NCBI RefSeq assembly: GCF_029201445.1
Contig: NZ_CP102381.1
Span: forward strand, 1,302,001 to 1,366,000
Direction: 5' to 3'
DNA: 64,000 nt
From: Thiomicrorhabdus lithotrophica
Lineage (GTDB): Bacteria > Pseudomonadota > Gammaproteobacteria > Thiomicrospirales > Thiomicrospiraceae
The notes beneath the pieces were generated by a model. The model was given only the letters and a program-made list of their open reading frames with translations. It did no database searches and was not told the DNA's origin. Both the position numbers and the translations under genes were made by a program. Shown piece after piece: positions 1 to 64,000 of this stretch. Every line of letters begins with the position of its first letter. The stretch's first letter is position 1.

Positions 1-766
1 CTACTTGTCCAGCAATGGCTGAACCTGAACCAATTTTAACATTATGAGCAATGTGTACTTGATTATCGATTATGCAATTATCTTCAATAATTGTATCCTC
101 AATAGCACCTCTATCAATGGTCACATTATTACCAATAGATACATCATTACCTATTATAACTTTCCCAACCTGAGGAATCTTTACCCATTGCCCTTGGTTA
201 TTTGCCCAACCAAAACCATCTCCGCCAATTACTGCACCAGCTTCAATTATGACATTATTACCAATGATACAATCATGACAAATCGTCACATTAGAACCAA
301 TTTTGCAATTTTTACCGATTTGAACATTTTCTTCAAGGACTACGCCAGCTGACAATAAAGTTCCATTACCTACAACACAATCTGCTTGAACAACTACATT
401 TTCTGAGATAAATACGGAATCAGAAACTTTTACGCTTGAGTTGATTACAGCACTGGGATGTTTTGACTCAAGCACGTTTTTAGTCGGATTCAAACATTGA
501 GCAACAAGTGCATAAACATAATACGGGTTATCTACAAGGATTTGAGTGTTAGAAGTGAATCCGAGCATTTTTTTGCTCAGAATGACCACTCCTGCCTGAG
601 TGGTTTCTAAAAAATGTTCATATTTTTTATCGGTTAAAAATGATACTTCATTACTAAGAGCCTTATCTAAACTCGAAACTTGTGATATTTCTATAGATTC
701 GTCACCAATAAACTCGAAGTCAACTCCTTTCTCGTGCAGAAAGGTAAGAATATGTTGAAGCTGCAC
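1..766 (-). CDS. lpxD: UDP-3-O-acylglucosamine N-acyltransferase LpxD (3' end cut by window edge)
   Basis: LpxD adds the second hydroxyacyl chain during lipid A synthesis, using acyl-ACP in the cytoplasm. About 255 of the usual 340 residues are present. An N-terminal uridine-binding region is followed by many left-handed beta-helix hexapeptides (for example IGNNV, IGKNC, IGSNV). The motif DNQVHIAHN near residue 237 carries the expected catalytic His. The likely start is GTG at 766, preceded by a GGGG ribosome-binding run; it lies 14 bases after the Skp gene. The order Skp then LpxD behind BamA is the normal envelope operon. The reading frame is open to the window edge. Identification is secure. 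Confidence 0.95.
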   Translation of the reverse strand, partial: MQLQHILTFLHEKGVDFEFIGDESIEISQVSSLDKALSNEVSFLTDKKYEHFLETTQAGVVILSKKMLGFTSNTQILVDNPYYVYALVAQCLNPTKNVLESKHPSAVINSSVKVSDSVFISENVVVQADCVVGNGTLLSAGVVLEENVQIGKNCKIGSNVTICHDCIIGNNVIIEAGAVIGGDGFGWANNQGQWVKIPQVGKVIIGNDVSIGNNVTIDRGAIEDTIIEDNCIIDNQVHIAHNVKIGSGSAIAGQV

Positions 767-780
767 ACTACACCCCAGAA

Positions 781-1317
781 TTATTTGTTAAATTCAGAAC
801 GTTGTTTCGTGCTAATTGTCTTTAAATGCTTTAAAACATCTTTTGTGATATCAATACGCTCGTTTGTGTAAGCAATACCTTCATAAAGAATCAGATCAAA
901 ACCTTCCTTTTTACCAATGGCTTTAATTGCATCATTCACGACATTTTGTAATTTGGCCAATTCTTCATTTCGTCTAAGGTTCAATAATTCTTGAACATCA
1001 TTACGACGACGTTGGATTTCGCGCGTTAACATTGAAATCTCACGTTCTTTACTAATTTTTTGCGCATCACTCATGGCGGCTTTGTTTTTTTGATAAGCTG
1101 ATTGTTGCTTTTCTAACTTACCTGCTAAACTTTTCAACTCTGCTTGCTGTGGTGAAAACTCTTTTTCTAAAGATGCTGTTGCTGATTTTGCCTGGGGTGC
1201 TTGCTCTAATAATAAAGCAACATTAACAACACCTAATTTTGCACCATCTTGCGAAAAAGATGCTGTTGAAAAAGCCAAAATGCAAATTGCAAAAGTTAGT
1301 TTGAAAAGTTTATGCAT
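781..1317 (-). CDS. skp: Periplasmic chaperone Skp/OmpH
   Basis: Skp is a periplasmic holdase that carries unfolded outer-membrane proteins to the BAM complex. The product is about 178 residues. A signal peptide (MHKLFKLTFAICILAFSTAS) precedes a short conserved LGVVNVALLLEQAP-type strand and a long charged coiled-coil segment (about residues 45-120), the tentacle architecture of the family. An ATG nine bases upstream (1326) is also possible; I prefer 1317 because a GGATGG sequence is spaced well for it. It lies between bamA and lpxD on the same strand, as in E. coli. Confidence 0.93.
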   Translation of the reverse strand: MHKLFKLTFAICILAFSTASFSQDGAKLGVVNVALLLEQAPQAKSATASLEKEFSPQQAELKSLAGKLEKQQSAYQKNKAAMSDAQKISKEREISMLTREIQRRRNDVQELLNLRRNEELAKLQNVVNDAIKAIGKKEGFDLILYEGIAYTNERIDITKDVLKHLKTISTKQRSEFNK

Positions 1318-1435
1318 TGAATCCATCCGTATTTTTTTCTGTTTTATAAATGCGTTTCAAGATTTTACCTTAAAAAAAATCTTGATGTATACAAAGACGA
1401 TTAAAATTCACCTTATCGCCAGCTTTATTCAAGAC

Positions 1436-3742
1436 TTAAAACCCACCACCCAATGTGAATTGAAAGGTCTGAAGGTCATCATCAGCATCTGAATATGCGA
1501 TTGGACGTGCAATACTGAAGGTTAAAGGTCCTACTGGAGTAATCCAAGAAACACCAAGTCCAGTAGACGTTCTTAACTCTCCAAGCTCAACGGCATCGAA
1601 GTCAGAAAAGACATTACCAAAGTCAAAGAACCAACTTAAACGCGCGTTACTAGAGTCCTCAATAAATGGAACCGGTAACACAACAGCAGCTGTACCGGTC
1701 AATTTAACACTTCCACCAGTAGGTCGATCACTTCCATCGTCAGTCAAGCTGTAACGTGGTCCCAATGAGTTAGGTTCAAATCCTCTTACCGTTCCGATAC
1801 CACCTGCGTAAAAAGTCTCATAAAAAGGTAACTCGGTTGCGTCACCATAACCATCACCAAATGCTAAACCAGTCTTTAACTGTAAGGTAAAGTTTTTACT
1901 TAATGGCTGGAACCAGCTTTCATTAGCGTAAACTTTATAATAAGGCGTATCTGATGTTGAAGGCAATACGGCTTCGACAGATAGGCTTGTTTTTTGACCA
2001 TCTGAAGGGAAATAGAAAGCGTTTGTTGTATTGTGAGTCCATCCAATAGAAGCGATAATAGAATTACTTGTTTTACCATTTTCGTCTATGTAATCACTAC
2101 AGAAACTAAAAGAATCTGAACAAACGAGGTCTTGCGAATCAAACTTTAGTCCATAAGTTAAAGAATTATTTTCACTTAATGGATAACCCAAAGACAGCCT
2201 TACACCCAGATTATTCGTTGTATAGTCTGCAATATCTAACTCATCGGCATCAATTTCACTATAGTAAAGCGACACACCTAAACTCACACCATCATCAGTA
2301 AAATAAGGGTTTGTTACCCCTATATCTGCGGACTTTCTTGCTGCACTAGTAGCGACATTAAAATTCAGCTTGTGCCCACTCCCTATAAAGTTACGTTCAG
2401 AAACACCTAAGTTAAAACTGACACCATCTAACTGAGAGTAACCGACACCTGCTGAAAACGACCCCGTTGGCTGCTCTTCAACTTTGACCACTAAATCAAC
2501 CTGGTCTTGAGAAACACGCTTGGTTTCAATATCTGTACTTTTGAAAAAACCTACTCGCTGTAGACGTTCTTTTGACTGACGAACCATCTTTAATGAATAA
2601 GGAGCACTTTCTAATTGACGCATCTCTCTACGAATAACATGATCTCTAGTACGAGTATTACCCTCTATCTCTACACGACGAATATAAACACGTTTTTTTG
2701 GATCGACTTTAAAGTTTAAAGCAATCGTTCTATTTTCTCTATCTAATAAAGTATCTGGCGTAACATCAGCAAAGGCATAACCCTCTTCACTTAATCGATC
2801 ACGAATTGCATTAACTGCTGATATAACTGCACTTCGTGAAAAAACATCCCCTTTTTTAAAGGCTGTTAAAGCTTCAAGCTCTTTTTTATCAACAATCAGC
2901 TCACCCAAATATTGAATATCTGAAATAGTGTATTGCGCGCCTTCAGTCATATTAATAGTTGTAAACACTTTGGTTTTATCAGCTGAAATACTTACTTGAG
3001 AGGACCTAATCTTAAACTCAGCATATCCTCTATCCAGGTAGTATGACTTAATGGTCTCAATATCCGCTTCCATCTTAGGTTTTGAGTATTTATCCCCGCT
3101 ACCAAAACTTGCATTTTCAGTCACCTGCATCTGCGACTTTAAACGCTGGTCAGGATAGATTTTGTTACCCACTAGATTAATACGACCGATTGTAGCGGGC
3201 TCACCTTCATTAATATCGATTTTAAGTTCAACTCGATTACGAGGTAGTTCAGTGGTTACAATATTAATGACTGCGGCATAATAACCCTGGTTTTGGTATC
3301 GACGCTTCAAATCAACAACCACTTGGTCCATTTGAACATGGTTATAAATGCGACCTTTTTTGATACCCAAGCCGTCTAGTGCGGTATTTAACACATCAGT
3401 TTCAATCAATGAGTTACCTTCAATCTTAATTTCTGCAATAGAAGGTCTTTCAACAACTTTAATTACGAGCGTTCCATCATCTCTTTTATATAAAGAAACA
3501 TCCTGAAAGAATCCAGTCTTGTATAAACGCTGAATACTTTCTTGGGTTGTTCGGCTGTCTAAGTTTTGTCCTGGACTGATTGACAGGTAACTGTTAATAG
3601 TTTCAAAACCAATCTTATTGGATCCTTCAACTTTAATCTCTTTTACAGTAAAAGCGAGAGCCAAGCTAGGCGTGAATAATAGGGAAGCGATTGCTGCCGA
3701 TAAAATGGTATTCGTAGATTTTTTTTGAAACATATTAACCAT
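1436..3742 (-). CDS. bamA: Outer membrane protein assembly factor BamA
   Basis: BamA is the central pore of the machine that folds and inserts outer-membrane beta-barrels. The 768-residue protein has a signal peptide (cleavage near ALA-FTV, residue 30), five POTRA repeats to about residue 430, and a C-terminal 16-strand barrel. The VRGF loop-6 motif lies near residue 653. The chain ends in an aromatic beta-signal (QFTLGGGF). Length is close to the usual 790-810. The start overlaps the end of rseP by eight bases, indicating translational coupling within the envelope operon. Confidence 0.97.
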   Translation of the reverse strand: MVNMFQKKSTNTILSAAIASLLFTPSLALAFTVKEIKVEGSNKIGFETINSYLSISPGQNLDSRTTQESIQRLYKTGFFQDVSLYKRDDGTLVIKVVERPSIAEIKIEGNSLIETDVLNTALDGLGIKKGRIYNHVQMDQVVVDLKRRYQNQGYYAAVINIVTTELPRNRVELKIDINEGEPATIGRINLVGNKIYPDQRLKSQMQVTENASFGSGDKYSKPKMEADIETIKSYYLDRGYAEFKIRSSQVSISADKTKVFTTINMTEGAQYTISDIQYLGELIVDKKELEALTAFKKGDVFSRSAVISAVNAIRDRLSEEGYAFADVTPDTLLDRENRTIALNFKVDPKKRVYIRRVEIEGNTRTRDHVIRREMRQLESAPYSLKMVRQSKERLQRVGFFKSTDIETKRVSQDQVDLVVKVEEQPTGSFSAGVGYSQLDGVSFNLGVSERNFIGSGHKLNFNVATSAARKSADIGVTNPYFTDDGVSLGVSLYYSEIDADELDIADYTTNNLGVRLSLGYPLSENNSLTYGLKFDSQDLVCSDSFSFCSDYIDENGKTSNSIIASIGWTHNTTNAFYFPSDGQKTSLSVEAVLPSTSDTPYYKVYANESWFQPLSKNFTLQLKTGLAFGDGYGDATELPFYETFYAGGIGTVRGFEPNSLGPRYSLTDDGSDRPTGGSVKLTGTAAVVLPVPFIEDSSNARLSWFFDFGNVFSDFDAVELGELRTSTGLGVSWITPVGPLTFSIARPIAYSDADDDLQTFQFTLGGGF

Positions 3743-5135
3743 GAGAAATTCTTATTACATCATTAAATAAGGCAACAAACGTAAGACCAACGATAACCAT
3801 TAGCCCAAATGTTTGTCCAACCACCATAACTCGTTCACTCACTGGTGAACCTTTAATCATTTCGATGAGGTAATACATTAAATGCCCCCCATCCAAAACT
3901 GGAATTGGTAATAAATTTAAAATACCAATACTTAAACTCAACAAACCAACCAAACTTAAAAAAGCTACCAGGCCTGATTGAATGGCTTGCCCTGAAAACT
4001 GTGCGATACTTAGTGGTCCAGATAAGTTTTTAGTACTTACTTCCCCAATAACCATGCGCTTAAGCATAACAATGCTCATAACAAACAAATCAATACTACG
4101 TTGATAGCCTTTTTCGAACGCCTCAAAAAAACCATATTGAATGTTTGCCATGTAAGGTTTGAGTGTATTCTCATCAACAAATACACCAACACCCATTCTG
4201 CCTACTTTCTGACCATCTTCTAACACTGATGAATCTAGCTTAATCTGAGCATCATAAATAGCATTATCACGTTCAAATACGACCTTTACAACCTTATTTG
4301 GATGAGACTGCACTACTTTAACAAAGTCTTGCCAACTATAGATAAGGTTTTCATCAATAGATAACACTTTATCGCCAGAAAGCATGCCCTCTTTATTGGC
4401 AGGTCCATTTTCCAGAATCTCGCCTAATATAGCAGGGATTATAGGTTTTGAGGGTAAAAAACCTAACTGAGCTAACCAGTTCTGATTTGGCTGGTTAATA
4501 TCAATACGCGACAATGAAACTTCATGAATCGAGATAACATCAGTTTCTTCAATATTTTGAAAGCTAATACTGATCGCCTTTTCTCCACTCGCGAGTGATT
4601 GCAAAAGCTGTTGATGAACCATTTGCCAGCTAAATACTTCATTGCCATTTACTTGAGTAACCGACCAGGCCTGGTTATTTGAAAAATAGTTTAATTCTGA
4701 GTTTTGTTTAACTGCCTTTTCTAATGGTGAATTGACCGCTAAACCATTAACAATCGGTTTCATACCGGTTACACCGACCATATACATAATTGCAAAAACA
4801 AGTAGAGCAAAAATTAAATTAATTAGAGGGCCTGCCAAAACAACCGCAAAACGTCTGTATACAGACTGCCTATTAAACGCCCTTAAAACATCATTAGGTG
4901 AAACATAATCTTCACGCTCATCTGCAAATTTAACGTAGCCACCTAGTGGTATTTGACCGATAACAAACTCTGTTTCTTTACCTTGGCGACTATAGATTGG
5001 CTTACCAAAGCCTATTGAGAACTTTATTACTTTAATATTGAAATAACGAGCTACTTGATAATGACCCCATTCGTGAATGGTGACAATCAACCCCATTACA
5101 ACAACAAATCCAAGTATAGACCACAGAATATCCAT
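3735..5135 (-). CDS. rseP: RIP zinc metalloprotease RseP
   Basis: RseP is the inner-membrane site-2 protease that cleaves anti-sigma-E after DegS and clears signal-peptide remnants. The zinc motif HEWGH is at about residues 21-25 in the first membrane helix, two PDZ domains occupy the middle, and the second active-site motif LDGGH lies near residue 413. The 466-residue length fits the family. A TTG at 5144 is possible, but the ATG at 5135 is better spaced from a GAG motif. Two copies of the CAGGCCTG palindrome lie inside this gene, encoding SGLV and NQAW. It directly follows cdsA, without dxr between. Confidence 0.96.
   Translation of the reverse strand: MDILWSILGFVVVMGLIVTIHEWGHYQVARYFNIKVIKFSIGFGKPIYSRQGKETEFVIGQIPLGGYVKFADEREDYVSPNDVLRAFNRQSVYRRFAVVLAGPLINLIFALLVFAIMYMVGVTGMKPIVNGLAVNSPLEKAVKQNSELNYFSNNQAWSVTQVNGNEVFSWQMVHQQLLQSLASGEKAISISFQNIEETDVISIHEVSLSRIDINQPNQNWLAQLGFLPSKPIIPAILGEILENGPANKEGMLSGDKVLSIDENLIYSWQDFVKVVQSHPNKVVKVVFERDNAIYDAQIKLDSSVLEDGQKVGRMGVGVFVDENTLKPYMANIQYGFFEAFEKGYQRSIDLFVMSIVMLKRMVIGEVSTKNLSGPLSIAQFSGQAIQSGLVAFLSLVGLLSLSIGILNLLPIPVLDGGHLMYYLIEMIKGSPVSERVMVVGQTFGLMVIVGLTFVALFNDVIRISHG
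3967..3976. repeat. CAGGCCTG palindrome, coding copy in rseP
   Basis: ACCAGGCCTG in rseP. It is read in the xGL frame (SGLV). Confidence 0.8.
4664..4675. repeat. ACCAGGCCTGGT palindrome, coding copy in rseP
   Basis: Full 12-base palindrome inside rseP, read in the QAW frame (NNQAWSV) within the region linked to the first PDZ domain. Confidence 0.9.
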
Positions 5136-5156
5136 CAATGACAACTCAGTAAAAGT

Positions 5157-5969
5157 TTAAACAGCAACACTAAAGTGCCAGGCTAAATACAGCATAGGTA
5201 CAGCGATAATTAAACTGTCTATACGATCCAGAATACCTCCATGTCCTGGGAGGATTTTACCACTGTCCTTTAAGCCTACCTGACGCTTTAAAACACTCTC
5301 AAACAGATCTCCAAATACAGAAAAAACTGAAATTAAAGTGAGTATCAACGCTAAAAAAGTCAACGCAACATTTAACTGTGGCTGTAAAAAATAGAGAACA
5401 ATAAAAGAAATAATAAGTGTCAGAAACGCTCCACCAAAGACACCTTCCCAAGTCTTACCTGGACTAACATGCAATGCAAGTTTGGTTTTACCAAAACGTC
5501 TACCACTGAAATAAGCACCTGTATCAATAGCCCAAACAAGTGACATGCTTAACAATAAAATAAGAGGTCCAAACTCACCTCTGAACTGCGCCATAGAAAC
5601 CACAAATAGAATAACGGCTAAAACACCGATCAACATAATAAAACCAACCGACTGACTCCCCACTTTTCCCTTGGTTTTTTGAAAACGCATAACTATAGAA
5701 ATAAGAACTGCCGCTTCAAGTAAAGTTAATAGTGCAATGTTTTGAATGGTAAAATTATCAATCGCATAATTGGCTCCGACCACAATACCCAGTGCATAAA
5801 TGAGGCGAAGAGCAGGCACTTTTAATTGTGCAAAAGCAGCCCATTCCCAGGCGGCGATAAAACCAACAAACAACAACACCCCTTTCCAAACCAAATCAGA
5901 AGAAAAGAATAAAGCCCAAATAGAAAGTACAACTAATACGATTGCTGTTATCACTCTTTGCTTTAACAT
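5157..5969 (-). CDS. cdsA: Phosphatidate cytidylyltransferase CdsA
   Basis: CdsA makes CDP-diacylglycerol from phosphatidate and CTP, the branch point to all phospholipids. The 270-residue protein is highly hydrophobic with about eight membrane segments. The CDP-alcohol signature S-x-x-KR-x(4)-KD-x-G, followed by GHGGILDRIDSL, is present near residues 223-250. It overlaps uppS by seven bases and is followed by rseP after a short gap, so the three are probably co-transcribed. Confidence 0.96.
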   Translation of the reverse strand: MLKQRVITAIVLVVLSIWALFFSSDLVWKGVLLFVGFIAAWEWAAFAQLKVPALRLIYALGIVVGANYAIDNFTIQNIALLTLLEAAVLISIVMRFQKTKGKVGSQSVGFIMLIGVLAVILFVVSMAQFRGEFGPLILLLSMSLVWAIDTGAYFSGRRFGKTKLALHVSPGKTWEGVFGGAFLTLIISFIVLYFLQPQLNVALTFLALILTLISVFSVFGDLFESVLKRQVGLKDSGKILPGHGGILDRIDSLIIAVPMLYLAWHFSVAV

Positions 5970-6700
5970 TTTTTTGTTACCTGCTCACTAGTTTGACCGA
6001 AACGACGTTCTCTCTTAGAAAAAGAGTCTATCGCCGAATCCAATTCTTTCTCACCATAATCTGGCCAAAGTGTATCTGTGAAATAGAGTTCTGCGTAAGC
6101 CATTTGCCAAATCAAAAAGTTACTAATTCTTTGTTCACCACCTGTTCTAATTAATAGATCAGGTTCAGCGATATCAGATAATGCAATAAACCCACCTAAA
6201 GCTTCTTCCGTTAGTTCAGATACAGAAGAGTTAGGATTCGCTAACTGCCATTGTTTAACTGCCTCAACTATATCTGCACGACCACCATAATTAGCAGCAA
6301 TCGTTAAAACCAATCCAGTATTATCTTTAGTAAGCTCTTCTGCCAAAGCAATGTGGCTTTGTATTTCTAGATTAAAAGCAGAACGATCGCCAATAATACG
6401 CAACTGGACATTATTTTCAGATAGTTTGTTAACTTCTTTCTGCAAAGCCATTAAAAACAAGCCCATCAACTTATTGACTTCATCTTTTGGACGCTTCCAG
6501 TTTTCAGTACTAAACGCAAACAAGGTCAAAGCCTCTACACCAATTTCAGAACAGTAAGATACAATTCGTTTAACGGCGTTCAACCCCTTTTGATGCCCTA
6601 CAAACCTAGGTAACAGACGTTTTTTCGCCCAACGACCATTGCCATCCATAATAATGCCAATATGCTTAGGTAAATTGGGATTTTTAGTAACTTCTGACAA
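5963..6700 (-). CDS. uppS: Undecaprenyl diphosphate synthase UppS
   Basis: UppS condenses isopentenyl diphosphate onto farnesyl diphosphate to make the C55 carrier lipid for peptidoglycan and O-antigen. The signature MDGNGRW gives catalytic Asp19; FSTENWKRP and the C-terminal EPDLLIRTGGE with AYAELYF are all intact. The start is an unusual TTG at 6700, supported by a TGGAG ribosome-binding site eight bases upstream; the next Met is inside the active-site motif. The gene begins just after a terminator that follows frr, so it may have its own promoter. Confidence 0.96.
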   Translation of the reverse strand: MSEVTKNPNLPKHIGIIMDGNGRWAKKRLLPRFVGHQKGLNAVKRIVSYCSEIGVEALTLFAFSTENWKRPKDEVNKLMGLFLMALQKEVNKLSENNVQLRIIGDRSAFNLEIQSHIALAEELTKDNTGLVLTIAANYGGRADIVEAVKQWQLANPNSSVSELTEEALGGFIALSDIAEPDLLIRTGGEQRISNFLIWQMAYAELYFTDTLWPDYGEKELDSAIDSFSKRERRFGQTSEQVTKKC

Positions 6701-6714
6701 AACAACTCCAAAAA

Positions 6715-6757
6715 AACAAAAAACGGCCCTAGAGACTTCTTACTCTAAGGCCGTTTT
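6715..6757 (-). terminator. Rho-independent terminator after frr
   Basis: Read on the minus strand, a stem with outer arms AAAACGGCC and GGCCGTTTT and an inner five-pair helix is followed by a T-rich run. It lies 90 bases past the frr stop and just before the uppS start, so it separates the translation genes from the envelope genes. Confidence 0.8.
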
Positions 6758-6845
6758 ATGCACACAATTATGAATAAATAAACTGTAACAATAAAACCAG
6801 TCAATTATGCCGTAAATGTGTATAAATATCGACTTAATTTTAAGA

Positions 6846-7403
6846 CTAAACTTCCATCAAACTTGCTTCTTTTTCAGCCAGCATGGCATCAGCCTTTTTT
6901 ACCGCATCATCTGTTAGCTTTTGAATAGAGTCTTCTGCTCTGCGCGCATCATCTTCCGTCACGTCTTTTTCTTTCAACAACTCTTTAACATCATTGTTTG
7001 CGTCACGACGGACATTACGAATTGCTATACGAGCATTTTCAGCCTCTTGTCTTGCTACCTTAGTTAAATCACGACGACGCTCTTCAGTTAATGCTGGCAT
7101 TGGAATACGCATAGTATTTCCGTTAGTCACAGGATTCACCCCAAGATCAGAAATCATAATGGCTTTTTCAACAACAGCCACCATTGGTTGCTCCCAAGGC
7201 TGAACCGTTAGAGTACGAGCATCTTCAACATTGATATTAGCAACCTGGCTAATTGGCACCTGAGAACCATAATACTCAACCGTCACAGAATCTAAAATGC
7301 TCGGGTGAGCACGACCAGTTCTAATTTTAGCAAAATTGGTTTCTAAGTTATCAATAGACTTCTGCATTCTTGATTTAGCATCAGCTTGAATTTCATTTAA
7401 CAT
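6846..7403 (-). CDS. frr: Ribosome recycling factor
   Basis: Frr works with EF-G to split post-termination ribosomes. The product is 185 residues, exactly the usual size. It shows the conserved start (MLNEIQ..A..RM), the [12 protein letters not shown] motif and the C-terminal long-helix region rich in Lys, Asp and Glu. The start lies two bases after the pyrH stop, so pyrH and frr are co-transcribed. Confidence 0.97.
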
Positions 7404-7405
7404 CT

Positions 7406-8125
7406 TTATGCTCCTGCACTTACCAAGGTGCCTTCATCTTCACCTTGAACAATTCTAATTACCGCATCATCTTTAAACATATCAAAGACACGAATAGGCA
7501 TATTATGGTCACGGCACAACACAAATGCAGTCATATCCATGACCTGTAAATTTTTCTGAATGACGTCATCATAGCTTAAATTCTGATAACGCGTTGCTGT
7601 TGAATCTTTAACTGGATCAGCCGTATAAATACCATCAACCTTGGTTGCTTTTAGAACGATATCGGCATCGATCTCAATACCACGTAACGCCGCTGCGGTA
7701 TCTGTTGTAAAAAATGGGCTTCCTGTTCCAGCCGCAAAAACTAATACTTCGCCATCAGCCAGCTGTTTTTTTACCGTATTAGCATTAAATCCAGATGATA
7801 CACCTTCAATAGACATAGCTGAAAGTACTTGAGATTTCATACCCATGCTTTCAATAACGTCTCTTAGAGCTAAAGCATTAATCACAGTCGCCATCATACC
7901 CATATGATCGCCAGTCGTACGCTGAATACCAGAACCTTGAATTTGAGCACCACGGAAAATATTCCCTCCGCCCACAACGATTCCAACTTCAACACCTAAA
8001 TCACGTAATGATTTCACTTGAGACACCACGCTTTTTAAAGTACCAGCATCTAAACCAAAGTCTCCATCACCCATTAAAGCTTCACCACTGAACTTTAACA
8101 ATATACGTTTATATTTAAGCGCCAT
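7406..8125 (-). CDS. pyrH: UMP kinase
   Basis: PyrH phosphorylates UMP to UDP, the first committed step from UMP to the other pyrimidine nucleotides. The amino-acid-kinase fold is shown by the N-terminal KFSGEALMG and VGGGNIFRG motifs and by the TDTAAALRG segment. I take ATG 8125, since an AGGGA motif sits six bases upstream of it but abuts the alternative ATG at 8131. A terminator separates it from tsf, so it may have its own promoter in the 130 bases upstream. Confidence 0.96.
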
Positions 8126-8258
8126 ATTCATTCCCTAATATTTTTTTGTATCAACCCAAAGCATTTTACAAGTATTTAACTTTATTTTCAGCTGTGTTAA
8201 CAAAAATCAAATTAAATCAATTACTTAGAAAAAACTCTTGATTAAAAAATCAACATAC

Positions 8259-8304
8259 AAAAAAGCCATAGCGGCCTCACTATAGAGTAAGGCTCTGCTA
8301 TGGC
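8259..8304 (-). terminator. Rho-independent terminator after tsf
   Basis: On the minus strand GCCATAGC pairs with GCTATGGC, with an inner GCC/GGC-type helix, followed by six T residues. It lies 17 bases past the tsf stop and marks the end of the rpsB-tsf unit. Confidence 0.9.
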
Positions 8305-8320
8305 TTAACAGTCAATTGAA

Positions 8321-9205
8321 TTAACCTGTAACCGCTTGCGCAGCCAAAGCAACTTCATCAGCGAAGTTTGTTTCTTCAATTTCAATACCTTCACCTACTT
8401 CCAAACGCATGAAAGAAGTTACTGTTGCATTATTAGCTTTTAAAAGTTTCTCAACCGTTTGATCAGGATCCTTGATAAACGACTGACCCACAAGTGTAAT
8501 TTCTTGTAGATACTTACGCATACGACCTTCAATCATTTTTTCAATGATTTCCATCGGCTTACCACTTTCTTGAGCCTGTTCGATTTGGAACTTACGTTCT
8601 TTCTCTAACATCTCTTGGTCAACGTCATCTGCAGTTAATGCAGATGGCTTAGCCGCTGCAACATGCATAGCGATATCACGAGAAAGCGCTGCATCACCAC
8701 CGTCCATAGCAACAACAACACCGATTTTTTCACCGTGCTTATATTGACCAATTTGACCTGTTGTTTCGATTAGTTCAAGACGACGAACAGCCATATTCTC
8801 ACCAATCTTAGCAATCAATTCACGACGAGTTACATCAACAGTTTTACCTGAAGCCATCGTCATACCCATAACCGCGTCAATATCTGTTGTATTGTTTGCT
8901 AATGCAATCGCTGCAATCTCGTCAGCAAATGCATTAAACTCATCGCCTTTAGCAACGAAATCAGTTTCACAGTTTACTTCTGCAATTACTGCTTTTTTAC
9001 CGTCTTCAGAAACAGCAATCGCAATTACACCTTCAGCTGCAACACGCCCTGCTTTCTTATCTGCACCAGCCATTCCCTTCTTACGAAGAAATTCAATTGC
9101 TGCATCCATATCACCGTCGACTTCTGCCAACGCTTTTTTACAATCCATCATTCCTGCGCCAGTAGATTCGCGCAGTTCTTTAACCATTGCTGCTGTAATA
9201 GCCAT
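8321..9205 (-). CDS. tsf: Elongation factor Ts
   Basis: EF-Ts is the nucleotide-exchange factor for EF-Tu. The 294-residue protein has the N-terminal UBA-like domain (VKELRESTGAGMMDCKKAL) and the conserved CETDFVAKGDEF motif that contacts EF-Tu, followed by the core subdomains. It is slightly longer than the E. coli protein (283). It is paired with rpsB, as in nearly all bacteria. Confidence 0.97.
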   Translation of the reverse strand: MAITAAMVKELRESTGAGMMDCKKALAEVDGDMDAAIEFLRKKGMAGADKKAGRVAAEGVIAIAVSEDGKKAVIAEVNCETDFVAKGDEFNAFADEIAAIALANNTTDIDAVMGMTMASGKTVDVTRRELIAKIGENMAVRRLELIETTGQIGQYKHGEKIGVVVAMDGGDAALSRDIAMHVAAAKPSALTADDVDQEMLEKERKFQIEQAQESGKPMEIIEKMIEGRMRKYLQEITLVGQSFIKDPDQTVEKLLKANNATVTSFMRLEVGEGIEIEETNFADEVALAAQAVTG

Positions 9206-9251
9206 TTTAAGATCCTTAATTTAAGAAAATTTAATCAAACTTAGCCTGGAG

Positions 9252-9267
9252 TTACCAGGCCTGGTTA
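9252..9267. repeat. TTACCAGGCCTGGTTA palindrome between rpsB and tsf
   Basis: A 12-base perfect core (9254-9265), one base off the full 16-mer, lies in the 76-base rpsB-tsf spacer. As RNA it would form a GC-rich hairpin, but no T-run follows. It could attenuate tsf or simply be a copy of the dispersed element. Confidence 0.85.
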
Positions 9268-9281
9268 ATTACATATTTTGT

Positions 9282-10022
9282 TTATTTAGCTTTCTTTTCG
9301 TCAGCTTCAACAAAATCATCACCTTCAACTGCAGTCGTAATGGTTTCTTTACCATCATTGATTGCATCTGCAGCAGCAGAAAGATATAAAGTGATTGCAC
9401 GGATAGCATCATCGTTACCAGGGATAACATAATCAACACCACGAGGGTCGTTGTTAGTATCAACAACACCAATAACTGGAATACCTAGGTTTTCTGCTTC
9501 TTGAATAGCAATCTTTTCATTACCAGTATCGATGATGAAAATAGCATCAGGCATAGCACGCATATCTTTAATACCACCTAAAGAAAGTTCTAACTTCGCT
9601 TTTTGGCGAGTCATAGTTAACGCTTCTCTTTTCGTGATCTTTTCAAAAGTACCATCTTGTTCCATTGCTTCAAGTTCTTTTAGACGCTTGATAGACTGTT
9701 TGATAGTTTTGAAGTTCGTTAACATACCACCTAACCAACGGTAATCAACGTAAGGCATACCACAACGCTTTGCTTCTTGAGCAACTAGCTCACGTGCAGC
9801 CTTTTTAGTACCAACAAATAATACTTTACCTTTGTTAGCAGCGATTCCACCCATCATGTTTAACGCATCGTTAAACATTGGTAGTGTTTTTTCTAAGTTA
9901 ACAATATGAATATTGTTACGAGCACCAAAGATGTATTCGTTCATCTTTGGGTTCCAATAACGAGTCTGGTGACCGAAATGAACACCAGCTTCTAGCATTT
10001 GACGCATGGTTACTTTTGCCAT
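9282..10022 (-). CDS. rpsB: 30S ribosomal protein S2
   Basis: S2 is a small-subunit protein needed for S1 docking. The 246-residue product shows the family start ([24 protein letters not shown]), the [12 protein letters not shown] motif and [12 protein letters not shown]. It opens the minus-strand cluster and has a good ribosome-binding site (GGAG eight bases upstream). The leader upstream probably carries an autoregulatory structure. Confidence 0.98.
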
Positions 10023-10170
10023 GATATTTCTCCAATATTTGGGTTAAGCCTCCGTTCACCCCATAAATCGAACTAAAATAACTTTAAATTAATAAAAGTT
10101 ATTTAGCACCCCGTTTTATGTGTCGGTAAACGTGCGGATTTTCTGTTAAAATTCCTCTCATCTGAAAGGC
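10023..10170 (-). promoter_or_regulatory. Probable rpsB leader (S2 autoregulatory element)
   Basis: The rpsB transcript leader is about 150 bases. On the minus strand it carries two GGGGTG motifs, one at about 10107-10112 and one at 10057-10062. The second begins the run GGGGTGAACGGAGGCTTAAC, whose ends (GGGT and AACCC) can pair. Gammaproteobacterial rpsB leaders are known to bind S2 through conserved structured elements, and this looks like that class, judged by memory of the motif only. Confidence 0.5.
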
Positions 10171-10176
10171 GCGGCA

Positions 10177-10205
10177 TTTATACCATATCCCAGCCAAATT
10201 AACAA
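10177..10205 (-). promoter_or_regulatory. Sigma-70 promoter of rpsB-tsf
   Basis: On the minus strand TTGTTA (10205-10200) is separated by 17 bases from an extended -10, TGGTATAAAT (TATAAA at 10182-10177). A GC-rich discriminator (GCCGCGCC) follows, typical of stringently controlled ribosomal promoters. Confidence 0.7.
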
Positions 10206-10280
10206 TTTAAATTCATTAATTGACTTAGTATTTTACGTTTAACATTAAGCAATGAATTTTCAATCAAAAGAATTAACCAC

Positions 10281-11063
10281 ATGACTATTAAAATCAAGAC
10301 CGCAGATGAAATACAAAAGCTACGTGTTGCAGGAAAGTTAGCTGCTGATGTTTTAGAAATGATTGCACCTTATGTTGTACCTGGTGCATCAACTGGTGAA
10401 CTTAATTCAATCATGCATAAATACATGACTGAAGAACAAGGCACTATCCCTGCAACACTCAACTATCACGGGTTTCCTGCTTCAAGTTGTATATCTATTA
10501 ACCAAGTCGTTTGTCACGGGATCCCAGAAGATAAAAAGATTCTAAAGAAAGGCGATATTGTCAACATTGATGTCACCGTTATTAAAGACGGCTATCATGG
10601 TGATACCAGTAGAATGTTTGAAGTGGGTGAAGTAAAGCCTTTTGCTAGCCGTCTTTGTAAAATCGCTCATGAATGCTTATGGCTCGGAATTGAACAAGTT
10701 AAACCTGATGCGACTTTATATGATGTTGCAACTGCTATTCAGCAACACGCTGAAAAAAACAACTATTCTGTTGTTCGTGAATATTGTGGCCACGGTATTG
10801 GTGCCGAATTCCATGAAGAACCACAAGTTCTTCACTATGCCGCACCAGAACTAAAAGAAATCGTTTTAAAACCGGGCATGGTGTTCACCATTGAACCGAT
10901 GATTAACCAGGGTAAAGCCCCTGTTAAACTCCTAGCTGACAATTGGACTGTAGTAACTAAAGACAGAAAACTTTCTGCTCAGTGGGAACACACCCTAACA
11001 GTAACCGATTCAGGTTATGAAATATTCACTTTACGAACAGATGAAAAACCCGTTTTACCCTAA
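10281..11063 (+). CDS. map: Type I methionine aminopeptidase
   Basis: Map removes the initiator Met from nascent proteins. The pita-bread fold residues are visible: substrate His79, and metal ligands Asp97, Asp108, His171, Glu205 and Glu236, all within their usual motifs (NIDVTV, YHGDTSRMF, GHGIG, FTIEPM, QWEHT). The 260-residue length is standard. The gene is divergent from rpsB, a common arrangement, and followed 44 bases on by glnD. Confidence 0.97.
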   Translation: MTIKIKTADEIQKLRVAGKLAADVLEMIAPYVVPGASTGELNSIMHKYMTEEQGTIPATLNYHGFPASSCISINQVVCHGIPEDKKILKKGDIVNIDVTVIKDGYHGDTSRMFEVGEVKPFASRLCKIAHECLWLGIEQVKPDATLYDVATAIQQHAEKNNYSVVREYCGHGIGAEFHEEPQVLHYAAPELKEIVLKPGMVFTIEPMINQGKAPVKLLADNWTVVTKDRKLSAQWEHTLTVTDSGYEIFTLRTDEKPVLP

Positions 11064-11107
11064 ATTATCTGCCTTTTATTAACGATTGAACATAGAGATA
11101 TTTTTAA

Positions 11108-13747
11108 ATGACAACTCGCCCATCTATCCCAAGCTTTTTTCATTCTTTAGAAGATAAAAGCACTCCGCTAATTGAGCAACTTAAAGCTGGGCGAAAAGTA
11201 TTAACTGAATTTACACAATATCAGTTTACCCAGTTTGAAGAAGGTGCTGCAGTTGCAGAACTGATAAAAGAACGAGCAACGTTCATCGATCAGTTTCTAA
11301 AAAAGATTTGGCAAGTATTTATTCCTGAAAATGTAGGAACTTTAATTGCTGTTGGTGGCTATGGACGTGGCGAACTCCATCCTTATTCAGACATTGATTT
11401 ATTAATACTTTGCGACGACATTCAGGAAAACCAAGAAGACTTATCAAAATTTATTACATTTCTATGGGATTTAGGTTTTGAAGTAGGCCACGCCATTCGA
11501 ACCGTAGCTGATTGTGAAACAGCTGGATTAGAGGATGTCACCACTGCAACCAATTTACTTGAATCAAGATGGCTGACAGGCGATTATGGACGCTTTGAGC
11601 AACTTCAACAACTTTGGGATTACCACTCGACTTTCTGGAAAAGCGAAGATTTTTTCCAAGCTAAATTTGAAGAGCAGGAAAATCGTCATCAACGTTTTAA
11701 CGACACCATTTACCAGCTAGAACCTAATATTAAAGAAAGTCCAGGTGGATTGAGAGATATTCAAACTATTTACTGGGTTGCAAAAAGACATTTTAATGCT
11801 AATTCTATCAATGAATTAGTACAACGAAACTTTTTAACGACTGAAGAGTTTTTAGAAATCGAAGCGGCCTATAAGTACTTAAATAGAATTCGTTTTGCCC
11901 TTCAGCATAAGAAAAGACGTCGCGAAGACCGTTTGCAATTTGATTTACAACAAGCCATTGCTGAAAGCTTTGGCTACAGTGACAATGCAGAAAAAATTGC
12001 GGTTGAGCAGTTTATGAGCAGTTACTACCGTAACGTACAAAATGTAGTCAAACTAAACGAAATTCTATTACAGCATTTTCGTGAAGTACTTTTTGATGAT
12101 GAAAACACAGTAACTACACCAATTAACAATCATTTTAAGATGGTTAATGATTACTTAGACATCACCCACCCTAAAGTATTTTTAAAGAATCCTACAGCGT
12201 TACTTGAATCTTTCATTATCCTAGAAAGCTTGCCCGAAATTAAGGGCCTCAGGTCTAATGCTATTCGATCGATTAGAGACCATCTCTATTTAATTGACGA
12301 CAGTTTTAGAAACGACCCTATTAACAAAGCGCTATTTATGGAAATTTTTAGACAACCTAAAGGGGTCAATGCTGCCGTTAAGCGCATGCACAGCTACGGT
12401 GTACTCAGTGAATACCTACCCGTTTTTAAAAAGATTACTGGCTTGATGCAATTCAATATATTTCATGCCTATACGGTAGATGACCACACCATTTTAACCA
12501 TCCGCAACTTACGCAGGTTTTTTGTTGATGAATTTACCTACGAGTTCCCTACGGCTCACCAAATCGCAAAAGATCTTTGCAAACCTGAGCTACTGTTTTT
12601 ATCAGGTCTATTCCATGATATCGCAAAAGGAAGAAACGGTGCTCACGAAGTACTAGGCGCAGTTGATGCACTCGAATTCGCTCAACATCACAATCTATCC
12701 AAGAAAGATGGTAAATTAATTAGCTGGCTAGTTAGACACCATTTAGACTTTTCAAGCATTGCCCAGAAAAAAGACTTAAGCGACCCAAAAGTCATTCAAT
12801 ATTTTGCAAAATTAGTGGGTGACCAAGAACACTTGGATTATTTATACCTTCTGACGGTAGCAGATGTATGCTCAACCTCATCAGACGTTTGGAATGATTG
12901 GAAAAATTCACTCTTTTTAGACTTATATAATGAAACCTCTAACCAGTTAGCATTGAGTATAAACTCACCTAAAGACAGAAAAAAGAAAGCGCTACAAATC
13001 CAAGAAAAATCAAGAGAAATGCTATCTAAACGTGGAATACCGTCTGCAGAATTCAACGCCTTATGGAGTAGTTTCTCTAAAAGCGATTTCTTCAGTAAAC
13101 AGAGTTCCAGCGACGTTGCTAGAATCACCAAACTACTCTATCAATGTGACAAAACACAAAGTAATATCTTTTTAGAAGAACAATCACAAAGAGGGGCTTC
13201 TGAATTAATTATTTACATGCCTGACAGAGATTATCTATTTGCGTATATTGCACACACATTGGATTCATTAGGCGCTAACGTTTTAGAGGCTCAAATTTTT
13301 AGTAGTTCAGACAATATGACTTTGGTATTGGTCTATTTCTTAAATAGAGAAACGAATGATTATTTAGATGAAGATCGTCATTTTGAAGTGTTGGATAAAA
13401 TTAAATACCAGCTTACCCAAGACGAAGTTTATCCTCTTGAGAGTACTAATTTAATCAAAGCGAGACGCACTCGTCACTTTGAGACGCCAACTGAAGTCAT
13501 GTTTAATCAAATTAATGATTCATTAACCGAATTAAGTATTAACACAAAAGATACCCCTGGCCTACTAGCTCGCATTGGTTGTGCATTAAAAGAAGAAAAT
13601 ATACGTTTGCATGATGCAAAAATTCATACTGTCGGTGAAAAAGCGGAAGATGTTTTCTTAATTAGTAATACAGAAAACCAAGCAATCACAAGTAAAGAAA
13701 GATTAATGCATATTAAAGAAGCGTTATTAGAAATGATTGAGCAATAA
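11108..13747 (+). CDS. glnD: Bifunctional [protein-PII] uridylyltransferase/uridylyl-removing enzyme
   Basis: GlnD senses glutamine and adds or removes UMP on PII proteins, setting nitrogen assimilation. The 879-residue chain has the expected order: nucleotidyltransferase domain with GGYGRGELHPYSDIDLL near residues 82-98, a helical linker, an HD domain (FHDIAKG, near 500), and two C-terminal ACT domains (about 700-780 and 805-879; the second begins ELSINTKDTPGLLARIG). All motifs are intact. The map-glnD-dapD neighbourhood matches E. coli. Confidence 0.97.
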   Translation: MTTRPSIPSFFHSLEDKSTPLIEQLKAGRKVLTEFTQYQFTQFEEGAAVAELIKERATFIDQFLKKIWQVFIPENVGTLIAVGGYGRGELHPYSDIDLLILCDDIQENQEDLSKFITFLWDLGFEVGHAIRTVADCETAGLEDVTTATNLLESRWLTGDYGRFEQLQQLWDYHSTFWKSEDFFQAKFEEQENRHQRFNDTIYQLEPNIKESPGGLRDIQTIYWVAKRHFNANSINELVQRNFLTTEEFLEIEAAYKYLNRIRFALQHKKRRREDRLQFDLQQAIAESFGYSDNAEKIAVEQFMSSYYRNVQNVVKLNEILLQHFREVLFDDENTVTTPINNHFKMVNDYLDITHPKVFLKNPTALLESFIILESLPEIKGLRSNAIRSIRDHLYLIDDSFRNDPINKALFMEIFRQPKGVNAAVKRMHSYGVLSEYLPVFKKITGLMQFNIFHAYTVDDHTILTIRNLRRFFVDEFTYEFPTAHQIAKDLCKPELLFLSGLFHDIAKGRNGAHEVLGAVDALEFAQHHNLSKKDGKLISWLVRHHLDFSSIAQKKDLSDPKVIQYFAKLVGDQEHLDYLYLLTVADVCSTSSDVWNDWKNSLFLDLYNETSNQLALSINSPKDRKKKALQIQEKSREMLSKRGIPSAEFNALWSSFSKSDFFSKQSSSDVARITKLLYQCDKTQSNIFLEEQSQRGASELIIYMPDRDYLFAYIAHTLDSLGANVLEAQIFSSSDNMTLVLVYFLNRETNDYLDEDRHFEVLDKIKYQLTQDEVYPLESTNLIKARRTRHFETPTEVMFNQINDSLTELSINTKDTPGLLARIGCALKEENIRLHDAKIHTVGEKAEDVFLISNTENQAITSKERLMHIKEALLEMIEQ

Positions 13748-13750
13748 AAT

Positions 13751-13776
13751 AGAGTTTACCAGGCCTGGTAAACTCT
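13751..13776. terminator. 26-base perfect palindrome built on TTACCAGGCCTGGTAA, between convergent genes
   Basis: The 16-mer at 13756-13771 is extended symmetrically by AGAGT and ACTCT to a 26-base perfect palindrome. It lies between the glnD stop and the VOC gene stop, so it could fold in transcripts from either side. A-rich sequence lies on the left but no long T-run on the right, so its termination strength is uncertain. Confidence 0.7.
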
Positions 13777-13796
13777 CAATTCAGTCGAATTGAAAC

Positions 13797-14192
13797 TTAA
13801 ACGCTTTCAGACTTTTTATACTCAAAAAGCTCGAATGCATTGTTATCTAAATCTCTCGCAAACAAAGCCTTTCTACCTGATTCACTTAGCGTAAAAGGCA
13901 ACTTCATTGACTTTAACTTTTCCGCATATTCATCAATAGAATCTACCCTTAAAGCAAAATGATAATCACGTCCTCCATGCTCAGGCCGAATAGTATTTTC
14001 GTTAGGATTATCAATCTGCATAATATGCAAACTTTGACCTTCAAATAAATTAACCCAGTACCCAGGAAACGCCATAGAGGGTCTTTCTAACAGTGTTACC
14101 CCTAATAAACCTTGATAAAAAGCTAAAGATGCCTCAGCGTCTTTTACAATAATACTCACATGATCTAACCCAATGATTTTAGACACAGCCAC
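13797..14192 (-). CDS. VOC-family (glyoxalase/dioxygenase fold) protein
   Basis: A 131-residue single-domain protein of the vicinal oxygen chelate superfamily. The start (LDHVSIIVKDAEASLAFYQGLLG) is the classic beta-alpha-beta entry with a possible metal His. Further candidate ligands are His56 in SLHIMQ, the DYHFAL segment and Glu near the C-terminus (NAFELFEY). Family members include glyoxalase I, fosfomycin-resistance enzymes and methylmalonyl-CoA epimerase; the substrate here cannot be told from sequence. It lies between glnD (convergent) and dapD (same strand, over 300 bases away). Confidence 0.8.
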   Translation of the reverse strand: MAVSKIIGLDHVSIIVKDAEASLAFYQGLLGVTLLERPSMAFPGYWVNLFEGQSLHIMQIDNPNENTIRPEHGGRDYHFALRVDSIDEYAEKLKSMKLPFTLSESGRKALFARDLDNNAFELFEYKKSESV

Positions 14193-14509
14193 CTCTTAAA
14201 CAATTGATAAACGTTATACACATACCTAAAGTATTATAAACAAAGTAAAGCTAACCCCTATCGAAATAAAAACCATTAAATACAGAGTGCAAGTATTCTA
14301 CAAATAAGCAAATTCATAATCGCTAGGCAAGTATAAAGAAATAGATTTTTTTGCCAAAAAGGCCTTAAAAAGAAAGGATAGTTAACTAAAGAAATAAAAG
14401 TAAAGGCAAGAACTTAATAACCTTTGTTGGATTAGACTTATCCAACAAAAGTTCTATAGACATTTAATTGAAATCAAGCACTGATAAAGTACTCAATTCA
14501 AACTAAATA
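14193..14509. other. 317-base AT-rich gap between VOC gene and dapD
   Basis: No coding frame is convincing here. The only clear structure is a hairpin at 14424-14449 (TTTGTTGGAT pairs with ATCCAACAAA) downstream of dapD. It may help end the dapD transcript, but read on the minus strand it lacks a T-run. Confidence 0.5.
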
Positions 14510-15409
14510 TTAATCGTTGCTATGCAAAGCGCTGTTTAAACCGCCCCATAAAGAACCGTCTGTTACGATTGCTTCAACCGCACCTGTCTGGCTATGGCGT
14601 CTGAATAACAACTTAGACTCACCAGATAGTTCACGAGCAGAAACAATAGAACCATCAGGCATTTTCACTTTAGTACCAGCCGTTAGGTATAAGCCTGACT
14701 CAACAATACAATCGTCGCCCAAAGAAATACCTAAACCAGCATTAGCACCCAACAAGTTTCTCTTACCCATTGAGATTACTTGCTTACCACCACCAGAAAG
14801 TGTTCCCATAATAGAAGCACCACCGCCAATATCTGTGTTCTCACCGACCACAACACTTGCACTAATACGCCCTTCTACCATTGAATTACCCAAAGTACCG
14901 GCGTTAAAGTTTACAAAACCTTCGTGCATAATAGTTGTACCTGGAGCTAGATGAGCACCTAGTCTTACACGATCAGCATTACCAATACGCACACCTTCAG
15001 GAATGACGTAATCTGTCATACGTGGGAACTTATCAACGCAAGTTACATTAAATTGATGCACTTCATCAGCAATCGCTTCACGAAGATTTTCAACTTCAGA
15101 TGGTAAAACTGGACCAGCGGTTGTCCAAGCGACATTATTTAAAAGACCAAACACACCATCTAAATTAATCTCGTTTGGCTTAACTGCACATTCTGACAAT
15201 AAGTGAAGTCGAAGGTAGGCTTCTTCTGCAGAAGTTGGTGCATCATCAATTGATGCAATCTCTACTGTTACAAAATCACCTTTAATCAAACCCGCCTTAG
15301 AAGCCAAACAGTTACGGGCAATCTCTTTATTAGAGCGTGGGAACCACACATCTATCGTTGCACCTGTTTTCGTATCGCTATAACGGTGTCCAATTCGTTT
15401 GATTGTCAT
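14510..15409 (-). CDS. dapD: 2,3,4,5-tetrahydropyridine-2,6-dicarboxylate N-succinyltransferase
   Basis: DapD succinylates tetrahydrodipicolinate in the diaminopimelate/lysine pathway. The 299-residue protein has an N-terminal domain and a central left-handed beta-helix of hexapeptide repeats (for example GVRIGNADRVRLGAHLAPGT, VVVGENTDIGGGASIMG). It resembles the longer Pseudomonas-type DapD branch rather than the 274-residue E. coli form. The next pathway enzyme of this branch in the window, dapE, is nearby on the opposite strand. Confidence 0.93.
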   Translation of the reverse strand: MTIKRIGHRYSDTKTGATIDVWFPRSNKEIARNCLASKAGLIKGDFVTVEIASIDDAPTSAEEAYLRLHLLSECAVKPNEINLDGVFGLLNNVAWTTAGPVLPSEVENLREAIADEVHQFNVTCVDKFPRMTDYVIPEGVRIGNADRVRLGAHLAPGTTIMHEGFVNFNAGTLGNSMVEGRISASVVVGENTDIGGGASIMGTLSGGGKQVISMGKRNLLGANAGLGISLGDDCIVESGLYLTAGTKVKMPDGSIVSARELSGESKLLFRRHSQTGAVEAIVTDGSLWGGLNSALHSND

Positions 15410-15583
15410 AATGCTACTCTCTTTAAATAAAGGTTAAAAATAAATTAGAAAGAAGTATACCTTCTCTTGGATAAAACAGAAAAAAAATTACACCAAAAAG
15501 AGTAAAACAAAGCTATTTGTAAACACATTATTTACGCTGAATCTTTTATAATTACTAAATATTAATTTACAGAGAAAAATGTT

Positions 15584-15925
15584 ATGAAAATGTATGGCAT
15601 CCCAAATTGTGACACCGTTCGTAAAGCACGTAAGTTTCTAGAAGCTAATGGAACTGAATACGATTTTCACGATTTTAAAAAACAAGGTTTATCAATCGAG
15701 ACCATTCAAACTTGGTTATCATCACAACCTATTGATGTAATTGTGAATAAACGCAGCACAAGCTGGAAACAGTTAACCGATGAACAAAAACAGCATTTAA
15801 TGGATCAAACCGATTTAAGTCCATTAACAGAGATGCCTACACTGATCAAACGCCCTGTCTTAGAAACCAACTCAGTACTTTTATTTGGTTTTAAAGCAGA
15901 TGAATACCAAGCTTTAGTTAAATAG
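15584..15925 (+). CDS. ArsC/Spx-family protein YffB-like
   Basis: A 113-residue thioredoxin-fold protein. It begins MKMYGIPNCDTVRKARKFL, where the single Cys9 takes the place of the CxxC pair, and has the ArsC-type C-terminal segment (LIKRPVL). This matches the YffB group, which sits beside dapE in many gammaproteobacteria, as it does here (95 bases before dapE). Its reaction is unknown; glutathione-dependent reductase activity has been suggested for the family. Confidence 0.85.
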   Translation: MKMYGIPNCDTVRKARKFLEANGTEYDFHDFKKQGLSIETIQTWLSSQPIDVIVNKRSTSWKQLTDEQKQHLMDQTDLSPLTEMPTLIKRPVLETNSVLLFGFKADEYQALVK

Positions 15926-16019
15926 CCGATGTTTAATAAAGTTAAATTTTATTCATAACACTTCTCAAACCAAATGCTAACGCCTAGAATGAATGCTTAA
16001 ACAATAAAAAGATACCGAT

Positions 16020-17153
16020 ATGACTGAAACCATTGAACTTGCCCAAAAATTAATTCAAATTGATTCTGTAACCCCAAACGATAAAGGCTGTCAGAACATC
16101 ATTGCTGACTACCTCAAACCATTAGGATTTGATACAGAGCATTTGAAGTTTGGTGAAGTTGATAATATCTGGGCTCGTAAAGGAACAGAAGCACCTTGCT
16201 TCGTTTTTGCAGGTCATACAGACGTTGTTCCAACAGGTCCAGAAAGCGCATGGACTCACCCTCCATTTTCAGCACATATTGACGGTGACATGATGTTTGG
16301 GCGCGGCACGGCCGATATGAAAAGTTCTATCGCCTGCTTTATGGCCGCAACCAAACGTTTTGTTGCAGATTATCCAGACCATAAAGGCTCTATCGCTTAC
16401 CTCATTACCAGCGATGAAGAAGGCCCTGCTTTAGATGGTACGGTTAAAGTAGTAGAAACATTAGAAGCGCGAAATGAAAAATTTAAATACTGCTTAGTGG
16501 GCGAGCCTTCTAGCTCTAACAAACTTGCAGATTCTATTAAGAATGGGCGTCGTGGTTCTTTAAGTGGTACGCTGACAATTAAAGGAATTCAAGGCCATAT
16601 AGCCTACCCTGAGTTGGCAGACAACCCCATCCATAATATGGCTCCAGCATTAGAACAATTAGTGCAAGTACAATGGGATCACGGAAACGAATACTTCCCA
16701 CCAACCTCTTTCCAAATTTCTAATATCAATGGTGGCACTGGTGCAACCAATGTAATTCCTGGCGATGTTGTTATCCAGTTCAACTTCCGTTTTTCAACAG
16801 AGCATACACCTGAATCTTTACAAGAAAGTGTCCATGCTATCCTTGACCACCATAAATTAGACTATACGTTAGACTGGAACTTATCAGGCTTACCATTTAT
16901 TACCCCTGCCGATGGTGAATTGATTCGTGCCGTTCGAACGGCTTCTGATAATGTTATGGGCTATAAACCTATCTTATCAACGGCTGGTGGTACATCTGAT
17001 GGTCGTTTTATTGCCCCAACAGGCGCACAAGTTATTGAACTTGGCCCTTTAAACGCCACTATTCATAAAATTGATGAACAAGTGAGCGTCAGTGATTTAA
17101 ATCAATTAACTGAAATTTATTATCACACTTTGGTTGAACTTCTCGCTAAATAA
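16020..17153 (+). CDS. dapE: Succinyl-diaminopimelate desuccinylase
   Basis: DapE removes succinate from N-succinyl-LL-diaminopimelate, a dizinc M20-family step toward lysine and peptidoglycan. The 377-residue chain shows the metal and catalytic motifs [39 protein letters not shown] and the C-terminal [12 protein letters not shown] and [13 protein letters not shown]. Length equals that of E. coli. It follows the YffB-like gene and is probably expressed with it. Confidence 0.96.
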
Positions 17154-17166
17154 ACCCCAATATTTA

Positions 17167-17203
17167 AAATGGCCTACTTTAATCGTAGCTTAGGTAGGCC
17201 TTT
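17167..17203 (+). terminator. Hairpin after dapE, possible weak terminator
   Basis: GGCCTAC (17171-17177) pairs with GTAGGCC (17194-17200), with A residues before and three T residues after. The short T-run suggests a partial terminator between dapE and the small membrane-protein gene, which starts 16 bases later. Confidence 0.5.
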
Positions 17204-17218
17204 AAAACAGAGAAAAAC

Positions 17219-17458
17219 ATGACAGAAACTGAACTTCCAGCCTCTATTCAATACCTTTTGATTGCTCTACAAGTCATTGCATTAGTTGTTTTTATCTATT
17301 TTGTTTGGCCACTAGTCAAAAGTGAAGATTGGAAAGCCAAGTTTATTGACAACAAAACGGCTCGCTCAATCATTATTGTTTTTATTCTTATTTTTGTTTT
17401 TGTTTGGGGCTTAGGTGCTTTTTTTGATGCCTTCTTTCCTGTAGAAGAACTATATTAA
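17219..17458 (+). CDS. Small two-helix membrane protein, function unknown
   Basis: A 79-residue protein with two predicted membrane helices (about residues 9-31 and 49-68), separated by a short charged loop (VKSEDWKAKFIDNKTARS). The C-terminus ends in acidic residues. I do not recognise a family. It follows dapE by 65 bases and is followed immediately by a perfect TTACCAGGCCTGGTAA palindrome. Confidence 0.65.
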   Translation: MTETELPASIQYLLIALQVIALVVFIYFVWPLVKSEDWKAKFIDNKTARSIIIVFILIFVFVWGLGAFFDAFFPVEELY

Positions 17459-17460
17459 CG

Positions 17461-17478
17461 ATTACCAGGCCTGGTAAT
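17461..17478. repeat. Intergenic TTACCAGGCCTGGTAA palindrome (18-base perfect)
   Basis: ATTACCAGGCCTGGTAAT begins two bases after the stop of the small membrane-protein gene and is followed by a TTTTAAT stretch, so it could end that transcript. Confidence 0.85.
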
Positions 17479-17617
17479 TTTAATACATATTTCAAATCAT
17501 TTTTTTATCCAAGCCCCCTTTTTATACCAAGATAATCTAACTTAGCCCTCTACAAACTTTATGTAGTTGGAGGTAAACTAACTGTATACATTATTCAACT
17601 TTTAATTAGGATTATTT

Positions 17618-18097
17618 ATGAACATTGCAAAAATCATTTCTGGAACCATTTTAGGCCAAGATGTTACGACTGAAGAGTGTGAAATACTTTCTAGCGCTGT
17701 AACCCAACGTTCACTCACTAAAGGTGAAGTCTTATTTGATGAAGGCACAAAAGATGAAACGTTATATCTGCTTGTATCAGGAAAATTAGAAGTTGTTAAA
17801 GTGCTTAGCAACGATAAGACCATCCATATCGATACTTTAAAAGAAGGGTCTATGACTGGTGAATTGAGTTTTATAGATGGAAATACACACACAATGCGTT
17901 TGATTGCAAAAAAAGAGTGCGAAGTGTTAATGCTCCATAAAGATGCCTTTGAAGAACTTGTCGAAAAAGAACCGATGCTGACTTACCATGTAATGCGCTC
18001 TATCCTTCGTTATTCTCATGTTATGCAACGTAAAATCAATGCAAAATATTTAGAGATGCACCGAATGGTTCAAAACCAGTACACTGCTCAATATTAA
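17618..18097 (+). CDS. Cyclic-nucleotide-binding domain protein
   Basis: A 159-residue protein made almost entirely of one cNMP-binding (CAP effector) domain. The beta-barrel entry (RSLTKGEVLFDEGTKDETLYLLVSGKLEVVK) and a phosphate-cassette region (GSMTGELSFIDGNTHTMRLIA) are visible, followed by a C-terminal helix. The cassette lacks the canonical Arg-Ala pair in its usual spacing, so cAMP binding is uncertain. There is no helix-turn-helix domain, so it is unlikely to bind DNA. A good ribosome-binding site precedes it and a terminator follows. Confidence 0.8.
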   Translation: MNIAKIISGTILGQDVTTEECEILSSAVTQRSLTKGEVLFDEGTKDETLYLLVSGKLEVVKVLSNDKTIHIDTLKEGSMTGELSFIDGNTHTMRLIAKKECEVLMLHKDAFEELVEKEPMLTYHVMRSILRYSHVMQRKINAKYLEMHRMVQNQYTAQY

Positions 18098-18126
18098 TAA
18101 TTGGATACGTCATAGCAACAACACAG

Positions 18127-18151
18127 AAAAAGAGGCATTTGCCTCTTTTTT
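18127..18151 (+). terminator. Rho-independent terminator after the cNMP-binding gene
   Basis: AAAAAGAGGC, loop ATTT, GCCTCTTTTT, followed by more T residues. The A-run before the stem makes it usable from both strands, between convergent genes. Confidence 0.9.
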
Positions 18152-18190
18152 ATTTTTTGTATGATGTTAAAACTTAATTAAATTCAAACC

Positions 18191-19627
18191 TTATTCTGCT
18201 AGCCTTTTTCTATAACCTATGTACAGCAAATAAATGGCTAATGAAACTGCAAGCATTGATATTAAATTCTCTTCAGAGGCCAGGTTTGAAACAAACACAA
18301 GAATCACCGCGATTGGTGCAACCCATCTTAAAACAAACATAAATACTCTCATCATCTTATCTGACAAAGGTAACTCTGAATTTCTTATCTCGTCTTTTAA
18401 GACCCAAGCCACAAACACCGTCATAAACAATCCACCTAACGGAAGCATAATATTAGTGGTTAAAAAATCTAAGGTATCAAATAGGGTTTTTTCTCCAAAA
18501 ATATGAACAGCTTGCCAGCTATTAAAAGAAAGTACCGTTCCTATACCAAGAATCCAAATCAATATCCCCATAATCCACGCTGCTTTAAAACGGTTAATAC
18601 CCCAGTTTTGATCAAACCAACTTACAACAGGTTCAATAATTGAAATAGCTGAACTAAGGGCAGCCATAACAACGAGAGCAAAAAACAGCGTTCCAAAAAA
18701 CCATCCTCCCGTCATATCACCAAAAGCAACAGGTAATGTTTGAAATAACAGACCTGGTCCAGAACCAGGCTCTAAGCCATTAGCAAAAACAATAGAGAAT
18801 ATTACCAGGCCTGCTAATAATGCAATAAGGGTATCTGCAAAAGCGATCCATAATCCAGCTCTAACAATTGAGTACTCTCTAGACAAATAAGAACCATAAA
18901 CCATCATTGCCCCCATACCAATACTTAAGGTGAAAAAGGCATGCCCCATAGCAACCAATACCGCTTCCCAGCTCAATTTAGAAAAATCAGGGCTAAATAA
19001 AAAATCGAAACTCTCTATAAAAGCGCCTGTTGTTGTTGAGTAACCTAACAAAACCAACAATATCAAAAACAGACCTGGCATCAAAAAGTTAATGGCTTTT
19101 TCTATACCACCTTTAACACCTTTTGCGACCACTAAAATAGTAAAAACAGACACGACAGTATGCCAAAACAACAATTGATAAGGGCTTGCTAACAAAGTAC
19201 TAAAGTGAACACCAACACTTGCTGCATCTATCCCGATAAAACTGCCTTGTAAGCTTTCAAAGAAGTAAGCGACTGCCCAACCTGCAATCACTGAGTAAAA
19301 AGAGAGAATAAGTACACCAGCTAACACACCGTTAAAACCAATCAAACTCCATAGGCGGCTAGCGCCATTTTCTCGAGCCACATTGGCCATTGCCTGCACA
19401 GGGTTAGCCTTACCTGCACGCCCTAGAATAAATTCTGAAAATAGAACCGGGATACCGATCAGTAAAATACATGCCAAATAAACCAATACAAAAGCACCGC
19501 CGCCATATTCACCTGTAATATATGGAAACTTCCACAAATTCCCTAAACCAACAGCTGAACCGACTGCGGCCATAACAAAAACCGTCTGCGAAGACCAAGA
19601 ATCTTTAGAAAGTTTCAACTGGCTCAT
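18191..19627 (-). CDS. Sodium-dependent symporter (SNF/NSS family)
   Basis: A 478-residue polytopic inner-membrane protein of the neurotransmitter:sodium symporter family. The N-terminal signature (MAAVGSAVGLGNLWKFPYI) is the unwound first helix that binds sodium and substrate, and about eleven to twelve helices follow. Bacterial members such as LeuT and MhsT move amino acids with sodium; the substrate here is not predictable. The gene stands alone, divergent from murB. One CAGGCCTG copy encodes AGLV in a helix. Confidence 0.92.
   Translation of the reverse strand: MSQLKLSKDSWSSQTVFVMAAVGSAVGLGNLWKFPYITGEYGGGAFVLVYLACILLIGIPVLFSEFILGRAGKANPVQAMANVARENGASRLWSLIGFNGVLAGVLILSFYSVIAGWAVAYFFESLQGSFIGIDAASVGVHFSTLLASPYQLLFWHTVVSVFTILVVAKGVKGGIEKAINFLMPGLFLILLVLLGYSTTTGAFIESFDFLFSPDFSKLSWEAVLVAMGHAFFTLSIGMGAMMVYGSYLSREYSIVRAGLWIAFADTLIALLAGLVIFSIVFANGLEPGSGPGLLFQTLPVAFGDMTGGWFFGTLFFALVVMAALSSAISIIEPVVSWFDQNWGINRFKAAWIMGILIWILGIGTVLSFNSWQAVHIFGEKTLFDTLDFLTTNIMLPLGGLFMTVFVAWVLKDEIRNSELPLSDKMMRVFMFVLRWVAPIAVILVFVSNLASEENLISMLAVSLAIYLLYIGYRKRLAE
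18801..18813. repeat. CAGGCCTG palindrome, coding copy in symporter gene
   Basis: ATTACCAGGCCTG in the symporter gene, read in the xGL frame (LAGLVI). Confidence 0.8.
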
Positions 19628-19680
19628 CCATCTTCCTTTATAATAATCTCAATTTAAAATTCATTATACACAAGACTGAT

Positions 19681-20703
19681 ATGCATATTCAGGCCAACCA
19701 TTCCCTAAAGCCATACAACACTTTTAACATTGATGTTAGAAGCCAGTACTACATAGAAATCAATAAGCAAAGTGATATTCTTATCCTTAGAAGCGATCTA
19801 AAACTCGCATCTCTTCCTTGGAGAATTATTGGTGATGGTAGTAATATTTTATTTACCGATGATGTTGAGGGTGTAACGGTTCGCTGTACCTTCGACAAGA
19901 TTAAAATCATGAAAGAAGATGATGAAAATGTCTGGCTTTCCGTTGGTGCAGGTCTGAAATGGCATGACCTTGTTACCTATACAGTTAACCGAGATTGGTG
20001 GGGGCTAGAAAATTTAGCTTTAATACCCGGCACTGTTGGTGCTTCACCAGTACAAAATATTGGAGCTTACGGCTCAGAAGCTCGCGACACAATCACTCGA
20101 GTACAAACCCTTAACATTTATGATGGACAACGAGTTGAATACAGAAATGCCGAGTGTAAATTTGGCTACCGCACCAGTATTTTTAAACAAGAGTTTGTTA
20201 ATAAATTACTTGTTCACCGTGTCACATTCAGGCTACGTAAACTCCGTTTTGGTAATGCTAACTTAGGTTATGACCCTCTCAAGAATGCGTTAAGCGACTT
20301 CCCTAAAGAAAGTCTGACTCCCAAAATGGTTTACGATGCCGTTATTTCGATTCGTCAAAGCCGATTGCCTAATCCAGAACGTCAAGGCAATGCAGGTAGT
20401 TTCTTTAAAAACCCTATTATTGATAAAGATTACTTTGAGACTTTGCTTGCAGAGTATCCTGATATTCCACATCACAAAACACTTGATGGTAACTATAAAA
20501 TTCCTGGTGCTTGGCTTATTGAGCAAACGGGTTGGAAGGGGCGTTCCCATGGTAAATCTGGCGTTTCAGCTAAACATGCACTAGTTTTAGTTAATTTAGG
20601 TGGTGCAAAAGGAACTGATATTGAAGAGCTCTATCAAATAGTGCAAGAAGATGTGAACCATAAATTTGGAATTTATTTAGAGCCTGAAGTTATTATTATG
20701 TAA
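19681..20703 (+). CDS. murB: UDP-N-acetylenolpyruvoylglucosamine reductase MurB
   Basis: MurB reduces UDP-GlcNAc-enolpyruvate to UDP-MurNAc with FAD and NADPH. The 340-residue type I protein shows the NTFNIDV start, FAD-contact segments (GDGSNILF, LIPGTVGASPVQNIGAYG), the catalytic Ser in GNAGSFFKNP and the terminal Glu in LEPEVIIM. Length matches E. coli (342). It is divergent from the symporter and 79 bases upstream of the START-domain gene. Confidence 0.96.
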   Translation: MHIQANHSLKPYNTFNIDVRSQYYIEINKQSDILILRSDLKLASLPWRIIGDGSNILFTDDVEGVTVRCTFDKIKIMKEDDENVWLSVGAGLKWHDLVTYTVNRDWWGLENLALIPGTVGASPVQNIGAYGSEARDTITRVQTLNIYDGQRVEYRNAECKFGYRTSIFKQEFVNKLLVHRVTFRLRKLRFGNANLGYDPLKNALSDFPKESLTPKMVYDAVISIRQSRLPNPERQGNAGSFFKNPIIDKDYFETLLAEYPDIPHHKTLDGNYKIPGAWLIEQTGWKGRSHGKSGVSAKHALVLVNLGGAKGTDIEELYQIVQEDVNHKFGIYLEPEVIIM

Positions 20704-20782
20704 GGACTATTAACTTTATATAATGTAAGACATTTAACTAAACATCATGTATTCACTCTGCTCTATCTAATGACGGTTTATC

Positions 20783-21403
20783 ATGCTATTCATTCAATCT
20801 CATATCGCTATTATTGCCCTCTCCCTTCTCAGTTTCTCTACTATGGCACAAGTATGGGAACTCCAAGAAACCGAAGAAAACTCGCCTGTACTGGTTTGGA
20901 CTAAAGCGATTCCTGGCTCAAATTTTAAAGCGTTTAGGGGGCAGGTCACCATTAATGATTCATTGAAAAAAACACTTGCTGTCATTAAAGATACAGCGAA
21001 TATACCCAAGTGGTATCACAACACATCCATTGCCAAACAAATAGTCATTTTAGATGCTAACCAATCTTTAAATTACACTGTAACGACAGCACCCTGGCCT
21101 GTTACAAATCGAGATTCAGTGACATTAGTCACAGATAAACCTCAAGCCAGTGGCGAGTATTTAATTGAATTAAACGCAAGGCCTGAAGAATACCCTGAAC
21201 AAGTGAATAGAATTAGAATTCCGAAGTTAGAAGGTTTTTGGAAATTAGTTCCTTTGACTGGTAACAAAACCGAAGTGACCTTGCAAATAGCGGCAGAACC
21301 CGGTGGTGAAATTCCGAGTTGGTTAGCCAATTCAATGGTAATTGATATGCCCTTTTATAGCCTAACTAATCTAAAAAAACGCGTTGAAAACAACCTAGAT
21401 TAA
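20783..21403 (+). CDS. Exported START-domain protein
   Basis: A 206-residue protein with a signal peptide (hydrophobic stretch then STMAQ, cleavage near residue 22) and a START-like lipid-binding domain. The sequence WELQETEENSPVLVWTKAIPGSNFKAFRG, the PKWYHN motif and the C-terminal PSWLANSMVIDMPFYSLTNLKK segment are typical of gammaproteobacterial periplasmic START proteins. Their ligand is not known. It may be co-transcribed with murB. Confidence 0.82.
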   Translation: MLFIQSHIAIIALSLLSFSTMAQVWELQETEENSPVLVWTKAIPGSNFKAFRGQVTINDSLKKTLAVIKDTANIPKWYHNTSIAKQIVILDANQSLNYTVTTAPWPVTNRDSVTLVTDKPQASGEYLIELNARPEEYPEQVNRIRIPKLEGFWKLVPLTGNKTEVTLQIAAEPGGEIPSWLANSMVIDMPFYSLTNLKKRVENNLD

Positions 21404-21494
21404 CTTGGCATACAACAGAACTTCTAAAACGCTTAGAAATAAACAACAAAAAACCAACATTCTTGAGAGTCTTTAAGCACCCTCTAAGCTCTCA

Positions 21495-22607
21495 CTAAGA
21501 AGACTTAACCTCTTCTACTTCTGATGTCGCTTCTATATGCAGTGTGCGTGTAGGAAACGCCATTTCTGCACCATGCGATTCAACAATATCATTAACTGTT
21601 AAAAGCACATCTTGTTTGATTTCATGAAACTGAATCCAATTTGTTGTCTTAGTAAAAGTATAGATAAAGAAATCTAAAGACGATGCACCAAAACTATTAA
21701 AGTTAACAATTAGTGTTTGATTATTATCAATATCTGGATGATTCCTCAACATATTCTTCACATCTTTAATGATAACTCGCATTTTATTCGCATCTGCGTA
21801 ACGGATCCCCATTGTTTCTTTAATTCTGCGATTATCCATACGTGATGGATTTTCTATCGCAATGTTAGCGAATATTCCATTTGGTACATATAACGGGCGC
21901 TTATCAAAAGTTCGGATAGTTGTTCTACGCCAGCCAATTTCTTCTACTGTTCCCTCAATCTCTTTATCTGGAGAACGAATCCATTCACCCACCGTAAAAG
22001 GTTTATCCATATAAAGCATTAAGCCACCAAACAAATTACTCAATAAATCTTTAGCCGCAAAACCAATAGCAATACCGCCGACACCACCAAAGGCTAAAAG
22101 CCCGGTTAAACTGACCCCAAATGCATTTAAGAAGAATAAGATTGTCAGGATAAAGACAAGCAGTCGAATAATCTTTGCAAATGCCTCAACCGTAACCTCA
22201 TCTAATCGGTCGTCTTCACGCGCTATTTCTTTTAAATGAAATTCTAATCTTTGAACTAAACGGATTGCAAACCAACCAAACGACAAGGTTAGAATGGTCG
22301 ATTTAAACGATAAAATGAAAGGGACTATTTCAGTATAGACAGCAAACTGAGTAATTGTAGTGGTTAAAGCTAAAACTAAACCCGTTACCCAAATAAAGAA
22401 AGACACAGGTGCTCTAGCCGCATCCACAAAGCTATCTATCCAAATATGATTCGTCTTTAACAGCCTTAAATGCACAATTTTTAAAACGTAGCGCTGTACA
22501 ACATCAAACACTACCGTGACAGTTAGAATTGATAGTAGTAATAACAACCAAACTTGCCCACCAAATAAAGCGACTAAGTCAGTCCAAATTTGAGTTAACC
22601 ATTCCAT
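21495..22607 (-). CDS. MscS-family mechanosensitive channel
   Basis: A 370-residue inner-membrane protein. Four predicted helices (first near residues 15-40) lead to the MscS pore helix and beta domain: LLAFGGVGGIAIGFAAKDLLSNLFGG, then DKPFTVGEWI and GTVEEIGWRRTTIRTFDKR. The glycine/alanine-rich pore helix is intact. It probably opens under hypo-osmotic stress, but some relatives are small-conductance regulators. Its ATG directly follows the nagZ stop, so the two are coupled. Confidence 0.92.
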   Translation of the reverse strand: MEWLTQIWTDLVALFGGQVWLLLLLSILTVTVVFDVVQRYVLKIVHLRLLKTNHIWIDSFVDAARAPVSFFIWVTGLVLALTTTITQFAVYTEIVPFILSFKSTILTLSFGWFAIRLVQRLEFHLKEIAREDDRLDEVTVEAFAKIIRLLVFILTILFFLNAFGVSLTGLLAFGGVGGIAIGFAAKDLLSNLFGGLMLYMDKPFTVGEWIRSPDKEIEGTVEEIGWRRTTIRTFDKRPLYVPNGIFANIAIENPSRMDNRRIKETMGIRYADANKMRVIIKDVKNMLRNHPDIDNNQTLIVNFNSFGASSLDFFIYTFTKTTNWIQFHEIKQDVLLTVNDIVESHGAEMAFPTRTLHIEATSEVEEVKSS

Positions 22608-23678
22608 CTAAATTAAGTCCTGCTGATCTTGTTGTTGATTGATTTGATTGACTACCGATACAGCGGCTTGCCATAAAGGTTCATACTGCAGCTTTGAATA
22701 TTCAAACTTACCATGTGCATGTAAACGAATCAAACGAGCATGAGATAAAACATCAGAGTGCCAATGTACTTTAGCTAACACCTCATCTGCTGCAATAGGA
22801 TCATTACACACTAAAACCAAATCACAACCCGCTTGCAATGCTCTTTCAACACGTTCTGATGCGGTACCAAACTCTGTTGCCGCCTTCATGCTCATATCGT
22901 CACTAACAATGGCACCTTCAAAGTGACACTGCTTACGTAAAACGTTCTGTAACCAATATTCTGAAAAACCAGCGGGGTGTTTATCCATCTGAGGATAGAT
23001 AACATGGGCAGGCATTATGGCATCTACCCCATTTTCAATTAATCGTAAAAAGGGTTGAATATCATGCTGCTGAATCTCAGCAAAAGAGCGTTCGTCTATT
23101 GCCACTTCAAGATGTGTATCCGCTTCAATAAAACCATGACCTGGAAAGTGTTTTGCAACTGAGGCCATACCTGCTTTACGCATACCATTCATTACATGAA
23201 AGGCTAAATTACCTACAGCGATAGGATTCGCATGAAACGCTCTATCACCAATCACTTTGCTTCCGCCATAATCTAAATCCAGAACAGGCGCAAAGCTAAA
23301 ATCTACGCCTACTGACAGCAGTTCAGCGGCTAGCAACCAGCCAATTTTTTCAGCCACATCGAAACTGTGCTTTTCATCTTTTTCATATAATTCACCTAAT
23401 ACTCGCATCGGAGGTATGTGCGTAAATCCGGTTCTAAAACGTTGAACCCGTCCGCCTTCGTGATCCACCCCAATAAGTAATTTAGGATGGCGTAATTCAT
23501 GTACTTCTTGAGTGAGTTTTTTAATTTGTTCAGGTGACTCAAAATTGCGACTAAACAAAATAACCCCTGCTACCATAGGATCCATTAAGCGTTCAATCTC
23601 ATGTGTTTGGAGCTGAGTTCCTTCAATATCAACCATTACGCTGCCTAAAGACATGGGTTTACCTGCGATGTGATTCAT
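22608..23678 (-). CDS. nagZ: Beta-N-acetylhexosaminidase NagZ
   Basis: NagZ is the cytoplasmic GH3 enzyme that removes GlcNAc from recycled anhydromuropeptides. The family motifs are clear: GVDHEGGRVQRF, FAPVLDLDYG, the catalytic-loop motif KHFPGHGFIEADTH and the nucleophile region SDDMSMKA. The 356-residue length fits. NagZ links peptidoglycan recycling to AmpC induction in some species; no ampR is seen here. Confidence 0.95.
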   Translation of the reverse strand: MNHIAGKPMSLGSVMVDIEGTQLQTHEIERLMDPMVAGVILFSRNFESPEQIKKLTQEVHELRHPKLLIGVDHEGGRVQRFRTGFTHIPPMRVLGELYEKDEKHSFDVAEKIGWLLAAELLSVGVDFSFAPVLDLDYGGSKVIGDRAFHANPIAVGNLAFHVMNGMRKAGMASVAKHFPGHGFIEADTHLEVAIDERSFAEIQQHDIQPFLRLIENGVDAIMPAHVIYPQMDKHPAGFSEYWLQNVLRKQCHFEGAIVSDDMSMKAATEFGTASERVERALQAGCDLVLVCNDPIAADEVLAKVHWHSDVLSHARLIRLHAHGKFEYSKLQYEPLWQAAVSVVNQINQQQDQQDLI

Positions 23679-23807
23679 TGTATCCCTTTAAAGTTAAACT
23701 TTAGTTATTGGTGCATATCATACCCAAAAATTAGGCCACAAACACAAGCTTAACCGTACTGTCATATTCATACACTACAATATTCTAAAAAAATAGAGGA
23801 TAAGCTT

Positions 23808-24257
23808 ATGGCTAAATTAATTGGAATCGCTACGCACCAAGAATCAAAAGGTAAAATTTCTACCCATAGTGAAATTAGCATTACGCCAGAGTCAGGCTTA
23901 GAGAACGATTATCAAGGTAAGAAAAACCGCCAAACGCAAGTGACTTTACTGTCATTAAAAAGTTGGCAACAGGCTTGTAAGGAAGCAGGAAAAGAGATTA
24001 ATTGGACAGAACGTCGCGCCAACTTATTAATTGATGATATTGAATTTTCTGAATCCTTGATTGGTTCACAAGTTCAAATTGGTAACGTTTTACTAGAGAT
24101 TACTAAAGAAACTGATCCATGCAGCAGAATGGATGCATTACAACCTGGTTTAAAGGCGGCATTAACACCAGATTGGCGTGGTGGAGCTCGTTGTAAAGTG
24201 CTGCGTAAAGGCCTGGTATCGATTGGTGATAAAGTGACTATTTTAAAACGTTTCTAA
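23808..24257 (+). CDS. MOSC-domain protein
   Basis: A 149-residue single-domain MOSC protein. The domain is recognised by the RRANLLI and ESLIGSQVQIGNVLLEITKETDPC segments; the conserved Cys (about residue 104) is in place. MOSC proteins handle molybdenum-bound sulfur in related enzymes such as YiiM and mARC. The stand-alone form has no assigned reaction here. A half copy of the dispersed palindrome (AGGCCTGGTA) lies near its end. Confidence 0.88.
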   Translation: MAKLIGIATHQESKGKISTHSEISITPESGLENDYQGKKNRQTQVTLLSLKSWQQACKEAGKEINWTERRANLLIDDIEFSESLIGSQVQIGNVLLEITKETDPCSRMDALQPGLKAALTPDWRGGARCKVLRKGLVSIGDKVTILKRF

Positions 24258-24332
24258 TTTTTCTAATCCTTTCTCAGAAGTATTTAGTTAATACTCATCA
24301 TTAAACAGTGATTGATCCTCACCAAAATTAAC

Positions 24333-24348
24333 TTACCAGGCCTGGTAA
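24333..24348. repeat. Intergenic TTACCAGGCCTGGTAA palindrome between convergent genes
   Basis: A perfect 16-mer between the MOSC gene and the dppC-like gene, followed on the right by ACTTTATT. It could serve as a bidirectional hairpin. Confidence 0.9.
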
Positions 24349-24393
24349 CTTTATTAAATCATCTATAAAAACGTACAAAACTTACTTAGTCGA

Positions 24394-25194
24394 CTACTTA
24401 GTTGAACGTGTTTTAACATCTAAATAATCTCGCCACTGGTCACCTATTAAATTGACTGCAAGCACAACCATCATTAAAGCAATTCCGGGTGCCAAAACTA
24501 AGTGAGGTGCGACTAAAAGGTAACGTGTTCCCTCTTTAATCATACTGCCCCAAGAGGCTTCAGGTGGTTGCACGCCCAGACCTAAAAAGGATAAACCGGC
24601 TTCAGAAATAACCGCACCCGCAATACCAAAAGTGGCTTCAACACCTAATGGCGCTAAAATCAGCGGTAAAACGTGGCGATACAACATAATAGGCGTTGGT
24701 ACAGCTAAAGATCGCGCCGCTAAAATATGCTCCCGATGTCGGATACTCATTGTTTGAGCACGTGATAAACGCGCATAACCTACCCAACCAACAACCACTA
24801 ATGCAAAGACAACGTTTTCAATACCTGGCCCTAAAATAGCCGCCAAAGCAATCGCTAAAAGCAACCCTGGAAAGGCCAAAAACACATCAATTATTTTAGT
24901 AATAATTCGGTCTGTCCAACCACCTAAGTAACCACTGATTACGCCAATCGTGGTGCCAATAATGGCTGAGAAAAACACCACGCCAACCGCTACAAACAAA
25001 GACGTTTGAGCACCTAAAGCAACACGCTGTAAAACTGGACGCCCTAGCTCATCAGAACCTAACCAGGCCTGGTAACTTGGCCCAGACAAAAATGAGTTTA
25101 AATGCACATTATTAGCATCTTCACCAATAAAGAATCCTAATATCGCCAAAGCTAACCAAGCAAAAACAATAAGATAACTTGCTACTCTTAACAT
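24394..25194 (-). CDS. Peptide/nickel-type ABC transporter permease (DppC-like)
   Basis: A 266-residue inner-membrane permease of the BPD type. It starts with one helix and an N-terminal external segment (SDELGRPVLQRVALGAQTSL, the DppC/OppC signature), then five more helices; the EAA loop that meets the ATPase is around SLAVPTPIMLYRHVLPLILAPLG. It overlaps the dppB-like gene by one base. No ATPase gene lies nearby. Confidence 0.92.
   Translation of the reverse strand: MLRVASYLIVFAWLALAILGFFIGEDANNVHLNSFLSGPSYQAWLGSDELGRPVLQRVALGAQTSLFVAVGVVFFSAIIGTTIGVISGYLGGWTDRIITKIIDVFLAFPGLLLAIALAAILGPGIENVVFALVVVGWVGYARLSRAQTMSIRHREHILAARSLAVPTPIMLYRHVLPLILAPLGVEATFGIAGAVISEAGLSFLGLGVQPPEASWGSMIKEGTRYLLVAPHLVLAPGIALMMVVLAVNLIGDQWRDYLDVKTRSTK
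25060..25075. repeat. TAACCAGGCCTGGTAA palindrome, coding copy in dppC-like gene
   Basis: One base from the 16-mer, in the QAW frame (SYQAWLG). Confidence 0.9.
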
Positions 25195-26117
25195 TATTGA
25201 GCCACCCTAATTCTCGGATCAAGCCAAGCATAAACCAACTCTGTTAAACCATTAATAGTGATGTAAGCAACACTGATCACTAAGATACAGCCTTGAACCA
25301 CTGGATAATCACGACGTTGAATGGACTCCACTAATAACTGCCCTAAACCTGGCCAGTCAAATACAACCTCTGTGATAACTGCTCCGCCTAATAAAGTCCC
25401 TAACTGCAACCCTAAAATAGTCACAACAGGCAGCAAAGCATTTAGTAAAGCGTGTTTACCGTATACCATAGATGCTGGAAGCCCTTTTGCTTGGGCTGTA
25501 CGTATATAATCTTCGTGCATCACCTCTAACAATGATGCTCGTAACATACGCGCCAAAATAGCCGCCAACGCCGTACCCAAGGTTATAGCAGGCAACACCC
25601 AAGAAAAAGGTTGCTCCGCGCCACTTACCGGTAACCAGGCTAAACCCAGCGAAAACACTAAAATCAACATTGGTCCTAACCAAAAATTAGGGATAGATAC
25701 ACCGATTAAAGATACGGTCATAGAAAGGTGATCAGGCCATTTACCTGCTCTTAAAGCAGCCCAAAGACCTAAAGGAAACGCAATTAACACCGCCACAAAT
25801 AATGCCATCACCGCTAACTGCAAAGTCATAGGAAATCGTTCAGCAATTAAGTCTGAGACAGGTTGCTGAAAAAACAGAGATTGACCTAAATCAAATTGCA
25901 GCAGGCCTGTTAAGTAATGAACGTATTGCGTCCAAATCGGTAAATGCAGACCTAACTGTTCACGTAAAGCCGTTTCATCTGCAGGACTAGCCCAATCGCC
26001 AAGCATAACCGCAACAGGATCACCAGGAACCAAATGTATTAGGAAAAAAACTAAGGTACCAACAATCCAGGAAACAAACAACACCGCACCGATTAAACGC
26101 AATATATAAGCTATCAA
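25194..26117 (-). CDS. Peptide/nickel-type ABC transporter permease (DppB-like)
   Basis: A 307-residue permease with six predicted helices. The DppB/OppB features are the N-terminal helix followed by LIHLVPGDPVAVMLGDWAS, the GVSIPNFWLGP loop, the EAA region (RTAQAKGLPASMVYGKHALLNALLPV) and a late DWPGLGQLLVESIQRRDYPV. It forms the heteromeric channel with the DppC-like partner, and its start overlaps the L,D-transpeptidase gene by four bases. Confidence 0.93.
   Translation of the reverse strand: MIAYILRLIGAVLFVSWIVGTLVFFLIHLVPGDPVAVMLGDWASPADETALREQLGLHLPIWTQYVHYLTGLLQFDLGQSLFFQQPVSDLIAERFPMTLQLAVMALFVAVLIAFPLGLWAALRAGKWPDHLSMTVSLIGVSIPNFWLGPMLILVFSLGLAWLPVSGAEQPFSWVLPAITLGTALAAILARMLRASLLEVMHEDYIRTAQAKGLPASMVYGKHALLNALLPVVTILGLQLGTLLGGAVITEVVFDWPGLGQLLVESIQRRDYPVVQGCILVISVAYITINGLTELVYAWLDPRIRVAQ
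25902..25909. repeat. CAGGCCTG palindrome, coding copy in dppB-like gene
   Basis: Core 8-mer only, read in the xGL frame (LTGLLQ). Confidence 0.7.
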
Positions 26118-26596
26118 GCAATAATCTCCACTGGCGTTTGTATCTCTATAAGATCAAACAGCTCTATAATTTCATTATTACGCATACGAATACAACCGTG
26201 AGAGATAGGAACTCCCATTGGTTCACTGTCTGGCGTACCGTGGATATAGATATAACGTTGCATTGTATCGACGTTTCCTAAACGATTTACGCCCTTTTCA
26301 TTTCCAGAAAGCCATAAAATACGGCTTAATATCCAATCTCTATGCGGAAACTCTTGAGCCAATTGCTCATTAAAAATCTCTCCCGTTGGGCGCCGTCCAA
26401 CAAATACAGAATTGATTGGTGTATTAGCACCGATTTTAGCGCGAATAATGTGCTTACCTAGTGGCGTTTGACCCGAATCTTTTTGACAGCCAGAACCATT
26501 TAAAGCCGTACTTATAGAGTAGGCTTTGACTAACTCTTCATTGTTAAAGAGTTCAAGCGTTTGTTCAGAAATGGAAACTCGCAGAGAATAAGACAA
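26114..26596 (-). CDS. L,D-transpeptidase (YkuD domain), no signal peptide
   Basis: A 160-residue YkuD domain. The catalytic motif HGTPDSEPMGVPISHGCIRM (near residues 117-136) has its Cys in place. L,D-transpeptidases act on peptidoglycan in the periplasm, yet no signal peptide is visible. The start is apparently TTG at 26596, because an in-frame stop lies nine bases upstream of it; the ribosome-binding site is weak. It may be exported by a route not seen, or act on cytosolic substrates. The four-base overlap with the dppB-like gene hints at muropeptide uptake. Confidence 0.88.
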   Translation of the reverse strand: MSYSLRVSISEQTLELFNNEELVKAYSISTALNGSGCQKDSGQTPLGKHIIRAKIGANTPINSVFVGRRPTGEIFNEQLAQEFPHRDWILSRILWLSGNEKGVNRLGNVDTMQRYIYIHGTPDSEPMGVPISHGCIRMRNNEIIELFDLIEIQTPVEIIA

Positions 26597-26808
26597 AAAG
26601 CATCACAAAATTAATTAAAAAACTTTGGCTATTCTACCCTTGATTAAGCAGTGTGTTAAATGCAATTCACCCAAATTGAGGGGATAGATAATCAAAATTA
26701 AGCATTATCGACTTTATTTCACCCCATAGGGTGATTTTCATTTTAAAAAAACAAGCCTAAACTGACGATAAATCGAAAACAAGCAAACAAACTTGTTATC
26801 GAGTTTTA

Positions 26809-26890
26809 ATTATTTGTTGTGCCAAACTTGTTGTGAAGCAAGGACGGAAAGCCAAGGGTCTTTAATGAAGATAGCCGGTTACCAAATAAT
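26809..26890 (+). ncRNA. Cyclic di-GMP-I (GEMM) riboswitch
   Basis: The closing helix pairs ATTATTTG (26809-26816) with CAAATAAT (26883-26890). Inside it are the family's conserved segments in order: GCCAAAC, a short hairpin with a tetraloop-like GTGA/TGAA turn, GGACGGAAAGCC (consensus GGACGCAAAGCC), AGGGTC, and GATAGCCGGTTACC. The tetraloop and GAAA-receptor-like parts and overall size (about 80 bases) match c-di-GMP-I aptamers. It precedes the DUF2202 coding region by about 100 bases. Confidence 0.9.
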
Positions 26891-26918
26891 AAATTGTCCT
26901 TTAGACAAATCTATTATT
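26885..26918 (+). promoter_or_regulatory. Candidate expression-platform hairpin of the riboswitch
   Basis: AATAATA (26885-26891) can pair with TATTATT (26912-26918), with an inner ATTGTC/GACAA helix. This uses the same bases that close the aptamer, so the two folds exclude each other. No T-run follows, so the switch may act on translation or RNA stability rather than on intrinsic termination. Confidence 0.45.
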
Positions 26919-26988
26919 GTCCCTTCCCACATTTTTGTGCCTTCAATATCTAAGTATCAAAGTCGATAAGATATTAAAGGAAATAAAA

Positions 26989-27681
26989 ATGAAAAACTCA
27001 ATCTTACAAACAACACTTCTATCAGCTTCTATTTTAGCCGTTAGCAGTCCTTATGCCTTCGCTGGAAAATGGAATCAACAAAAAACTGGCTCGGCACCTC
27101 AAACTCAAGCGATTTCAGCATTAACAAATTTTGAAGTTGAAAGCTTAAAATTTATGCGTGAAGAAGAGAAATTAGCACGTGATGTTTACTTAACCTTATA
27201 CGATGTATGGGGAGTATCTATCTTTAAAAACATTGCGGACTCTGAGCAAAAACACACAGACAGTGTTGCAAACTTATTAACTAAATACGGAATAGAAGAC
27301 CCTGTTAAATCAGATGCCCTTGGTGACTACACCAACCCTGATTTTAACGAGCTATACCATGCATTAGTTGACTACGGTTCTTATAGTTATGAGCAAGCTT
27401 TAAAAGTTGGAACTGAAATTGAAGAGTTAGATATTGCAGACTTGAATGACCAACTAAACATTGTTAATAAATCAGATATAACAAATGTATACAATAACTT
27501 ACTAAAGGGTTCTAGAAACCACTTAAGAAGTTTCTATAGCTTAGTAACTCAAGCAGGGTTTGAATATACACCTACTCATATCACTCAAGAAGAGTTTGAT
27601 GAAATTGTTAATTCTGAAAGTGAAACTGGAAACATTAACACGACAAATACAACTTCAGGTAAAGGAAGACGTGGTCGTTAA
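26989..27681 (+). CDS. Secreted DUF2202 ferritin-like protein under a c-di-GMP riboswitch
   Basis: A 230-residue exported protein. A signal peptide (MKNSILQTTLLSASILAVSS, cleavage near AFA-G) is followed by a four-helix ferritin-like DUF2202 domain. Candidate di-metal ligands lie in MREEEKLARDVY, SEQKHTDS, GTEIEELDI and SRNHLRSF. The tail is polar and ends in GKGRRGR. I take ATG 26989, with an AAAGGA site nine bases upstream, rather than a longer frame starting inside the leader. The function of DUF2202 is not established; surface or biofilm roles would fit c-di-GMP control, but that is inference. Confidence 0.88.
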   Translation: MKNSILQTTLLSASILAVSSPYAFAGKWNQQKTGSAPQTQAISALTNFEVESLKFMREEEKLARDVYLTLYDVWGVSIFKNIADSEQKHTDSVANLLTKYGIEDPVKSDALGDYTNPDFNELYHALVDYGSYSYEQALKVGTEIEELDIADLNDQLNIVNKSDITNVYNNLLKGSRNHLRSFYSLVTQAGFEYTPTHITQEEFDEIVNSESETGNINTTNTTSGKGRRGR

Positions 27682-27727
27682 AACCGAAAAAAACCTCTAA
27701 ATTTAAAGTTCTCCTCAGTGCTTTTTT

Positions 27728-27765
27728 AGCCGCCTTTATCGTCTCATTTAAAGGTGGCTTTTTTT
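27728..27765 (+). terminator. Rho-independent terminator after the DUF2202 gene
   Basis: AGCCGCCTTTA pairs with TAAAGGTGGCT (one G-T pair), followed by seven T residues. Confidence 0.9.
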
Positions 27766-27788
27766 ATCGTCAGCCATTGTCACCAAAA

Positions 27789-29333
27789 TCAATATGAGTT
27801 TTTTACACAATCAAGCAAACCATCTAAACGACCATCTGCATAAAGTTTATAACCCGTGACCTCTTTTCTAGAGACGGCATACTGATCTTCATACCATAAA
27901 GGCATCGCTGCTAAAGTTGCCTGTAAATGGCGTTGTAAATCTTTATATAATTCAGCTTGCTTTGATAAATCTTGAGTATTACCCGCCAATCGAATCAACT
28001 TATCAGCCACCTGATCACGGTAACGTCCCCTATTTGCTCCACTTGGTGGTATTGCAGAGGAATCAAATACATACTGAAAGATATCCGGGCTTTTAACCCC
28101 TACCCAAGCCAAACTGTATAACTGAAAACGTCCTTTTTTAATATCACTGTAAAAGGTTCCCCAATCATAACTTTGAACATTAAGATGAATTCCCACTTTT
28201 TTAAGTTGAGATTGATAAATAGTCGCTAAACGAATTCTCGTTGGATCATTAGACGTTTTATAACTCAATTCAATGATAGGCTCATTCTGTTCGTTATAAG
28301 TTACCAGGCCTGGTGGAAGCTTTGTAAAGTCCAAAGACTTCAATAAGGCTTTGGCTTTTTTAGGATTAAACTCATAACCAGGCATATCGGTTACACCGCA
28401 CCAATGCTCTGGTACTAATAACCCACCCGCAATACGAGCATGACCAGAGAACATAGCATCGATAATCGACTGTCTATCAATTCCGTGCGCAATCGCTTCT
28501 CTTAATGCAGGCTGTGCCAGTAAAGAATCTTCAAAATTAAATCCAATATAACCAAAATTAGTGCCGCTACTCCAACTAACCTTCAACTCAGGCTGCTTTT
28601 GGCAATACTGAACTAACTCAGGAGAAAGGTCATTTTGAATGATGTCGAGCTCACCCTTTTTAAGTTTTAACACTCTAACCGTGGCATCTTTAACGGGAAT
28701 AAAAACCAAGTTGATTTGATCTGATTGTCTTTGAATAACCAGCTTCTGTTCGCTCAAAGAAACAAATTCACATGGCCCTGAACCCACTGGCTTTTCATGA
28801 AAAGGATGTTGTTTCTCTATTAACGATTTAGGCAAAATTCCAATTACCAAACGACCCACAAAAAGCGCATCGGCTTTATCTAGAACAAACTCAACTTGCG
28901 AGTCGTTTAGGGCTTTAACCGTCTTAATTCCCTTTAAAGAACCTCGGTGCGCTGAGCCCAGCTTTGGGTCTAGAATACTATTATAGGTAGCTACAACATC
29001 TGCAGAAGTAAGCGGTTCACCAGAGTGAAAAACGGATTGTTCATTGATAGTGAATACATAACGCGTATCAGAAAGTTGTTGCCATGTCGCTAAATCAGGG
29101 ATCGCTTCAAACTTTTCATTAAAGTCGATGAGCTGGCGATATAACAACCGATTAACTCGACTAGAAAGTGCATCCGTCGCTTTTCTTGGATCTAGCATCC
29201 TAGGTCGTGAGGTTATACCAACTAAAATTTCTCTATTTTTTGACTGAGTTTGGCAACCTACCAGGCCTGCTAAACTCATTGAACTAAAACTTAAAAGGCT
29301 TGTTTTAAAAAATTGACGACGATTAATACTCAA
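27789..29333 (-). CDS. Extracellular solute-binding lipoprotein, family 5 (peptide/nickel type)
   Basis: A 514-residue SBP_bac_5 protein of DppA/OppA type. The N-terminus has both a twin-arginine-like NRRQFFK motif and a lipobox (LAGLVGC), so it may be a Tat-exported lipoprotein. The SBP core (FHSGEPLTSADVVATYNSIL, REAIAHGIDRQSIIDAMFSG) is intact. It is probably the binding partner of the DppBC-like permeases 1.5 kb further along the same strand, but the riboswitch-DUF2202 unit on the opposite strand lies between them. The dispersed palindrome encodes part of the lipobox. Confidence 0.9.
   Translation of the reverse strand: MSINRRQFFKTSLLSFSSMSLAGLVGCQTQSKNREILVGITSRPRMLDPRKATDALSSRVNRLLYRQLIDFNEKFEAIPDLATWQQLSDTRYVFTINEQSVFHSGEPLTSADVVATYNSILDPKLGSAHRGSLKGIKTVKALNDSQVEFVLDKADALFVGRLVIGILPKSLIEKQHPFHEKPVGSGPCEFVSLSEQKLVIQRQSDQINLVFIPVKDATVRVLKLKKGELDIIQNDLSPELVQYCQKQPELKVSWSSGTNFGYIGFNFEDSLLAQPALREAIAHGIDRQSIIDAMFSGHARIAGGLLVPEHWCGVTDMPGYEFNPKKAKALLKSLDFTKLPPGLVTYNEQNEPIIELSYKTSNDPTRIRLATIYQSQLKKVGIHLNVQSYDWGTFYSDIKKGRFQLYSLAWVGVKSPDIFQYVFDSSAIPPSGANRGRYRDQVADKLIRLAGNTQDLSKQAELYKDLQRHLQATLAAMPLWYEDQYAVSRKEVTGYKLYADGRLDGLLDCVKNSY
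28301..28314. repeat. TTACCAGGCCTGGT palindrome, coding copy in binding-protein gene
   Basis: 12-base core plus the left TT, in the xGL frame (PPGLVTY). Confidence 0.85.
29258..29269. repeat. TACCAGGCCTG, coding copy encoding the lipobox
   Basis: In the xGL frame it encodes AGLV of the lipobox LAGLVGC of the binding protein. Confidence 0.8.
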
Positions 29334-29384
29334 GAGAATAGGTTTCCAAATAGTTTGGTATTTAAACCAAAAGCTTCATTAAAG

Positions 29385-30746
29385 TTACTTGCTAGCCGTT
29401 TGAAGAAGCGGCTCATACTTTTGGATATCTTCTATCGTCAAATCACCTAAACTAGCTTCTAATCTTAATTTATTAAGCACCTGATTGTGTATCGCTTCAA
29501 TTAAATTTTTCTGGGCTGTATTTTGATTGGTTCGGGCCGTTAACACCTCAAGTAAGCTTTTTAAACCAACTTTATACCCCTCTTCTGCCGATTCTAAAAA
29601 CGCATCGTTAGATTTCACTGCTTCACGCAATGCCGCAACTAATTTTTGTCCGCGATCTAAATTCAGTTTTTGGGTTCTCACATTCAATCTGGCATTTTCT
29701 TGCGCTTCACGAAGCGCTTGCTGAGAAGCAATACTTTGGTATTTAGCAGCAGCGACCCTTGAACTAGTTGAACCTCCAGAATATAAAGGCATAGAAACTC
29801 TCACACCAACAGAGGTATTATCAGAGTCAATAAAACTGCTTCCGGCCTGAAAGTCAGAATAAGCGGTATCGGTGTACTTAGCTTGCAAATCAACTGTTGG
29901 CCAATAGCCGCCTCTCTGTACATCAATTTCTTGATTAGCCGTTGAAAGCTTAGCTTGGGCTTGCTTAACTAACAAGTTTTCCACTACGGCACGTTGTTCA
30001 AGGGTTGACATAGATAGGTTTTCACGCGGTAACATCACATCAGGCAAGAGTTTTTTTAAACTACGGTTTTCTAATGTATCAGCTGGCTGACCGGTCAGTT
30101 TAGAAAGCGCTTCTAACGAAACATCTAGACCATTTTCAGCGTTAATGGTCTCTGATTTAGACAAGTCATAACTCGACTTTGCCTGCAATACATCAACCCT
30201 ACTTAATAGACCAAGTTCTGCTGAAGCTTCTGCAGTTTCTAGCTGAGTAGCATCAGCCGCTTCCTTTGTTATAGCTAACCTGAGCGTTTCTTGAGCTAGC
30301 AAAACATCAAAATAAGCCTCAGTTACTCTAATAATTAAGTCTTGTTGTGAGTTTTTTAGCGTCGCTTCTGCTGACTCCACCAAATATTTAGATTTTTCAT
30401 ACTGCGCCCAATTTTCATGTCGATATAGTGATTGATCAAGTGTCAAAGAAAGCGATTGAGTATTAACATCAAAACTATCATTGCTACTATCGGTCACAAA
30501 ATAACTGCCATCCGCTTTAATTTGCGGCAAAAGCGTCGCTAGGGCTGTATCCAACCCCTGCATATCAGCTTGATACTGTGACTCAGCTTGCGCTAGCTGT
30601 GCGTCGTGCGTAAGTGCCATTTGATAAACGTCCGTCAACCCTAGCGAAGCGCCTAAAACTTGCTGGCTGGAAACGGCTAGAATTGATCCAACTAATATGG
30701 ATTTAGTAAATGTTTTATAAGCGTTAACTTTCTTACTGTTTTTCAT
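29385..30746 (-). CDS. TolC-family outer-membrane efflux protein
   Basis: A 453-residue protein with a signal peptide (cleavage near VLG-ASL) and the two-fold repeated alpha/beta architecture of TolC. It contains repeated coiled-coil segments such as TLKNSQQDLIIRVTEAYFDVLLAQ, and its late turn GYKVGLKSLLEVLTARTN is a TolC hallmark. This is the type I secretion/TolC subgroup rather than the NodT lipoprotein subgroup, because no lipobox is seen. No inner-membrane pump gene is adjacent. It overlaps the CYTH gene by 14 bases. Confidence 0.9.
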   Translation of the reverse strand: MKNSKKVNAYKTFTKSILVGSILAVSSQQVLGASLGLTDVYQMALTHDAQLAQAESQYQADMQGLDTALATLLPQIKADGSYFVTDSSNDSFDVNTQSLSLTLDQSLYRHENWAQYEKSKYLVESAEATLKNSQQDLIIRVTEAYFDVLLAQETLRLAITKEAADATQLETAEASAELGLLSRVDVLQAKSSYDLSKSETINAENGLDVSLEALSKLTGQPADTLENRSLKKLLPDVMLPRENLSMSTLEQRAVVENLLVKQAQAKLSTANQEIDVQRGGYWPTVDLQAKYTDTAYSDFQAGSSFIDSDNTSVGVRVSMPLYSGGSTSSRVAAAKYQSIASQQALREAQENARLNVRTQKLNLDRGQKLVAALREAVKSNDAFLESAEEGYKVGLKSLLEVLTARTNQNTAQKNLIEAIHNQVLNKLRLEASLGDLTIEDIQKYEPLLQTASK

Positions 30747-31230
30747 CTTCTGACCAACTGTTATAGGGGGTTTTACTCAAACTAATATTATAAAAGCGAA
30801 CTTCTTCTGTAACTTCTCTACCAGCCCAGCAAGGTATTTCAAACTTTTCATCTTCACTCTTTAACTCTACTTCCGCAACGATTAAACCTTCATTTTCGCC
30901 AAAAAACTCGTCAATCTCCCAAGTGTGATTGCCTACTTTAACAAGATATCGCACTTTTTCAATGACGGGGCCTGTCGCAAGAGTCGCTAAAATTCTCTGG
31001 CCGTCTTCTAAAGGAATCTCATACTCATATTCATCACGGCTTAAACCAATTTCTAAACTTTTAATGTTCATATTGGCTTTATCGCCTTCGATACGAACAC
31101 GCACTGAACTTTTTGAACTTTTGTCTGCAATATCGTTTAGGTAACCTTGTGCAAAATGCGTTTTCTGGTGAGCTAACGCTTTCCAGTCTTGATCTTTCAA
31201 CAAGAACTTACGTTCTATTTCTCTTGCCAT
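30733..31230 (-). CDS. CYTH-domain protein (adenylate cyclase/triphosphatase fold)
   Basis: A 165-residue triphosphate-tunnel protein. The signature EIERKFLL is at residues 4-11, followed by the charged strands VRVRIEGDKANMNIKS, DEYEYEIPLEDG, and EIDEFFGENEGLIVAEVEL. Many bacterial stand-alone CYTH proteins hydrolyse inorganic triphosphate; this one fits that class. It is coupled to the TolC-like gene by a 14-base overlap. Confidence 0.88.
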   Translation of the reverse strand: MAREIERKFLLKDQDWKALAHQKTHFAQGYLNDIADKSSKSSVRVRIEGDKANMNIKSLEIGLSRDEYEYEIPLEDGQRILATLATGPVIEKVRYLVKVGNHTWEIDEFFGENEGLIVAEVELKSEDEKFEIPCWAGREVTEEVRFYNISLSKTPYNSWSEDEKQ

Positions 31231-31292
31231 TTAATACAATTCCTAACGATTACAGTGAATTTTTTTTACTTAAGTACATAGTTTATTTTAAT

Positions 31293-32186
31293 TTAAGGAT
31301 TATAAACACCTGTTGAAAGATAACGATCTCCACGATCGCAAATAATACAAACAATGACAGCGTTCTCAACCTCATTGGCAACTTGCAAAGCTGCAGCAAC
31401 CGAACCACCTGAAGAAACACCACCAAAGATGCCCTCTTCAACGGCTAAACGGCGCATGGTTTCTTCAGCAAGATTTTGCGACATATCAATCGTTCTATCA
31501 ACACGAGTTGATTCATAAATCTTAGGCATATATTCAGCTGGCCAACGTCGAATTCCAGGAATTGCCGCACCATCTGCAGGTTGAACACCTACTATTTGTA
31601 CATCTGCACTCTGCTCTTTCAGATACATAGAGGTGCCCATAATGGTTCCTGTTGTACCCATTGCGCTTACAAAATGGGTAACAGTGCCTTCTGTATCGTG
31701 CCAAATCTCAGGCCCAGTAGAATGGTAATGCGCTAAAGGGTTGTCCGGGTTAGCAAACTGATCCAAAACCACACCCTCTCCGTTTGCAGCCATTCTATCA
31801 GCTAAATCACGCGCGCCTTCCATTCCGTCTTCTTTTGTGACTTCTATCAATTCGGCACCATAAGCCGCCATAGAAGCTTTACGTTCCATACTCATGTTAT
31901 TTGGCATAATCAATTTCATCTTATACCCCATCATTGCAGCAGCCATTGCAAGCGCAATACCTGTATTGCCACTCGTTGCTTCAATCAAGGTATCTCCAGG
32001 TGCGATATCACCTCTTAACTCTGCTTGCTTAATCATGTTAATGGCAGGACGATCTTTTACTGATCCTGCTGGGTTATTACCTTCTAGCTTAGCTAAAACA
32101 ACACTATTGGTTTTAGTGTTCACCATTCTTTGTAGTTTAACCAACGGGGTATTCCCGACAAAATCCATTAAAGTTTTATATTCCAT
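31293..32186 (-). CDS. cysM: Cysteine synthase B
   Basis: CysM makes cysteine from O-acetylserine and sulfide, or S-sulfocysteine from thiosulfate. The 297-residue PLP fold II protein shows GNTPLVKLQ, the Schiff-base Lys in NPAGSVKDR, TSGNTGIALA and GGVSSGGSVAA. The ILE.RRWP-like segment (AIPGIRRWPAEYMPKIY) favours the CysM over the CysK branch. Thiosulfate use would suit a sulfur-oxidising bacterium, but that is inference. Confidence 0.92.
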   Translation of the reverse strand: MEYKTLMDFVGNTPLVKLQRMVNTKTNSVVLAKLEGNNPAGSVKDRPAINMIKQAELRGDIAPGDTLIEATSGNTGIALAMAAAMMGYKMKLIMPNNMSMERKASMAAYGAELIEVTKEDGMEGARDLADRMAANGEGVVLDQFANPDNPLAHYHSTGPEIWHDTEGTVTHFVSAMGTTGTIMGTSMYLKEQSADVQIVGVQPADGAAIPGIRRWPAEYMPKIYESTRVDRTIDMSQNLAEETMRRLAVEEGIFGGVSSGGSVAAALQVANEVENAVIVCIICDRGDRYLSTGVYNP

Positions 32187-32221
32187 CTACTTTCCTATGA
32201 GTTTAAAACAGGATTTATGAC

Positions 32222-33115
32222 TTAGGCTAGCCACAAACCTAAAGCGATTAATGCAGGTATTAAGATGTTTATTATGACATTCATTCCTAAAGCTGGCATG
32301 AGTTTCTCAAGGTTGTCATGGTCTTTTAAGACTATCAATATCATAGGTACAGCCAATGCAAAACCTATAAGACCCAACAGAGTTATATTAGGTAAATCAA
32401 AATAACGAATTGATACTAAAAAAATCGCTAAAGCCAATACTACAAACACTGAGAATATATACATTGACCGTGCAACACCAAATTTCATTAAAATGTTATT
32501 TCGTCCTACTTTTTTATCAGCTTGTAAATCAGGGACTTGATTGAGTAATAAAAGATTATTTACCAAAAAAAAAGGAACCATAGATAGAGATAAAACCAAA
32601 AAAGATATCTCGCCCGTTAATACGAAATAACTTCCCATCACCATAAGAGGTCCAAATGCCAAGCCTGGTGCAATTAAACACATTAATGGTGATTTGGTGA
32701 TTTTAGAGGTGTATAAGGCAATCACTGCCAACCCGACAATACCAATAGGTAATATTTGCCAACCTTTTAGATAAACAAACAACAAACCTAATAAAATTAA
32801 GGCCATCACAATAACTTTAAAACTATTCCAAACACTTTCAGCCGCTTGTGGGTTTAATTGCAAAGCACCGCTTCCACCACTAAAAGGCGTTTTAACCGTA
32901 ATAAAATCCAAACCTGATTGATTATCTTGAAATTCATTCAGCAGATTTACCGCAGCATGCGCTAATACTGCGCCTAAGGTAGTCATGGCAAAAAGCCCCC
33001 AAGACCAACTAAACCCTTGAAAATTTGCTATAGCAGAAGCCATCAGTACCACTGAAAAACTTAAAATAAGAAAGTTTGGCCTGGATGCCATAACAACCGT
33101 TTTTAGATTCTGCAC
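32222..33115 (-). CDS. UbiA-family prenyltransferase (MenA-like)
   Basis: A 297-residue protein with eight to nine predicted helices and the two aspartate-rich motifs of UbiA enzymes: NEFQDNQSGLD near residue 70 and DLQADKKVGRN near residue 200. The arrangement resembles MenA (1,4-dihydroxy-2-naphthoate prenyltransferase) and its unassigned relatives. The start GTG at 33115 has AGGGGG four bases upstream and is preferred to GTG at 33130. No other quinone genes are adjacent, so the aromatic substrate is open. Confidence 0.85.
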   Translation of the reverse strand: MQNLKTVVMASRPNFLILSFSVVLMASAIANFQGFSWSWGLFAMTTLGAVLAHAAVNLLNEFQDNQSGLDFITVKTPFSGGSGALQLNPQAAESVWNSFKVIVMALILLGLLFVYLKGWQILPIGIVGLAVIALYTSKITKSPLMCLIAPGLAFGPLMVMGSYFVLTGEISFLVLSLSMVPFFLVNNLLLLNQVPDLQADKKVGRNNILMKFGVARSMYIFSVFVVLALAIFLVSIRYFDLPNITLLGLIGFALAVPMILIVLKDHDNLEKLMPALGMNVIINILIPALIALGLWLA

Positions 33116-33321
33116 AATTCCCCCTATCACAAAGCTGCCAAAGTGGCATTAAAGATGCTTGTTAAAAATTATACAAATAAATACTATAGATAATCTTATA
33201 TGAATAAGCATATAAGTAATAAAAATTATATTTATAGTGTAAAACGTGACAAAATTAACCAAATAAATATATAAAAATAATATTTTCTTTACCCATAGTC
33301 TCTTTAAAAAGGATTTAACTC

Positions 33322-35964
33322 ATGCTTGCTAACTCATCCTTAAAAACTAAAGTCCTTCTATCCGCAATGGCCATTGGGCTTGTTGCCGCTAGTATTCTTG
33401 GTGTTGTTATTTATAACAGTTCCGTAGCACCGATTAAAGAAGAGAAGAAGGTCATACTTATTAACGAAATGACTGACTATATCAATGCTAAACTTGACTT
33501 GAAGATTCAAGCAGGAATTTTAGGTTCTACTGCTTTATCTATTCAAAAAAGTGTTGTTGAAGCTCTTGAAGTTGAAGAACGTGAAGAAATGATTGATGTT
33601 TTTTCTGGCATAAGGGACCAATTCAAAAATCAAACAAACTATAAAAATATTCAAACTCAGTTAATCACGGCTGATGGTCGTTCATTAATCAAGTCTTGGG
33701 ATATTGACAGTTATGGTCAAAACCTTTCAAGTAACCCGCTAATCAAAAATGCCATGAAAGAAAAGAAAGCCCACGGTTCTCTCGCTATTGGGGCTAGAGG
33801 TGTTTCTATTATTGCTATCTCACCAGTTATCTCGGATGGCGACATGTACGGCATGATTGCAATGATTCAAGGCCTTGCATCAGTCCGAAAAGCCTTTACT
33901 AAAGAAAAAAATGGACAATGGGTGTTACTCGTTGATAGAGATTATATTAAAAACCGCTATGGTGACATGCCTGTAATTGAAAAAAACACCGTATTTACAG
34001 ATAAGTATATTGTTGCAAATGACAAATGGTTCCCTAAAGAGGTGGTCAGTTTTGCAAAATCAGCTTTTAAGCCTGTTGACGGAAAACAAGACTCTGTTTA
34101 TAGCCATGAGGATAAAGTCTTAATTGATATTCCTGCTTATGATGAAGAGCAGAAAATTTTTGGTCGTCATTTATTCATTATTGATAAGTCAGTATATGAT
34201 GCACCAATTGATGCGGCTATTATGAACGCCCAAATTTCTCTAGCGGGTATTCTGATTGCCATTATTCTATTAACAGTTAGTATTGTTATGATTGTCGGTC
34301 GCTTAGTTATTACTCCACTTCAAAGCGTTCAACAGAACACAGCAAAAATTCTTAACACTGGTGATTTCAGTATCCGTAACGAGGTTCATTCTAACGATGA
34401 AGTAGGTAAAACATCCGTTGCAATTAACCAGCTCTTGGAACAGATTGGTAACGCACTAAAAGACGCTAACCAAACCGTTCATGCTATTTCTCAAGGAGAC
34501 TTCTCTACTCGTATAGAAGGAAATTACCAAGGTGATCTTGAGAAACTTAAAAATGGAATAAATTCTAGTACTGAAACCATATCTTCCGTCATGAACAACC
34601 TTTCGAGCGCAATGATTGCTATGCGTGATGGAAATTACAACACTCAAATGCAAACTGGTAATTCTCAAGGTCGTTACAAAGAAATGCTTGATAATGCTCA
34701 ACAAGCCTTTAATGAAACCAACCTAGTTATCTCAGAAATTAACTCTGTCATGATGGCCATGCAACAAGGTAACTTTGATGAAAGAGTTAATATTGATGCC
34801 AAAGGTGATTTACACACTTTAAAGACGCATATCAATGAATCTATGCACAGCCTTAACTCTGCAATCAATGATATATCTAAAGTTGTCACAGCACTAAGTA
34901 CAGGTGATTTAACTCAAACCATTAGTAATCAATATCAAGGTGATTTACTTCAATTAAAAGATGCAATAAATCAGTCAATTGAAACCTTATCTGGCATTGT
35001 TTCTGAAGCCGTTCAATCAGGTATTGTTGTTAACAATGAAGCAAATAGCTTATCTTCTGATTCAGAAGTGCTTAGCGAAAAAGTTCAGCAACAAGCCGCT
35101 GCTATTGAAGAAACCTCAGCCACAATGGAAGAGATGAATGCTGCCGTTCAAAACAACACTCAAAATGCTGAACAAGCATCTGAAGTTGTAGAAAAGGTTC
35201 AATCAGAATCAGAACAAGCCAGTGAAGTAATGACTCGTACAATTGAAGCAATGAATGGTATTCAAGACTCAAGTAATGAAATTGCCGAAATCGTTACACT
35301 TATTGACAGTATCGCCTTCCAAACTAATTTACTTGCATTAAACGCGGCCGTTGAGGCCGCTAGAGCAGGTGAACATGGTAGAGGTTTTGCTGTTGTTGCA
35401 GGTGAAGTACGCGCATTAGCTCAAAAATCTGCTGATGCTGCTAAAGACATTAAAAATCTAATCGACTCTAGTGTGCAAAGAATTGGTCAAGGTACAAAAC
35501 TTGCAAGTGAATCTGGTGACGTACTTCGTGAAATTACTCAGTCAATTAATGACGTTGCGGTCATGATCCACCAGATTAATTCTGCATCGCAAGAACAAGC
35601 TGAGGGTGTTGCTCAGGTACATCATGCCATTAGTGATATTGACTCAGCGACTCAAGCCAACGCAAGCTTAGTAGATAAAACTTCAAGTTCTGCTAATAGC
35701 ATGAAACAACAGGCAAGCGACTTAAATCGTAGCATGGCATTCTTTAAAACGAACCATACTGCGACTAATTACGTTGCCCCTGCAAAACAAGCTCCTGTTG
35801 AGCCTGCGAAGAAGGTTAAGGTTCCTGCTACAACTGCTTCTGATAAAAACTCAACACAACATTCTGAGCCTAAAGTTAAAACAACTGAAACTAAAAAGCC
35901 TGAAATTAAAAAAACTGATAACCTTCCAGCAAGTGATAACAGTGAAGAATGGTCAGAATTTTAA
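33322..35964 (+). CDS. Methyl-accepting chemotaxis protein with serial HAMP-like repeats and CheR-tether-like tail
   Basis: An 880-residue receptor. TM1 is near residues 10-31, a large periplasmic sensor lies between it and TM2 (about 303-327), then a HAMP domain and two to three more HAMP-like segments (repeats ending in GD(F/L)xxx(I) such as [33 protein letters not shown]). The signalling hairpin tip is intact ([20 protein letters not shown]). The C-terminus, after a Lys/Pro/Thr-rich linker, ends EEWSEF, matching the xWxx(F/Y) pentapeptide that tethers CheR/CheB. No che operon is adjacent. A terminator follows. Confidence 0.93.
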
Positions 35965-35995
35965 TATCTAATATCTAATAAATAATAACTCAAAT

Positions 35996-36023
35996 AAAAA
36001 CGCCCCAATTCAGGGGCGTTTTT
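35996..36023 (+). terminator. Rho-independent terminator after the chemoreceptor gene
   Basis: AAAAACGCCCC, loop AATTCA, GGGGCGTTTTT. Convergent genes flank it. Confidence 0.92.
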
Positions 36024-36068
36024 ATTTTTAGAGCCTTTTAATCAATACAAGAACATTAGCCTGTTACC

Positions 36069-36974
36069 CTAATCTAATCGATAACCATCTAAGCGGACAA
36101 ACCAGCCTTTTAACCATCTTTGTTCATTTCTTGATTTGGGCGCGAGTTGAACCCGCAACGCTAAACGCGATTTAGCTGAAAAGATGAATTTATCTAATAT
36201 GTCTTCTCTTGGCATGTTTTTCAAAAGCCCTATATTGAAGTTCATACTATCTAAAACAGATAATAAGCCCCACTGCTGCCCTTTGTATTGTTCTTTAGAG
36301 TTACCGAGTCCTTTGAAATTTACATAATCAATCACTGCGAACCGACCTTTTTTAAAGCTCAACAAAATCTCTACTAACTGAATGTAATATTGTTTATCTC
36401 TAACTACTAGATTATCGTCTAAGGCGTTAGAAAACCGCTGTAAAAACTGTTTAATAATAAACTCTGATTGATAGCTTTTAGTCTCATACAACCAGGTACG
36501 TAGCTCATTTAATTGCTCAGAAGACCTTGCACTGTCAAATAATTGTTTGTTAGGCCAAGGGGAATGCATAGGAGATAAATCAATTACCCACTGTGGTGGC
36601 GGTTTAAAATTTGAAACATAACGCACCATATCTGGAAAAGTCTCATGAAAATTGGTTTGAACACCAGCAGGAAACCAAATAAAGTGCCCAATACCAAAAG
36701 ATGGAAAATCCTCACCCTTTCCCCAATAAGTTAGGTTTTCAACTTTAGAGGCACATTCATTTTGATATATTCTGTCACCTATCCACTGTTTTTCTGAATC
36801 AGATAACTCCCCAAGGAGAGATAAACTATTAATGGATAACGAAGACTCTTGGTTAACTGTATTAACGCTTTGAGATGCCATAGATATAGGCATATTTATA
36901 ACAAGTAACAGCGAAACACTACTAAGAAGAGTTGATGATAATGAGGTTTTGCTAGGCTTAAACAAAATTTGCAT
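36069..36974 (-). CDS. Exported protein of unknown function with GIGHFIWF motif
   Basis: About 301 residues with a hydrophobic N-terminal segment (residues 15-34) that looks like a signal peptide. The mature part has WIGDRIYQNEC near residue 65, then SFGIGHFIWFPAG near residue 95. An invariant-looking Glu followed about 27 residues later by a glycine-rich GxGH recalls lysozyme-like glycosidases, but I cannot assign a family. The start may be ATG 36974 or GTG 36983; the GTG lies inside the dispersed palindrome, so translation could be affected by it. Confidence 0.75.
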   Translation of the reverse strand: MQILFKPSKTSLSSTLLSSVSLLLVINMPISMASQSVNTVNQESSLSINSLSLLGELSDSEKQWIGDRIYQNECASKVENLTYWGKGEDFPSFGIGHFIWFPAGVQTNFHETFPDMVRYVSNFKPPPQWVIDLSPMHSPWPNKQLFDSARSSEQLNELRTWLYETKSYQSEFIIKQFLQRFSNALDDNLVVRDKQYYIQLVEILLSFKKGRFAVIDYVNFKGLGNSKEQYKGQQWGLLSVLDSMNFNIGLLKNMPREDILDKFIFSAKSRLALRVQLAPKSRNEQRWLKGWFVRLDGYRLD

Positions 36975-36979
36975 AAATG

Positions 36980-36995
36980 ACACCAGGCCTGGTAA
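36980..36995. repeat. ACACCAGGCCTGGTAA palindrome at the 5' end of the GIGHFIWF gene
   Basis: 12-base perfect core at 36982-36993. It lies within about 20 bases upstream of ATG 36974 and covers the alternative GTG start, so as an RNA hairpin it would hide the ribosome-binding region. Confidence 0.85.
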
Positions 36996-37052
36996 CTATA
37001 GATTTATACAAAATCTTGCATTTCATAAAGAGTAAATAAACAATCAAAGTCA

Positions 37053-37718
37053 CTAATAAGTGAGTAAGCTCGCTAAATGACCATCCATATGCTTCACCAT
37101 ACCTTTATACATAGTTGGTAATTCAGGTACTACAGATTGCTTAACGCACTCTAAAGCTAGTAGATTCTCAGACCATTTGGCAAGCTTAGGAGTATCAGCT
37201 AACAAGTCAATATTCGTTAGATTTTTAACAAACTCCATACGCATAAACATGGGTGCGTAAGCGGCATCAATCATATTAAAGTCAGAGCCATTAAAAAACC
37301 TGTCTCCAGAATGAACGGCCTCTAACTGCTTCAACTTCTGTAATATAAAGGTACGTTTTTCATTAAAGACCGCTTCATCTTTATTGGTAACCATTGGATG
37401 AAGAGCCATAAGAATGTCACCACCAAAACTAATCCAAGCACGGTTTTTAGCCTTCACTAATGGGTTTACTGGCTGAAGAGACGGTGGTGTTATTTCATCC
37501 ACATATTCTTGGATAACCGATGATTCGAATAAAACATCGTCCCCTACCTTTAATACCGGAACTTGTCCTAAGGGAGAAACATCTTTAAACCATTCTGGCG
37601 GGTTGTTTAAATCAATATAGGTAATGTCAAAATCAACGGCTTTTTTCTTCAAAACAATCACCGCACGCTGAACAAATGGACAAAGTTTAAAACTAATTAA
37701 CTCTAATTTATCAGACAT
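37053..37718 (-). CDS. Glutathione S-transferase family protein
   Basis: A 221-residue GST with an N-terminal thioredoxin-like domain (ELISFKLCPFVQRAVIVLKKK, with the CPFVQ motif of the omega-like/dehydroascorbate reductase group) and an all-helical C-terminal domain. The cis-Pro motif GQVPVL and FESSVIQEYVDE are intact. ATG 37718 is chosen because the AAGGA site lies at proper distance, while it touches the alternative ATG 37724. Confidence 0.9.
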   Translation of the reverse strand: MSDKLELISFKLCPFVQRAVIVLKKKAVDFDITYIDLNNPPEWFKDVSPLGQVPVLKVGDDVLFESSVIQEYVDEITPPSLQPVNPLVKAKNRAWISFGGDILMALHPMVTNKDEAVFNEKRTFILQKLKQLEAVHSGDRFFNGSDFNMIDAAYAPMFMRMEFVKNLTNIDLLADTPKLAKWSENLLALECVKQSVVPELPTMYKGMVKHMDGHLASLLTY

Positions 37719-37768
37719 AAACATTCCTTAGATTAAATGCATTTCAATTAATAAAAATTAAAACATAA

Positions 37769-37830
37769 AAAAAGGCCACATGGTATAGCGAAATAAAGTT
37801 TATATAACTCGCAACTTATATGGCCTTTTA
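37769..37830 (-). terminator. Rho-independent terminator after trhP-yfhL
   Basis: On the minus strand AAAAGGCCA pairs with TGGCCTTTT across an AT-rich stem, with a GCGA/TCGC inner helix and seven T residues after it. It lies just past the yfhL stop. Confidence 0.75.
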
Positions 37831-37851
37831 AAAATTTATAAATCGAACCAA

Positions 37852-38109
37852 TTAAATCTTGTCAGCCTTGACTAACTCTGTGAATTTTTCATAAAGGGTG
37901 TCGTGGTCTTCCACCCTTTCTGGGTCCGTAATAATCACATCTAATGGGCACACACTGATACAGGTTGGGTTATCATAAAACCCTATACACTCAGTGCATA
38001 AATCTGGATTAATCTCGTAGATTTTATCACCCATATAAATCGCTTTATTTGGGCACTCCGGCTCACACATGTCGCAGTTTATACAGCCTTTAAGAATCTT
38101 TAATGCCAT
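37852..38109 (-). CDS. yfhL: YfhL-type 2[4Fe-4S] ferredoxin
   Basis: An 85-residue ferredoxin. The first cluster motif is CINCDMCEPECP near residues 10-21; the second, CTECIGFYDNPTCISVCP, has the enlarged spacing of the Alvin-type ferredoxins. It is six bases downstream of trhP, so both are co-translated, suggesting it supplies electrons or clusters to TrhP. That link is inference from the gene order. Confidence 0.93.
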   Translation of the reverse strand: MALKILKGCINCDMCEPECPNKAIYMGDKIYEINPDLCTECIGFYDNPTCISVCPLDVIITDPERVEDHDTLYEKFTELVKADKI

Positions 38110-38115
38110 ACAGGT

Positions 38116-39645
38116 TTATCCGTTCGCCTTCGCTGCACTGCGATTTACCTTATCTAATGCTTCCTGGTCTTCTTTTACTTTTTTGGCTGCCGCATCACGC
38201 TTTACATCGCCGCCCCAAGATTCATTACGCATAACTAAACAAAACTTCAGAACAGACTCATCTAAGTCTTTAAAAGGGTTAGGAATTCGTACAATCCACC
38301 CCGAACCCTTTGCACAATCAACCACTTCATCATGATGTGTCTGCATATGGTCTAACACCAAAGAAACATTGCCTGCGGGGCTCATAATTTCCAAAGAGTC
38401 CCCTACACAGAATTTGTTTTTAACATCAATTTCTAAGAACGATTTTCCATCACGCTCAATCACATCCGTTACTTCACCTACAAAACGCTGGTGATCTGAC
38501 TTAGATACACCGTATTCATAGTTTTGATATTCAGAGTGAACATGACGGCGTAAGAAACCTTCAGTATAACCACGACTAGCTAAACTTTCTAAATCGGTTA
38601 ATAGAGACTGGTCAAATTCTTTGCCCTCTAACGCATCATCAATCGCTTTACGGTAAACCTGTGCGGTTCTAGCAACATAGTAATGTGACTTGGTACGGCC
38701 TTCGATTTTTAATGAATGCACACCCATATCCACCAATTCAGGAATCAACTCAACAGCACGTAAATCTTTCGAGTTCATGATGTAAGTACCATGTTCATCT
38801 TCAAAAGCAGGCATTAACTCACCAGGACGACCTTCTTCTTCTAGCAGCATTGCCACATCAGTGGTTGCGCCAACACCTAACGTTGGTTCTGGACTGTTTA
38901 TCTCTATTTCAGGTGCTGATCTATCTGTACTACCGGTTAAATCGGTAATATTTGCAACTTCAATTCGCGGAGTACCTACTACATCACCCGTTTCATCTTC
39001 TTTTGCTTCATATGTGTTGTAGTTCCAACGACATGCATTAGTACATGTACCTTGGTTAGCATCGCGTTTATTGATATAGCCAGATAACAAACAACGACCA
39101 GAGTAAGCAATACACAAAGCACCATGGACAAATACTTCAAGCTCCATCTCTGGAACTTTCTCACGAATTTCACGAATTTCAGTAATAGAAAGTTCACGAG
39201 ATAACACGACACGGCGAACACCATTTTGATACCAAAACTTCACCGTTGCCCAGTTAACCGCGTTGGATTGAACCGACAGGTGAATCTCTTGTTCTGGAAA
39301 TTTCTCATGAACCATGGCGATTAGCCCAGGGTCAGACATGATTAAAGCATCAGGCTTCATCGCAATCACAGGTTCAATGTCTTTCATGTAGGTATTTACT
39401 TTAGAGTTATGTGCTGCAATATTACTCACCACATAAAACTTCTTGCCTAACTCATGGGCACGAGCAATACCCTTTGCCAAATTTTCTTCATCAAATTCAT
39501 TATTTCTTACACGTAAGCTGTAACGAGGCTGCCCTGCATAAACTGCATCTGCTCCATAAGCAAAAGCATATTCCATGTTTTTGGTGGTGCCGGCTGGCGA
39601 CAAAAGTTCTGATACAACACGTGTATTAAGGTTGTCTGCTTTCAA
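38116..39645 (-). CDS. trhP: tRNA 5-hydroxyuridine synthase TrhP (YegQ, U32 family)
   Basis: TrhP hydroxylates U34 of some tRNAs, using prephenate and an Fe-S-dependent chemistry. The U32 signature EVFVHGALCIAYSGRC lies near residues 172-187, with Cys residues in GTCTNACRW. The 509-residue chain is longer than E. coli YegQ (about 450), because of an acidic insertion at about residues 212-275. The start is TTG at 39645, supported by AGGAG seven bases upstream. Confidence 0.9.
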   Translation of the reverse strand: MKADNLNTRVVSELLSPAGTTKNMEYAFAYGADAVYAGQPRYSLRVRNNEFDEENLAKGIARAHELGKKFYVVSNIAAHNSKVNTYMKDIEPVIAMKPDALIMSDPGLIAMVHEKFPEQEIHLSVQSNAVNWATVKFWYQNGVRRVVLSRELSITEIREIREKVPEMELEVFVHGALCIAYSGRCLLSGYINKRDANQGTCTNACRWNYNTYEAKEDETGDVVGTPRIEVANITDLTGSTDRSAPEIEINSPEPTLGVGATTDVAMLLEEEGRPGELMPAFEDEHGTYIMNSKDLRAVELIPELVDMGVHSLKIEGRTKSHYYVARTAQVYRKAIDDALEGKEFDQSLLTDLESLASRGYTEGFLRRHVHSEYQNYEYGVSKSDHQRFVGEVTDVIERDGKSFLEIDVKNKFCVGDSLEIMSPAGNVSLVLDHMQTHHDEVVDCAKGSGWIVRIPNPFKDLDESVLKFCLVMRNESWGGDVKRDAAAKKVKEDQEALDKVNRSAAKANG

Positions 39646-39690
39646 GGCAAATCTCCTAAAATAATGAATTTAATTAATTGAGGCGGTATT

Positions 39691-40191
39691 CTATACTAAA
39701 TGTGATAATTTTTCTTGCCAAAACAACCGTTTATCTTCTACGGTTATTGATGCATTCGCTGGACTGGTTGAAGGTAAAACAATATATTGAATATGATTAG
39801 GAATTTTTTGTTGTTTTAGCACGTAACGTTTAAAAAGCTGCTCTGCCTTTTTACCATTAAAACAGATGGTATTAATCTTTTCATGATTTGCAAGAAAGCT
39901 TTCAAAATCATTTGCTTGAGGGCTTTTAATCGCACTATCTAGGCTCCCTTGCCTATCACAACTCTCTAAAACATCCCAAACTGCCAGGCCTGTTTGATTC
40001 ACGAGAGCTATTTTGTCTTCAATCGTATTGATAGGCATATTGACTAAAGATTGCATAATTGTCCAAAATGCATTTCTAGGGTGTGCGTAATAAAAAGCTT
40101 GATTAAGCGACTCAACACTTGGCATTGTGCCCAATATTAACAACTTTGGATTAGCAGAAATAATAGGCTTAAAACCTAAACAATATGTCAT
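39691..40191 (-). CDS. DNA-deoxyinosine glycosylase-like protein (UDG superfamily, family 6)
   Basis: A 166-residue UDG-fold protein. LLILGTMPSVESL supplies the GxxPS motif, followed by FYYAHPRNAFW, and the LPSTSPAN segment supplies the second motif. This pattern belongs to the hypoxanthine-DNA glycosylase branch, which removes deaminated adenine. The gene stands alone. Activity on uracil or other lesions is possible. Confidence 0.85.
   Translation of the reverse strand: MTYCLGFKPIISANPKLLILGTMPSVESLNQAFYYAHPRNAFWTIMQSLVNMPINTIEDKIALVNQTGLAVWDVLESCDRQGSLDSAIKSPQANDFESFLANHEKINTICFNGKKAEQLFKRYVLKQQKIPNHIQYIVLPSTSPANASITVEDKRLFWQEKLSHLV
39983..39992. repeat. CAGGCCTG palindrome, coding copy in glycosylase gene
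   Basis: GCCAGGCCTG context, read in the xGL frame (QTGLAVW). Confidence 0.75.
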
Positions 40192-40399
40192 TAGATTCTC
40201 TCTAATTTCAATAAATTAGTTATTTTATCTCATTGATTAACAATAAAATAAAACAATATGAGTCTAATGAAACGATAAGTCTTTTTAAGCACTAAATAAA
40301 CTCCATTTAATAAGTAATTTTTCTATATGGCATCCTCAAAAGTAGGTTACTATTAACTGAACAAATAGCTGTATATGTTAAGAATCAACAGGAAAATGA

Positions 40400-43120
40400 A
40401 TGTTTTTTAAAAATACAAAATGGGTATATTTAATACTATTAATACAGCTAAGCCTACCCAACCTTACTCAGGCTAACGAAAAAATCACTATTGGTATCTT
40501 GGCTTTTCGACCAATACCTCAGGTAGAAGCTCAATGGAAACCACTTGCGGATTACCTAAGTACTTCCATTCAAGGTTTTGAGTTTACAATCAAACCTTTA
40601 AATTACACCCAACTCGAGTTCTCAGTAGAAAATAAAACTATCGATTTTGTGTTCACCAACTCATCCCATTTTGTTCAACTCGCCCACAAAACGTCTTTAT
40701 CTTCTCCTCTCGCAACACTTATCAACATCAAAAACAATCAGCCTATTAGGAGTTTTGCAGGCGCGATTCTTGTTCACTATGACAACACTGATATTCAAAC
40801 CTTAAGCGACTTAGTCGGTAAAAAAATAGCAACACCCTCTATAAAGTCGTTTGGCGGCTATAAAATGCAAGCTTTTGAACTATATAAAGCGGGCATAAGA
40901 GTCCCTGAAGAAATTGAAACAATCGAAACGTCAATGCCGCACGACAAGGCGTTATTTGCCGTTATTAATGGTGAAGCGGATGCCGCTTTTGTTCGTAGTG
41001 GACTACTAGAAAGTATGGAAAACCAAGGGATTATCAAACCAAACCAAGTAAGAGTTTTAAAACCAACTGTTGATTCCGAGTTTCCATTCTTAACGTCAAC
41101 AAGGCTTTATCCAGAGTGGCCTTTTGCCGCAATGCCACATGTTGAAGAAGCTTTAGCTGGTCGTGTTACTGGCGCATTATTAACCTTAACTCACAATAGT
41201 GACATCACTAAAGCAATCAACATTTATGGCTTTAGAGTTCCTGCAGATTACGAGCCTGTTCGTCAAGTTCTGCGTACACTAAAAGTCTATCCTTTTGATA
41301 AAGTTCATGAAATAACTTTTTATGACCTTTGGAACCAACGTCGCGCTGAAATTATTGGTTTAGTGGTCATGCTTAGTATTATCATGATCTTAGCCGTAAT
41401 GATTTTAGCCTTTAACCGTCGTTTAAAGGAAAGTTATGATGAGCTCTCTAAAAACCATGAATCACTCAGAATAGCCGCTGTAGCCTTTGATACTCAAGAA
41501 GCAATTTTTATAACCGACCATAATGAAAAAATAATTCGTGTAAACAAGTCATTTACTCGCATCACGGGCTATTCTGCTGAAGAAGCTATCGGCCAGTTAC
41601 CATGTATTTTGCAATCTGGGAAACAGGATACGAGTTTTTACAACGAAATTTGGGTTGAATTAAAAGCAAAAGGTTACTGGCAAGGAGAAGCTTGGAATAA
41701 ACGAAAAAATGGAGAAACTTTTCCAGTTGGACAAACGATTACTGCCATTAAAGATGAAAAAGGACTTGTGACTCACTATCTATTCACGTTTGATGACATA
41801 ACAGTCTTTAAAGAAAATGAAGCCCGTATCAATAAGCTCGCTTTCTACGACCCTTTAACAGGCCTGGCTAATCGGCGTTTACTCAACGAACGTTTACACC
41901 AGGCTCGAGCGCATAGCACGCGTAATAAAGATTATTTTGCCCTACTCTTTATTGACTTAGACCACTTTAAAACCCTAAATGATACCTTAGGTCACGATAT
42001 TGGAGATTCTCTACTCGTACAAGTTGGCAAACGACTATCAGAGTCAATTCGTGAGTGCGATACCGTATCGAGGACCGGTGGAGATGAGTTTGTTATCTTG
42101 CTTGAAGAGCTTGCTCCACCCCGTGAGAATGGAGCACAACACGCTAAATTAATTGCAGATAAAGTATTGAATCATCTTGCTATCCCTTTCATGCTTAAAA
42201 ACCATAAACAGCCAATAACGGCAAGTATTGGTATAAGTTTATACACGGATCACAATGAAACCATAGATGAAATGATGGTTCGTTCAGATTTAGCCATGTA
42301 CCACGCCAAGTCTTCTGGTAGAAACACCGTTAGTTTCTTTGACCCTAGCATGCAACAAGCAATTCAGAAACGGAGCTTATTAGAAAGAGACCTAAGAAAC
42401 GCCATTCTAAATAATGAGTTTATTCTCTACTACCAACCTAAAGTAGATGTAACTGAACATGTTATAGGTTACGAGGCTTTAATTCGCTGGCAACACTCTC
42501 AACAAGGCTTATTACCACCAGCTGAATTTATTCAGGTTGCTGAAGAATGTGGTCAAATCATTAACATTGGAACATGGGTTCTCCGACAGGCGTGTTTACA
42601 ATTAAGTCTATGGGCTCAATCGGACAAAACACAACATCTGAGCATCGCAATTAACATTAGCGAACAACAAGTGAGCCAAGACAACTTTGTTGAAACCATC
42701 ATTCAAGCTATAGATGAATTTGATTGTCCACCAGAAAAACTAGAACTAGAAATAACCGAAAGCCTTTTAATGAAAGATATGTTAGAAGTAATTTCTAAAA
42801 TCAACCAACTTAAAGAAAAGGGAATTTCATTTGCTATTGATGATTTTGGGACAGGTTACTCATCCTTAAATTATTTAAAGCAACTTCCTATAGACTGGCT
42901 TAAAATAGATCGCTCTTTTGTACATGACATGCTTAATGATACAAATGATGAGGCAATCGTAAAAACGATTATCGCTCTATCCAAAACTTTAGGGATAAAG
43001 TTGATTGCTGAGGGAGTAGAAACGAAAGCCCAGCAAGAATTTCTTATCCATTTAGGTTGTCCTATATTGCAAGGTAATTTATTTAGTAAACCGCTTCCAT
43101 TGGAACAGCTCGGCATTTAA
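40400..43120 (+). CDS. PhnD-type sensor/PAS/GGDEF/EAL c-di-GMP enzyme
   Basis: A 906-residue membrane protein. A signal peptide is followed by a periplasmic PhnD-like binding domain (about 25-290), one helix (about 315-337), PAS with PAC (about 355-470), GGDEF (about 480-645) and EAL (about 660-906). The GGDEF motif is intact (near 559), with an RxxD I-site five residues before it. EAL is intact (YEALIRW near 690), with DDFGTGYSSL and the metal-site motifs present, so both making and breaking c-di-GMP are possible. A PhnD-type domain suggests ligand-controlled activity. The next gene, 56 bases on, is a diguanylate cyclase. Confidence 0.93.
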   Translation: MFFKNTKWVYLILLIQLSLPNLTQANEKITIGILAFRPIPQVEAQWKPLADYLSTSIQGFEFTIKPLNYTQLEFSVENKTIDFVFTNSSHFVQLAHKTSLSSPLATLINIKNNQPIRSFAGAILVHYDNTDIQTLSDLVGKKIATPSIKSFGGYKMQAFELYKAGIRVPEEIETIETSMPHDKALFAVINGEADAAFVRSGLLESMENQGIIKPNQVRVLKPTVDSEFPFLTSTRLYPEWPFAAMPHVEEALAGRVTGALLTLTHNSDITKAINIYGFRVPADYEPVRQVLRTLKVYPFDKVHEITFYDLWNQRRAEIIGLVVMLSIIMILAVMILAFNRRLKESYDELSKNHESLRIAAVAFDTQEAIFITDHNEKIIRVNKSFTRITGYSAEEAIGQLPCILQSGKQDTSFYNEIWVELKAKGYWQGEAWNKRKNGETFPVGQTITAIKDEKGLVTHYLFTFDDITVFKENEARINKLAFYDPLTGLANRRLLNERLHQARAHSTRNKDYFALLFIDLDHFKTLNDTLGHDIGDSLLVQVGKRLSESIRECDTVSRTGGDEFVILLEELAPPRENGAQHAKLIADKVLNHLAIPFMLKNHKQPITASIGISLYTDHNETIDEMMVRSDLAMYHAKSSGRNTVSFFDPSMQQAIQKRSLLERDLRNAILNNEFILYYQPKVDVTEHVIGYEALIRWQHSQQGLLPPAEFIQVAEECGQIINIGTWVLRQACLQLSLWAQSDKTQHLSIAINISEQQVSQDNFVETIIQAIDEFDCPPEKLELEITESLLMKDMLEVISKINQLKEKGISFAIDDFGTGYSSLNYLKQLPIDWLKIDRSFVHDMLNDTNDEAIVKTIIALSKTLGIKLIAEGVETKAQQEFLIHLGCPILQGNLFSKPLPLEQLGI
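41859..41866. repeat. CAGGCCTG palindrome, coding copy in GGDEF domain
   Basis: In the xGL frame, encoding the conserved TGLANRR of the GGDEF domain. Confidence 0.6.
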
Positions 43121-43175
43121 ATCAAGGCCGTGATATCATTTACCATAATAAAAAATTAAAAAGTATCCTTAGAAT

Positions 43176-44285
43176 ATGTTTTCTTTCATTAAAGACTATT
43201 ATCAACATCTACTAGCGCCTAACGAAGCGATTAACGATTCGAAAGAATATCGTCGATTAATACTTGTTAGATTTATTTTAGGGGTAACGGCTAGTCTACT
43301 ATTATTCTTTTCTTTCATTCATACCTTTGTTCTCGTTGAGCCAAGCAAAGTAGTTGCTCTCATCGACTTTTTAGGTGCTTTAGCAACAGCATTTGCCTTA
43401 ATCAATCTAAAAACAGTTCAAAAAATTGATCAAGCGGCATTCATTGGTACAACTAGCTTATTGCTGTTTTTTATCTCATTTGTCTACCTAAACCAAAACG
43501 ATAGTTTCGGCCTGATTTGGACGATATTTTTTCCTATCATTGCACTTACCATTAACACGACTCATCGAGGTTTAATCTTTTCGCTTTTATTCTTAATCGC
43601 AACAAGCGTCATCTCATTTCAAGGAATTGGTGAATGGCAAAATGGTATATGGGATTTAAAAAGTTTCTTGCGTTTAAATGTTGCTCTCTCAATGATTATT
43701 TTAATCATGTATATTCATGAAGTCGCAATGGATAAAGCACAAAAATATGAACAAGATTCTTTAAGTGTATTAGAAGAACTCTCTTTAAATGATGCTTTAA
43801 CGGGTATTGCAAATCGTCGCCGTATAAACAACTTGCTTGATAATGAGTATGAAAGAGCACAACGTTATCAAACTCCATTTAGTATTGTGCTTTTTGATAT
43901 TGATCACTTTAAAAAAATTAATGATACCTACGGCCATCTAGTGGGTGACAACACCTTAAAAAAACTATCTAAATTAGTTAATGAAACTATCCGTAAAACA
44001 GAAATTGTTGGTCGCTGGGGTGGAGAAGAATTTATTCTAATACTGCCTGAAACAAATATAAACAGCGGTTTTTTAGTCGCTGAAAAAATTCGCAAAATAA
44101 TTAGTAAAACTAAATTCAAAGACCTACGTGATAGCTTAACTTGTAGTTTTGGTGTTTCAGAATACCAGCAAGGATTTTCTTTAGATGAATTAATAGAACA
44201 AGCTGACCAAGCGCTATATAAAGCAAAAGAAAATGGGCGTAATATGGTTACAGTTTATGGTCATAAAGAATACAACGTTGAATAA
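43176..44285 (+). CDS. Membrane-bound diguanylate cyclase
   Basis: A 369-residue protein with about six helices in the first 190 residues and a C-terminal GGDEF domain. The motif is GGEEF (near residue 281), a catalytically competent variant. Five residues before it the usual I-site RxxD reads RKTE, so product inhibition may be altered. It follows the GGDEF-EAL gene on the same strand, and a bidirectional terminator closes the unit. Confidence 0.92.
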   Translation: MFSFIKDYYQHLLAPNEAINDSKEYRRLILVRFILGVTASLLLFFSFIHTFVLVEPSKVVALIDFLGALATAFALINLKTVQKIDQAAFIGTTSLLLFFISFVYLNQNDSFGLIWTIFFPIIALTINTTHRGLIFSLLFLIATSVISFQGIGEWQNGIWDLKSFLRLNVALSMIILIMYIHEVAMDKAQKYEQDSLSVLEELSLNDALTGIANRRRINNLLDNEYERAQRYQTPFSIVLFDIDHFKKINDTYGHLVGDNTLKKLSKLVNETIRKTEIVGRWGGEEFILILPETNINSGFLVAEKIRKIISKTKFKDLRDSLTCSFGVSEYQQGFSLDELIEQADQALYKAKENGRNMVTVYGHKEYNVE

Positions 44286-44348
44286 ATAACATCTATTTAC
44301 TTCTTATAATTTTGAACAACTTACTTTTGCAAGCTCGTTTTTAAAATT

Positions 44349-44389
44349 AAAAAAGGCGCTAAAATTCCAATGAATTTTAGCGCCTTTTT
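44349..44389. terminator. Bidirectional terminator between the cyclase gene and rimO
   Basis: A-run then GGCGCTAAAATT pairs with AATTTTAGCGCC, then a T-run; usable from both strands. Confidence 0.92.
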
Positions 44390-44419
44390 ATATCTAAACT
44401 TTAGTTTGTTATGAAATAT

Positions 44420-45793
44420 CTAACCTAGTTCAATATATGAAGCTTCTTGTTTAACAAACTCATCAATAGGCTTCGCCCATAAGTCATATTCATCTGCGCC
44501 AATAATTTCCACATTAACAAATTGCCCAGGTTCAAGATGAAAAGCATCGTCAATAAATACCATGCCATCAATTTCTGGCGCATCAGCCATCGAACGAGCT
44601 ACCGCTCCTTTATCATCAATATCATCAACCAAGACCTTCATAATCTTACCGACTTTAGCCTGCATCTTTTTAGCACTAATGCTCTGCTGAAGCTGCATAA
44701 AGCGGTCAAAACGTTCTTGTTTAATTTCGTCAGGCACTTGTTCAGCAATCTCATTAGCTGTCGCACCCTCTACTGGTGAATACTGAAAGCAGCCAACACG
44801 ATCTAGTTGGGCAGCTTCTAAAAAGTCTAATAAGTCTTGAAACTCTTCATCTGTCTCACCCGGAAAACCAACAATAAAAGTTGAACGAATCGTTAAATCA
44901 GGTACCGCTTGACGCCATTTATTAATACGTTCAAGTGTTTTTTCTACGTTACCCGGGCGCTTCATCGCTTTTAAAACACGAGGATTCGCGTGCTGTAGTG
45001 GCATGTCTAAATAAGGCAAAATCTTACCTTCAGCCATCAACGGAATCACTTCTTCAACGTTTGGGTATGGATAAACATAATGCAATCTCACCCAAAACTC
45101 ATCTACTCCACCCATCTCACCTAAGGCTTCAGACAAACCGACCATTGAGGTTTTTGTTGGACGCCCTTCTGCAAATTCGGTCTTGTACTTTACGTCCACC
45201 CCATAAGCCGCAGTATCCTGCGAGACAACTAACAGCTCTTTAACTCCCGCCTCTTTTAGACGCTTAGCTTCATTGATTACATCAGCAACAGGGCGACTCA
45301 CTAAGTCACCACGCATAGATGGAATAATGCAGAATGTACAACGATGGTTACAGCCTTCAGAGATTTTTAGATAAGCAAAGTGTTTCGGCGTTAATTTAAT
45401 TCCTTGTGGAGGTACTAAATCTACAAACGGATTATGTTTTGGTGGCTCAATAACGTTATGTACCGCCGTTAATACTTCCTCATAAGCAGCAGGACCTGAT
45501 ACCGCTAGAACCTTAGGGTGTATTTCTGTTATTTGATCCTCTCTGGCACCTAAGCAACCAGTAACAATAACCTTACCATTCTCTTCTAGAGCTTCACCAA
45601 TCGTGTCTAAAGACTCTTGCACCGCGCTATCAATAAAACCGCAGGTGTTCACAATCACAGTGTCCGCATCTTGATAGCTATTGGTTAGCTGATAACCTTC
45701 AGTTCTCAACTGAGTCAAAATACGTTCACTATCGACCGTTGCTTTGGGACACCCTAAACTAATGACTCCGACTGTTGGCTGAGATTTAGACAT
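44420..45793 (-). CDS. rimO: Ribosomal protein S12 methylthiotransferase RimO
   Basis: RimO adds a methylthio group to an Asp of ribosomal protein S12. The 457-residue protein shows the N-terminal MTTase domain ([27 protein letters not shown]), the radical-SAM CNHRCTFC motif near residue 148 and a C-terminal TRAM domain. The two [4Fe-4S] clusters would be bound by these six Cys. ATG 45793 is preferred to a GTG twelve bases upstream. Confidence 0.96.
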
Positions 45794-45896
45794 AATACCG
45801 CTCACTTAAATTTTGTAATTGGCGTATTTTAACTGATAAAGCAGAACTCACCAAAAATTAGCTTGCAATAAATTAGCCAGTATAAAATTTTAACTA

Positions 45897-46154
45897 TTAA
45901 CGCTTGTTAACGATACTATTGGCAAGTATGGATATTGATGGTTTAATCTCTTTTGAATAAAGACTTAATTCCTCACCACATAGATCCTGCATCGAACATT
46001 TATAGCAATCTCTAGGGGTACATAATGCTAAGCAATATTCTCTAATAAGGTTTCGACTATCATTGTTCAAACAAGTAATATCACTTGGATGTAATGCCTT
46101 TAATACTAATAACTCCTTTAAAACCTTTTCAGGTATTTGAATTTGAACATTCAT
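45897..46154 (-). CDS. Small Cys-rich protein of unknown function
   Basis: An 85-residue protein with six Cys, five of them in a cluster C-x3-C-x4-C-x2-C-x5-C (CLALCTPRDCYKCSMQDLC, about residues 41-59). This could bind a metal or Fe-S cluster. No signal peptide is seen. ATG 46154 has AAGGAG upstream and is preferred to GTG 46160. It is divergent from the porin-like gene, with a possible Fur site between them. I do not recognise the family. Confidence 0.65.
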   Translation of the reverse strand: MNVQIQIPEKVLKELLVLKALHPSDITCLNNDSRNLIREYCLALCTPRDCYKCSMQDLCGEELSLYSKEIKPSISILANSIVNKR

Positions 46155-46252
46155 AACCACTCCTTCTAAAATCTATTTTCAATTTAATAAAATCCAATAT
46201 TAAGGTTAAGCGCTTTGACCTTTCTAAAACAAATCCTACCACAAAACATTAA

Positions 46253-46275
46253 TACAAATCATTATCATTTAGATT
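46253..46275. promoter_or_regulatory. Possible Fur box
   Basis: TACAAATCATTATCATTTAG resembles the Fur hexamer array (repeated NATWAT-type units, reverse GATAATGATT), in the divergent region between the Cys-rich protein and the porin-like gene. The match is partial. Confidence 0.4.
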
Positions 46276-46358
46276 GATATTTATATCTACAAGTGCATAA
46301 TAGTCAAACACAAAAACTTAGATTATCAATTTAAATGTCTAGATAGGTAGATAATGAC

Positions 46359-47489
46359 ATGACAAACCTCAAACTACTGAAGAAAATACTGTTCATATTC
46401 ATTTCCATCATGGGTTTCACCTACAGCACAAAAAGCATGGCTAACACTTCCATCCCTCTTAACACTGAGCTTGGTATTAACTTGATTCATCAACACACTT
46501 CAGATAGCCAAATTACCCCAGAAACAACCTTTTCTGTTGACTTAAGCATTGAATATGCATTTTCCGAAACTGACTTAATTGGTTTACATATCGAAGGGTC
46601 GAGCACACCTCAAAAAGAAGGCTTATCCAGCACTATTCTTGACAGCAACGCAGATAGTTCTTCAGCGATTGACCATGCAGATAATGGTCGCATACAAGTT
46701 TCACAACTTTTTTATCAATCTACACATCAAAATAACAAACGGTTCACTATTGGCTTATTAGATGTTACAAGCTTCTTAGATAGCTCTCTAATCGTAAATG
46801 ACGAAAACCAGCAGTTCATTACCCCTTCTCTTGTGAACAACCCTGTTATTGATTTTCCAGATTATGTCATTGGTTTAGCCTACGAATCCAACCTTGTAAA
46901 AAATATCACTTCCACGGTATTTATATCTTCCACACATGGCATAGCAGATAATCAAAGTCGCAATTACGCAAACTTATTTGAAGTACAAAAGGATGAAAAA
47001 GGGTTATTCAGCGCTGCTGAAATTCAATATATTAATCAAGACTGGCTTATTAACGGTGGGATTTGGCTACACAATGGCAATCATGAAGCGCTGGATGACA
47101 ATACAAAAATAGATTTATCCAATTACGGCATCTATTCAAATATAAACAGAATAGTAGGAAACCATACACTTGGTTTTAGAGCGGGTTTAGCCAATCCAAA
47201 AGTTTCCATTGCAAGTGAATTTATCTCTCTTGCCTATCAGTATTCAACTAAACAAACAATATTCGGATTAGGGTACAGTAAGATTATAACTTCAGGCTTT
47301 AATGAAGATGAAACATTAAAAAATAACCAAGAGATGATTGAGCTTTATAGCAAATATGAACTCAATGAAAACCTGTCATTAACACCAACGATTCAATTAT
47401 ATAAAAATCCACAAATCGATACGACTCTTGTAAAGAAAGTACCCAATAACCTCTTCAATCTGAGCTTAAGGCTAAACTATCAGTTTTAA
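46359..47489 (+). CDS. Outer-membrane porin-like protein, unassigned
   Basis: A 376-residue protein with a signal peptide (cleavage near SMA-NTS, residue 28). The mature part alternates polar and hydrophobic residues through many short strands, with interstrand turns rich in Asn and Asp, and ends in F (LRLNYQF), as outer-membrane barrels do. It resembles OprB-like carbohydrate porins in general shape, but I cannot name its substrate. A Fur-like site upstream would hint at iron-linked expression. Confidence 0.7.
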   Translation: MTNLKLLKKILFIFISIMGFTYSTKSMANTSIPLNTELGINLIHQHTSDSQITPETTFSVDLSIEYAFSETDLIGLHIEGSSTPQKEGLSSTILDSNADSSSAIDHADNGRIQVSQLFYQSTHQNNKRFTIGLLDVTSFLDSSLIVNDENQQFITPSLVNNPVIDFPDYVIGLAYESNLVKNITSTVFISSTHGIADNQSRNYANLFEVQKDEKGLFSAAEIQYINQDWLINGGIWLHNGNHEALDDNTKIDLSNYGIYSNINRIVGNHTLGFRAGLANPKVSIASEFISLAYQYSTKQTIFGLGYSKIITSGFNEDETLKNNQEMIELYSKYELNENLSLTPTIQLYKNPQIDTTLVKKVPNNLFNLSLRLNYQF

Positions 47490-47501
47490 ATAGTAAAAAA
47501 A

Positions 47502-47523
47502 GAGTTACCAGGCCTGGTAACTC
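47502..47523. terminator. 22-base palindrome on TTACCAGGCCTGGTAA with A- and T-runs: bidirectional terminator
   Basis: The 16-mer (47505-47520) is extended by GAG and CTC to a 22-base perfect palindrome, preceded by seven A residues and followed by CTTTTG. It lies between the porin-like gene and hemJ (convergent), so it probably terminates both. Confidence 0.85.
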
Positions 47524-47548
47524 CTTTTGAATCAATTCATAATTGAAT

Positions 47549-47971
47549 TTAGAAAGGTTTGACAACAACCAAAATTAAGATAACCGTTGCTAATAGAAGT
47601 GGGATTTCATTTGCCCAACGGTAATAAACACCACTGTGATTTAAATGCCCTTCTTGCATCTCTTTCATGCGTTTTTTAGTCCACATATGATAAGCCAACA
47701 GCAATAGTACAAAAACGATTTTAGCATGTAACCAACCCATTCCTTCTGCCATAGGGAAATACGCTAACCATAACCAGATTCCGCTACCAATCGCTAACAT
47801 CATCATAATAGTCATAAAACCATATAGTTTTTTGGCCATAATCGCTAAACGATCAACATCCTGCCCTGCTTCTTTTCCTTCAACAAAATGCACAAAAATT
47901 CTAGGTAGATAAAAGATACCTGCCATCCAGGACATCATAAATAAGATATGAAACGTTTTTAGCCACAACAT
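47549..47971 (-). CDS. hemJ: Protoporphyrinogen oxidase HemJ (UPF0093)
   Basis: HemJ oxidises protoporphyrinogen IX to protoporphyrin IX in haem synthesis. The 140-residue membrane protein has four helices and the family features LKTFHILFMMSWMAGIFYLPR at the N-terminus with a haem-ligand His and a late WANEIPLLL motif. Gammaproteobacteria use HemG or HemY in many cases, so HemJ here may be the organism's only enzyme of this step; other parts of the genome would show this. Confidence 0.92.
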   Translation of the reverse strand: MLWLKTFHILFMMSWMAGIFYLPRIFVHFVEGKEAGQDVDRLAIMAKKLYGFMTIMMMLAIGSGIWLWLAYFPMAEGMGWLHAKIVFVLLLLAYHMWTKKRMKEMQEGHLNHSGVYYRWANEIPLLLATVILILVVVKPF

Positions 47972-48043
47972 TGTATTTCTCCAAGGGTTTATTATTTTTT
48001 AGTATCATACCTATTTTTTATAGTAACTAATAGCAGAGTCGTC

Positions 48044-48529
48044 ATGAAAATTGAAAACAATAAAGTAGTACAAATTAAATACGTTCTTACTGATGCCGAA
48101 GGTAATCAATTAGATGCTTCGGGTGACGAACCTTTAGCGTACTTGCACGGTAACCATAACCTTATCCCAGGTTTAGAAGCTGAGTTAACAGGGAAAGAAA
48201 CGGGTGATAAGTTCACCGCAACCATTCCAGCAGCAGAAGCCTACGGGGAAAAACAGGATCATCTGATTCAATCTGGCGTTCCAAAAGAAATGTTCCAGGG
48301 TGTCGAAGAGTTTGAAATTGGTATGCGTTTTGAAGCTCAGTCAGAACAGGGTTTTCATTCAGTTATGATCACAGAAATATTAGACGAAACCGTTACTGTT
48401 GATGGAAATCACGAAATGGCTGGCATGGATTTAACGTTTGCCATTGAAGTGGTTGATGTTCGTGATGCAACGGAAGAAGAAATTTCTCACGGACACGCTC
48501 ACGGAGTTGGTGGACATCACCACGATTAA
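48044..48529 (+). CDS. SlyD-type FKBP peptidyl-prolyl isomerase (copy 1)
   Basis: A 161-residue FKBP domain with the inserted IF loop of the SlyD family: YLHGNHNLIPGLEAELTGKETGDKF, then GVEEFEIGMRFEAQSEQG, then a His-rich tail (HGHAHGVGGHHHD) that could bind nickel or other metals. Length and layout fit SlyD/SlpA-like isomerases and chaperones. The second, closely similar gene follows 150 bases on. It is divergent from hemJ. Confidence 0.92.
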   Translation: MKIENNKVVQIKYVLTDAEGNQLDASGDEPLAYLHGNHNLIPGLEAELTGKETGDKFTATIPAAEAYGEKQDHLIQSGVPKEMFQGVEEFEIGMRFEAQSEQGFHSVMITEILDETVTVDGNHEMAGMDLTFAIEVVDVRDATEEEISHGHAHGVGGHHHD

Positions 48530-48679
48530 TTTCGCTTTTATGGCGACTATTTGCCTAGGCAAAAAAGTGCAGATTTCACCCTGAAACGTTATCATAGATT
48601 CATGCAGGCTAAATTCTTTAGAATATCTAGCGAATTTAGTAATTAACAAACAATCAAATTTGAGCAGGACAAATCAGAC

Positions 48680-49159
48680 ATGAACATTCAGCAAGATAAA
48701 GTTGCATTAATTGAATACACTTTAACCAATCAACACGGTGAACAAATCGATGCATCTAATGGTAATCCACTCGCTTATCTTCACGGTCATCACAATCTAA
48801 TTCCGGGCTTAGAAGCTGAACTTGAAGGTAAAACAGTAGGTGATAAATTCACAACAACTATTCCAGCTGACAAAGCTTATGGAGATCGTGTTGATGCTTT
48901 AGTTCAAACTGTTGCTAGCTCAATGTTCCAAGGTGTGGAAGAACTTGAAGTGGGTATGCGTTTTGAAGCGCAATCAGAACAAGGCATGCACTCTGTTGAA
49001 GTAACGCATATTGAAGGTGATCAAGTAACGGTTGATGGTAACCACCCTCTTGCTGGAGAAGCTTTAACATTTGAAGTTGAAGTTGTCGGGTTACGTGAAT
49101 CAACTCCAGAAGAGATTGAACATGGTCATGCTCATGGCGACGGTGGTGTTCAGCACTAA
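48680..49159 (+). CDS. SlyD-type FKBP peptidyl-prolyl isomerase (copy 2)
   Basis: A 159-residue paralogue of the preceding gene, sharing the YLHGHHNLIPGLEAELEG, GVEELEVGMRFEAQSEQG and VDGNHPLAG segments. Its His tail is shorter (HGHAHGDGGVQH), so metal binding may differ. It arose by tandem duplication; the copies keep the fold but differ in the loop around residues 70-80. A strong terminator follows. Confidence 0.92.
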   Translation: MNIQQDKVALIEYTLTNQHGEQIDASNGNPLAYLHGHHNLIPGLEAELEGKTVGDKFTTTIPADKAYGDRVDALVQTVASSMFQGVEELEVGMRFEAQSEQGMHSVEVTHIEGDQVTVDGNHPLAGEALTFEVEVVGLRESTPEEIEHGHAHGDGGVQH

Positions 49160-49186
49160 AGTTTACGTTTTCAAAAAAACATAAAT

Positions 49187-49227
49187 AAAAAAAGCCCCGC
49201 TAACTCTTTGACTAGCGGGGCTTTTTT
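49187..49227 (+). terminator. Rho-independent terminator after the tandem FKBP genes
   Basis: GCCCCGCTA (49194-49202) pairs with TAGCGGGGC (49213-49221), flanked by an A-run and six T residues. Confidence 0.93.
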
Positions 49228-49277
49228 GTCAAATCAAAACTATTTGAACAAAACCTGATTGAAAGTAACCCTATAGA

Positions 49278-50033
49278 TTACCCTTTCCAAGTATTTTCTT
49301 CTGACGTTTGGCCTTTCATAGGCATAATCCACATCTGATAAAGTGATGTAAAAAGCATGACACCAGCCGCTATGCTGTAACCAAAACCCCCAATAATCAC
49401 AAGCCACGCAAATCCAGGATTCATTTTAGTCAACCACCAAGAAGCGATATCAAGAATCAAGAATGCGAATGGTACAAAAATAATTGCTGCTTTAACCCAT
49501 GGTCTAAAACCAACGGCCATTGAGAAAATCAAACCAACAAAGAAGAAGATAAAAGAGATACCAAATAGGTGAATATGAGAAACTCGAGTTAAAGAGCCAA
49601 TTTCAGCACCATGGTCAACAGCTGCAATTTGCTTCATATCTTCATAACTAGTAACATTTGGAAGTGTCGATATGTGAGCGTGACATATTGCACACTTCGC
49701 TTCAACAATCGGTTTGATAGTAGAGTTCCAAGTAGTTTCATCCGCCCCTTCACGAGCCCACTTAATCATGGTTAAGTTTTCTTTAGGTGTCGCTTTATCT
49801 TTCATAGATCCGTTAAGTTTACTTTCCAGCTTTGAACCTTCACGGTTTCCGTAATAACTGTAAACAATATCATCAACGGACAAACCGAACTTACCGTCTG
49901 CCATACCATGGGTAAGCATAATTTGGCCACCAGCCATCATCAGACCCAAACCTACCACAAAAATATACCCTGTAAAAAGTGACTTTACTGACAGCGATAA
50001 ACTCGGTAGGTTTAACCAAGAACTCTCTTTCAT
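49278..50033 (-). CDS. Membrane-anchored protein with one CxxCH c-type haem motif
   Basis: A 251-residue protein. TM1 is near residues 20-42. A periplasmic stretch of about 110 residues carries CAICHAH (near 114-120), a single c-type haem site, and three to four more helices follow (about 158-245). The layout suggests an inner-membrane electron carrier or respiratory/sulfur-linked cytochrome. I cannot name the family. ATG 50033 has GGAG six bases upstream and is preferred to GTG 50045. It is not in an evident operon. Confidence 0.75.
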   Translation of the reverse strand: MKESSWLNLPSLSLSVKSLFTGYIFVVGLGLMMAGGQIMLTHGMADGKFGLSVDDIVYSYYGNREGSKLESKLNGSMKDKATPKENLTMIKWAREGADETTWNSTIKPIVEAKCAICHAHISTLPNVTSYEDMKQIAAVDHGAEIGSLTRVSHIHLFGISFIFFFVGLIFSMAVGFRPWVKAAIIFVPFAFLILDIASWWLTKMNPGFAWLVIIGGFGYSIAAGVMLFTSLYQMWIMPMKGQTSEENTWKG

Positions 50034-50297
50034 ATTTAACTCCACTTAATTTATGTAATATTTAGATGAAATTATCATAGTTCCAACCAAAATTCATAAG
50101 TAATGACTTGGTTCTTACTCAATAAAACTATTAATGAAGAACCCATATTAGATGGCTATTTTTAATGCGCTTTCACCAATCAAAGCTTTTATTAAAAATA
50201 AGCTGATTTATTAAAAGCATACCCTAATATTAATTTTATAACTCAAAAACCAACTACTTAAAAAATAAGTATACCTGTTAAAAAGGTGAATTTACCT

Positions 50298-50741
50298 CTA
50301 GGGTTTATCAATTATAAAATCTTCGTAATCAATCCCAGGACAATCCACAACTACAGGGATAGAACTCAACCCCACATGTGCTTTGTTTAATGAACAATGT
50401 GTTCCAGAAACTAACGGATGCCAATCTGCCAAGCCCTGGCCACGATATATCATTCGGTACGCACAAGTATCCGGAAGCCAATCAAACTCAGCAACTCTTT
50501 CTTTAGTTAATTGAACACAAGTTGGTACATTTACAGAACGATTCTCATAATCCTTACAAGCGCCAGTCTGTAAGTCAGAATAATGACAAACCACACTGGT
50601 ATAGACAATTTCATCGGTTTCATCATCTTGCAGTTTTGTTAAACAACAGAGCCCGCAACCGTCACAAAGAGATTCCCATTCCTTTTGGCTCATCTCATCT
50701 AAAGATTTGGTTTCCCAAAAAGGTTTTTGATCTTTACTCAT
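50298..50741 (-). CDS. YcgN/YkgJ-type cysteine cluster protein
   Basis: A 147-residue protein of the YcgN family. The Cys-rich core CDGCGLCCLTK near residues 27-37 and further Cys around residues 52 (VVCHYSD) and 62 (GACKDYENR) probably bind zinc or iron. The late HPLVSGTHCSLNKAHVG motif is typical. Function is not known. The start at 50741 lies close after the pseudouridine synthase gene on the same strand. Confidence 0.88.
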   Translation of the reverse strand: MSKDQKPFWETKSLDEMSQKEWESLCDGCGLCCLTKLQDDETDEIVYTSVVCHYSDLQTGACKDYENRSVNVPTCVQLTKERVAEFDWLPDTCAYRMIYRGQGLADWHPLVSGTHCSLNKAHVGLSSIPVVVDCPGIDYEDFIIDKP

Positions 50742-50781
50742 AGCATTCTCATTCTTACTTTCATGTCTTTAGTACTTACTT

Positions 50782-51453
50782 TTAAATGACTTGCCACGGT
50801 TGTTGCCAACTATCTAATAAATCCAAGCAAGGCTTTTGAATAAAGCGCTCGCCGCTGTCTGGTTTACAAACAAATTCAAATGGCTCGTTTTTTAGTTTGA
50901 AACGCATTGCATAAGCATGCAAATATCCCCTTTGCTCCAGCTTAGCTTTATTGCTACCACTATAACGCTCGTCACCGCAAATAGGAGCTGAAAGGCTTTT
51001 CATGGCAACACGTAACTGATGGGTTTTACCCGTTTTTGGTTTTAATAAAAACAGTCTTTCGCCAGGTTGAATTGAAACACTCCTAAATTGAGTTATCGCA
51101 GGGTTTTCATTTGTATTGCTTAATTTCCATGATCCTCTTCGAGCTGGCAGCATATCGCCTTTAATCCAGCCTTGTTTCTTTTTCGGTTTTTGATCAGATA
51201 TTGCAATATAAAACTTTTCAATCTGATGTTGCTCAAACATCTTTTGAAAAGCTTGTGCTGTCGTTTTATTTAACGCCAGTATCAATAAACCAGACGTCAT
51301 TTTATCTAGACGGTGAACAGGATAAAGCTCTTGGAGATCAAGTTGCCGTTGAACTAAAACAACCAGGCCTGGTAACTCTTCTGAATGAAAGTTTATCCCT
51401 GCTGGTTTATTAACAACTATGAAATCACTGTTTTGAAAAAGAATGGGGATCAC
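50782..51453 (-). CDS. RluA-family pseudouridine synthase
   Basis: A 223-residue enzyme without an S4 domain. The catalytic motif HRLDKMTSGLLIL carries the essential Asp; LFLLKPKTGKTHQLRVAM and ICGDERYSG are the other motifs. The short form fits the TruC/RluA-like group that modifies tRNA or 23S rRNA; the target is not predictable. Its start overlaps the AlkD-like gene by four bases. The dispersed palindrome encodes PGLV of the N-terminus. Confidence 0.9.
   Translation of the reverse strand: MIPILFQNSDFIVVNKPAGINFHSEELPGLVVLVQRQLDLQELYPVHRLDKMTSGLLILALNKTTAQAFQKMFEQHQIEKFYIAISDQKPKKKQGWIKGDMLPARRGSWKLSNTNENPAITQFRSVSIQPGERLFLLKPKTGKTHQLRVAMKSLSAPICGDERYSGSNKAKLEQRGYLHAYAMRFKLKNEPFEFVCKPDSGERFIQKPCLDLLDSWQQPWQVI
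51362..51375. repeat. ACCAGGCCTGGTAA, coding copy in pseudouridine synthase gene
   Basis: 12-base palindrome, in the xGL frame (LPGLVVL). Confidence 0.9.
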
Positions 51454-52556
51454 TTCATTAATCCAGCTGCTCGTTTATGTTTAATAAGTTCAAATTCTGC
51501 CGTTTTAACTATTTGACCATTCATGATTAATTCTATTTTGTGTTTACCAGGAACATACGCTCTGGTACTAATCACTTTAAAGTTATGCTTAAACTGAAAG
51601 GGTTTATGATTAACCTTATAATCCGCTTCAGCTATCTTAAAGACTTTACGGTATGGAGACTGATGCTTTCTCAAAAATGATAGTGCATATTCTAACCTTA
51701 ATAAGCCCAAATCTTTAATAGAATCAAGAGCAAAGTTTGCCTGCCAAACCTCACCAACAGAAACTTGCTTATCAAAATCCCAACCCAATACCTTTATATG
51801 CGTGGTTACACTGTAACCAATAAGGGCTAATGCTTTGGGATTACCCTGCTTAAGCAAAGTTCTTAAAGCATGTTTAACAATCCACTGTGTTTGTTCACTT
51901 TGACTACTTTGCCATGCATGGCATAATTGAATAACCCAATCAACCTGAGTTTTAGACAAATCGTTAATTAAATTCGCCACACTCTTTTGAACATAACGAC
52001 TGGAATCTGACTTTAGGTTTTCTAATATAGGCCTTACCCAATTTGGATTCTCTGCAATCCAAGGCAAGTGTGTTGCCCAAGGCAACCTTGGCCGGACCCC
52101 TTCGCTCGCTAAACGCCGTAAATGCTCATTATCACTTTTTGACCAGGCTAAAATTTGTTGCTTAGTTTTCTCAGGCTGTTTCTGCAAAAAGACTCTAATC
52201 GCAAACTCTGACGTACTGTTTACCGTAAACAAAGCTAAGGCATCCATTGAGGTTTCAAAATCCTCTACTCCAAAAACCTCTACAAAATCCGCAAAAACAA
52301 AATGAAATAGACCAGAGAAATTAACCGAAACCTCTTTAAGAATGCAAATTGACTCAAGATAACTGCAGTCTAAATATGTCCCTAACTGAATGGTAATTTT
52401 ACGAACTCTTTGCTTTAAAGCTAAAGCCTGCCAATTACTGTCCAAAATCGCATTTTTAAATCCTAAAACATCAAAACTAGCTTTTTGACGGTTAACTAAA
52501 ACTGCCAATTTTTTGATGTTTTTTTCATTAATTTCATCTTTTAATAATTTAGACAT
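51450..52556 (-). CDS. DNA alkylation repair (AlkD-like HEAT-repeat) protein
   Basis: A 368-residue, largely helical protein. Repeated ALK/HEAT segments run through it (for example FLQKQPEKTKQQILAWSKSDNEHLRRLASEGVRPRLPWA, and WVRPILENLKSDSSRYVQKSVANLINDL). The motif ASEGVRPRLPWA belongs to the AlkD/COG4335 group of alkylpurine glycosylase-like proteins. A C-terminal domain past residue 260 is less typical. It overlaps the pseudouridine synthase gene by four bases. Substrate is untested. Confidence 0.82.
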   Translation of the reverse strand: MSKLLKDEINEKNIKKLAVLVNRQKASFDVLGFKNAILDSNWQALALKQRVRKITIQLGTYLDCSYLESICILKEVSVNFSGLFHFVFADFVEVFGVEDFETSMDALALFTVNSTSEFAIRVFLQKQPEKTKQQILAWSKSDNEHLRRLASEGVRPRLPWATHLPWIAENPNWVRPILENLKSDSSRYVQKSVANLINDLSKTQVDWVIQLCHAWQSSQSEQTQWIVKHALRTLLKQGNPKALALIGYSVTTHIKVLGWDFDKQVSVGEVWQANFALDSIKDLGLLRLEYALSFLRKHQSPYRKVFKIAEADYKVNHKPFQFKHNFKVISTRAYVPGKHKIELIMNGQIVKTAEFELIKHKRAAGLMK

Positions 52557-52670
52557 AATAAAAATACATTGTTAATATTCAATTAGTTACAAGGTATTTA
52601 ACATTTTTTTGTTATATTAAACACATGTTGGCATGACGATTGATATAAAGTAGTTGTAAATAAAAAATTC

Positions 52671-52704
52671 AGATTAAAAGTGTCAATAAACTGCCACTTA
52701 ATCT
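52671..52704 (+). promoter_or_regulatory. Inverted repeat in the leader of the CheZ-like gene
   Basis: AGATTAAAAGTG and CACTTAATCT form an imperfect hairpin (two-base bulge) ending 25 bases before the start codon. It could control translation; an imperfect sigma-54-like sequence (TTGGCAT..TTGAT) lies at 52628-52643, but lacks the essential -12 GC. Confidence 0.35.
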
Positions 52705-52729
52705 AGCAAGCATATTAAGGAATCTAACC

Positions 52730-53185
52730 ATGACTACATTGAATACCACTCAAAAAGTACAAACTTGTTTAGAGTTTATTGACCAGCGTTTAGAAACCAC
52801 TTCTGAGCAAACCATTCAAATAGCTGAAATGATTATTGCTGATATCAAAAATCTGACCGATGGTTACCAGGCCGCCATCAATAATGGTAATTTACAAGCG
52901 CATTCAGAATTGGTTAGAGCCACTCAAATGAATTGGGTAAACCAACTACACGATATTATTCTGGAGCAAACTAACCGTGACTTAAACGGTCAGGTCATTA
53001 TTGCACTGCAAAAGTTTGTTACTAGCCTGAATGAAAACCAATTAAAACACTACCCTTTTGAACTACCAAGTGCTGTTGCGAGTAAATTACCAAATGAGCA
53101 TGAGTATCTAACGCAAGCCGAGATTGATATTTTAATGGGGCAGCAAAACTTGTTTGACGAACCACACTCTCAATCAAAACACTAA
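52730..53185 (+). CDS. Short CheZ-like protein with FliM-like CheY-binding tail
   Basis: A 151-residue helical protein. LHDIILEQTNRDLNGQVI (residues 73-90) matches the CheZ catalytic segment, whose E. coli form reads QDLTGQVI with Asp143 and Gln147; here these are Asp84 and Gln88. The C-terminal LTQAEIDILMG (127-137) resembles the LSQAEIDALL motif at the N-terminus of FliM that binds phospho-CheY. CheZ is normally about 210 residues, so this is a compact form. It is alone, with no che or flagellar genes beside it. Phosphatase activity is inferred. Confidence 0.75.
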   Translation: MTTLNTTQKVQTCLEFIDQRLETTSEQTIQIAEMIIADIKNLTDGYQAAINNGNLQAHSELVRATQMNWVNQLHDIILEQTNRDLNGQVIIALQKFVTSLNENQLKHYPFELPSAVASKLPNEHEYLTQAEIDILMGQQNLFDEPHSQSKH

Positions 53186-53211
53186 GTTTTACAACAAATC
53201 ATTGCCGTGAT

Positions 53212-53246
53212 AAAGCCCGTTGAGTATCAGATACTCAACGGGCTTT
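53212..53246. terminator. Bidirectional terminator after the CheZ-like gene
   Basis: AAAGCCCGTTGAGTA pairs with TACTCAACGGGCTTT, followed by more T residues; it lies between convergent genes. Confidence 0.93.
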
Positions 53247-53253
53247 TTTTCAA

Positions 53254-54159
53254 TTAAAAATCATCCCAATAAGTTTCACCATCAAAATATTCAACCAAAA
53301 AGTCTATAAACCCGCGCGCACTTTGCGATAGAAAGCGATTTTGCGGATAGATAGCATAAGCATTTAAGCTCGCTAATTCATAATCAGGTAAAACTCTAAG
53401 CAGTTCGCCCGATTTCAATTCACGCCAACAAACAAATGTCGGCATTACAATCAAACCCTGTCCTTTTAAGGCCAATTCTTTTAAAAAATCGCCATTATTA
53501 GATTGCAAACGACCTTTAACCACAAAACTCTCTTCTTTACCTTGCTTATTCGTTAAAGTAAATGTGTTTGAGCCTTCTGAAGAATAACGTAAAAACGTTC
53601 TTTCACTTAGCGCAGCAACCGATGTTGGTTCGCCATGCTTTTCAATATATTCAGGACTGGCGCAAACAATTAACTTAATTGGCAGTATTTTTCTAGCTTG
53701 AATAGAAGAGTCATTCAATGTACCAATTCTAAATGCAACATCAACACCTTCTTCTACTAAATTAATCTCTTTATCCGATAAATCGACTTTTATCTTAAGC
53801 TTTGGATGCTTTTGCATAAACGCATCGATTACAGGCGTTAAGTGCAAGAGACCAAACGATAAAGGTAACGCAAGATTTAGCTGACCTTGAAAACCCTCAT
53901 TTGAAGTTACGAGCATGCTGTCTAATGCTTTAACGGAATCAACCACATTTAGAGCCTGTTGATAGTAGAGTTTTCCTTCTTCCGTTAAACTAATGCGTCT
54001 GGTGGTTCTATGAATTAACTTAGTTTCAAGTCGCGCTTCTAATTGCGCTAAACGTCGGCTTACTGCCGATTTAGCTATATTGAGTTGGTCTGCAGCACGA
54101 CTAATACCTCCCGCATCCACCACACGCAAAAAAATTTGAATATCTTCAAGCTGCCCCAT
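53254..54159 (-). CDS. LysR-family transcriptional regulator
   Basis: A 301-residue LTTR. The N-terminal helix-turn-helix (GISRAADQLNIAKSAVSRRLAQLEARL) is intact, followed by the linker helix and the effector domain. It resembles the CrgA/AaeR-like group that starts MxxLEDIQIFLRVV. It is divergent from the pirin gene, which it probably regulates; such LysR-pirin pairs are common in proteobacteria. Confidence 0.93.
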   Translation of the reverse strand: MGQLEDIQIFLRVVDAGGISRAADQLNIAKSAVSRRLAQLEARLETKLIHRTTRRISLTEEGKLYYQQALNVVDSVKALDSMLVTSNEGFQGQLNLALPLSFGLLHLTPVIDAFMQKHPKLKIKVDLSDKEINLVEEGVDVAFRIGTLNDSSIQARKILPIKLIVCASPEYIEKHGEPTSVAALSERTFLRYSSEGSNTFTLTNKQGKEESFVVKGRLQSNNGDFLKELALKGQGLIVMPTFVCWRELKSGELLRVLPDYELASLNAYAIYPQNRFLSQSARGFIDFLVEYFDGETYWDDF

Positions 54160-54190
54160 ATTTACCTCTAAATAAACCCAAATCTATTGT

Positions 54191-54276
54191 TTCAATAATT
54201 AGAACACATAATTGAATTTTTTCCAGTTTATCCACTATTTAACAACAGTTAAGATATTGATACATTTTAAAATATC
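54191..54276. promoter_or_regulatory. Divergent LysR/pirin control region with two inverted repeats
   Basis: TTCAAT-N14-ATTGAA (54191-54216) and GATATT-N12-AATATC (54253-54276) lie between the divergent starts. Either could be the LysR binding site. Confidence 0.35.
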
Positions 54277-54292
54277 AACCAAGGAATGAGCT

Positions 54293-55147
54293 ATGACTCA
54301 AACATATAGACAACTGATAGGTAAAACTCAAGGTATACCAGCATCAGATGGCGCAGGTGTTCGCTTAACAAGAATTATTGGATCACCACAAGTCGACTAT
54401 TTAGATCCGTTCTTAATGCTCGATTATTTTGAATCAACCAATCCTAATGATTATATAGCTGGCTTCCCCCCACATCCACACCGAGGTTTTGAAACCGTAA
54501 CTTACTTACTGGCTGGAAAGATGCGTCATAAAGACAACAAAGGCCATGAAGGACTTATTGAAGCAGGCGGTGTGCAGTGGATGACGGCAGGTAAAGGGAT
54601 TATTCATTCAGAGATGCCTGAACAAGAAGATGGTTTAATGATGGGGTTTCAGTTATGGGTAAACCTACCCTCGCACGCTAAAATGGTAGATGCCAGCTAT
54701 CAGGAGTTTTCACCTTCAGAAATTGCTGTTGAAAACCGTGACAGCAGTACAACAATAAAAGTCATAACGGGGCAAACTTCACAAGGCACAGTTGGGCCAG
54801 TTAAAAATAACTATATTCAACCACTCATGATTGACGTGCAATTAGAACAAGATAACGATTTCACTGAAACACTTGATTCTAATGCCCAAGCATTTATTTA
54901 CTTAATTTCAGGTTCATTGAAATTACATCATTCGGAACAGCAATCTAGTAACATTCAAGCCAAAGAACTGGCTGTTTTAAGTAACGGTGATACCCTTAAA
55001 TTGACAGCAACTAAAGATAACACTCGTTTTTTACTAGTAGCGGCCCAACCGATTAATGAACCCATTGCTCGCGGAGGACCTTTTGTAATGAATACTCAAG
55101 CAGAAATAGAACAAGCTTTTTCTGACTATAAAAACGGTCAGTTTTAA
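54293..55147 (+). CDS. Pirin-family protein
   Basis: A 284-residue bicupin. The N-terminal cupin has the iron-ligand motif PHPHRGFETVTYL, then DNKGHEGLIEAGGVQWMTAGKGIIHSE with further His ligands. Bacterial pirins include quercetin dioxygenases and regulators of pyruvate metabolism; the role here is open. The AAGGA ribosome-binding site is good. Confidence 0.93.
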   Translation: MTQTYRQLIGKTQGIPASDGAGVRLTRIIGSPQVDYLDPFLMLDYFESTNPNDYIAGFPPHPHRGFETVTYLLAGKMRHKDNKGHEGLIEAGGVQWMTAGKGIIHSEMPEQEDGLMMGFQLWVNLPSHAKMVDASYQEFSPSEIAVENRDSSTTIKVITGQTSQGTVGPVKNNYIQPLMIDVQLEQDNDFTETLDSNAQAFIYLISGSLKLHHSEQQSSNIQAKELAVLSNGDTLKLTATKDNTRFLLVAAQPINEPIARGGPFVMNTQAEIEQAFSDYKNGQF

Positions 55148-55173
55148 TGCTATCATGGCAAACAATGCTTTCA

Positions 55174-55189
55174 TAACCAGGCCTGGTAA
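55174..55189. repeat. TAACCAGGCCTGGTAA palindrome in the leader of the COG3146 gene
   Basis: One base from the 16-mer. It is followed directly by a second half-copy (TTACCAGGCC, 55191-55200). Confidence 0.9.
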
Positions 55190-55237
55190 GTTACCAGGCC
55201 CTTACGCCACTTATGCCCAATGCGGGTAGGTAACTTA
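55187..55237 (+). promoter_or_regulatory. Alternative hairpin overlapping the palindrome
   Basis: TAAGTTACC (55187-55195) can pair with GGTAACTTA (55229-55237), ten bases before the next start. This fold shares bases with the palindrome, so the two structures compete. Confidence 0.45.
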
Positions 55238-55246
55238 TAGACACCG

Positions 55247-56410
55247 ATGCAAAAGCAACAATACCGAGCTCAAATACATAGCAATATCAATGAAATACCT
55301 TCAATTGAATGGGATGCTTTAGTTGAGGATAATCACCCCTTTCTAAAACATGGCTTTTTAAATGCCCTAGAGCAAAATAATTGCGTCAGTAAACGTTATG
55401 GATGGATTCCGCATCACATTGCTATTTATGATGAACAAAACACATTAGTCGCAGCCTTACCGCTTTACGAAAAGCACAACAATTACGGTGAATTTGTATT
55501 TGACCAGGCCTGGGAAAAAGCCTGGAACAGTATTGGCCTACCTTATTACCCTAAATTAGTCTCTGCAACCCCCTACACTCCAGTATTAGGCCAACGGTTT
55601 TTGGTACAAAACACTGGCAACGAAGAACAACAAAACCAACTCAGCAACCTTCTATTTAACAGCATGACTGAATTTTGTGAAGAGCAAAACATGAGTGGCG
55701 CTCACGTCCTGTTTGCTAAATCTAATCAGCAGGCCTGGTTATCTTCTCAAAACAACCCTAATAGCTATATCAGGCATGATTGTCAATTTCATTGGCATAA
55801 TCAAGACTACCAAACATTTGATGATTTTTTAGCGCAACTCAAACCAAAAAAACGCAAAAATATTCGCCAAGAACGTAAAGCGATTCATGCAACAGGTATT
55901 ACTTATCGAATTTTAAATGGCCACACGGCAACTGAAAAAGACTGGCAAGACTTTGACTTTTTCTATCAAAAAACCTTTATTGAAAAATGGAGTACTCCCA
56001 CCTTAAACTTGGGTTTCTTTCAAAGCATTGCTAAAAGCTTAGCGGATAATATTGTTTTGGTTTTAGCGGATTTAAACAACGAATGCGTTGCGGGTGCGCT
56101 CATGTTTAAATCTGACACACACTTGTACGGAAGACATTGGGGGGCAGCCAAAGATATTAAGCACCTGCATTTTGAAGTCTGTTTTTATCAAGGTATCGAG
56201 TATGCGATTAAACACCAACTTCAAATCTTTGAACCCGGGGCTGGTGGTGAACACAAAATAGCCCGTGGGTTTAGTCCCGTAGCGATGCAATCAACACATT
56301 GGTTACCTATCAATCCCTTTGGTGAAGCGCTAGATCAGTTTATTAAGCAAGAACAAGATGGTGTTGAAAATTACATGCAAGAATGCATTACACATACACC
56401 TTATAAATAA
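55247..56410 (+). CDS. GNAT-like protein of the COG3146/DUF482 (peptidogalycan-biosynthesis) family
   Basis: A 387-residue protein with the family start (EWDALVEDNHPFLKHGFLNALE) and the segment KPKKRKNIRQERKAI near residue 205, then a GNAT-like core (ECVAGALMFKSDTHLYGRHWGA) and EPGAGGEHKIARGFSPV. FemX/GNAT-like folds of this group are said to act in peptidoglycan biosynthesis, but no substrate is proven. Two copies of the dispersed palindrome lie within 230 bases, both in the QAW frame. Confidence 0.88.
   Translation: MQKQQYRAQIHSNINEIPSIEWDALVEDNHPFLKHGFLNALEQNNCVSKRYGWIPHHIAIYDEQNTLVAALPLYEKHNNYGEFVFDQAWEKAWNSIGLPYYPKLVSATPYTPVLGQRFLVQNTGNEEQQNQLSNLLFNSMTEFCEEQNMSGAHVLFAKSNQQAWLSSQNNPNSYIRHDCQFHWHNQDYQTFDDFLAQLKPKKRKNIRQERKAIHATGITYRILNGHTATEKDWQDFDFFYQKTFIEKWSTPTLNLGFFQSIAKSLADNIVLVLADLNNECVAGALMFKSDTHLYGRHWGAAKDIKHLHFEVCFYQGIEYAIKHQLQIFEPGAGGEHKIARGFSPVAMQSTHWLPINPFGEALDQFIKQEQDGVENYMQECITHTPYK
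55503..55513. repeat. ACCAGGCCTGG, coding copy in COG3146 gene
   Basis: Read in the QAW frame (FDQAWEK). Confidence 0.8.
55730..55741. repeat. CAGGCCTGGTTA, coding copy in COG3146 gene
   Basis: Read in the QAW frame (QQAWLS). Confidence 0.8.
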
Positions 56411-56553
56411 ATTCAAAATAGAATAAGCCGAATTAAATGTGGCTAAACTAAAATGTCGTATTTTTGTTAAATCCTTACTTAATCCTGAACAATACAAAAA
56501 GGTATTAACCTCTTACAAATAAGCTTTATATAGATTATTTGTAAATATCACGG

Positions 56554-56590
56554 CAATAAAAAACCCGTTTTTAAAACGGGTTTTTTATTG
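56554..56590. terminator. 37-base perfect palindrome, bidirectional terminator
   Basis: Arms of AAAAAACCCGTTTT type centred on base 56572 form a perfect palindrome with A- and T-runs on both sides. It lies between the COG3146 gene and the GlcG-like gene, which converge on it. Confidence 0.95.
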
Positions 56591-56617
56591 GTTCAAATTA
56601 ACTTAGATAAAACACGA

Positions 56618-57121
56618 TTAAAAAGCTAATCTGTCCTCAAATTTTTCCAAAGCTTTCATAACACAAGCTTCGTCTTTTTCACCGCCTGGCGCACCACTCA
56701 CACCAATCGCTCCAATTCTAGCACCACCACTAATAATTGGAACTCCACCAACCATCATTAAAACACCATCAACGTGATTTAACTCCGGGCGAATATCACC
56801 ACGTTTCGCTCTAAATTCACCTGATTTTAAACCTGACATAACGGTAGCGTTAGCTTTTTCTTCAGCAATTTGTAACGTGAATTTTGATGCGAAATCATCT
56901 CTTAAGGCAACACGCTGGTTTCCATGTTTATCCACCACTACAGCACTAACAGAAAAACCTTTTTCACGACAAGCTAAAATGGATTCTGTTGCAAGATCTC
57001 GCGCTAACTCCATTCCAATATTTTTCTCTTCCAAAACATCTTCTGCCAAAATAACCGGCGACGAAAGATAAACCATGAATCCAAGTACAACCAAAGTCAT
57101 TTTATTCAAATGTACCATCAT
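56618..57121 (-). CDS. Exported GlcG/HbpS-family protein
   Basis: A 167-residue protein. A signal peptide (cleavage near ILA-EDV, residue 26) precedes a GlcG/HbpS domain: LARDLATESILACREKGFSVSAVVVDKHGN, then GGVPIISGGARIGAIGVSGAPGGEKDE. HbpS proteins bind haem or metals and may sense redox stress; the role of the periplasmic proteobacterial group is not known. It is followed by the DUF4156 lipoprotein gene upstream on the same strand. Confidence 0.88.
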   Translation of the reverse strand: MMVHLNKMTLVVLGFMVYLSSPVILAEDVLEEKNIGMELARDLATESILACREKGFSVSAVVVDKHGNQRVALRDDFASKFTLQIAEEKANATVMSGLKSGEFRAKRGDIRPELNHVDGVLMMVGGVPIISGGARIGAIGVSGAPGGEKDEACVMKALEKFEDRLAF

Positions 57122-57161
57122 TCAAACCTCTTAAAATTAGTGTATTAATCTAGTTACTACG

Positions 57162-57485
57162 TTATTTTAAACAACGATAAATCGCGAATTCCATACGCCC
57201 ATTTTGAACACCAGACAAAGCAACAATCGTGTCTCCACGCATATTCACTGCTTCATTTTTTGCCAATAGAACTAAATCCTCAGTAATTGCAGCAGCATCT
57301 CTTTCATAAAGACCTACTTTATCCAGCGCTGATGTTGTCGTTGTGCCCAAGCGTTCACAGTCTTTAACATCAGACAACTCCATTAAAGCAACCTTATAAG
57401 CGCCTGGTAGAGGTTGAACCCAACTACAGGCAGACAAAAATAAAAGAGACGATAAACTCAAAGTAACAAGTAATTTATTAATCAT
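57162..57485 (-). CDS. DUF4156-type lipoprotein
   Basis: A 107-residue lipoprotein with lipobox LSAC (near residue 20) and the core SDVKDCERLGTTTTSALDKVG and AVNMRGDTIVAL typical of DUF4156 proteins. The function is unknown. The ATG at 57485 is preferred to a GTG six bases upstream. It precedes the GlcG-like gene by about 40 bases and may be co-transcribed with it. Confidence 0.8.
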   Translation of the reverse strand: MINKLLVTLSLSSLLFLSACSWVQPLPGAYKVALMELSDVKDCERLGTTTTSALDKVGLYERDAAAITEDLVLLAKNEAVNMRGDTIVALSGVQNGRMEFAIYRCLK

Positions 57486-57597
57486 AATCACGCTATCCAG
57501 TTAACAGAAATTATCATTACTATAAACCAAAGTACCTTAACCTTAAAGTGTTACTTCGCACCGTTATCATGAGAAAATAAAAATCCATTTTGTAATC

Positions 57598-58458
57598 TTA
57601 TGAGCGTCTTTTTTCACCACTGACCTTGGTATAAAAAGCTAAAGATAAGATGATAAGTGCTATACCAATAATTAAATAAAGGGCATATAACATTTGTGAA
57701 GGGTCATGTAATGCCATTTTAAATACTACCATCAAGGCTTCAATTGATAGTGCAATAATAATTGCGGTTAAAAACTTTGAAAGTAAACGTGCTTCGTCTT
57801 TTTTATCAGAATAAGCTTTATAAATTACTTCCCGTTCTAATAGAGTTTTCGCCAAGTCAAAAATAGCCAAGCCCAATGTCAAAGCAATTATCGGCTTAAA
57901 AACGCTTTCTAAGGTGTATTCAGAAGGGTTAATTAACTGTAAAAAATAGTCATAAAAAGCATAACTTATCGACATTACAGAAAAGAACATCAATGAAACA
58001 CCAATCCCGAAATAGAAGGCTTTTGTTATAAAGTTAAAAGTTGGATGCCTTTCCACTAATCCAAAACGGGATAAAAGACGACTTAAATTAAAATCAAAAA
58101 AGTAATAATGCTCATCCTTAAACACCATCATGGTAATACAAGATTCGCCAGTAGCCGAACTCATATAAGGTTCACTAATCGATACACCCTCTTCTTTCTT
58201 AATCATTTGAGAAGCCAAATAACTTCTATTTTTACCCTTAGCTGTCGTCAACAACTTATTCTTAAAGATATTTGGTGAGCTCTGATTAAAATTTTCGTCA
58301 CTCACATAAATCAGCTCTAAACTTGAAAAAATAGAATAAAAACCTTTAATCGTGCTAACTTCTGCAGTCATGTATTGCGCGTTATTACGAATAGTTTCAA
58401 TTAAAAACTTTTCAATACCTCTTTTATGTTCGTTGTAGATACTAATAAATTCTTGCAT
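57598..58458 (-). CDS. Cache-like (PDC) domain followed by four membrane helices
   Basis: A 286-residue protein. The first 140 residues resemble a PDC/Cache sensor (MQEFISIYNEHKRGIEKFL, then GVSISEPYMSSATGESCITMMVFKDE), but no membrane helix precedes it. Four helices follow (about 148-176, 190-212, 228-252, 257-282). Cache domains usually sit outside the membrane between two helices, so this arrangement is odd. The start ATG 58458 has an AGGAGGG site upstream. I do not recognise the whole protein. Confidence 0.75.
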   Translation of the reverse strand: MQEFISIYNEHKRGIEKFLIETIRNNAQYMTAEVSTIKGFYSIFSSLELIYVSDENFNQSSPNIFKNKLLTTAKGKNRSYLASQMIKKEEGVSISEPYMSSATGESCITMMVFKDEHYYFFDFNLSRLLSRFGLVERHPTFNFITKAFYFGIGVSLMFFSVMSISYAFYDYFLQLINPSEYTLESVFKPIIALTLGLAIFDLAKTLLEREVIYKAYSDKKDEARLLSKFLTAIIIALSIEALMVVFKMALHDPSQMLYALYLIIGIALIILSLAFYTKVSGEKRRS

Positions 58459-58687
58459 AAGCCCTCCTATAAAATTAGCACGCTTGAGAACCCTCATAAA
58501 AGCGAGTTATACGCCAATATTAAACTTTAATAATGCTTTCAAAACCTTACAAAAAACTATCATATATTTTTACTATTTTAAATCATTAAAAAGATAGGTA
58601 ATGCACCGAATAAACGCACATCTTTCTTAAAATAGGTTCAAATATGGTTTAATTTATAACTTATATAAACCACCGAGATAAAAAACC

Positions 58688-59299
58688 ATGTCATTACAAG
58701 ACTTCACTCAAAAACCCTTCTCTTCATCTAGTGAAGAGAACAAACACGTTATATCGGAAGTGATTCAAAAGTGGTTAATTGACTCTAAAATGGTTTTAGA
58801 AATTGCGAGTGGTACAGGCCAGCATGCTGTTCACTTTGCCGAGAACATGCCCTTTTTAACTTGGCAAACTTCTGATTTAGTTGAATCTCATTCAGGTATA
58901 AATTTATGGATTAATGAATCAGGTCTAACCAATATTCTGCCGCCTTTATCAATTGATGTTTCAGAAGATAATTGGCCGGTAGTTACTTATGATGCTGTTT
59001 ATTCAGCCAATAGTTTTCATATTATGAGCAAACAGAATGTAACGGACTTCTTTAGCCATATCAGCTCAGTTTTAAACCCAACAGGCCTGGTAATTATTTA
59101 CGGCCCTTTTAATTACAATGGCCAATTCACCAGTCCAAGCAATGCCAATTTTGATATTTGGCTAAAACAACGCAATGAAAAGAGTGGAATTAAAGATTTT
59201 GAGTTTTGTCATGAACTTGCATTAAACGCAGGTTTAAAATTAGCAGAAGATATTGAGATGCCACAAAACAATCGAATATTGATATGGGTAAAAAAATAG
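58688..59299 (+). CDS. DUF938 SAM-dependent methyltransferase-like protein
   Basis: A 203-residue class I methyltransferase fold. Motif I is VLEIASGTGQHAVHFA (near residue 37), followed by the DUF938 pattern YDAVYSANSFHIMSKQNVTDFF and LVIIYGPFNYNGQFTSPSNANFD. The substrate is not known. The dispersed palindrome encodes TGLV near residue 133. Confidence 0.87.
   Translation: MSLQDFTQKPFSSSSEENKHVISEVIQKWLIDSKMVLEIASGTGQHAVHFAENMPFLTWQTSDLVESHSGINLWINESGLTNILPPLSIDVSEDNWPVVTYDAVYSANSFHIMSKQNVTDFFSHISSVLNPTGLVIIYGPFNYNGQFTSPSNANFDIWLKQRNEKSGIKDFEFCHELALNAGLKLAEDIEMPQNNRILIWVKK
59082..59093. repeat. CAGGCCTGGTAA, coding copy in DUF938 gene
   Basis: In the xGL frame (PTGLVII). Confidence 0.85.
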
Positions 59300-59543
59300 C
59301 CCTACGTTAAAACCAAAAATATAAAAAATGACATAAGATTCTGTAATCTGATGCCACTTCAAAGAAAAAGAATTTATCTATATTATTAAAGACACTTCCA
59401 AACGGCTAAAATATGCCTCACAATTTTGCAGCAAACTGACTTTTTATTGTCAAAAATGATAATTTTCTGCTTTAATCATCAGTTGCTAAATCTTTCTTAT
59501 TACAGAAACCAATTACATAATCACCCACGGACTAGACCGCTTA

Positions 59544-60284
59544 ATGAGTAGCTCAGCTTCTACAGACTCAAATCAAACTTCAATGCACACGATAGGCCTT
59601 GTACATAGTCCATTTATTGAAAAGTTTGGTGTGCCAAGACAACCAGGCCTGGTAGAAGGTAATATTGGTCAAATAGAATTGCTTAAGCCTTGGAACAGAG
59701 AAGAGGCATTACAAGGATTAGATGGATTCAGTCACATTTGGGTCGTGTTTATCTTTCATCAAGCAATTAAACCTATCGAAGATTGGCGTCCAACGGTTCG
59801 TCCACCCAGAGAAGGCGCAAAGCGCCAAGGCGTTTTTGCAACACGCTCACCCTATCGACCAAACCCAATTGGCATGTCAGTACTGCCTTATCATGGATGG
59901 GAAAAGAAAAACGGCAAACTATTTTTAAATGTATCGGGTTTAGACTTAATTGACCAAACCCCTATCATAGATATTAAGCCCTACCTACCCTATGCCGATA
60001 GCTTGCCAGAAGCGGTTGGTGGCTTTGCCCATAACGCGCCAGAAAGCAGTCAATTTGAGGTACTCTTTAGCGCAACGGCTATTCAACAAATCCAACAGGT
60101 AAAAGAAACTTACCCTCATTTAACCCAACTGATTACCAGTACCTTAAAACACAATCCAAGACCAGTACACTTTGGCAATATAAAAAAACGCAAAAATTTT
60201 GGACTTAAACTCTATGAATTTAATATTCAATGGCAACTAGAAAATGATCACATATCGGTACTATCTCTTGACGTTAAATCGTAG
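59544..60284 (+). CDS. trmO: tRNA (t6A37)-N6-methyltransferase TrmO
   Basis: TrmO methylates N6-threonylcarbamoyladenosine at position 37 of tRNA-Thr. The 246-residue protein shows the family motifs FGVPRQPGLVEG, FSHIWVVFIFH, GVFATRSPYRPNPIGMS and DLIDQTPIIDIKPYLPYAD. The length and the C-terminal domain match E. coli TrmO (TsaA/YaeB). The gene is monocistronic. Confidence 0.94.
   Translation: MSSSASTDSNQTSMHTIGLVHSPFIEKFGVPRQPGLVEGNIGQIELLKPWNREEALQGLDGFSHIWVVFIFHQAIKPIEDWRPTVRPPREGAKRQGVFATRSPYRPNPIGMSVLPYHGWEKKNGKLFLNVSGLDLIDQTPIIDIKPYLPYADSLPEAVGGFAHNAPESSQFEVLFSATAIQQIQQVKETYPHLTQLITSTLKHNPRPVHFGNIKKRKNFGLKLYEFNIQWQLENDHISVLSLDVKS
59642..59654. repeat. ACCAGGCCTGGTA, coding copy in trmO
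   Basis: 12-base palindrome, in the xGL frame, encoding part of the conserved RQPGLVEG motif. Confidence 0.85.
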
Positions 60285-60593
60285 ATATCCTAGTAAAAAA
60301 TAAGTAGCCAAGCTCTTTAATAAAAAAAATATTTCCTCTTAATCAATTTTTATATAAGTACCTCAATAATGCTTACTAACCAAAAAAGAAAAATTAAGTA
60401 TTAAAACGCATTAAAACAAGACGATATATGTTTTTATTAAGGCTTTGTTAATACTCTGTTAAGACTTTAATATTGTTTTATCAAAAGGTGCTAACTGCAG
60501 CATATAAATTCTTAAAAATTGATGTTACTGCAATTTCACTAGTATATAATTTCGAACAAAAATAACCCTAATAAAACTAAGTAAACTATATTA
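60285..60593. other. 309-base AT-rich gap upstream of the HD-GYP gene
   Basis: I see no coding frame, repeat or clear terminator here; it must hold the HD-GYP promoter. Confidence 0.5.
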
Positions 60594-61799
60594 ATGCCAA
60601 TACAAAATTTAAATGCAAGCCGAATTCTTCATCTATCCAAAATGTCAGCCAATGCTACTATTTCACACACGGTTTTTGCCTTTTTATTGGCTATTCTTTT
60701 GGTTAACTCAGGTATAGAACAAGAACTTGTACTGACTTGGATAGCCTCCGTTTACCTCATTTTAGGAATCCGCTACTATTCAGCAAAACAGATTATCAAA
60801 CAAAACCAAATCTCTATTAAAGAAAATAATGCACTTGTAACAACTCAAATACGCCAGCAAATAGTCATTCTTTTTGCTTTAAGCCTTGCTTGGTCACTCT
60901 CCTTTGTATTTTTATTTATGGTGGATATCCCAGAACATCAATCTGGTTATCATATGATTGCCGCAATTTTTACAATCGGTTTAGTTGCAGCCGGAGTCCT
61001 CTCTCTTGGAACAATCCGTCTTGCGCTAATTGTTTTTTCGATACCAATGACCGCTACAGTCGCATACTTGTTTGTAAATGAAGGCGATGTTTTTCATGTC
61101 ATGTCTGCTATAGCAACCGTTTCGGGCATTATTTTTTTACTTACTTCGAGTGTTTTATTTAGTAATGAATTCGATAACGGAATTCTAAAGACGCAAGAAA
61201 TCAAAGACACAGAATTAGAGATAATTTCCAGATTAGCATCAGCGTCTGAATTTAGAGATGAGGAGACAGGAAATCATATTTTAAGAATGAGTTATAACTG
61301 TTATTTACTCTCACTCGAGTGTGGTTTTGACCAAGAACGTGCCGAACTTATGCGATACGCTAGTTCGTTACATGACGTGGGTAAAATCGGAATTCCCGAT
61401 ACAGTTCTACTCAAACCTGGCAAGTTCAACGCTGAAGAAAGAAGTATTATGAATTCACACACAGTAATTGGGGCAAGGATATTAAGCAACTCTAACTCAA
61501 AACTTATTAAGCTTGCCAGAACTATTGCCGCTTACCATCACGAGAAAGTGGATGGAACAGGCTATCCACACGGCCTAAAAGGCGAAAAAATTCCTATTGA
61601 AGCACGAATTGCAGCTATTTGTGACGTCTATGATGCGCTAACTTCTGTTCGTCCTTATAAAAAAGCTTGGTCAAAACAAGAAGCCTTAACGTACATTATT
61701 GACAACTCAGGAAGTCATTTTGATGCAGACTTGGTTAAAAAATTCCAAAAGATTTACCCAAAAGTACTCGAATACGCTAAAACACACTCTGATAGCTAA
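60594..61799 (+). CDS. Membrane-bound HD-GYP phosphodiesterase-like protein
   Basis: A 401-residue protein with about six helices in the first 200 residues and a C-terminal HD-GYP domain. HDVGKIGIPDTVLLKPGKF (near residues 259-277) and HHEKVDGTGYPHGLKGEKIP (near 313-332) carry the metal-binding His/Asp and the GYP motif, so c-di-GMP hydrolysis to GMP is likely. The ribosome-binding site is weak. It is alone, with a 531-base gap after it. Confidence 0.92.
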   Translation: MPIQNLNASRILHLSKMSANATISHTVFAFLLAILLVNSGIEQELVLTWIASVYLILGIRYYSAKQIIKQNQISIKENNALVTTQIRQQIVILFALSLAWSLSFVFLFMVDIPEHQSGYHMIAAIFTIGLVAAGVLSLGTIRLALIVFSIPMTATVAYLFVNEGDVFHVMSAIATVSGIIFLLTSSVLFSNEFDNGILKTQEIKDTELEIISRLASASEFRDEETGNHILRMSYNCYLLSLECGFDQERAELMRYASSLHDVGKIGIPDTVLLKPGKFNAEERSIMNSHTVIGARILSNSNSKLIKLARTIAAYHHEKVDGTGYPHGLKGEKIPIEARIAAICDVYDALTSVRPYKKAWSKQEALTYIIDNSGSHFDADLVKKFQKIYPKVLEYAKTHSDS

Positions 61800-62330
61800 C
61801 CAAAGTTTACAACTCAAGAGCTAACTCATGGCCTCAGTAAAATAAGGATAATTTAGTTAATCTAGTCTGATGATCTTAACTAAGAGGACAAAAATACTGG
61901 TATTGATCGAAAAGCTCTAATAAACTTTTAACTTTAAAACTGAAAGCTCTTCTCGCCTAAAACAGAAGCTAAAGTTTTGATTAATCATGATGTATTACCT
62001 TAATTTATTGCGCAAAAAATAATCACATATAAAAATCACTTCTCAACATTTCCAACAAGGCTTTCTTCTATTTCTTCTAAGTCGTTATGTATTTAAAATA
62101 CTATTACAGTCATTATTTCGTCACCCAATTTTTTGTGAATCACATCTTATAGTCATAAATATAAGAAAAACCATGTCTTTAATATAAATACTTTGCCAAG
62201 TATCGCCACACGCTTAATTGCCAAAACAGCAACAGTGTTTTCCATAATCATAGCTATATTTAGAACAATCTTCCGTGTTAGTATCTGTCTCAATTAATAT
62301 AAAAACACAATAAAATTAGGCGAATACATT
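61800..62330. other. 531-base AT-rich gap between the HD-GYP and alkene reductase genes
   Basis: No coding frame with good ribosome-binding site or family match is seen on either strand, and no clear terminator or RNA structure. It is the longest empty stretch in the window; it could hold a small RNA or a decayed gene. Confidence 0.5.
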
Positions 62331-63410
62331 ATGCAAAATCCATACCCTCATTTATTTACACCTGTAAAACTTGGTGCAATCGAGCTTAAAAACCGCATTA
62401 TCATGGCACCGTTAACACGTGCTAGAACAGAAGTTGATCATATTCCTACTGATTTAATGGCAGAGCATTATGCTCAACGTGCCAGTGGCGGTTTAATCAT
62501 TGCAGAAGCCACTATGGCAATGGAAGGATGCAGTTCGTTTTGGAAAGAGCCGGGGATTTATTCAGATGCTCAAATCGCAGGTTGGAAAAAAGTAACCGAT
62601 GCCGTTCACGCCAAAGGTGGAAAGATTGTCTTACAGATTTGGCATGGCGGACGCACCTGTCATCCAGCGTTAAATAATGGCAAAACTCCCGTTGCACCAA
62701 GCGCTATCGCGGTTGAGGACGAAGTACATACTCCAGAAGGCAAACTGCCTTACACAGTACCACACGCTTTAACATTAGAAGAGATTCCTGAAATCATTGA
62801 AGGGTTTAAACAAGCGGCTATCAATGCCAAAACAGCAGGATTTGATGGCGTTGAAGTGCATGGTGCAAACGGCTACTTGCTAGACCAGTTTTTACGTGAT
62901 GGAAGTAATCAGCGTACAGACAGTTACGGCGGTTCTATCGAAAATCGTGCGCGTTTATTGTTAGAAGTATTAACCTCCGTTACCGAAGTATGGGGAAGCG
63001 AACGAGTTGGTCTAAGAATCTCACCCGTTAACAGCTATAACAGCATGATAGACAGCGATCCAGTAGAGTTAACTAAATGCTTATGCAAAAAGCTAAATGA
63101 CTTTAACTTGGCTTATCTGCACGTTATGCGCAGTGATTTTTTCGGTGTGCAGCAGCAAGATGTCATTTCTGCTGCGGAAGAAAATTATCAAGGTAATTTA
63201 ATGGGTAATATGGGCTACGATGCCTCTGAGGCAGAAGCGGTCATTGCTAAAGGTAAGCAAGCCGCTGTGGCTTTTGGCGTTATCTATTTAGCCAATCCAG
63301 ATTTACCAGAACGTTTTAAAGCGGGGGCAGAACTAAATGAAGCTAATCCAGATACCTTTTACACACCAGGAGCAGAAGGTTACACAGATTATCCATTTAT
63401 GAAAGCTTAG
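62331..63410 (+). CDS. Old Yellow Enzyme-family alkene reductase
   Basis: A 359-residue FMN enzyme of the NemA/OYE type. The motifs NRIIMAPLTRARTE, LQIWHGGRTCHP, GANGYLLDQFLRDGSNQRTDSYGGSIENRARLLLEV and GVIYLANPDLPERF give the FMN and active-site residues; the usual catalytic His-Asn pair at the WHGGR.. position reads H-x-GGRTCHP, with the family motif HGANGYL intact. Substrates are usually activated alkenes and nitro compounds. No regulator gene is adjacent. Confidence 0.94.
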   Translation: MQNPYPHLFTPVKLGAIELKNRIIMAPLTRARTEVDHIPTDLMAEHYAQRASGGLIIAEATMAMEGCSSFWKEPGIYSDAQIAGWKKVTDAVHAKGGKIVLQIWHGGRTCHPALNNGKTPVAPSAIAVEDEVHTPEGKLPYTVPHALTLEEIPEIIEGFKQAAINAKTAGFDGVEVHGANGYLLDQFLRDGSNQRTDSYGGSIENRARLLLEVLTSVTEVWGSERVGLRISPVNSYNSMIDSDPVELTKCLCKKLNDFNLAYLHVMRSDFFGVQQQDVISAAEENYQGNLMGNMGYDASEAEAVIAKGKQAAVAFGVIYLANPDLPERFKAGAELNEANPDTFYTPGAEGYTDYPFMKA

Positions 63411-63446
63411 TTTCTCATTCGAAATTAGTAAAAACAATCAACAACT

Positions 63447-63474
63447 AAAGCCCGCAAAAATCGCGGGCTTTTTT
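63447..63474 (+). terminator. Rho-independent terminator after the alkene reductase gene
   Basis: AAAGCCCGC pairs with GCGGGCTTT, followed by T residues. Confidence 0.92.
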
Positions 63475-63490
63475 CTATCTCATTTTAGTT

Positions 63491-63506
63491 TTACCAGGCC
63501 TGGTAA
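63491..63506. repeat. Intergenic TTACCAGGCCTGGTAA palindrome
   Basis: A perfect 16-mer, 17 bases after the reductase terminator and followed by CTTATCTTTTTTT, so it may form a second terminator before the EamA gene. Confidence 0.9.
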
Positions 63507-63591
63507 CTTATCTTTTTTTATTACTGCTTTTTACTCAAATAGAAGCGTAAAATATGCCCTCTTATCCAACACCCTTTTGCTAGGAAATATT

Positions 63592-64000
63592 ATGACTCGC
63601 AGCGTACTGTTGCAATCCACTTTTTTCACCATTGCCTCACTCGTTGCTTTTGCCGCTAACGCTGTCATTTGTCGTTGGGCACTTGATCATAACCTGATTG
63701 ATCCGATAAGTTTTACAAGCTTGCGATTGGGATCTGGGGCGGCCAGTCTATTTTTAGTTATGACATGGTTTCAATGGCAAAAATCGCGCGCTACTCAGAC
63801 TCAACCAGATTCAGTAGTGAAGCCAATTAGTCGCGGTAGTTGGCGTGCGGCAATTATGCTGTTTTTATACGCTCTTACCTTCTCTTACGGATATGTTGCC
63901 ATTAGTACAGCCACAGGTGCTTTGGTATTAGCCGCTGTCGTTCAGTTAACGATGATTGGCTATGCACTTAAAAATGGCGATAAACTTCACACTGCAGAAT
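63592..64000 (+). CDS. EamA/DMT-family transporter (3' end cut by window edge)
   Basis: The first 136 residues of a drug/metabolite transporter-superfamily protein. It begins MTRSVLLQSTFFTIASLVAFAANAVICRWAL; the hydrophobic segments and the pattern FAANAVICRWAL..IDPISFTSLRLGSGA match EamA proteins, which export metabolites such as amino acids. TAGGAAATAT supplies a ribosome-binding site eight bases before ATG 63592. The frame is open at the window end. Confidence 0.85.
   Translation, partial: MTRSVLLQSTFFTIASLVAFAANAVICRWALDHNLIDPISFTSLRLGSGAASLFLVMTWFQWQKSRATQTQPDSVVKPISRGSWRAAIMLFLYALTFSYGYVAISTATGALVLAAVVQLTMIGYALKNGDKLHTAE

What the first reader, a model, noticed from the sequence alone, without database searches (positions are those of the whole stretch)
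52730..53185. Compact CheZ-like protein with a FliM-like CheY-binding tail
The segment RDLNGQVI keeps the Asp and Gln of the CheZ active site (Asp84, Gln88), in a chain of only 151 residues. Its end (LTQAEIDILMG) looks like the FliM N-terminal motif LSQAEIDALL that binds phospho-CheY, while CheZ normally ends in a different but related CheY-binding helix. It is an orphan outside any che operon and may serve a CheY-like protein other than the main motility one.
Basis: partly seen in the sequence, partly recalled or inferred. Interest (0 to 1): 0.65.

Follow-up and report, generated by a model that had tools for sequence, protein, structure and literature searches.

The report
Compact second CheZ-like phosphatase
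A sulfur bacterium carries, besides its normal chemotaxis off-switch enzyme CheZ, a second and much shorter relative with the same key residues and its own conserved control DNA, probably switching off a CheY-type signalling protein.

Summary
The 151-aa ORF at 52730-53185(+) is a real, selected, single gene, and it is a remote, shortened homologue of CheZ. Orthologues occur in about two thirds of sampled Thiomicrorhabdus-family genomes (dN/dS 0.02-0.06). A profile of 24 orthologues aligns to canonical CheZ over the catalytic helix (pair E 3e-6; best of 50 column shuffles 0.014), placing D84/Q88 on the CheZ DxxxQ pair. The gene fails Pfam's CheZ cut-off and lacks the AXXFQ motif and the CheZ N-terminus. 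The genome also has a canonical 226-aa cheZ beside cheY/cheA. The FliM-like tail is real, but canonical CheZ tails carry the same type of motif. D/Q and tail erode together in a few lineages.

New here: 22 of 23 upstream regions carry a sigma54-like TGGCAY-N5-TTGA site, 20 with a FleQ-box-like GTCA-N6-TGAC about 53 nt downstream. The pair occurs nowhere else in ~1 Mb examined. This suggests flagellar/c-di-GMP regulation. Two incomplete, flagella-less genomes keep the gene with DxxxQ, so a target other than the motor CheY is possible.

Best reading: a second, compact CheZ-type phosphatase for a CheY-like regulator (candidate: the orphan 180-aa CheY2). Catalysis and partner are inferred. New variant of a known kind.

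The parts
52730..53185 (+). Compact CheZ-like protein gene (151 aa)
   Evidence: 24 orthologues, dN/dS 0.02-0.06, profile match to CheZ
52745..53047 (+). Predicted helical hairpin: helices at residues 6-52 and 55-106
   Evidence: AlphaFold2 on a joint orphan + CheZ alignment, mean pLDDT 73; alignment of orphans only gave pLDDT 56
52979..52993 (+). D84-L-N-G-Q88, aligned with the CheZ catalytic Asp143...Gln147 pair
53108..53140 (+). LTQAEIDILMG, CheY-binding-type helix (predicted helix 129-137) after a ~20-residue low-confidence linker
53141..53182 (+). Extra tail absent from CheZ: QQNLF (QxxLF kept in 19 of 24 orthologues) and a C-terminal His (23 of 24)
52629..52643 (+). Conserved promoter-like element TGGCATGACGATTGA (sigma54-like -24; -12 is GA, not GC)
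   Evidence: 22 of 23 orthologue upstream regions; shuffled frequency 0.0004; single match in the window
52682..52695 (+). FleQ-box-like element GTCAATAAACTGCC, 53 nt downstream of the -24-like element
   Evidence: 20 of 23 orthologues, mostly at exactly 52-54 nt; the pair is found only at this gene in 0.99 Mb; consensus quoted in PMC6120874
53213..53250 (+). Intrinsic terminator (GC-rich inverted repeat plus T run)
   Evidence: read from sequence

Best explanation
The gene encodes a second, compact CheZ-type phosphatase. SHOWN: sequence homology to the catalytic part of CheZ, alignment of D84/Q88 with the CheZ pair, a CheY-binding-type helix near the C-terminus, coexistence with canonical CheZ, purifying selection, and a conserved two-part upstream footprint. 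INFERRED: the protein dimerises into a shortened four-helix bundle, captures a phosphorylated CheY-like protein by its tail and places Q88 (helped by D84) to activate the water that hydrolyses the aspartyl phosphate, as in CheZ. INFERRED: it is expressed under FleQ/sigma54-type flagellar or c-di-GMP control, independently of the che operon. Its target is probably a CheY-type regulator whose dephosphorylation must be set separately, with the orphan 180-aa CheY2 as first candidate.
For: Profile-profile match to CheZ, 14-100 vs 90-173, E 3.3e-6; best of 50 column shuffles 0.014. 19 of 24 orthologues hit Pfam CheZ with E <= 1, best 2.4e-5; the next most frequent family is an unrelated eukaryotic helical domain (GIT1_C). 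The orphan profile reaches two canonical CheZ proteins beside cheY in distant gammaproteobacteria, in L073 across the active site and tail. D84 kept in 22 of 24 and Q88 in 20 of 24. Purifying selection. Promoter footprint. CheY2 keeps the DWN and TAE active-site neighbourhood of flagellar CheY; 9 of 10 CheY2 genomes carry the orphan, all nine with D, Q and tail intact.
Against: Below the Pfam cut-off (18.7 vs 30.7 bits). AXXFQ, found next to DxxxQ in proteobacterial CheZ (PMC7750401), is EQTNR here. Orthologues in T. cannonii, T. chilensis, ZW0627, G034 and G331 have lost D and/or Q, so catalysis is not needed in every lineage. Co-occurrence with CheY2 is weak (one-sided p 0.054, genomes not independent). 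Foldseek listed no CheZ among its top 50. No biochemical evidence.
Confidence: 0.6

Rival explanations
1. Non-catalytic CheZ derivative: it binds CheY-P through the tail, as a sink, scaffold or localisation factor, and DxxxQ is dispensable.
For: D/Q replaced by D..E, E..Q or V..E in L021-L024 and L026, and lost in L072/G331, while the gene and (in L021-L024 and L026) its upstream footprint persist. The QxSLF tail stays in L021-L024.
Against: In the lineages that lost D/Q the QxE[IV]D CheY-binding core has usually eroded too, and L026 and L072 have no recognisable tail, so binding and catalysis seem to be lost together. D and Q are kept throughout the window's own clade.
Confidence: 0.22
2. It serves the same motor CheY as canonical CheZ, as a redundant or condition-specific second phosphatase under another promoter.
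For: Most carriers are flagellated and have one canonical cheZ. The upstream footprint resembles flagellar FleQ/sigma54 control.
Against: Two genomes with no detected FliM, rod/hook genes or canonical cheZ (G007, G009; 86-88% complete) keep the gene with DxxxQ; G009 also has no detected CheA.
Confidence: 0.3
3. A decaying duplicate of cheZ without function.
For: Eroded active site in a few lineages; absent from about a third of family genomes.
Against: dN/dS 0.02-0.06, no stop codons in any of the 24, conserved promoter footprint, and it does not look like a recent copy of the resident CheZ (about 20% identity).
Confidence: 0.04
4. Unrelated helical hairpin that resembles CheZ by chance.
For: Long helical proteins give weak matches; single-sequence Pfam E is only 0.0017; fold search uninformative.
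Against: Shuffled-column control, reciprocal profile hits to canonical CheZ, and the same order of active-site helix, linker and CheY-binding helix.
Confidence: 0.05

Closest known systems
CheZ (PF04344), canonical, e.g. own 226-aa CheZ at L041:9154-9834
   Same: LxxIxLxQxxxDLxGQV catalytic helix, helix before the hairpin turn, linker, QxxIDxL CheY-binding-type helix
   Different: About 75 residues shorter, no N-terminal part, short linker, AXXFQ replaced by EQTNR, 14-residue extension after the CheY-binding helix, own promoter outside the che operon, DxxxQ not universal in the family
Remote CheZ orthologues with low identity (Helicobacter pylori; Azorhizobium caulinodans orphan cheZ, PMC7750401)
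   Same: Divergent CheZ with conserved DxxxQ; the Azorhizobium cheZ also lies outside the che cluster
   Different: Those are, to my knowledge, the only CheZ of their organism and keep AXXF(Y)Q; here a canonical CheZ coexists
FliM N-terminal CheY-P-binding peptide
   Same: L[ST]QxE[IV]DxL motif
   Different: Here near the C-terminus, behind a CheZ-like catalytic hairpin; no FliM domain

Membership tests
CheZ (PF04344) | Score above the curated family cut-off | tested here: not met
   18.7 bits against 30.7; orthologues also below
CheZ (PF04344) | Homology over the catalytic helix and hairpin | tested here: met
   hhalign E 3.3e-6 against shuffled best 0.014; reciprocal profile hits
CheZ (PF04344) | Catalytic DxxxQ pair | tested here: met
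   D84/Q88 in the window gene and 18 other orthologues; lost or changed in 5 of 24
CheZ (PF04344) | AXXF(Y)Q motif next to DxxxQ | tested here: not met
   EQTNR in the window gene
CheZ (PF04344) | C-terminal CheY-binding helix after a flexible linker | tested here: met
   LTQAEIDILMG, predicted helix 129-137 after a low-confidence linker; binding itself not tested
CheZ (PF04344) | Dimeric four-helix bundle | tested here: inconclusive
   Helical hairpin predicted, but with CheZ rows in the alignment; Foldseek gave generic hairpins; dimers cannot be modelled here
CheZ (PF04344) | CheY-P phosphatase activity | not testable with these tools
   needs biochemistry
FleQ/sigma54 flagellar regulon | TGGCAC-N5-TTGCW promoter | tested here: not met
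   -24 half and spacing met in 22 of 23, but -12 reads GA or GT in all of them; sigma54-like sites near flagellar and che genes of this genome have GC
FleQ/sigma54 flagellar regulon | GTCA-N6-TGAC FleQ box near the promoter | tested here: inconclusive
   Present and positionally conserved in 20 of 23, but the box is loosely defined and unreliable in Pseudomonas (PMC6120874); the window copy ends TGCC

The most novel reading that the evidence does not exclude
A dedicated, compact CheZ for a CheY-like regulator outside the motor-switch pathway, under FleQ/c-di-GMP-type control, that persists in lineages which have lost flagella and canonical CheZ (and, in one, CheA).
Probability: 0.25. Interest if true: 0.65.

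Novelty: new variant of a known kind. Interest (0 to 1): 0.45.

Why it matters
Genomes with two CheZ proteins are rare: a survey of 523 genomes counted 105 CheZ homologues in 102 genomes (PMC2829493), with length criteria that would miss a protein like this. A second, minimal CheZ would show how little of CheZ is needed for phosphatase action. It would also show that CheY-P decay can be tuned by a separate transcriptional programme, and it gives a natural series of intact and eroded active sites for testing what else CheZ does.

Tried and rejected
Structure from the 24 orthologues alone: pLDDT 56, no useful PDB match. Joint alignment with CheZ: pLDDT 73 hairpin, but partly circular, and Foldseek gives generic coiled hairpins. 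PDB sequence search: nothing. FliA (sigma28) promoter upstream: no better than shuffles. CheY4 (L076) as unique partner: present in many genomes with and without the orphan. CheY2 as obligatory partner: 15 orphan-bearing genomes lack it. CheD-CheA2 locus as home of the orphan: it carries its own 193-aa protein with a YDKLSQ motif, not an orphan orthologue. Literature: no compact second CheZ found in the held library.

Full report
OBSERVATION. The ORF 52730-53185 (+) is as described: 151 aa, RDLNGQVI at 83-90 with D84 and Q88, LTQAEIDILMG at 127-137. It stands alone, with a terminator-like hairpin right after its stop. The divergent upstream gene is a DNA-alkylation/HEAT protein; downstream lie LysR, pirin-like and FemAB-like genes. 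The neighbourhood is shared by most orthologues, including MAGs and cultured Thiomicrorhabdus.

REALITY OF THE GENE. 24 of 58 related genomes carry an orthologue, all inside the same family; all 24 frames are open. Close pairs show dN/dS of 0.02-0.06. A class-wide sample of 369 genomes added one eroded orthologue, G331 (L072), plus two hits that are canonical CheZ proteins beside cheY. The family is therefore narrow in range but old enough to have diverged to about 37-50% identity.

WHAT IT IS. Single-sequence Pfam gives CheZ as best but weak hit (E 0.0017, below cut-off); 19 of 24 orthologues hit CheZ, best E 2.4e-5. Profile-profile comparison with about 30 CheZ sequences aligns residues 14-100 with CheZ 90-173 at E 3.3e-6, against 0.014 for the best of 50 column shuffles. 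LHDIILEQTNRDLNGQVI lies on LTEIMLAQSFQDLTGQVL; columns L73, Q80, D84, L85, G87, Q88, V89, Q129 and L135 are at least 90% conserved across both families. By the CheZ anatomy given in PMC7750401 (N-terminal helix, four-helix bundle, linker, C-terminal helix) the protein keeps the hairpin turn, the catalytic helix, a shortened linker and the CheY-binding helix, and lacks the N-terminal portion. It differs in lacking AXXF(Y)Q, reported as conserved in proteobacterial CheZ, and in having 14 residues after the CheY-binding helix, with a QxxLF element (19 of 24) and a terminal His (23 of 24). The structure prediction gives the expected hairpin, linker and short helix only when CheZ rows are added (pLDDT 73; orphans alone 56).

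OTHER CheZ IN THE GENOME. A canonical 226-aa CheZ lies at L041:9154-9834 between cheY and cheA. A second chemosensory locus, CheD-CheA2 (L183), is followed by a 193-aa protein with FQFYDKLSQRL (D-x3-Q) that matches no Pfam family.

PARTNER. The genome has an orphan flagellar-type CheY of 180 aa (CheY2, L078) with the VSDWNMP and LITAE neighbourhoods of motor CheY. CheY2 is found in 10 of 37 family genomes; nine of these have the orphan CheZ-like gene, all nine with D, Q and tail intact. Fifteen genomes have the gene without CheY2, five of them with a changed active site. One-sided Fisher values are 0.054 and 0.07, without correction for relatedness. This makes CheY2 a candidate, no more. G007 and G009 (88% and 86% complete) have no FliM, no rod/hook genes and no canonical CheZ, yet keep the gene with DxxxQ. 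G007 keeps CheD-CheA2 and a CheV-like protein; in G009 no CheA and no full single-domain receiver was found. Missing contigs could explain part of this.

REGULATION. In 22 of 23 orthologue upstream regions there is TGGCA[CT]-N5-TTG[AT], usually about 97 nt before the ATG. In 20 of these a GTC[AG]-N6-TGNC box follows, mostly at 52-54 nt; shuffled sequences give the first element at 0.0004 and the pair never. In 0.99 Mb of fetched DNA the pair occurs only at this gene. In L029, where the HEAT gene is not adjacent, the footprint is still there, so it belongs to the CheZ-like gene. The first element has the sigma54 -24 half and spacing but GA or GT instead of GC at -12, unlike the TTGCT sites near flgB and cheW in the same genome. 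The second resembles the FleQ consensus GTCaNTAAAtTGAC; FleQ is reported to bind also downstream of RpoN sites (PMC6120874 and the title of its reference 10). That paper also warns that the FleQ motif is unreliable. A sigma54 activator gene sits just upstream of genes for a probable sensor kinase and a receiver-bearing regulator in the flagellar cluster (L191:3070-4170). The footprint is solid; its reading as FleQ/sigma54 control is inference.

FUNCTION. Most likely a second, compact CheZ-type phosphatase for a CheY-like protein. The co-erosion of DxxxQ and the CheY-binding core in T. cannonii, T. chilensis, ZW0627 and G034 fits a linked bind-and-dephosphorylate role that was relaxed there, while something else (footprint, QxSLF tail in L021-L024) stays under selection.

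VERDICT. Observation correct; interpretation partly right. New variant of a known kind; moderate interest.

Noticed in passing
L183:7731-11056 (own genome): Second chemosensory locus CheD-CheA2 followed by a 193-aa protein with a CheZ-like FQFYDKLSQRL (D-x3-Q) motif and no Pfam match; kept in the flagella-less genome G007 (L184).
   Followed up: partly
L078:3029-3571: Orphan 180-aa flagellar-type CheY (CheY2) with a long basic C-terminal extension, more like the che-operon CheY of other family members than its own genome's che-operon CheY.
   Followed up: partly
window 53141-53182: Orthologues share QxxLF after the CheY-binding helix (resembles beta-clamp-type pentapeptides such as QLSLF) and almost all end in His.
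   Followed up: no
L072 (G331): A distant orthologue next to the same YcgN-like gene has lost both DxxxQ and the tail in a flagellated genome.
   Followed up: partly
window 48044-49159: Two adjacent SlyD-like (FKBP-type) peptidyl-prolyl isomerase genes in tandem.
   Followed up: no
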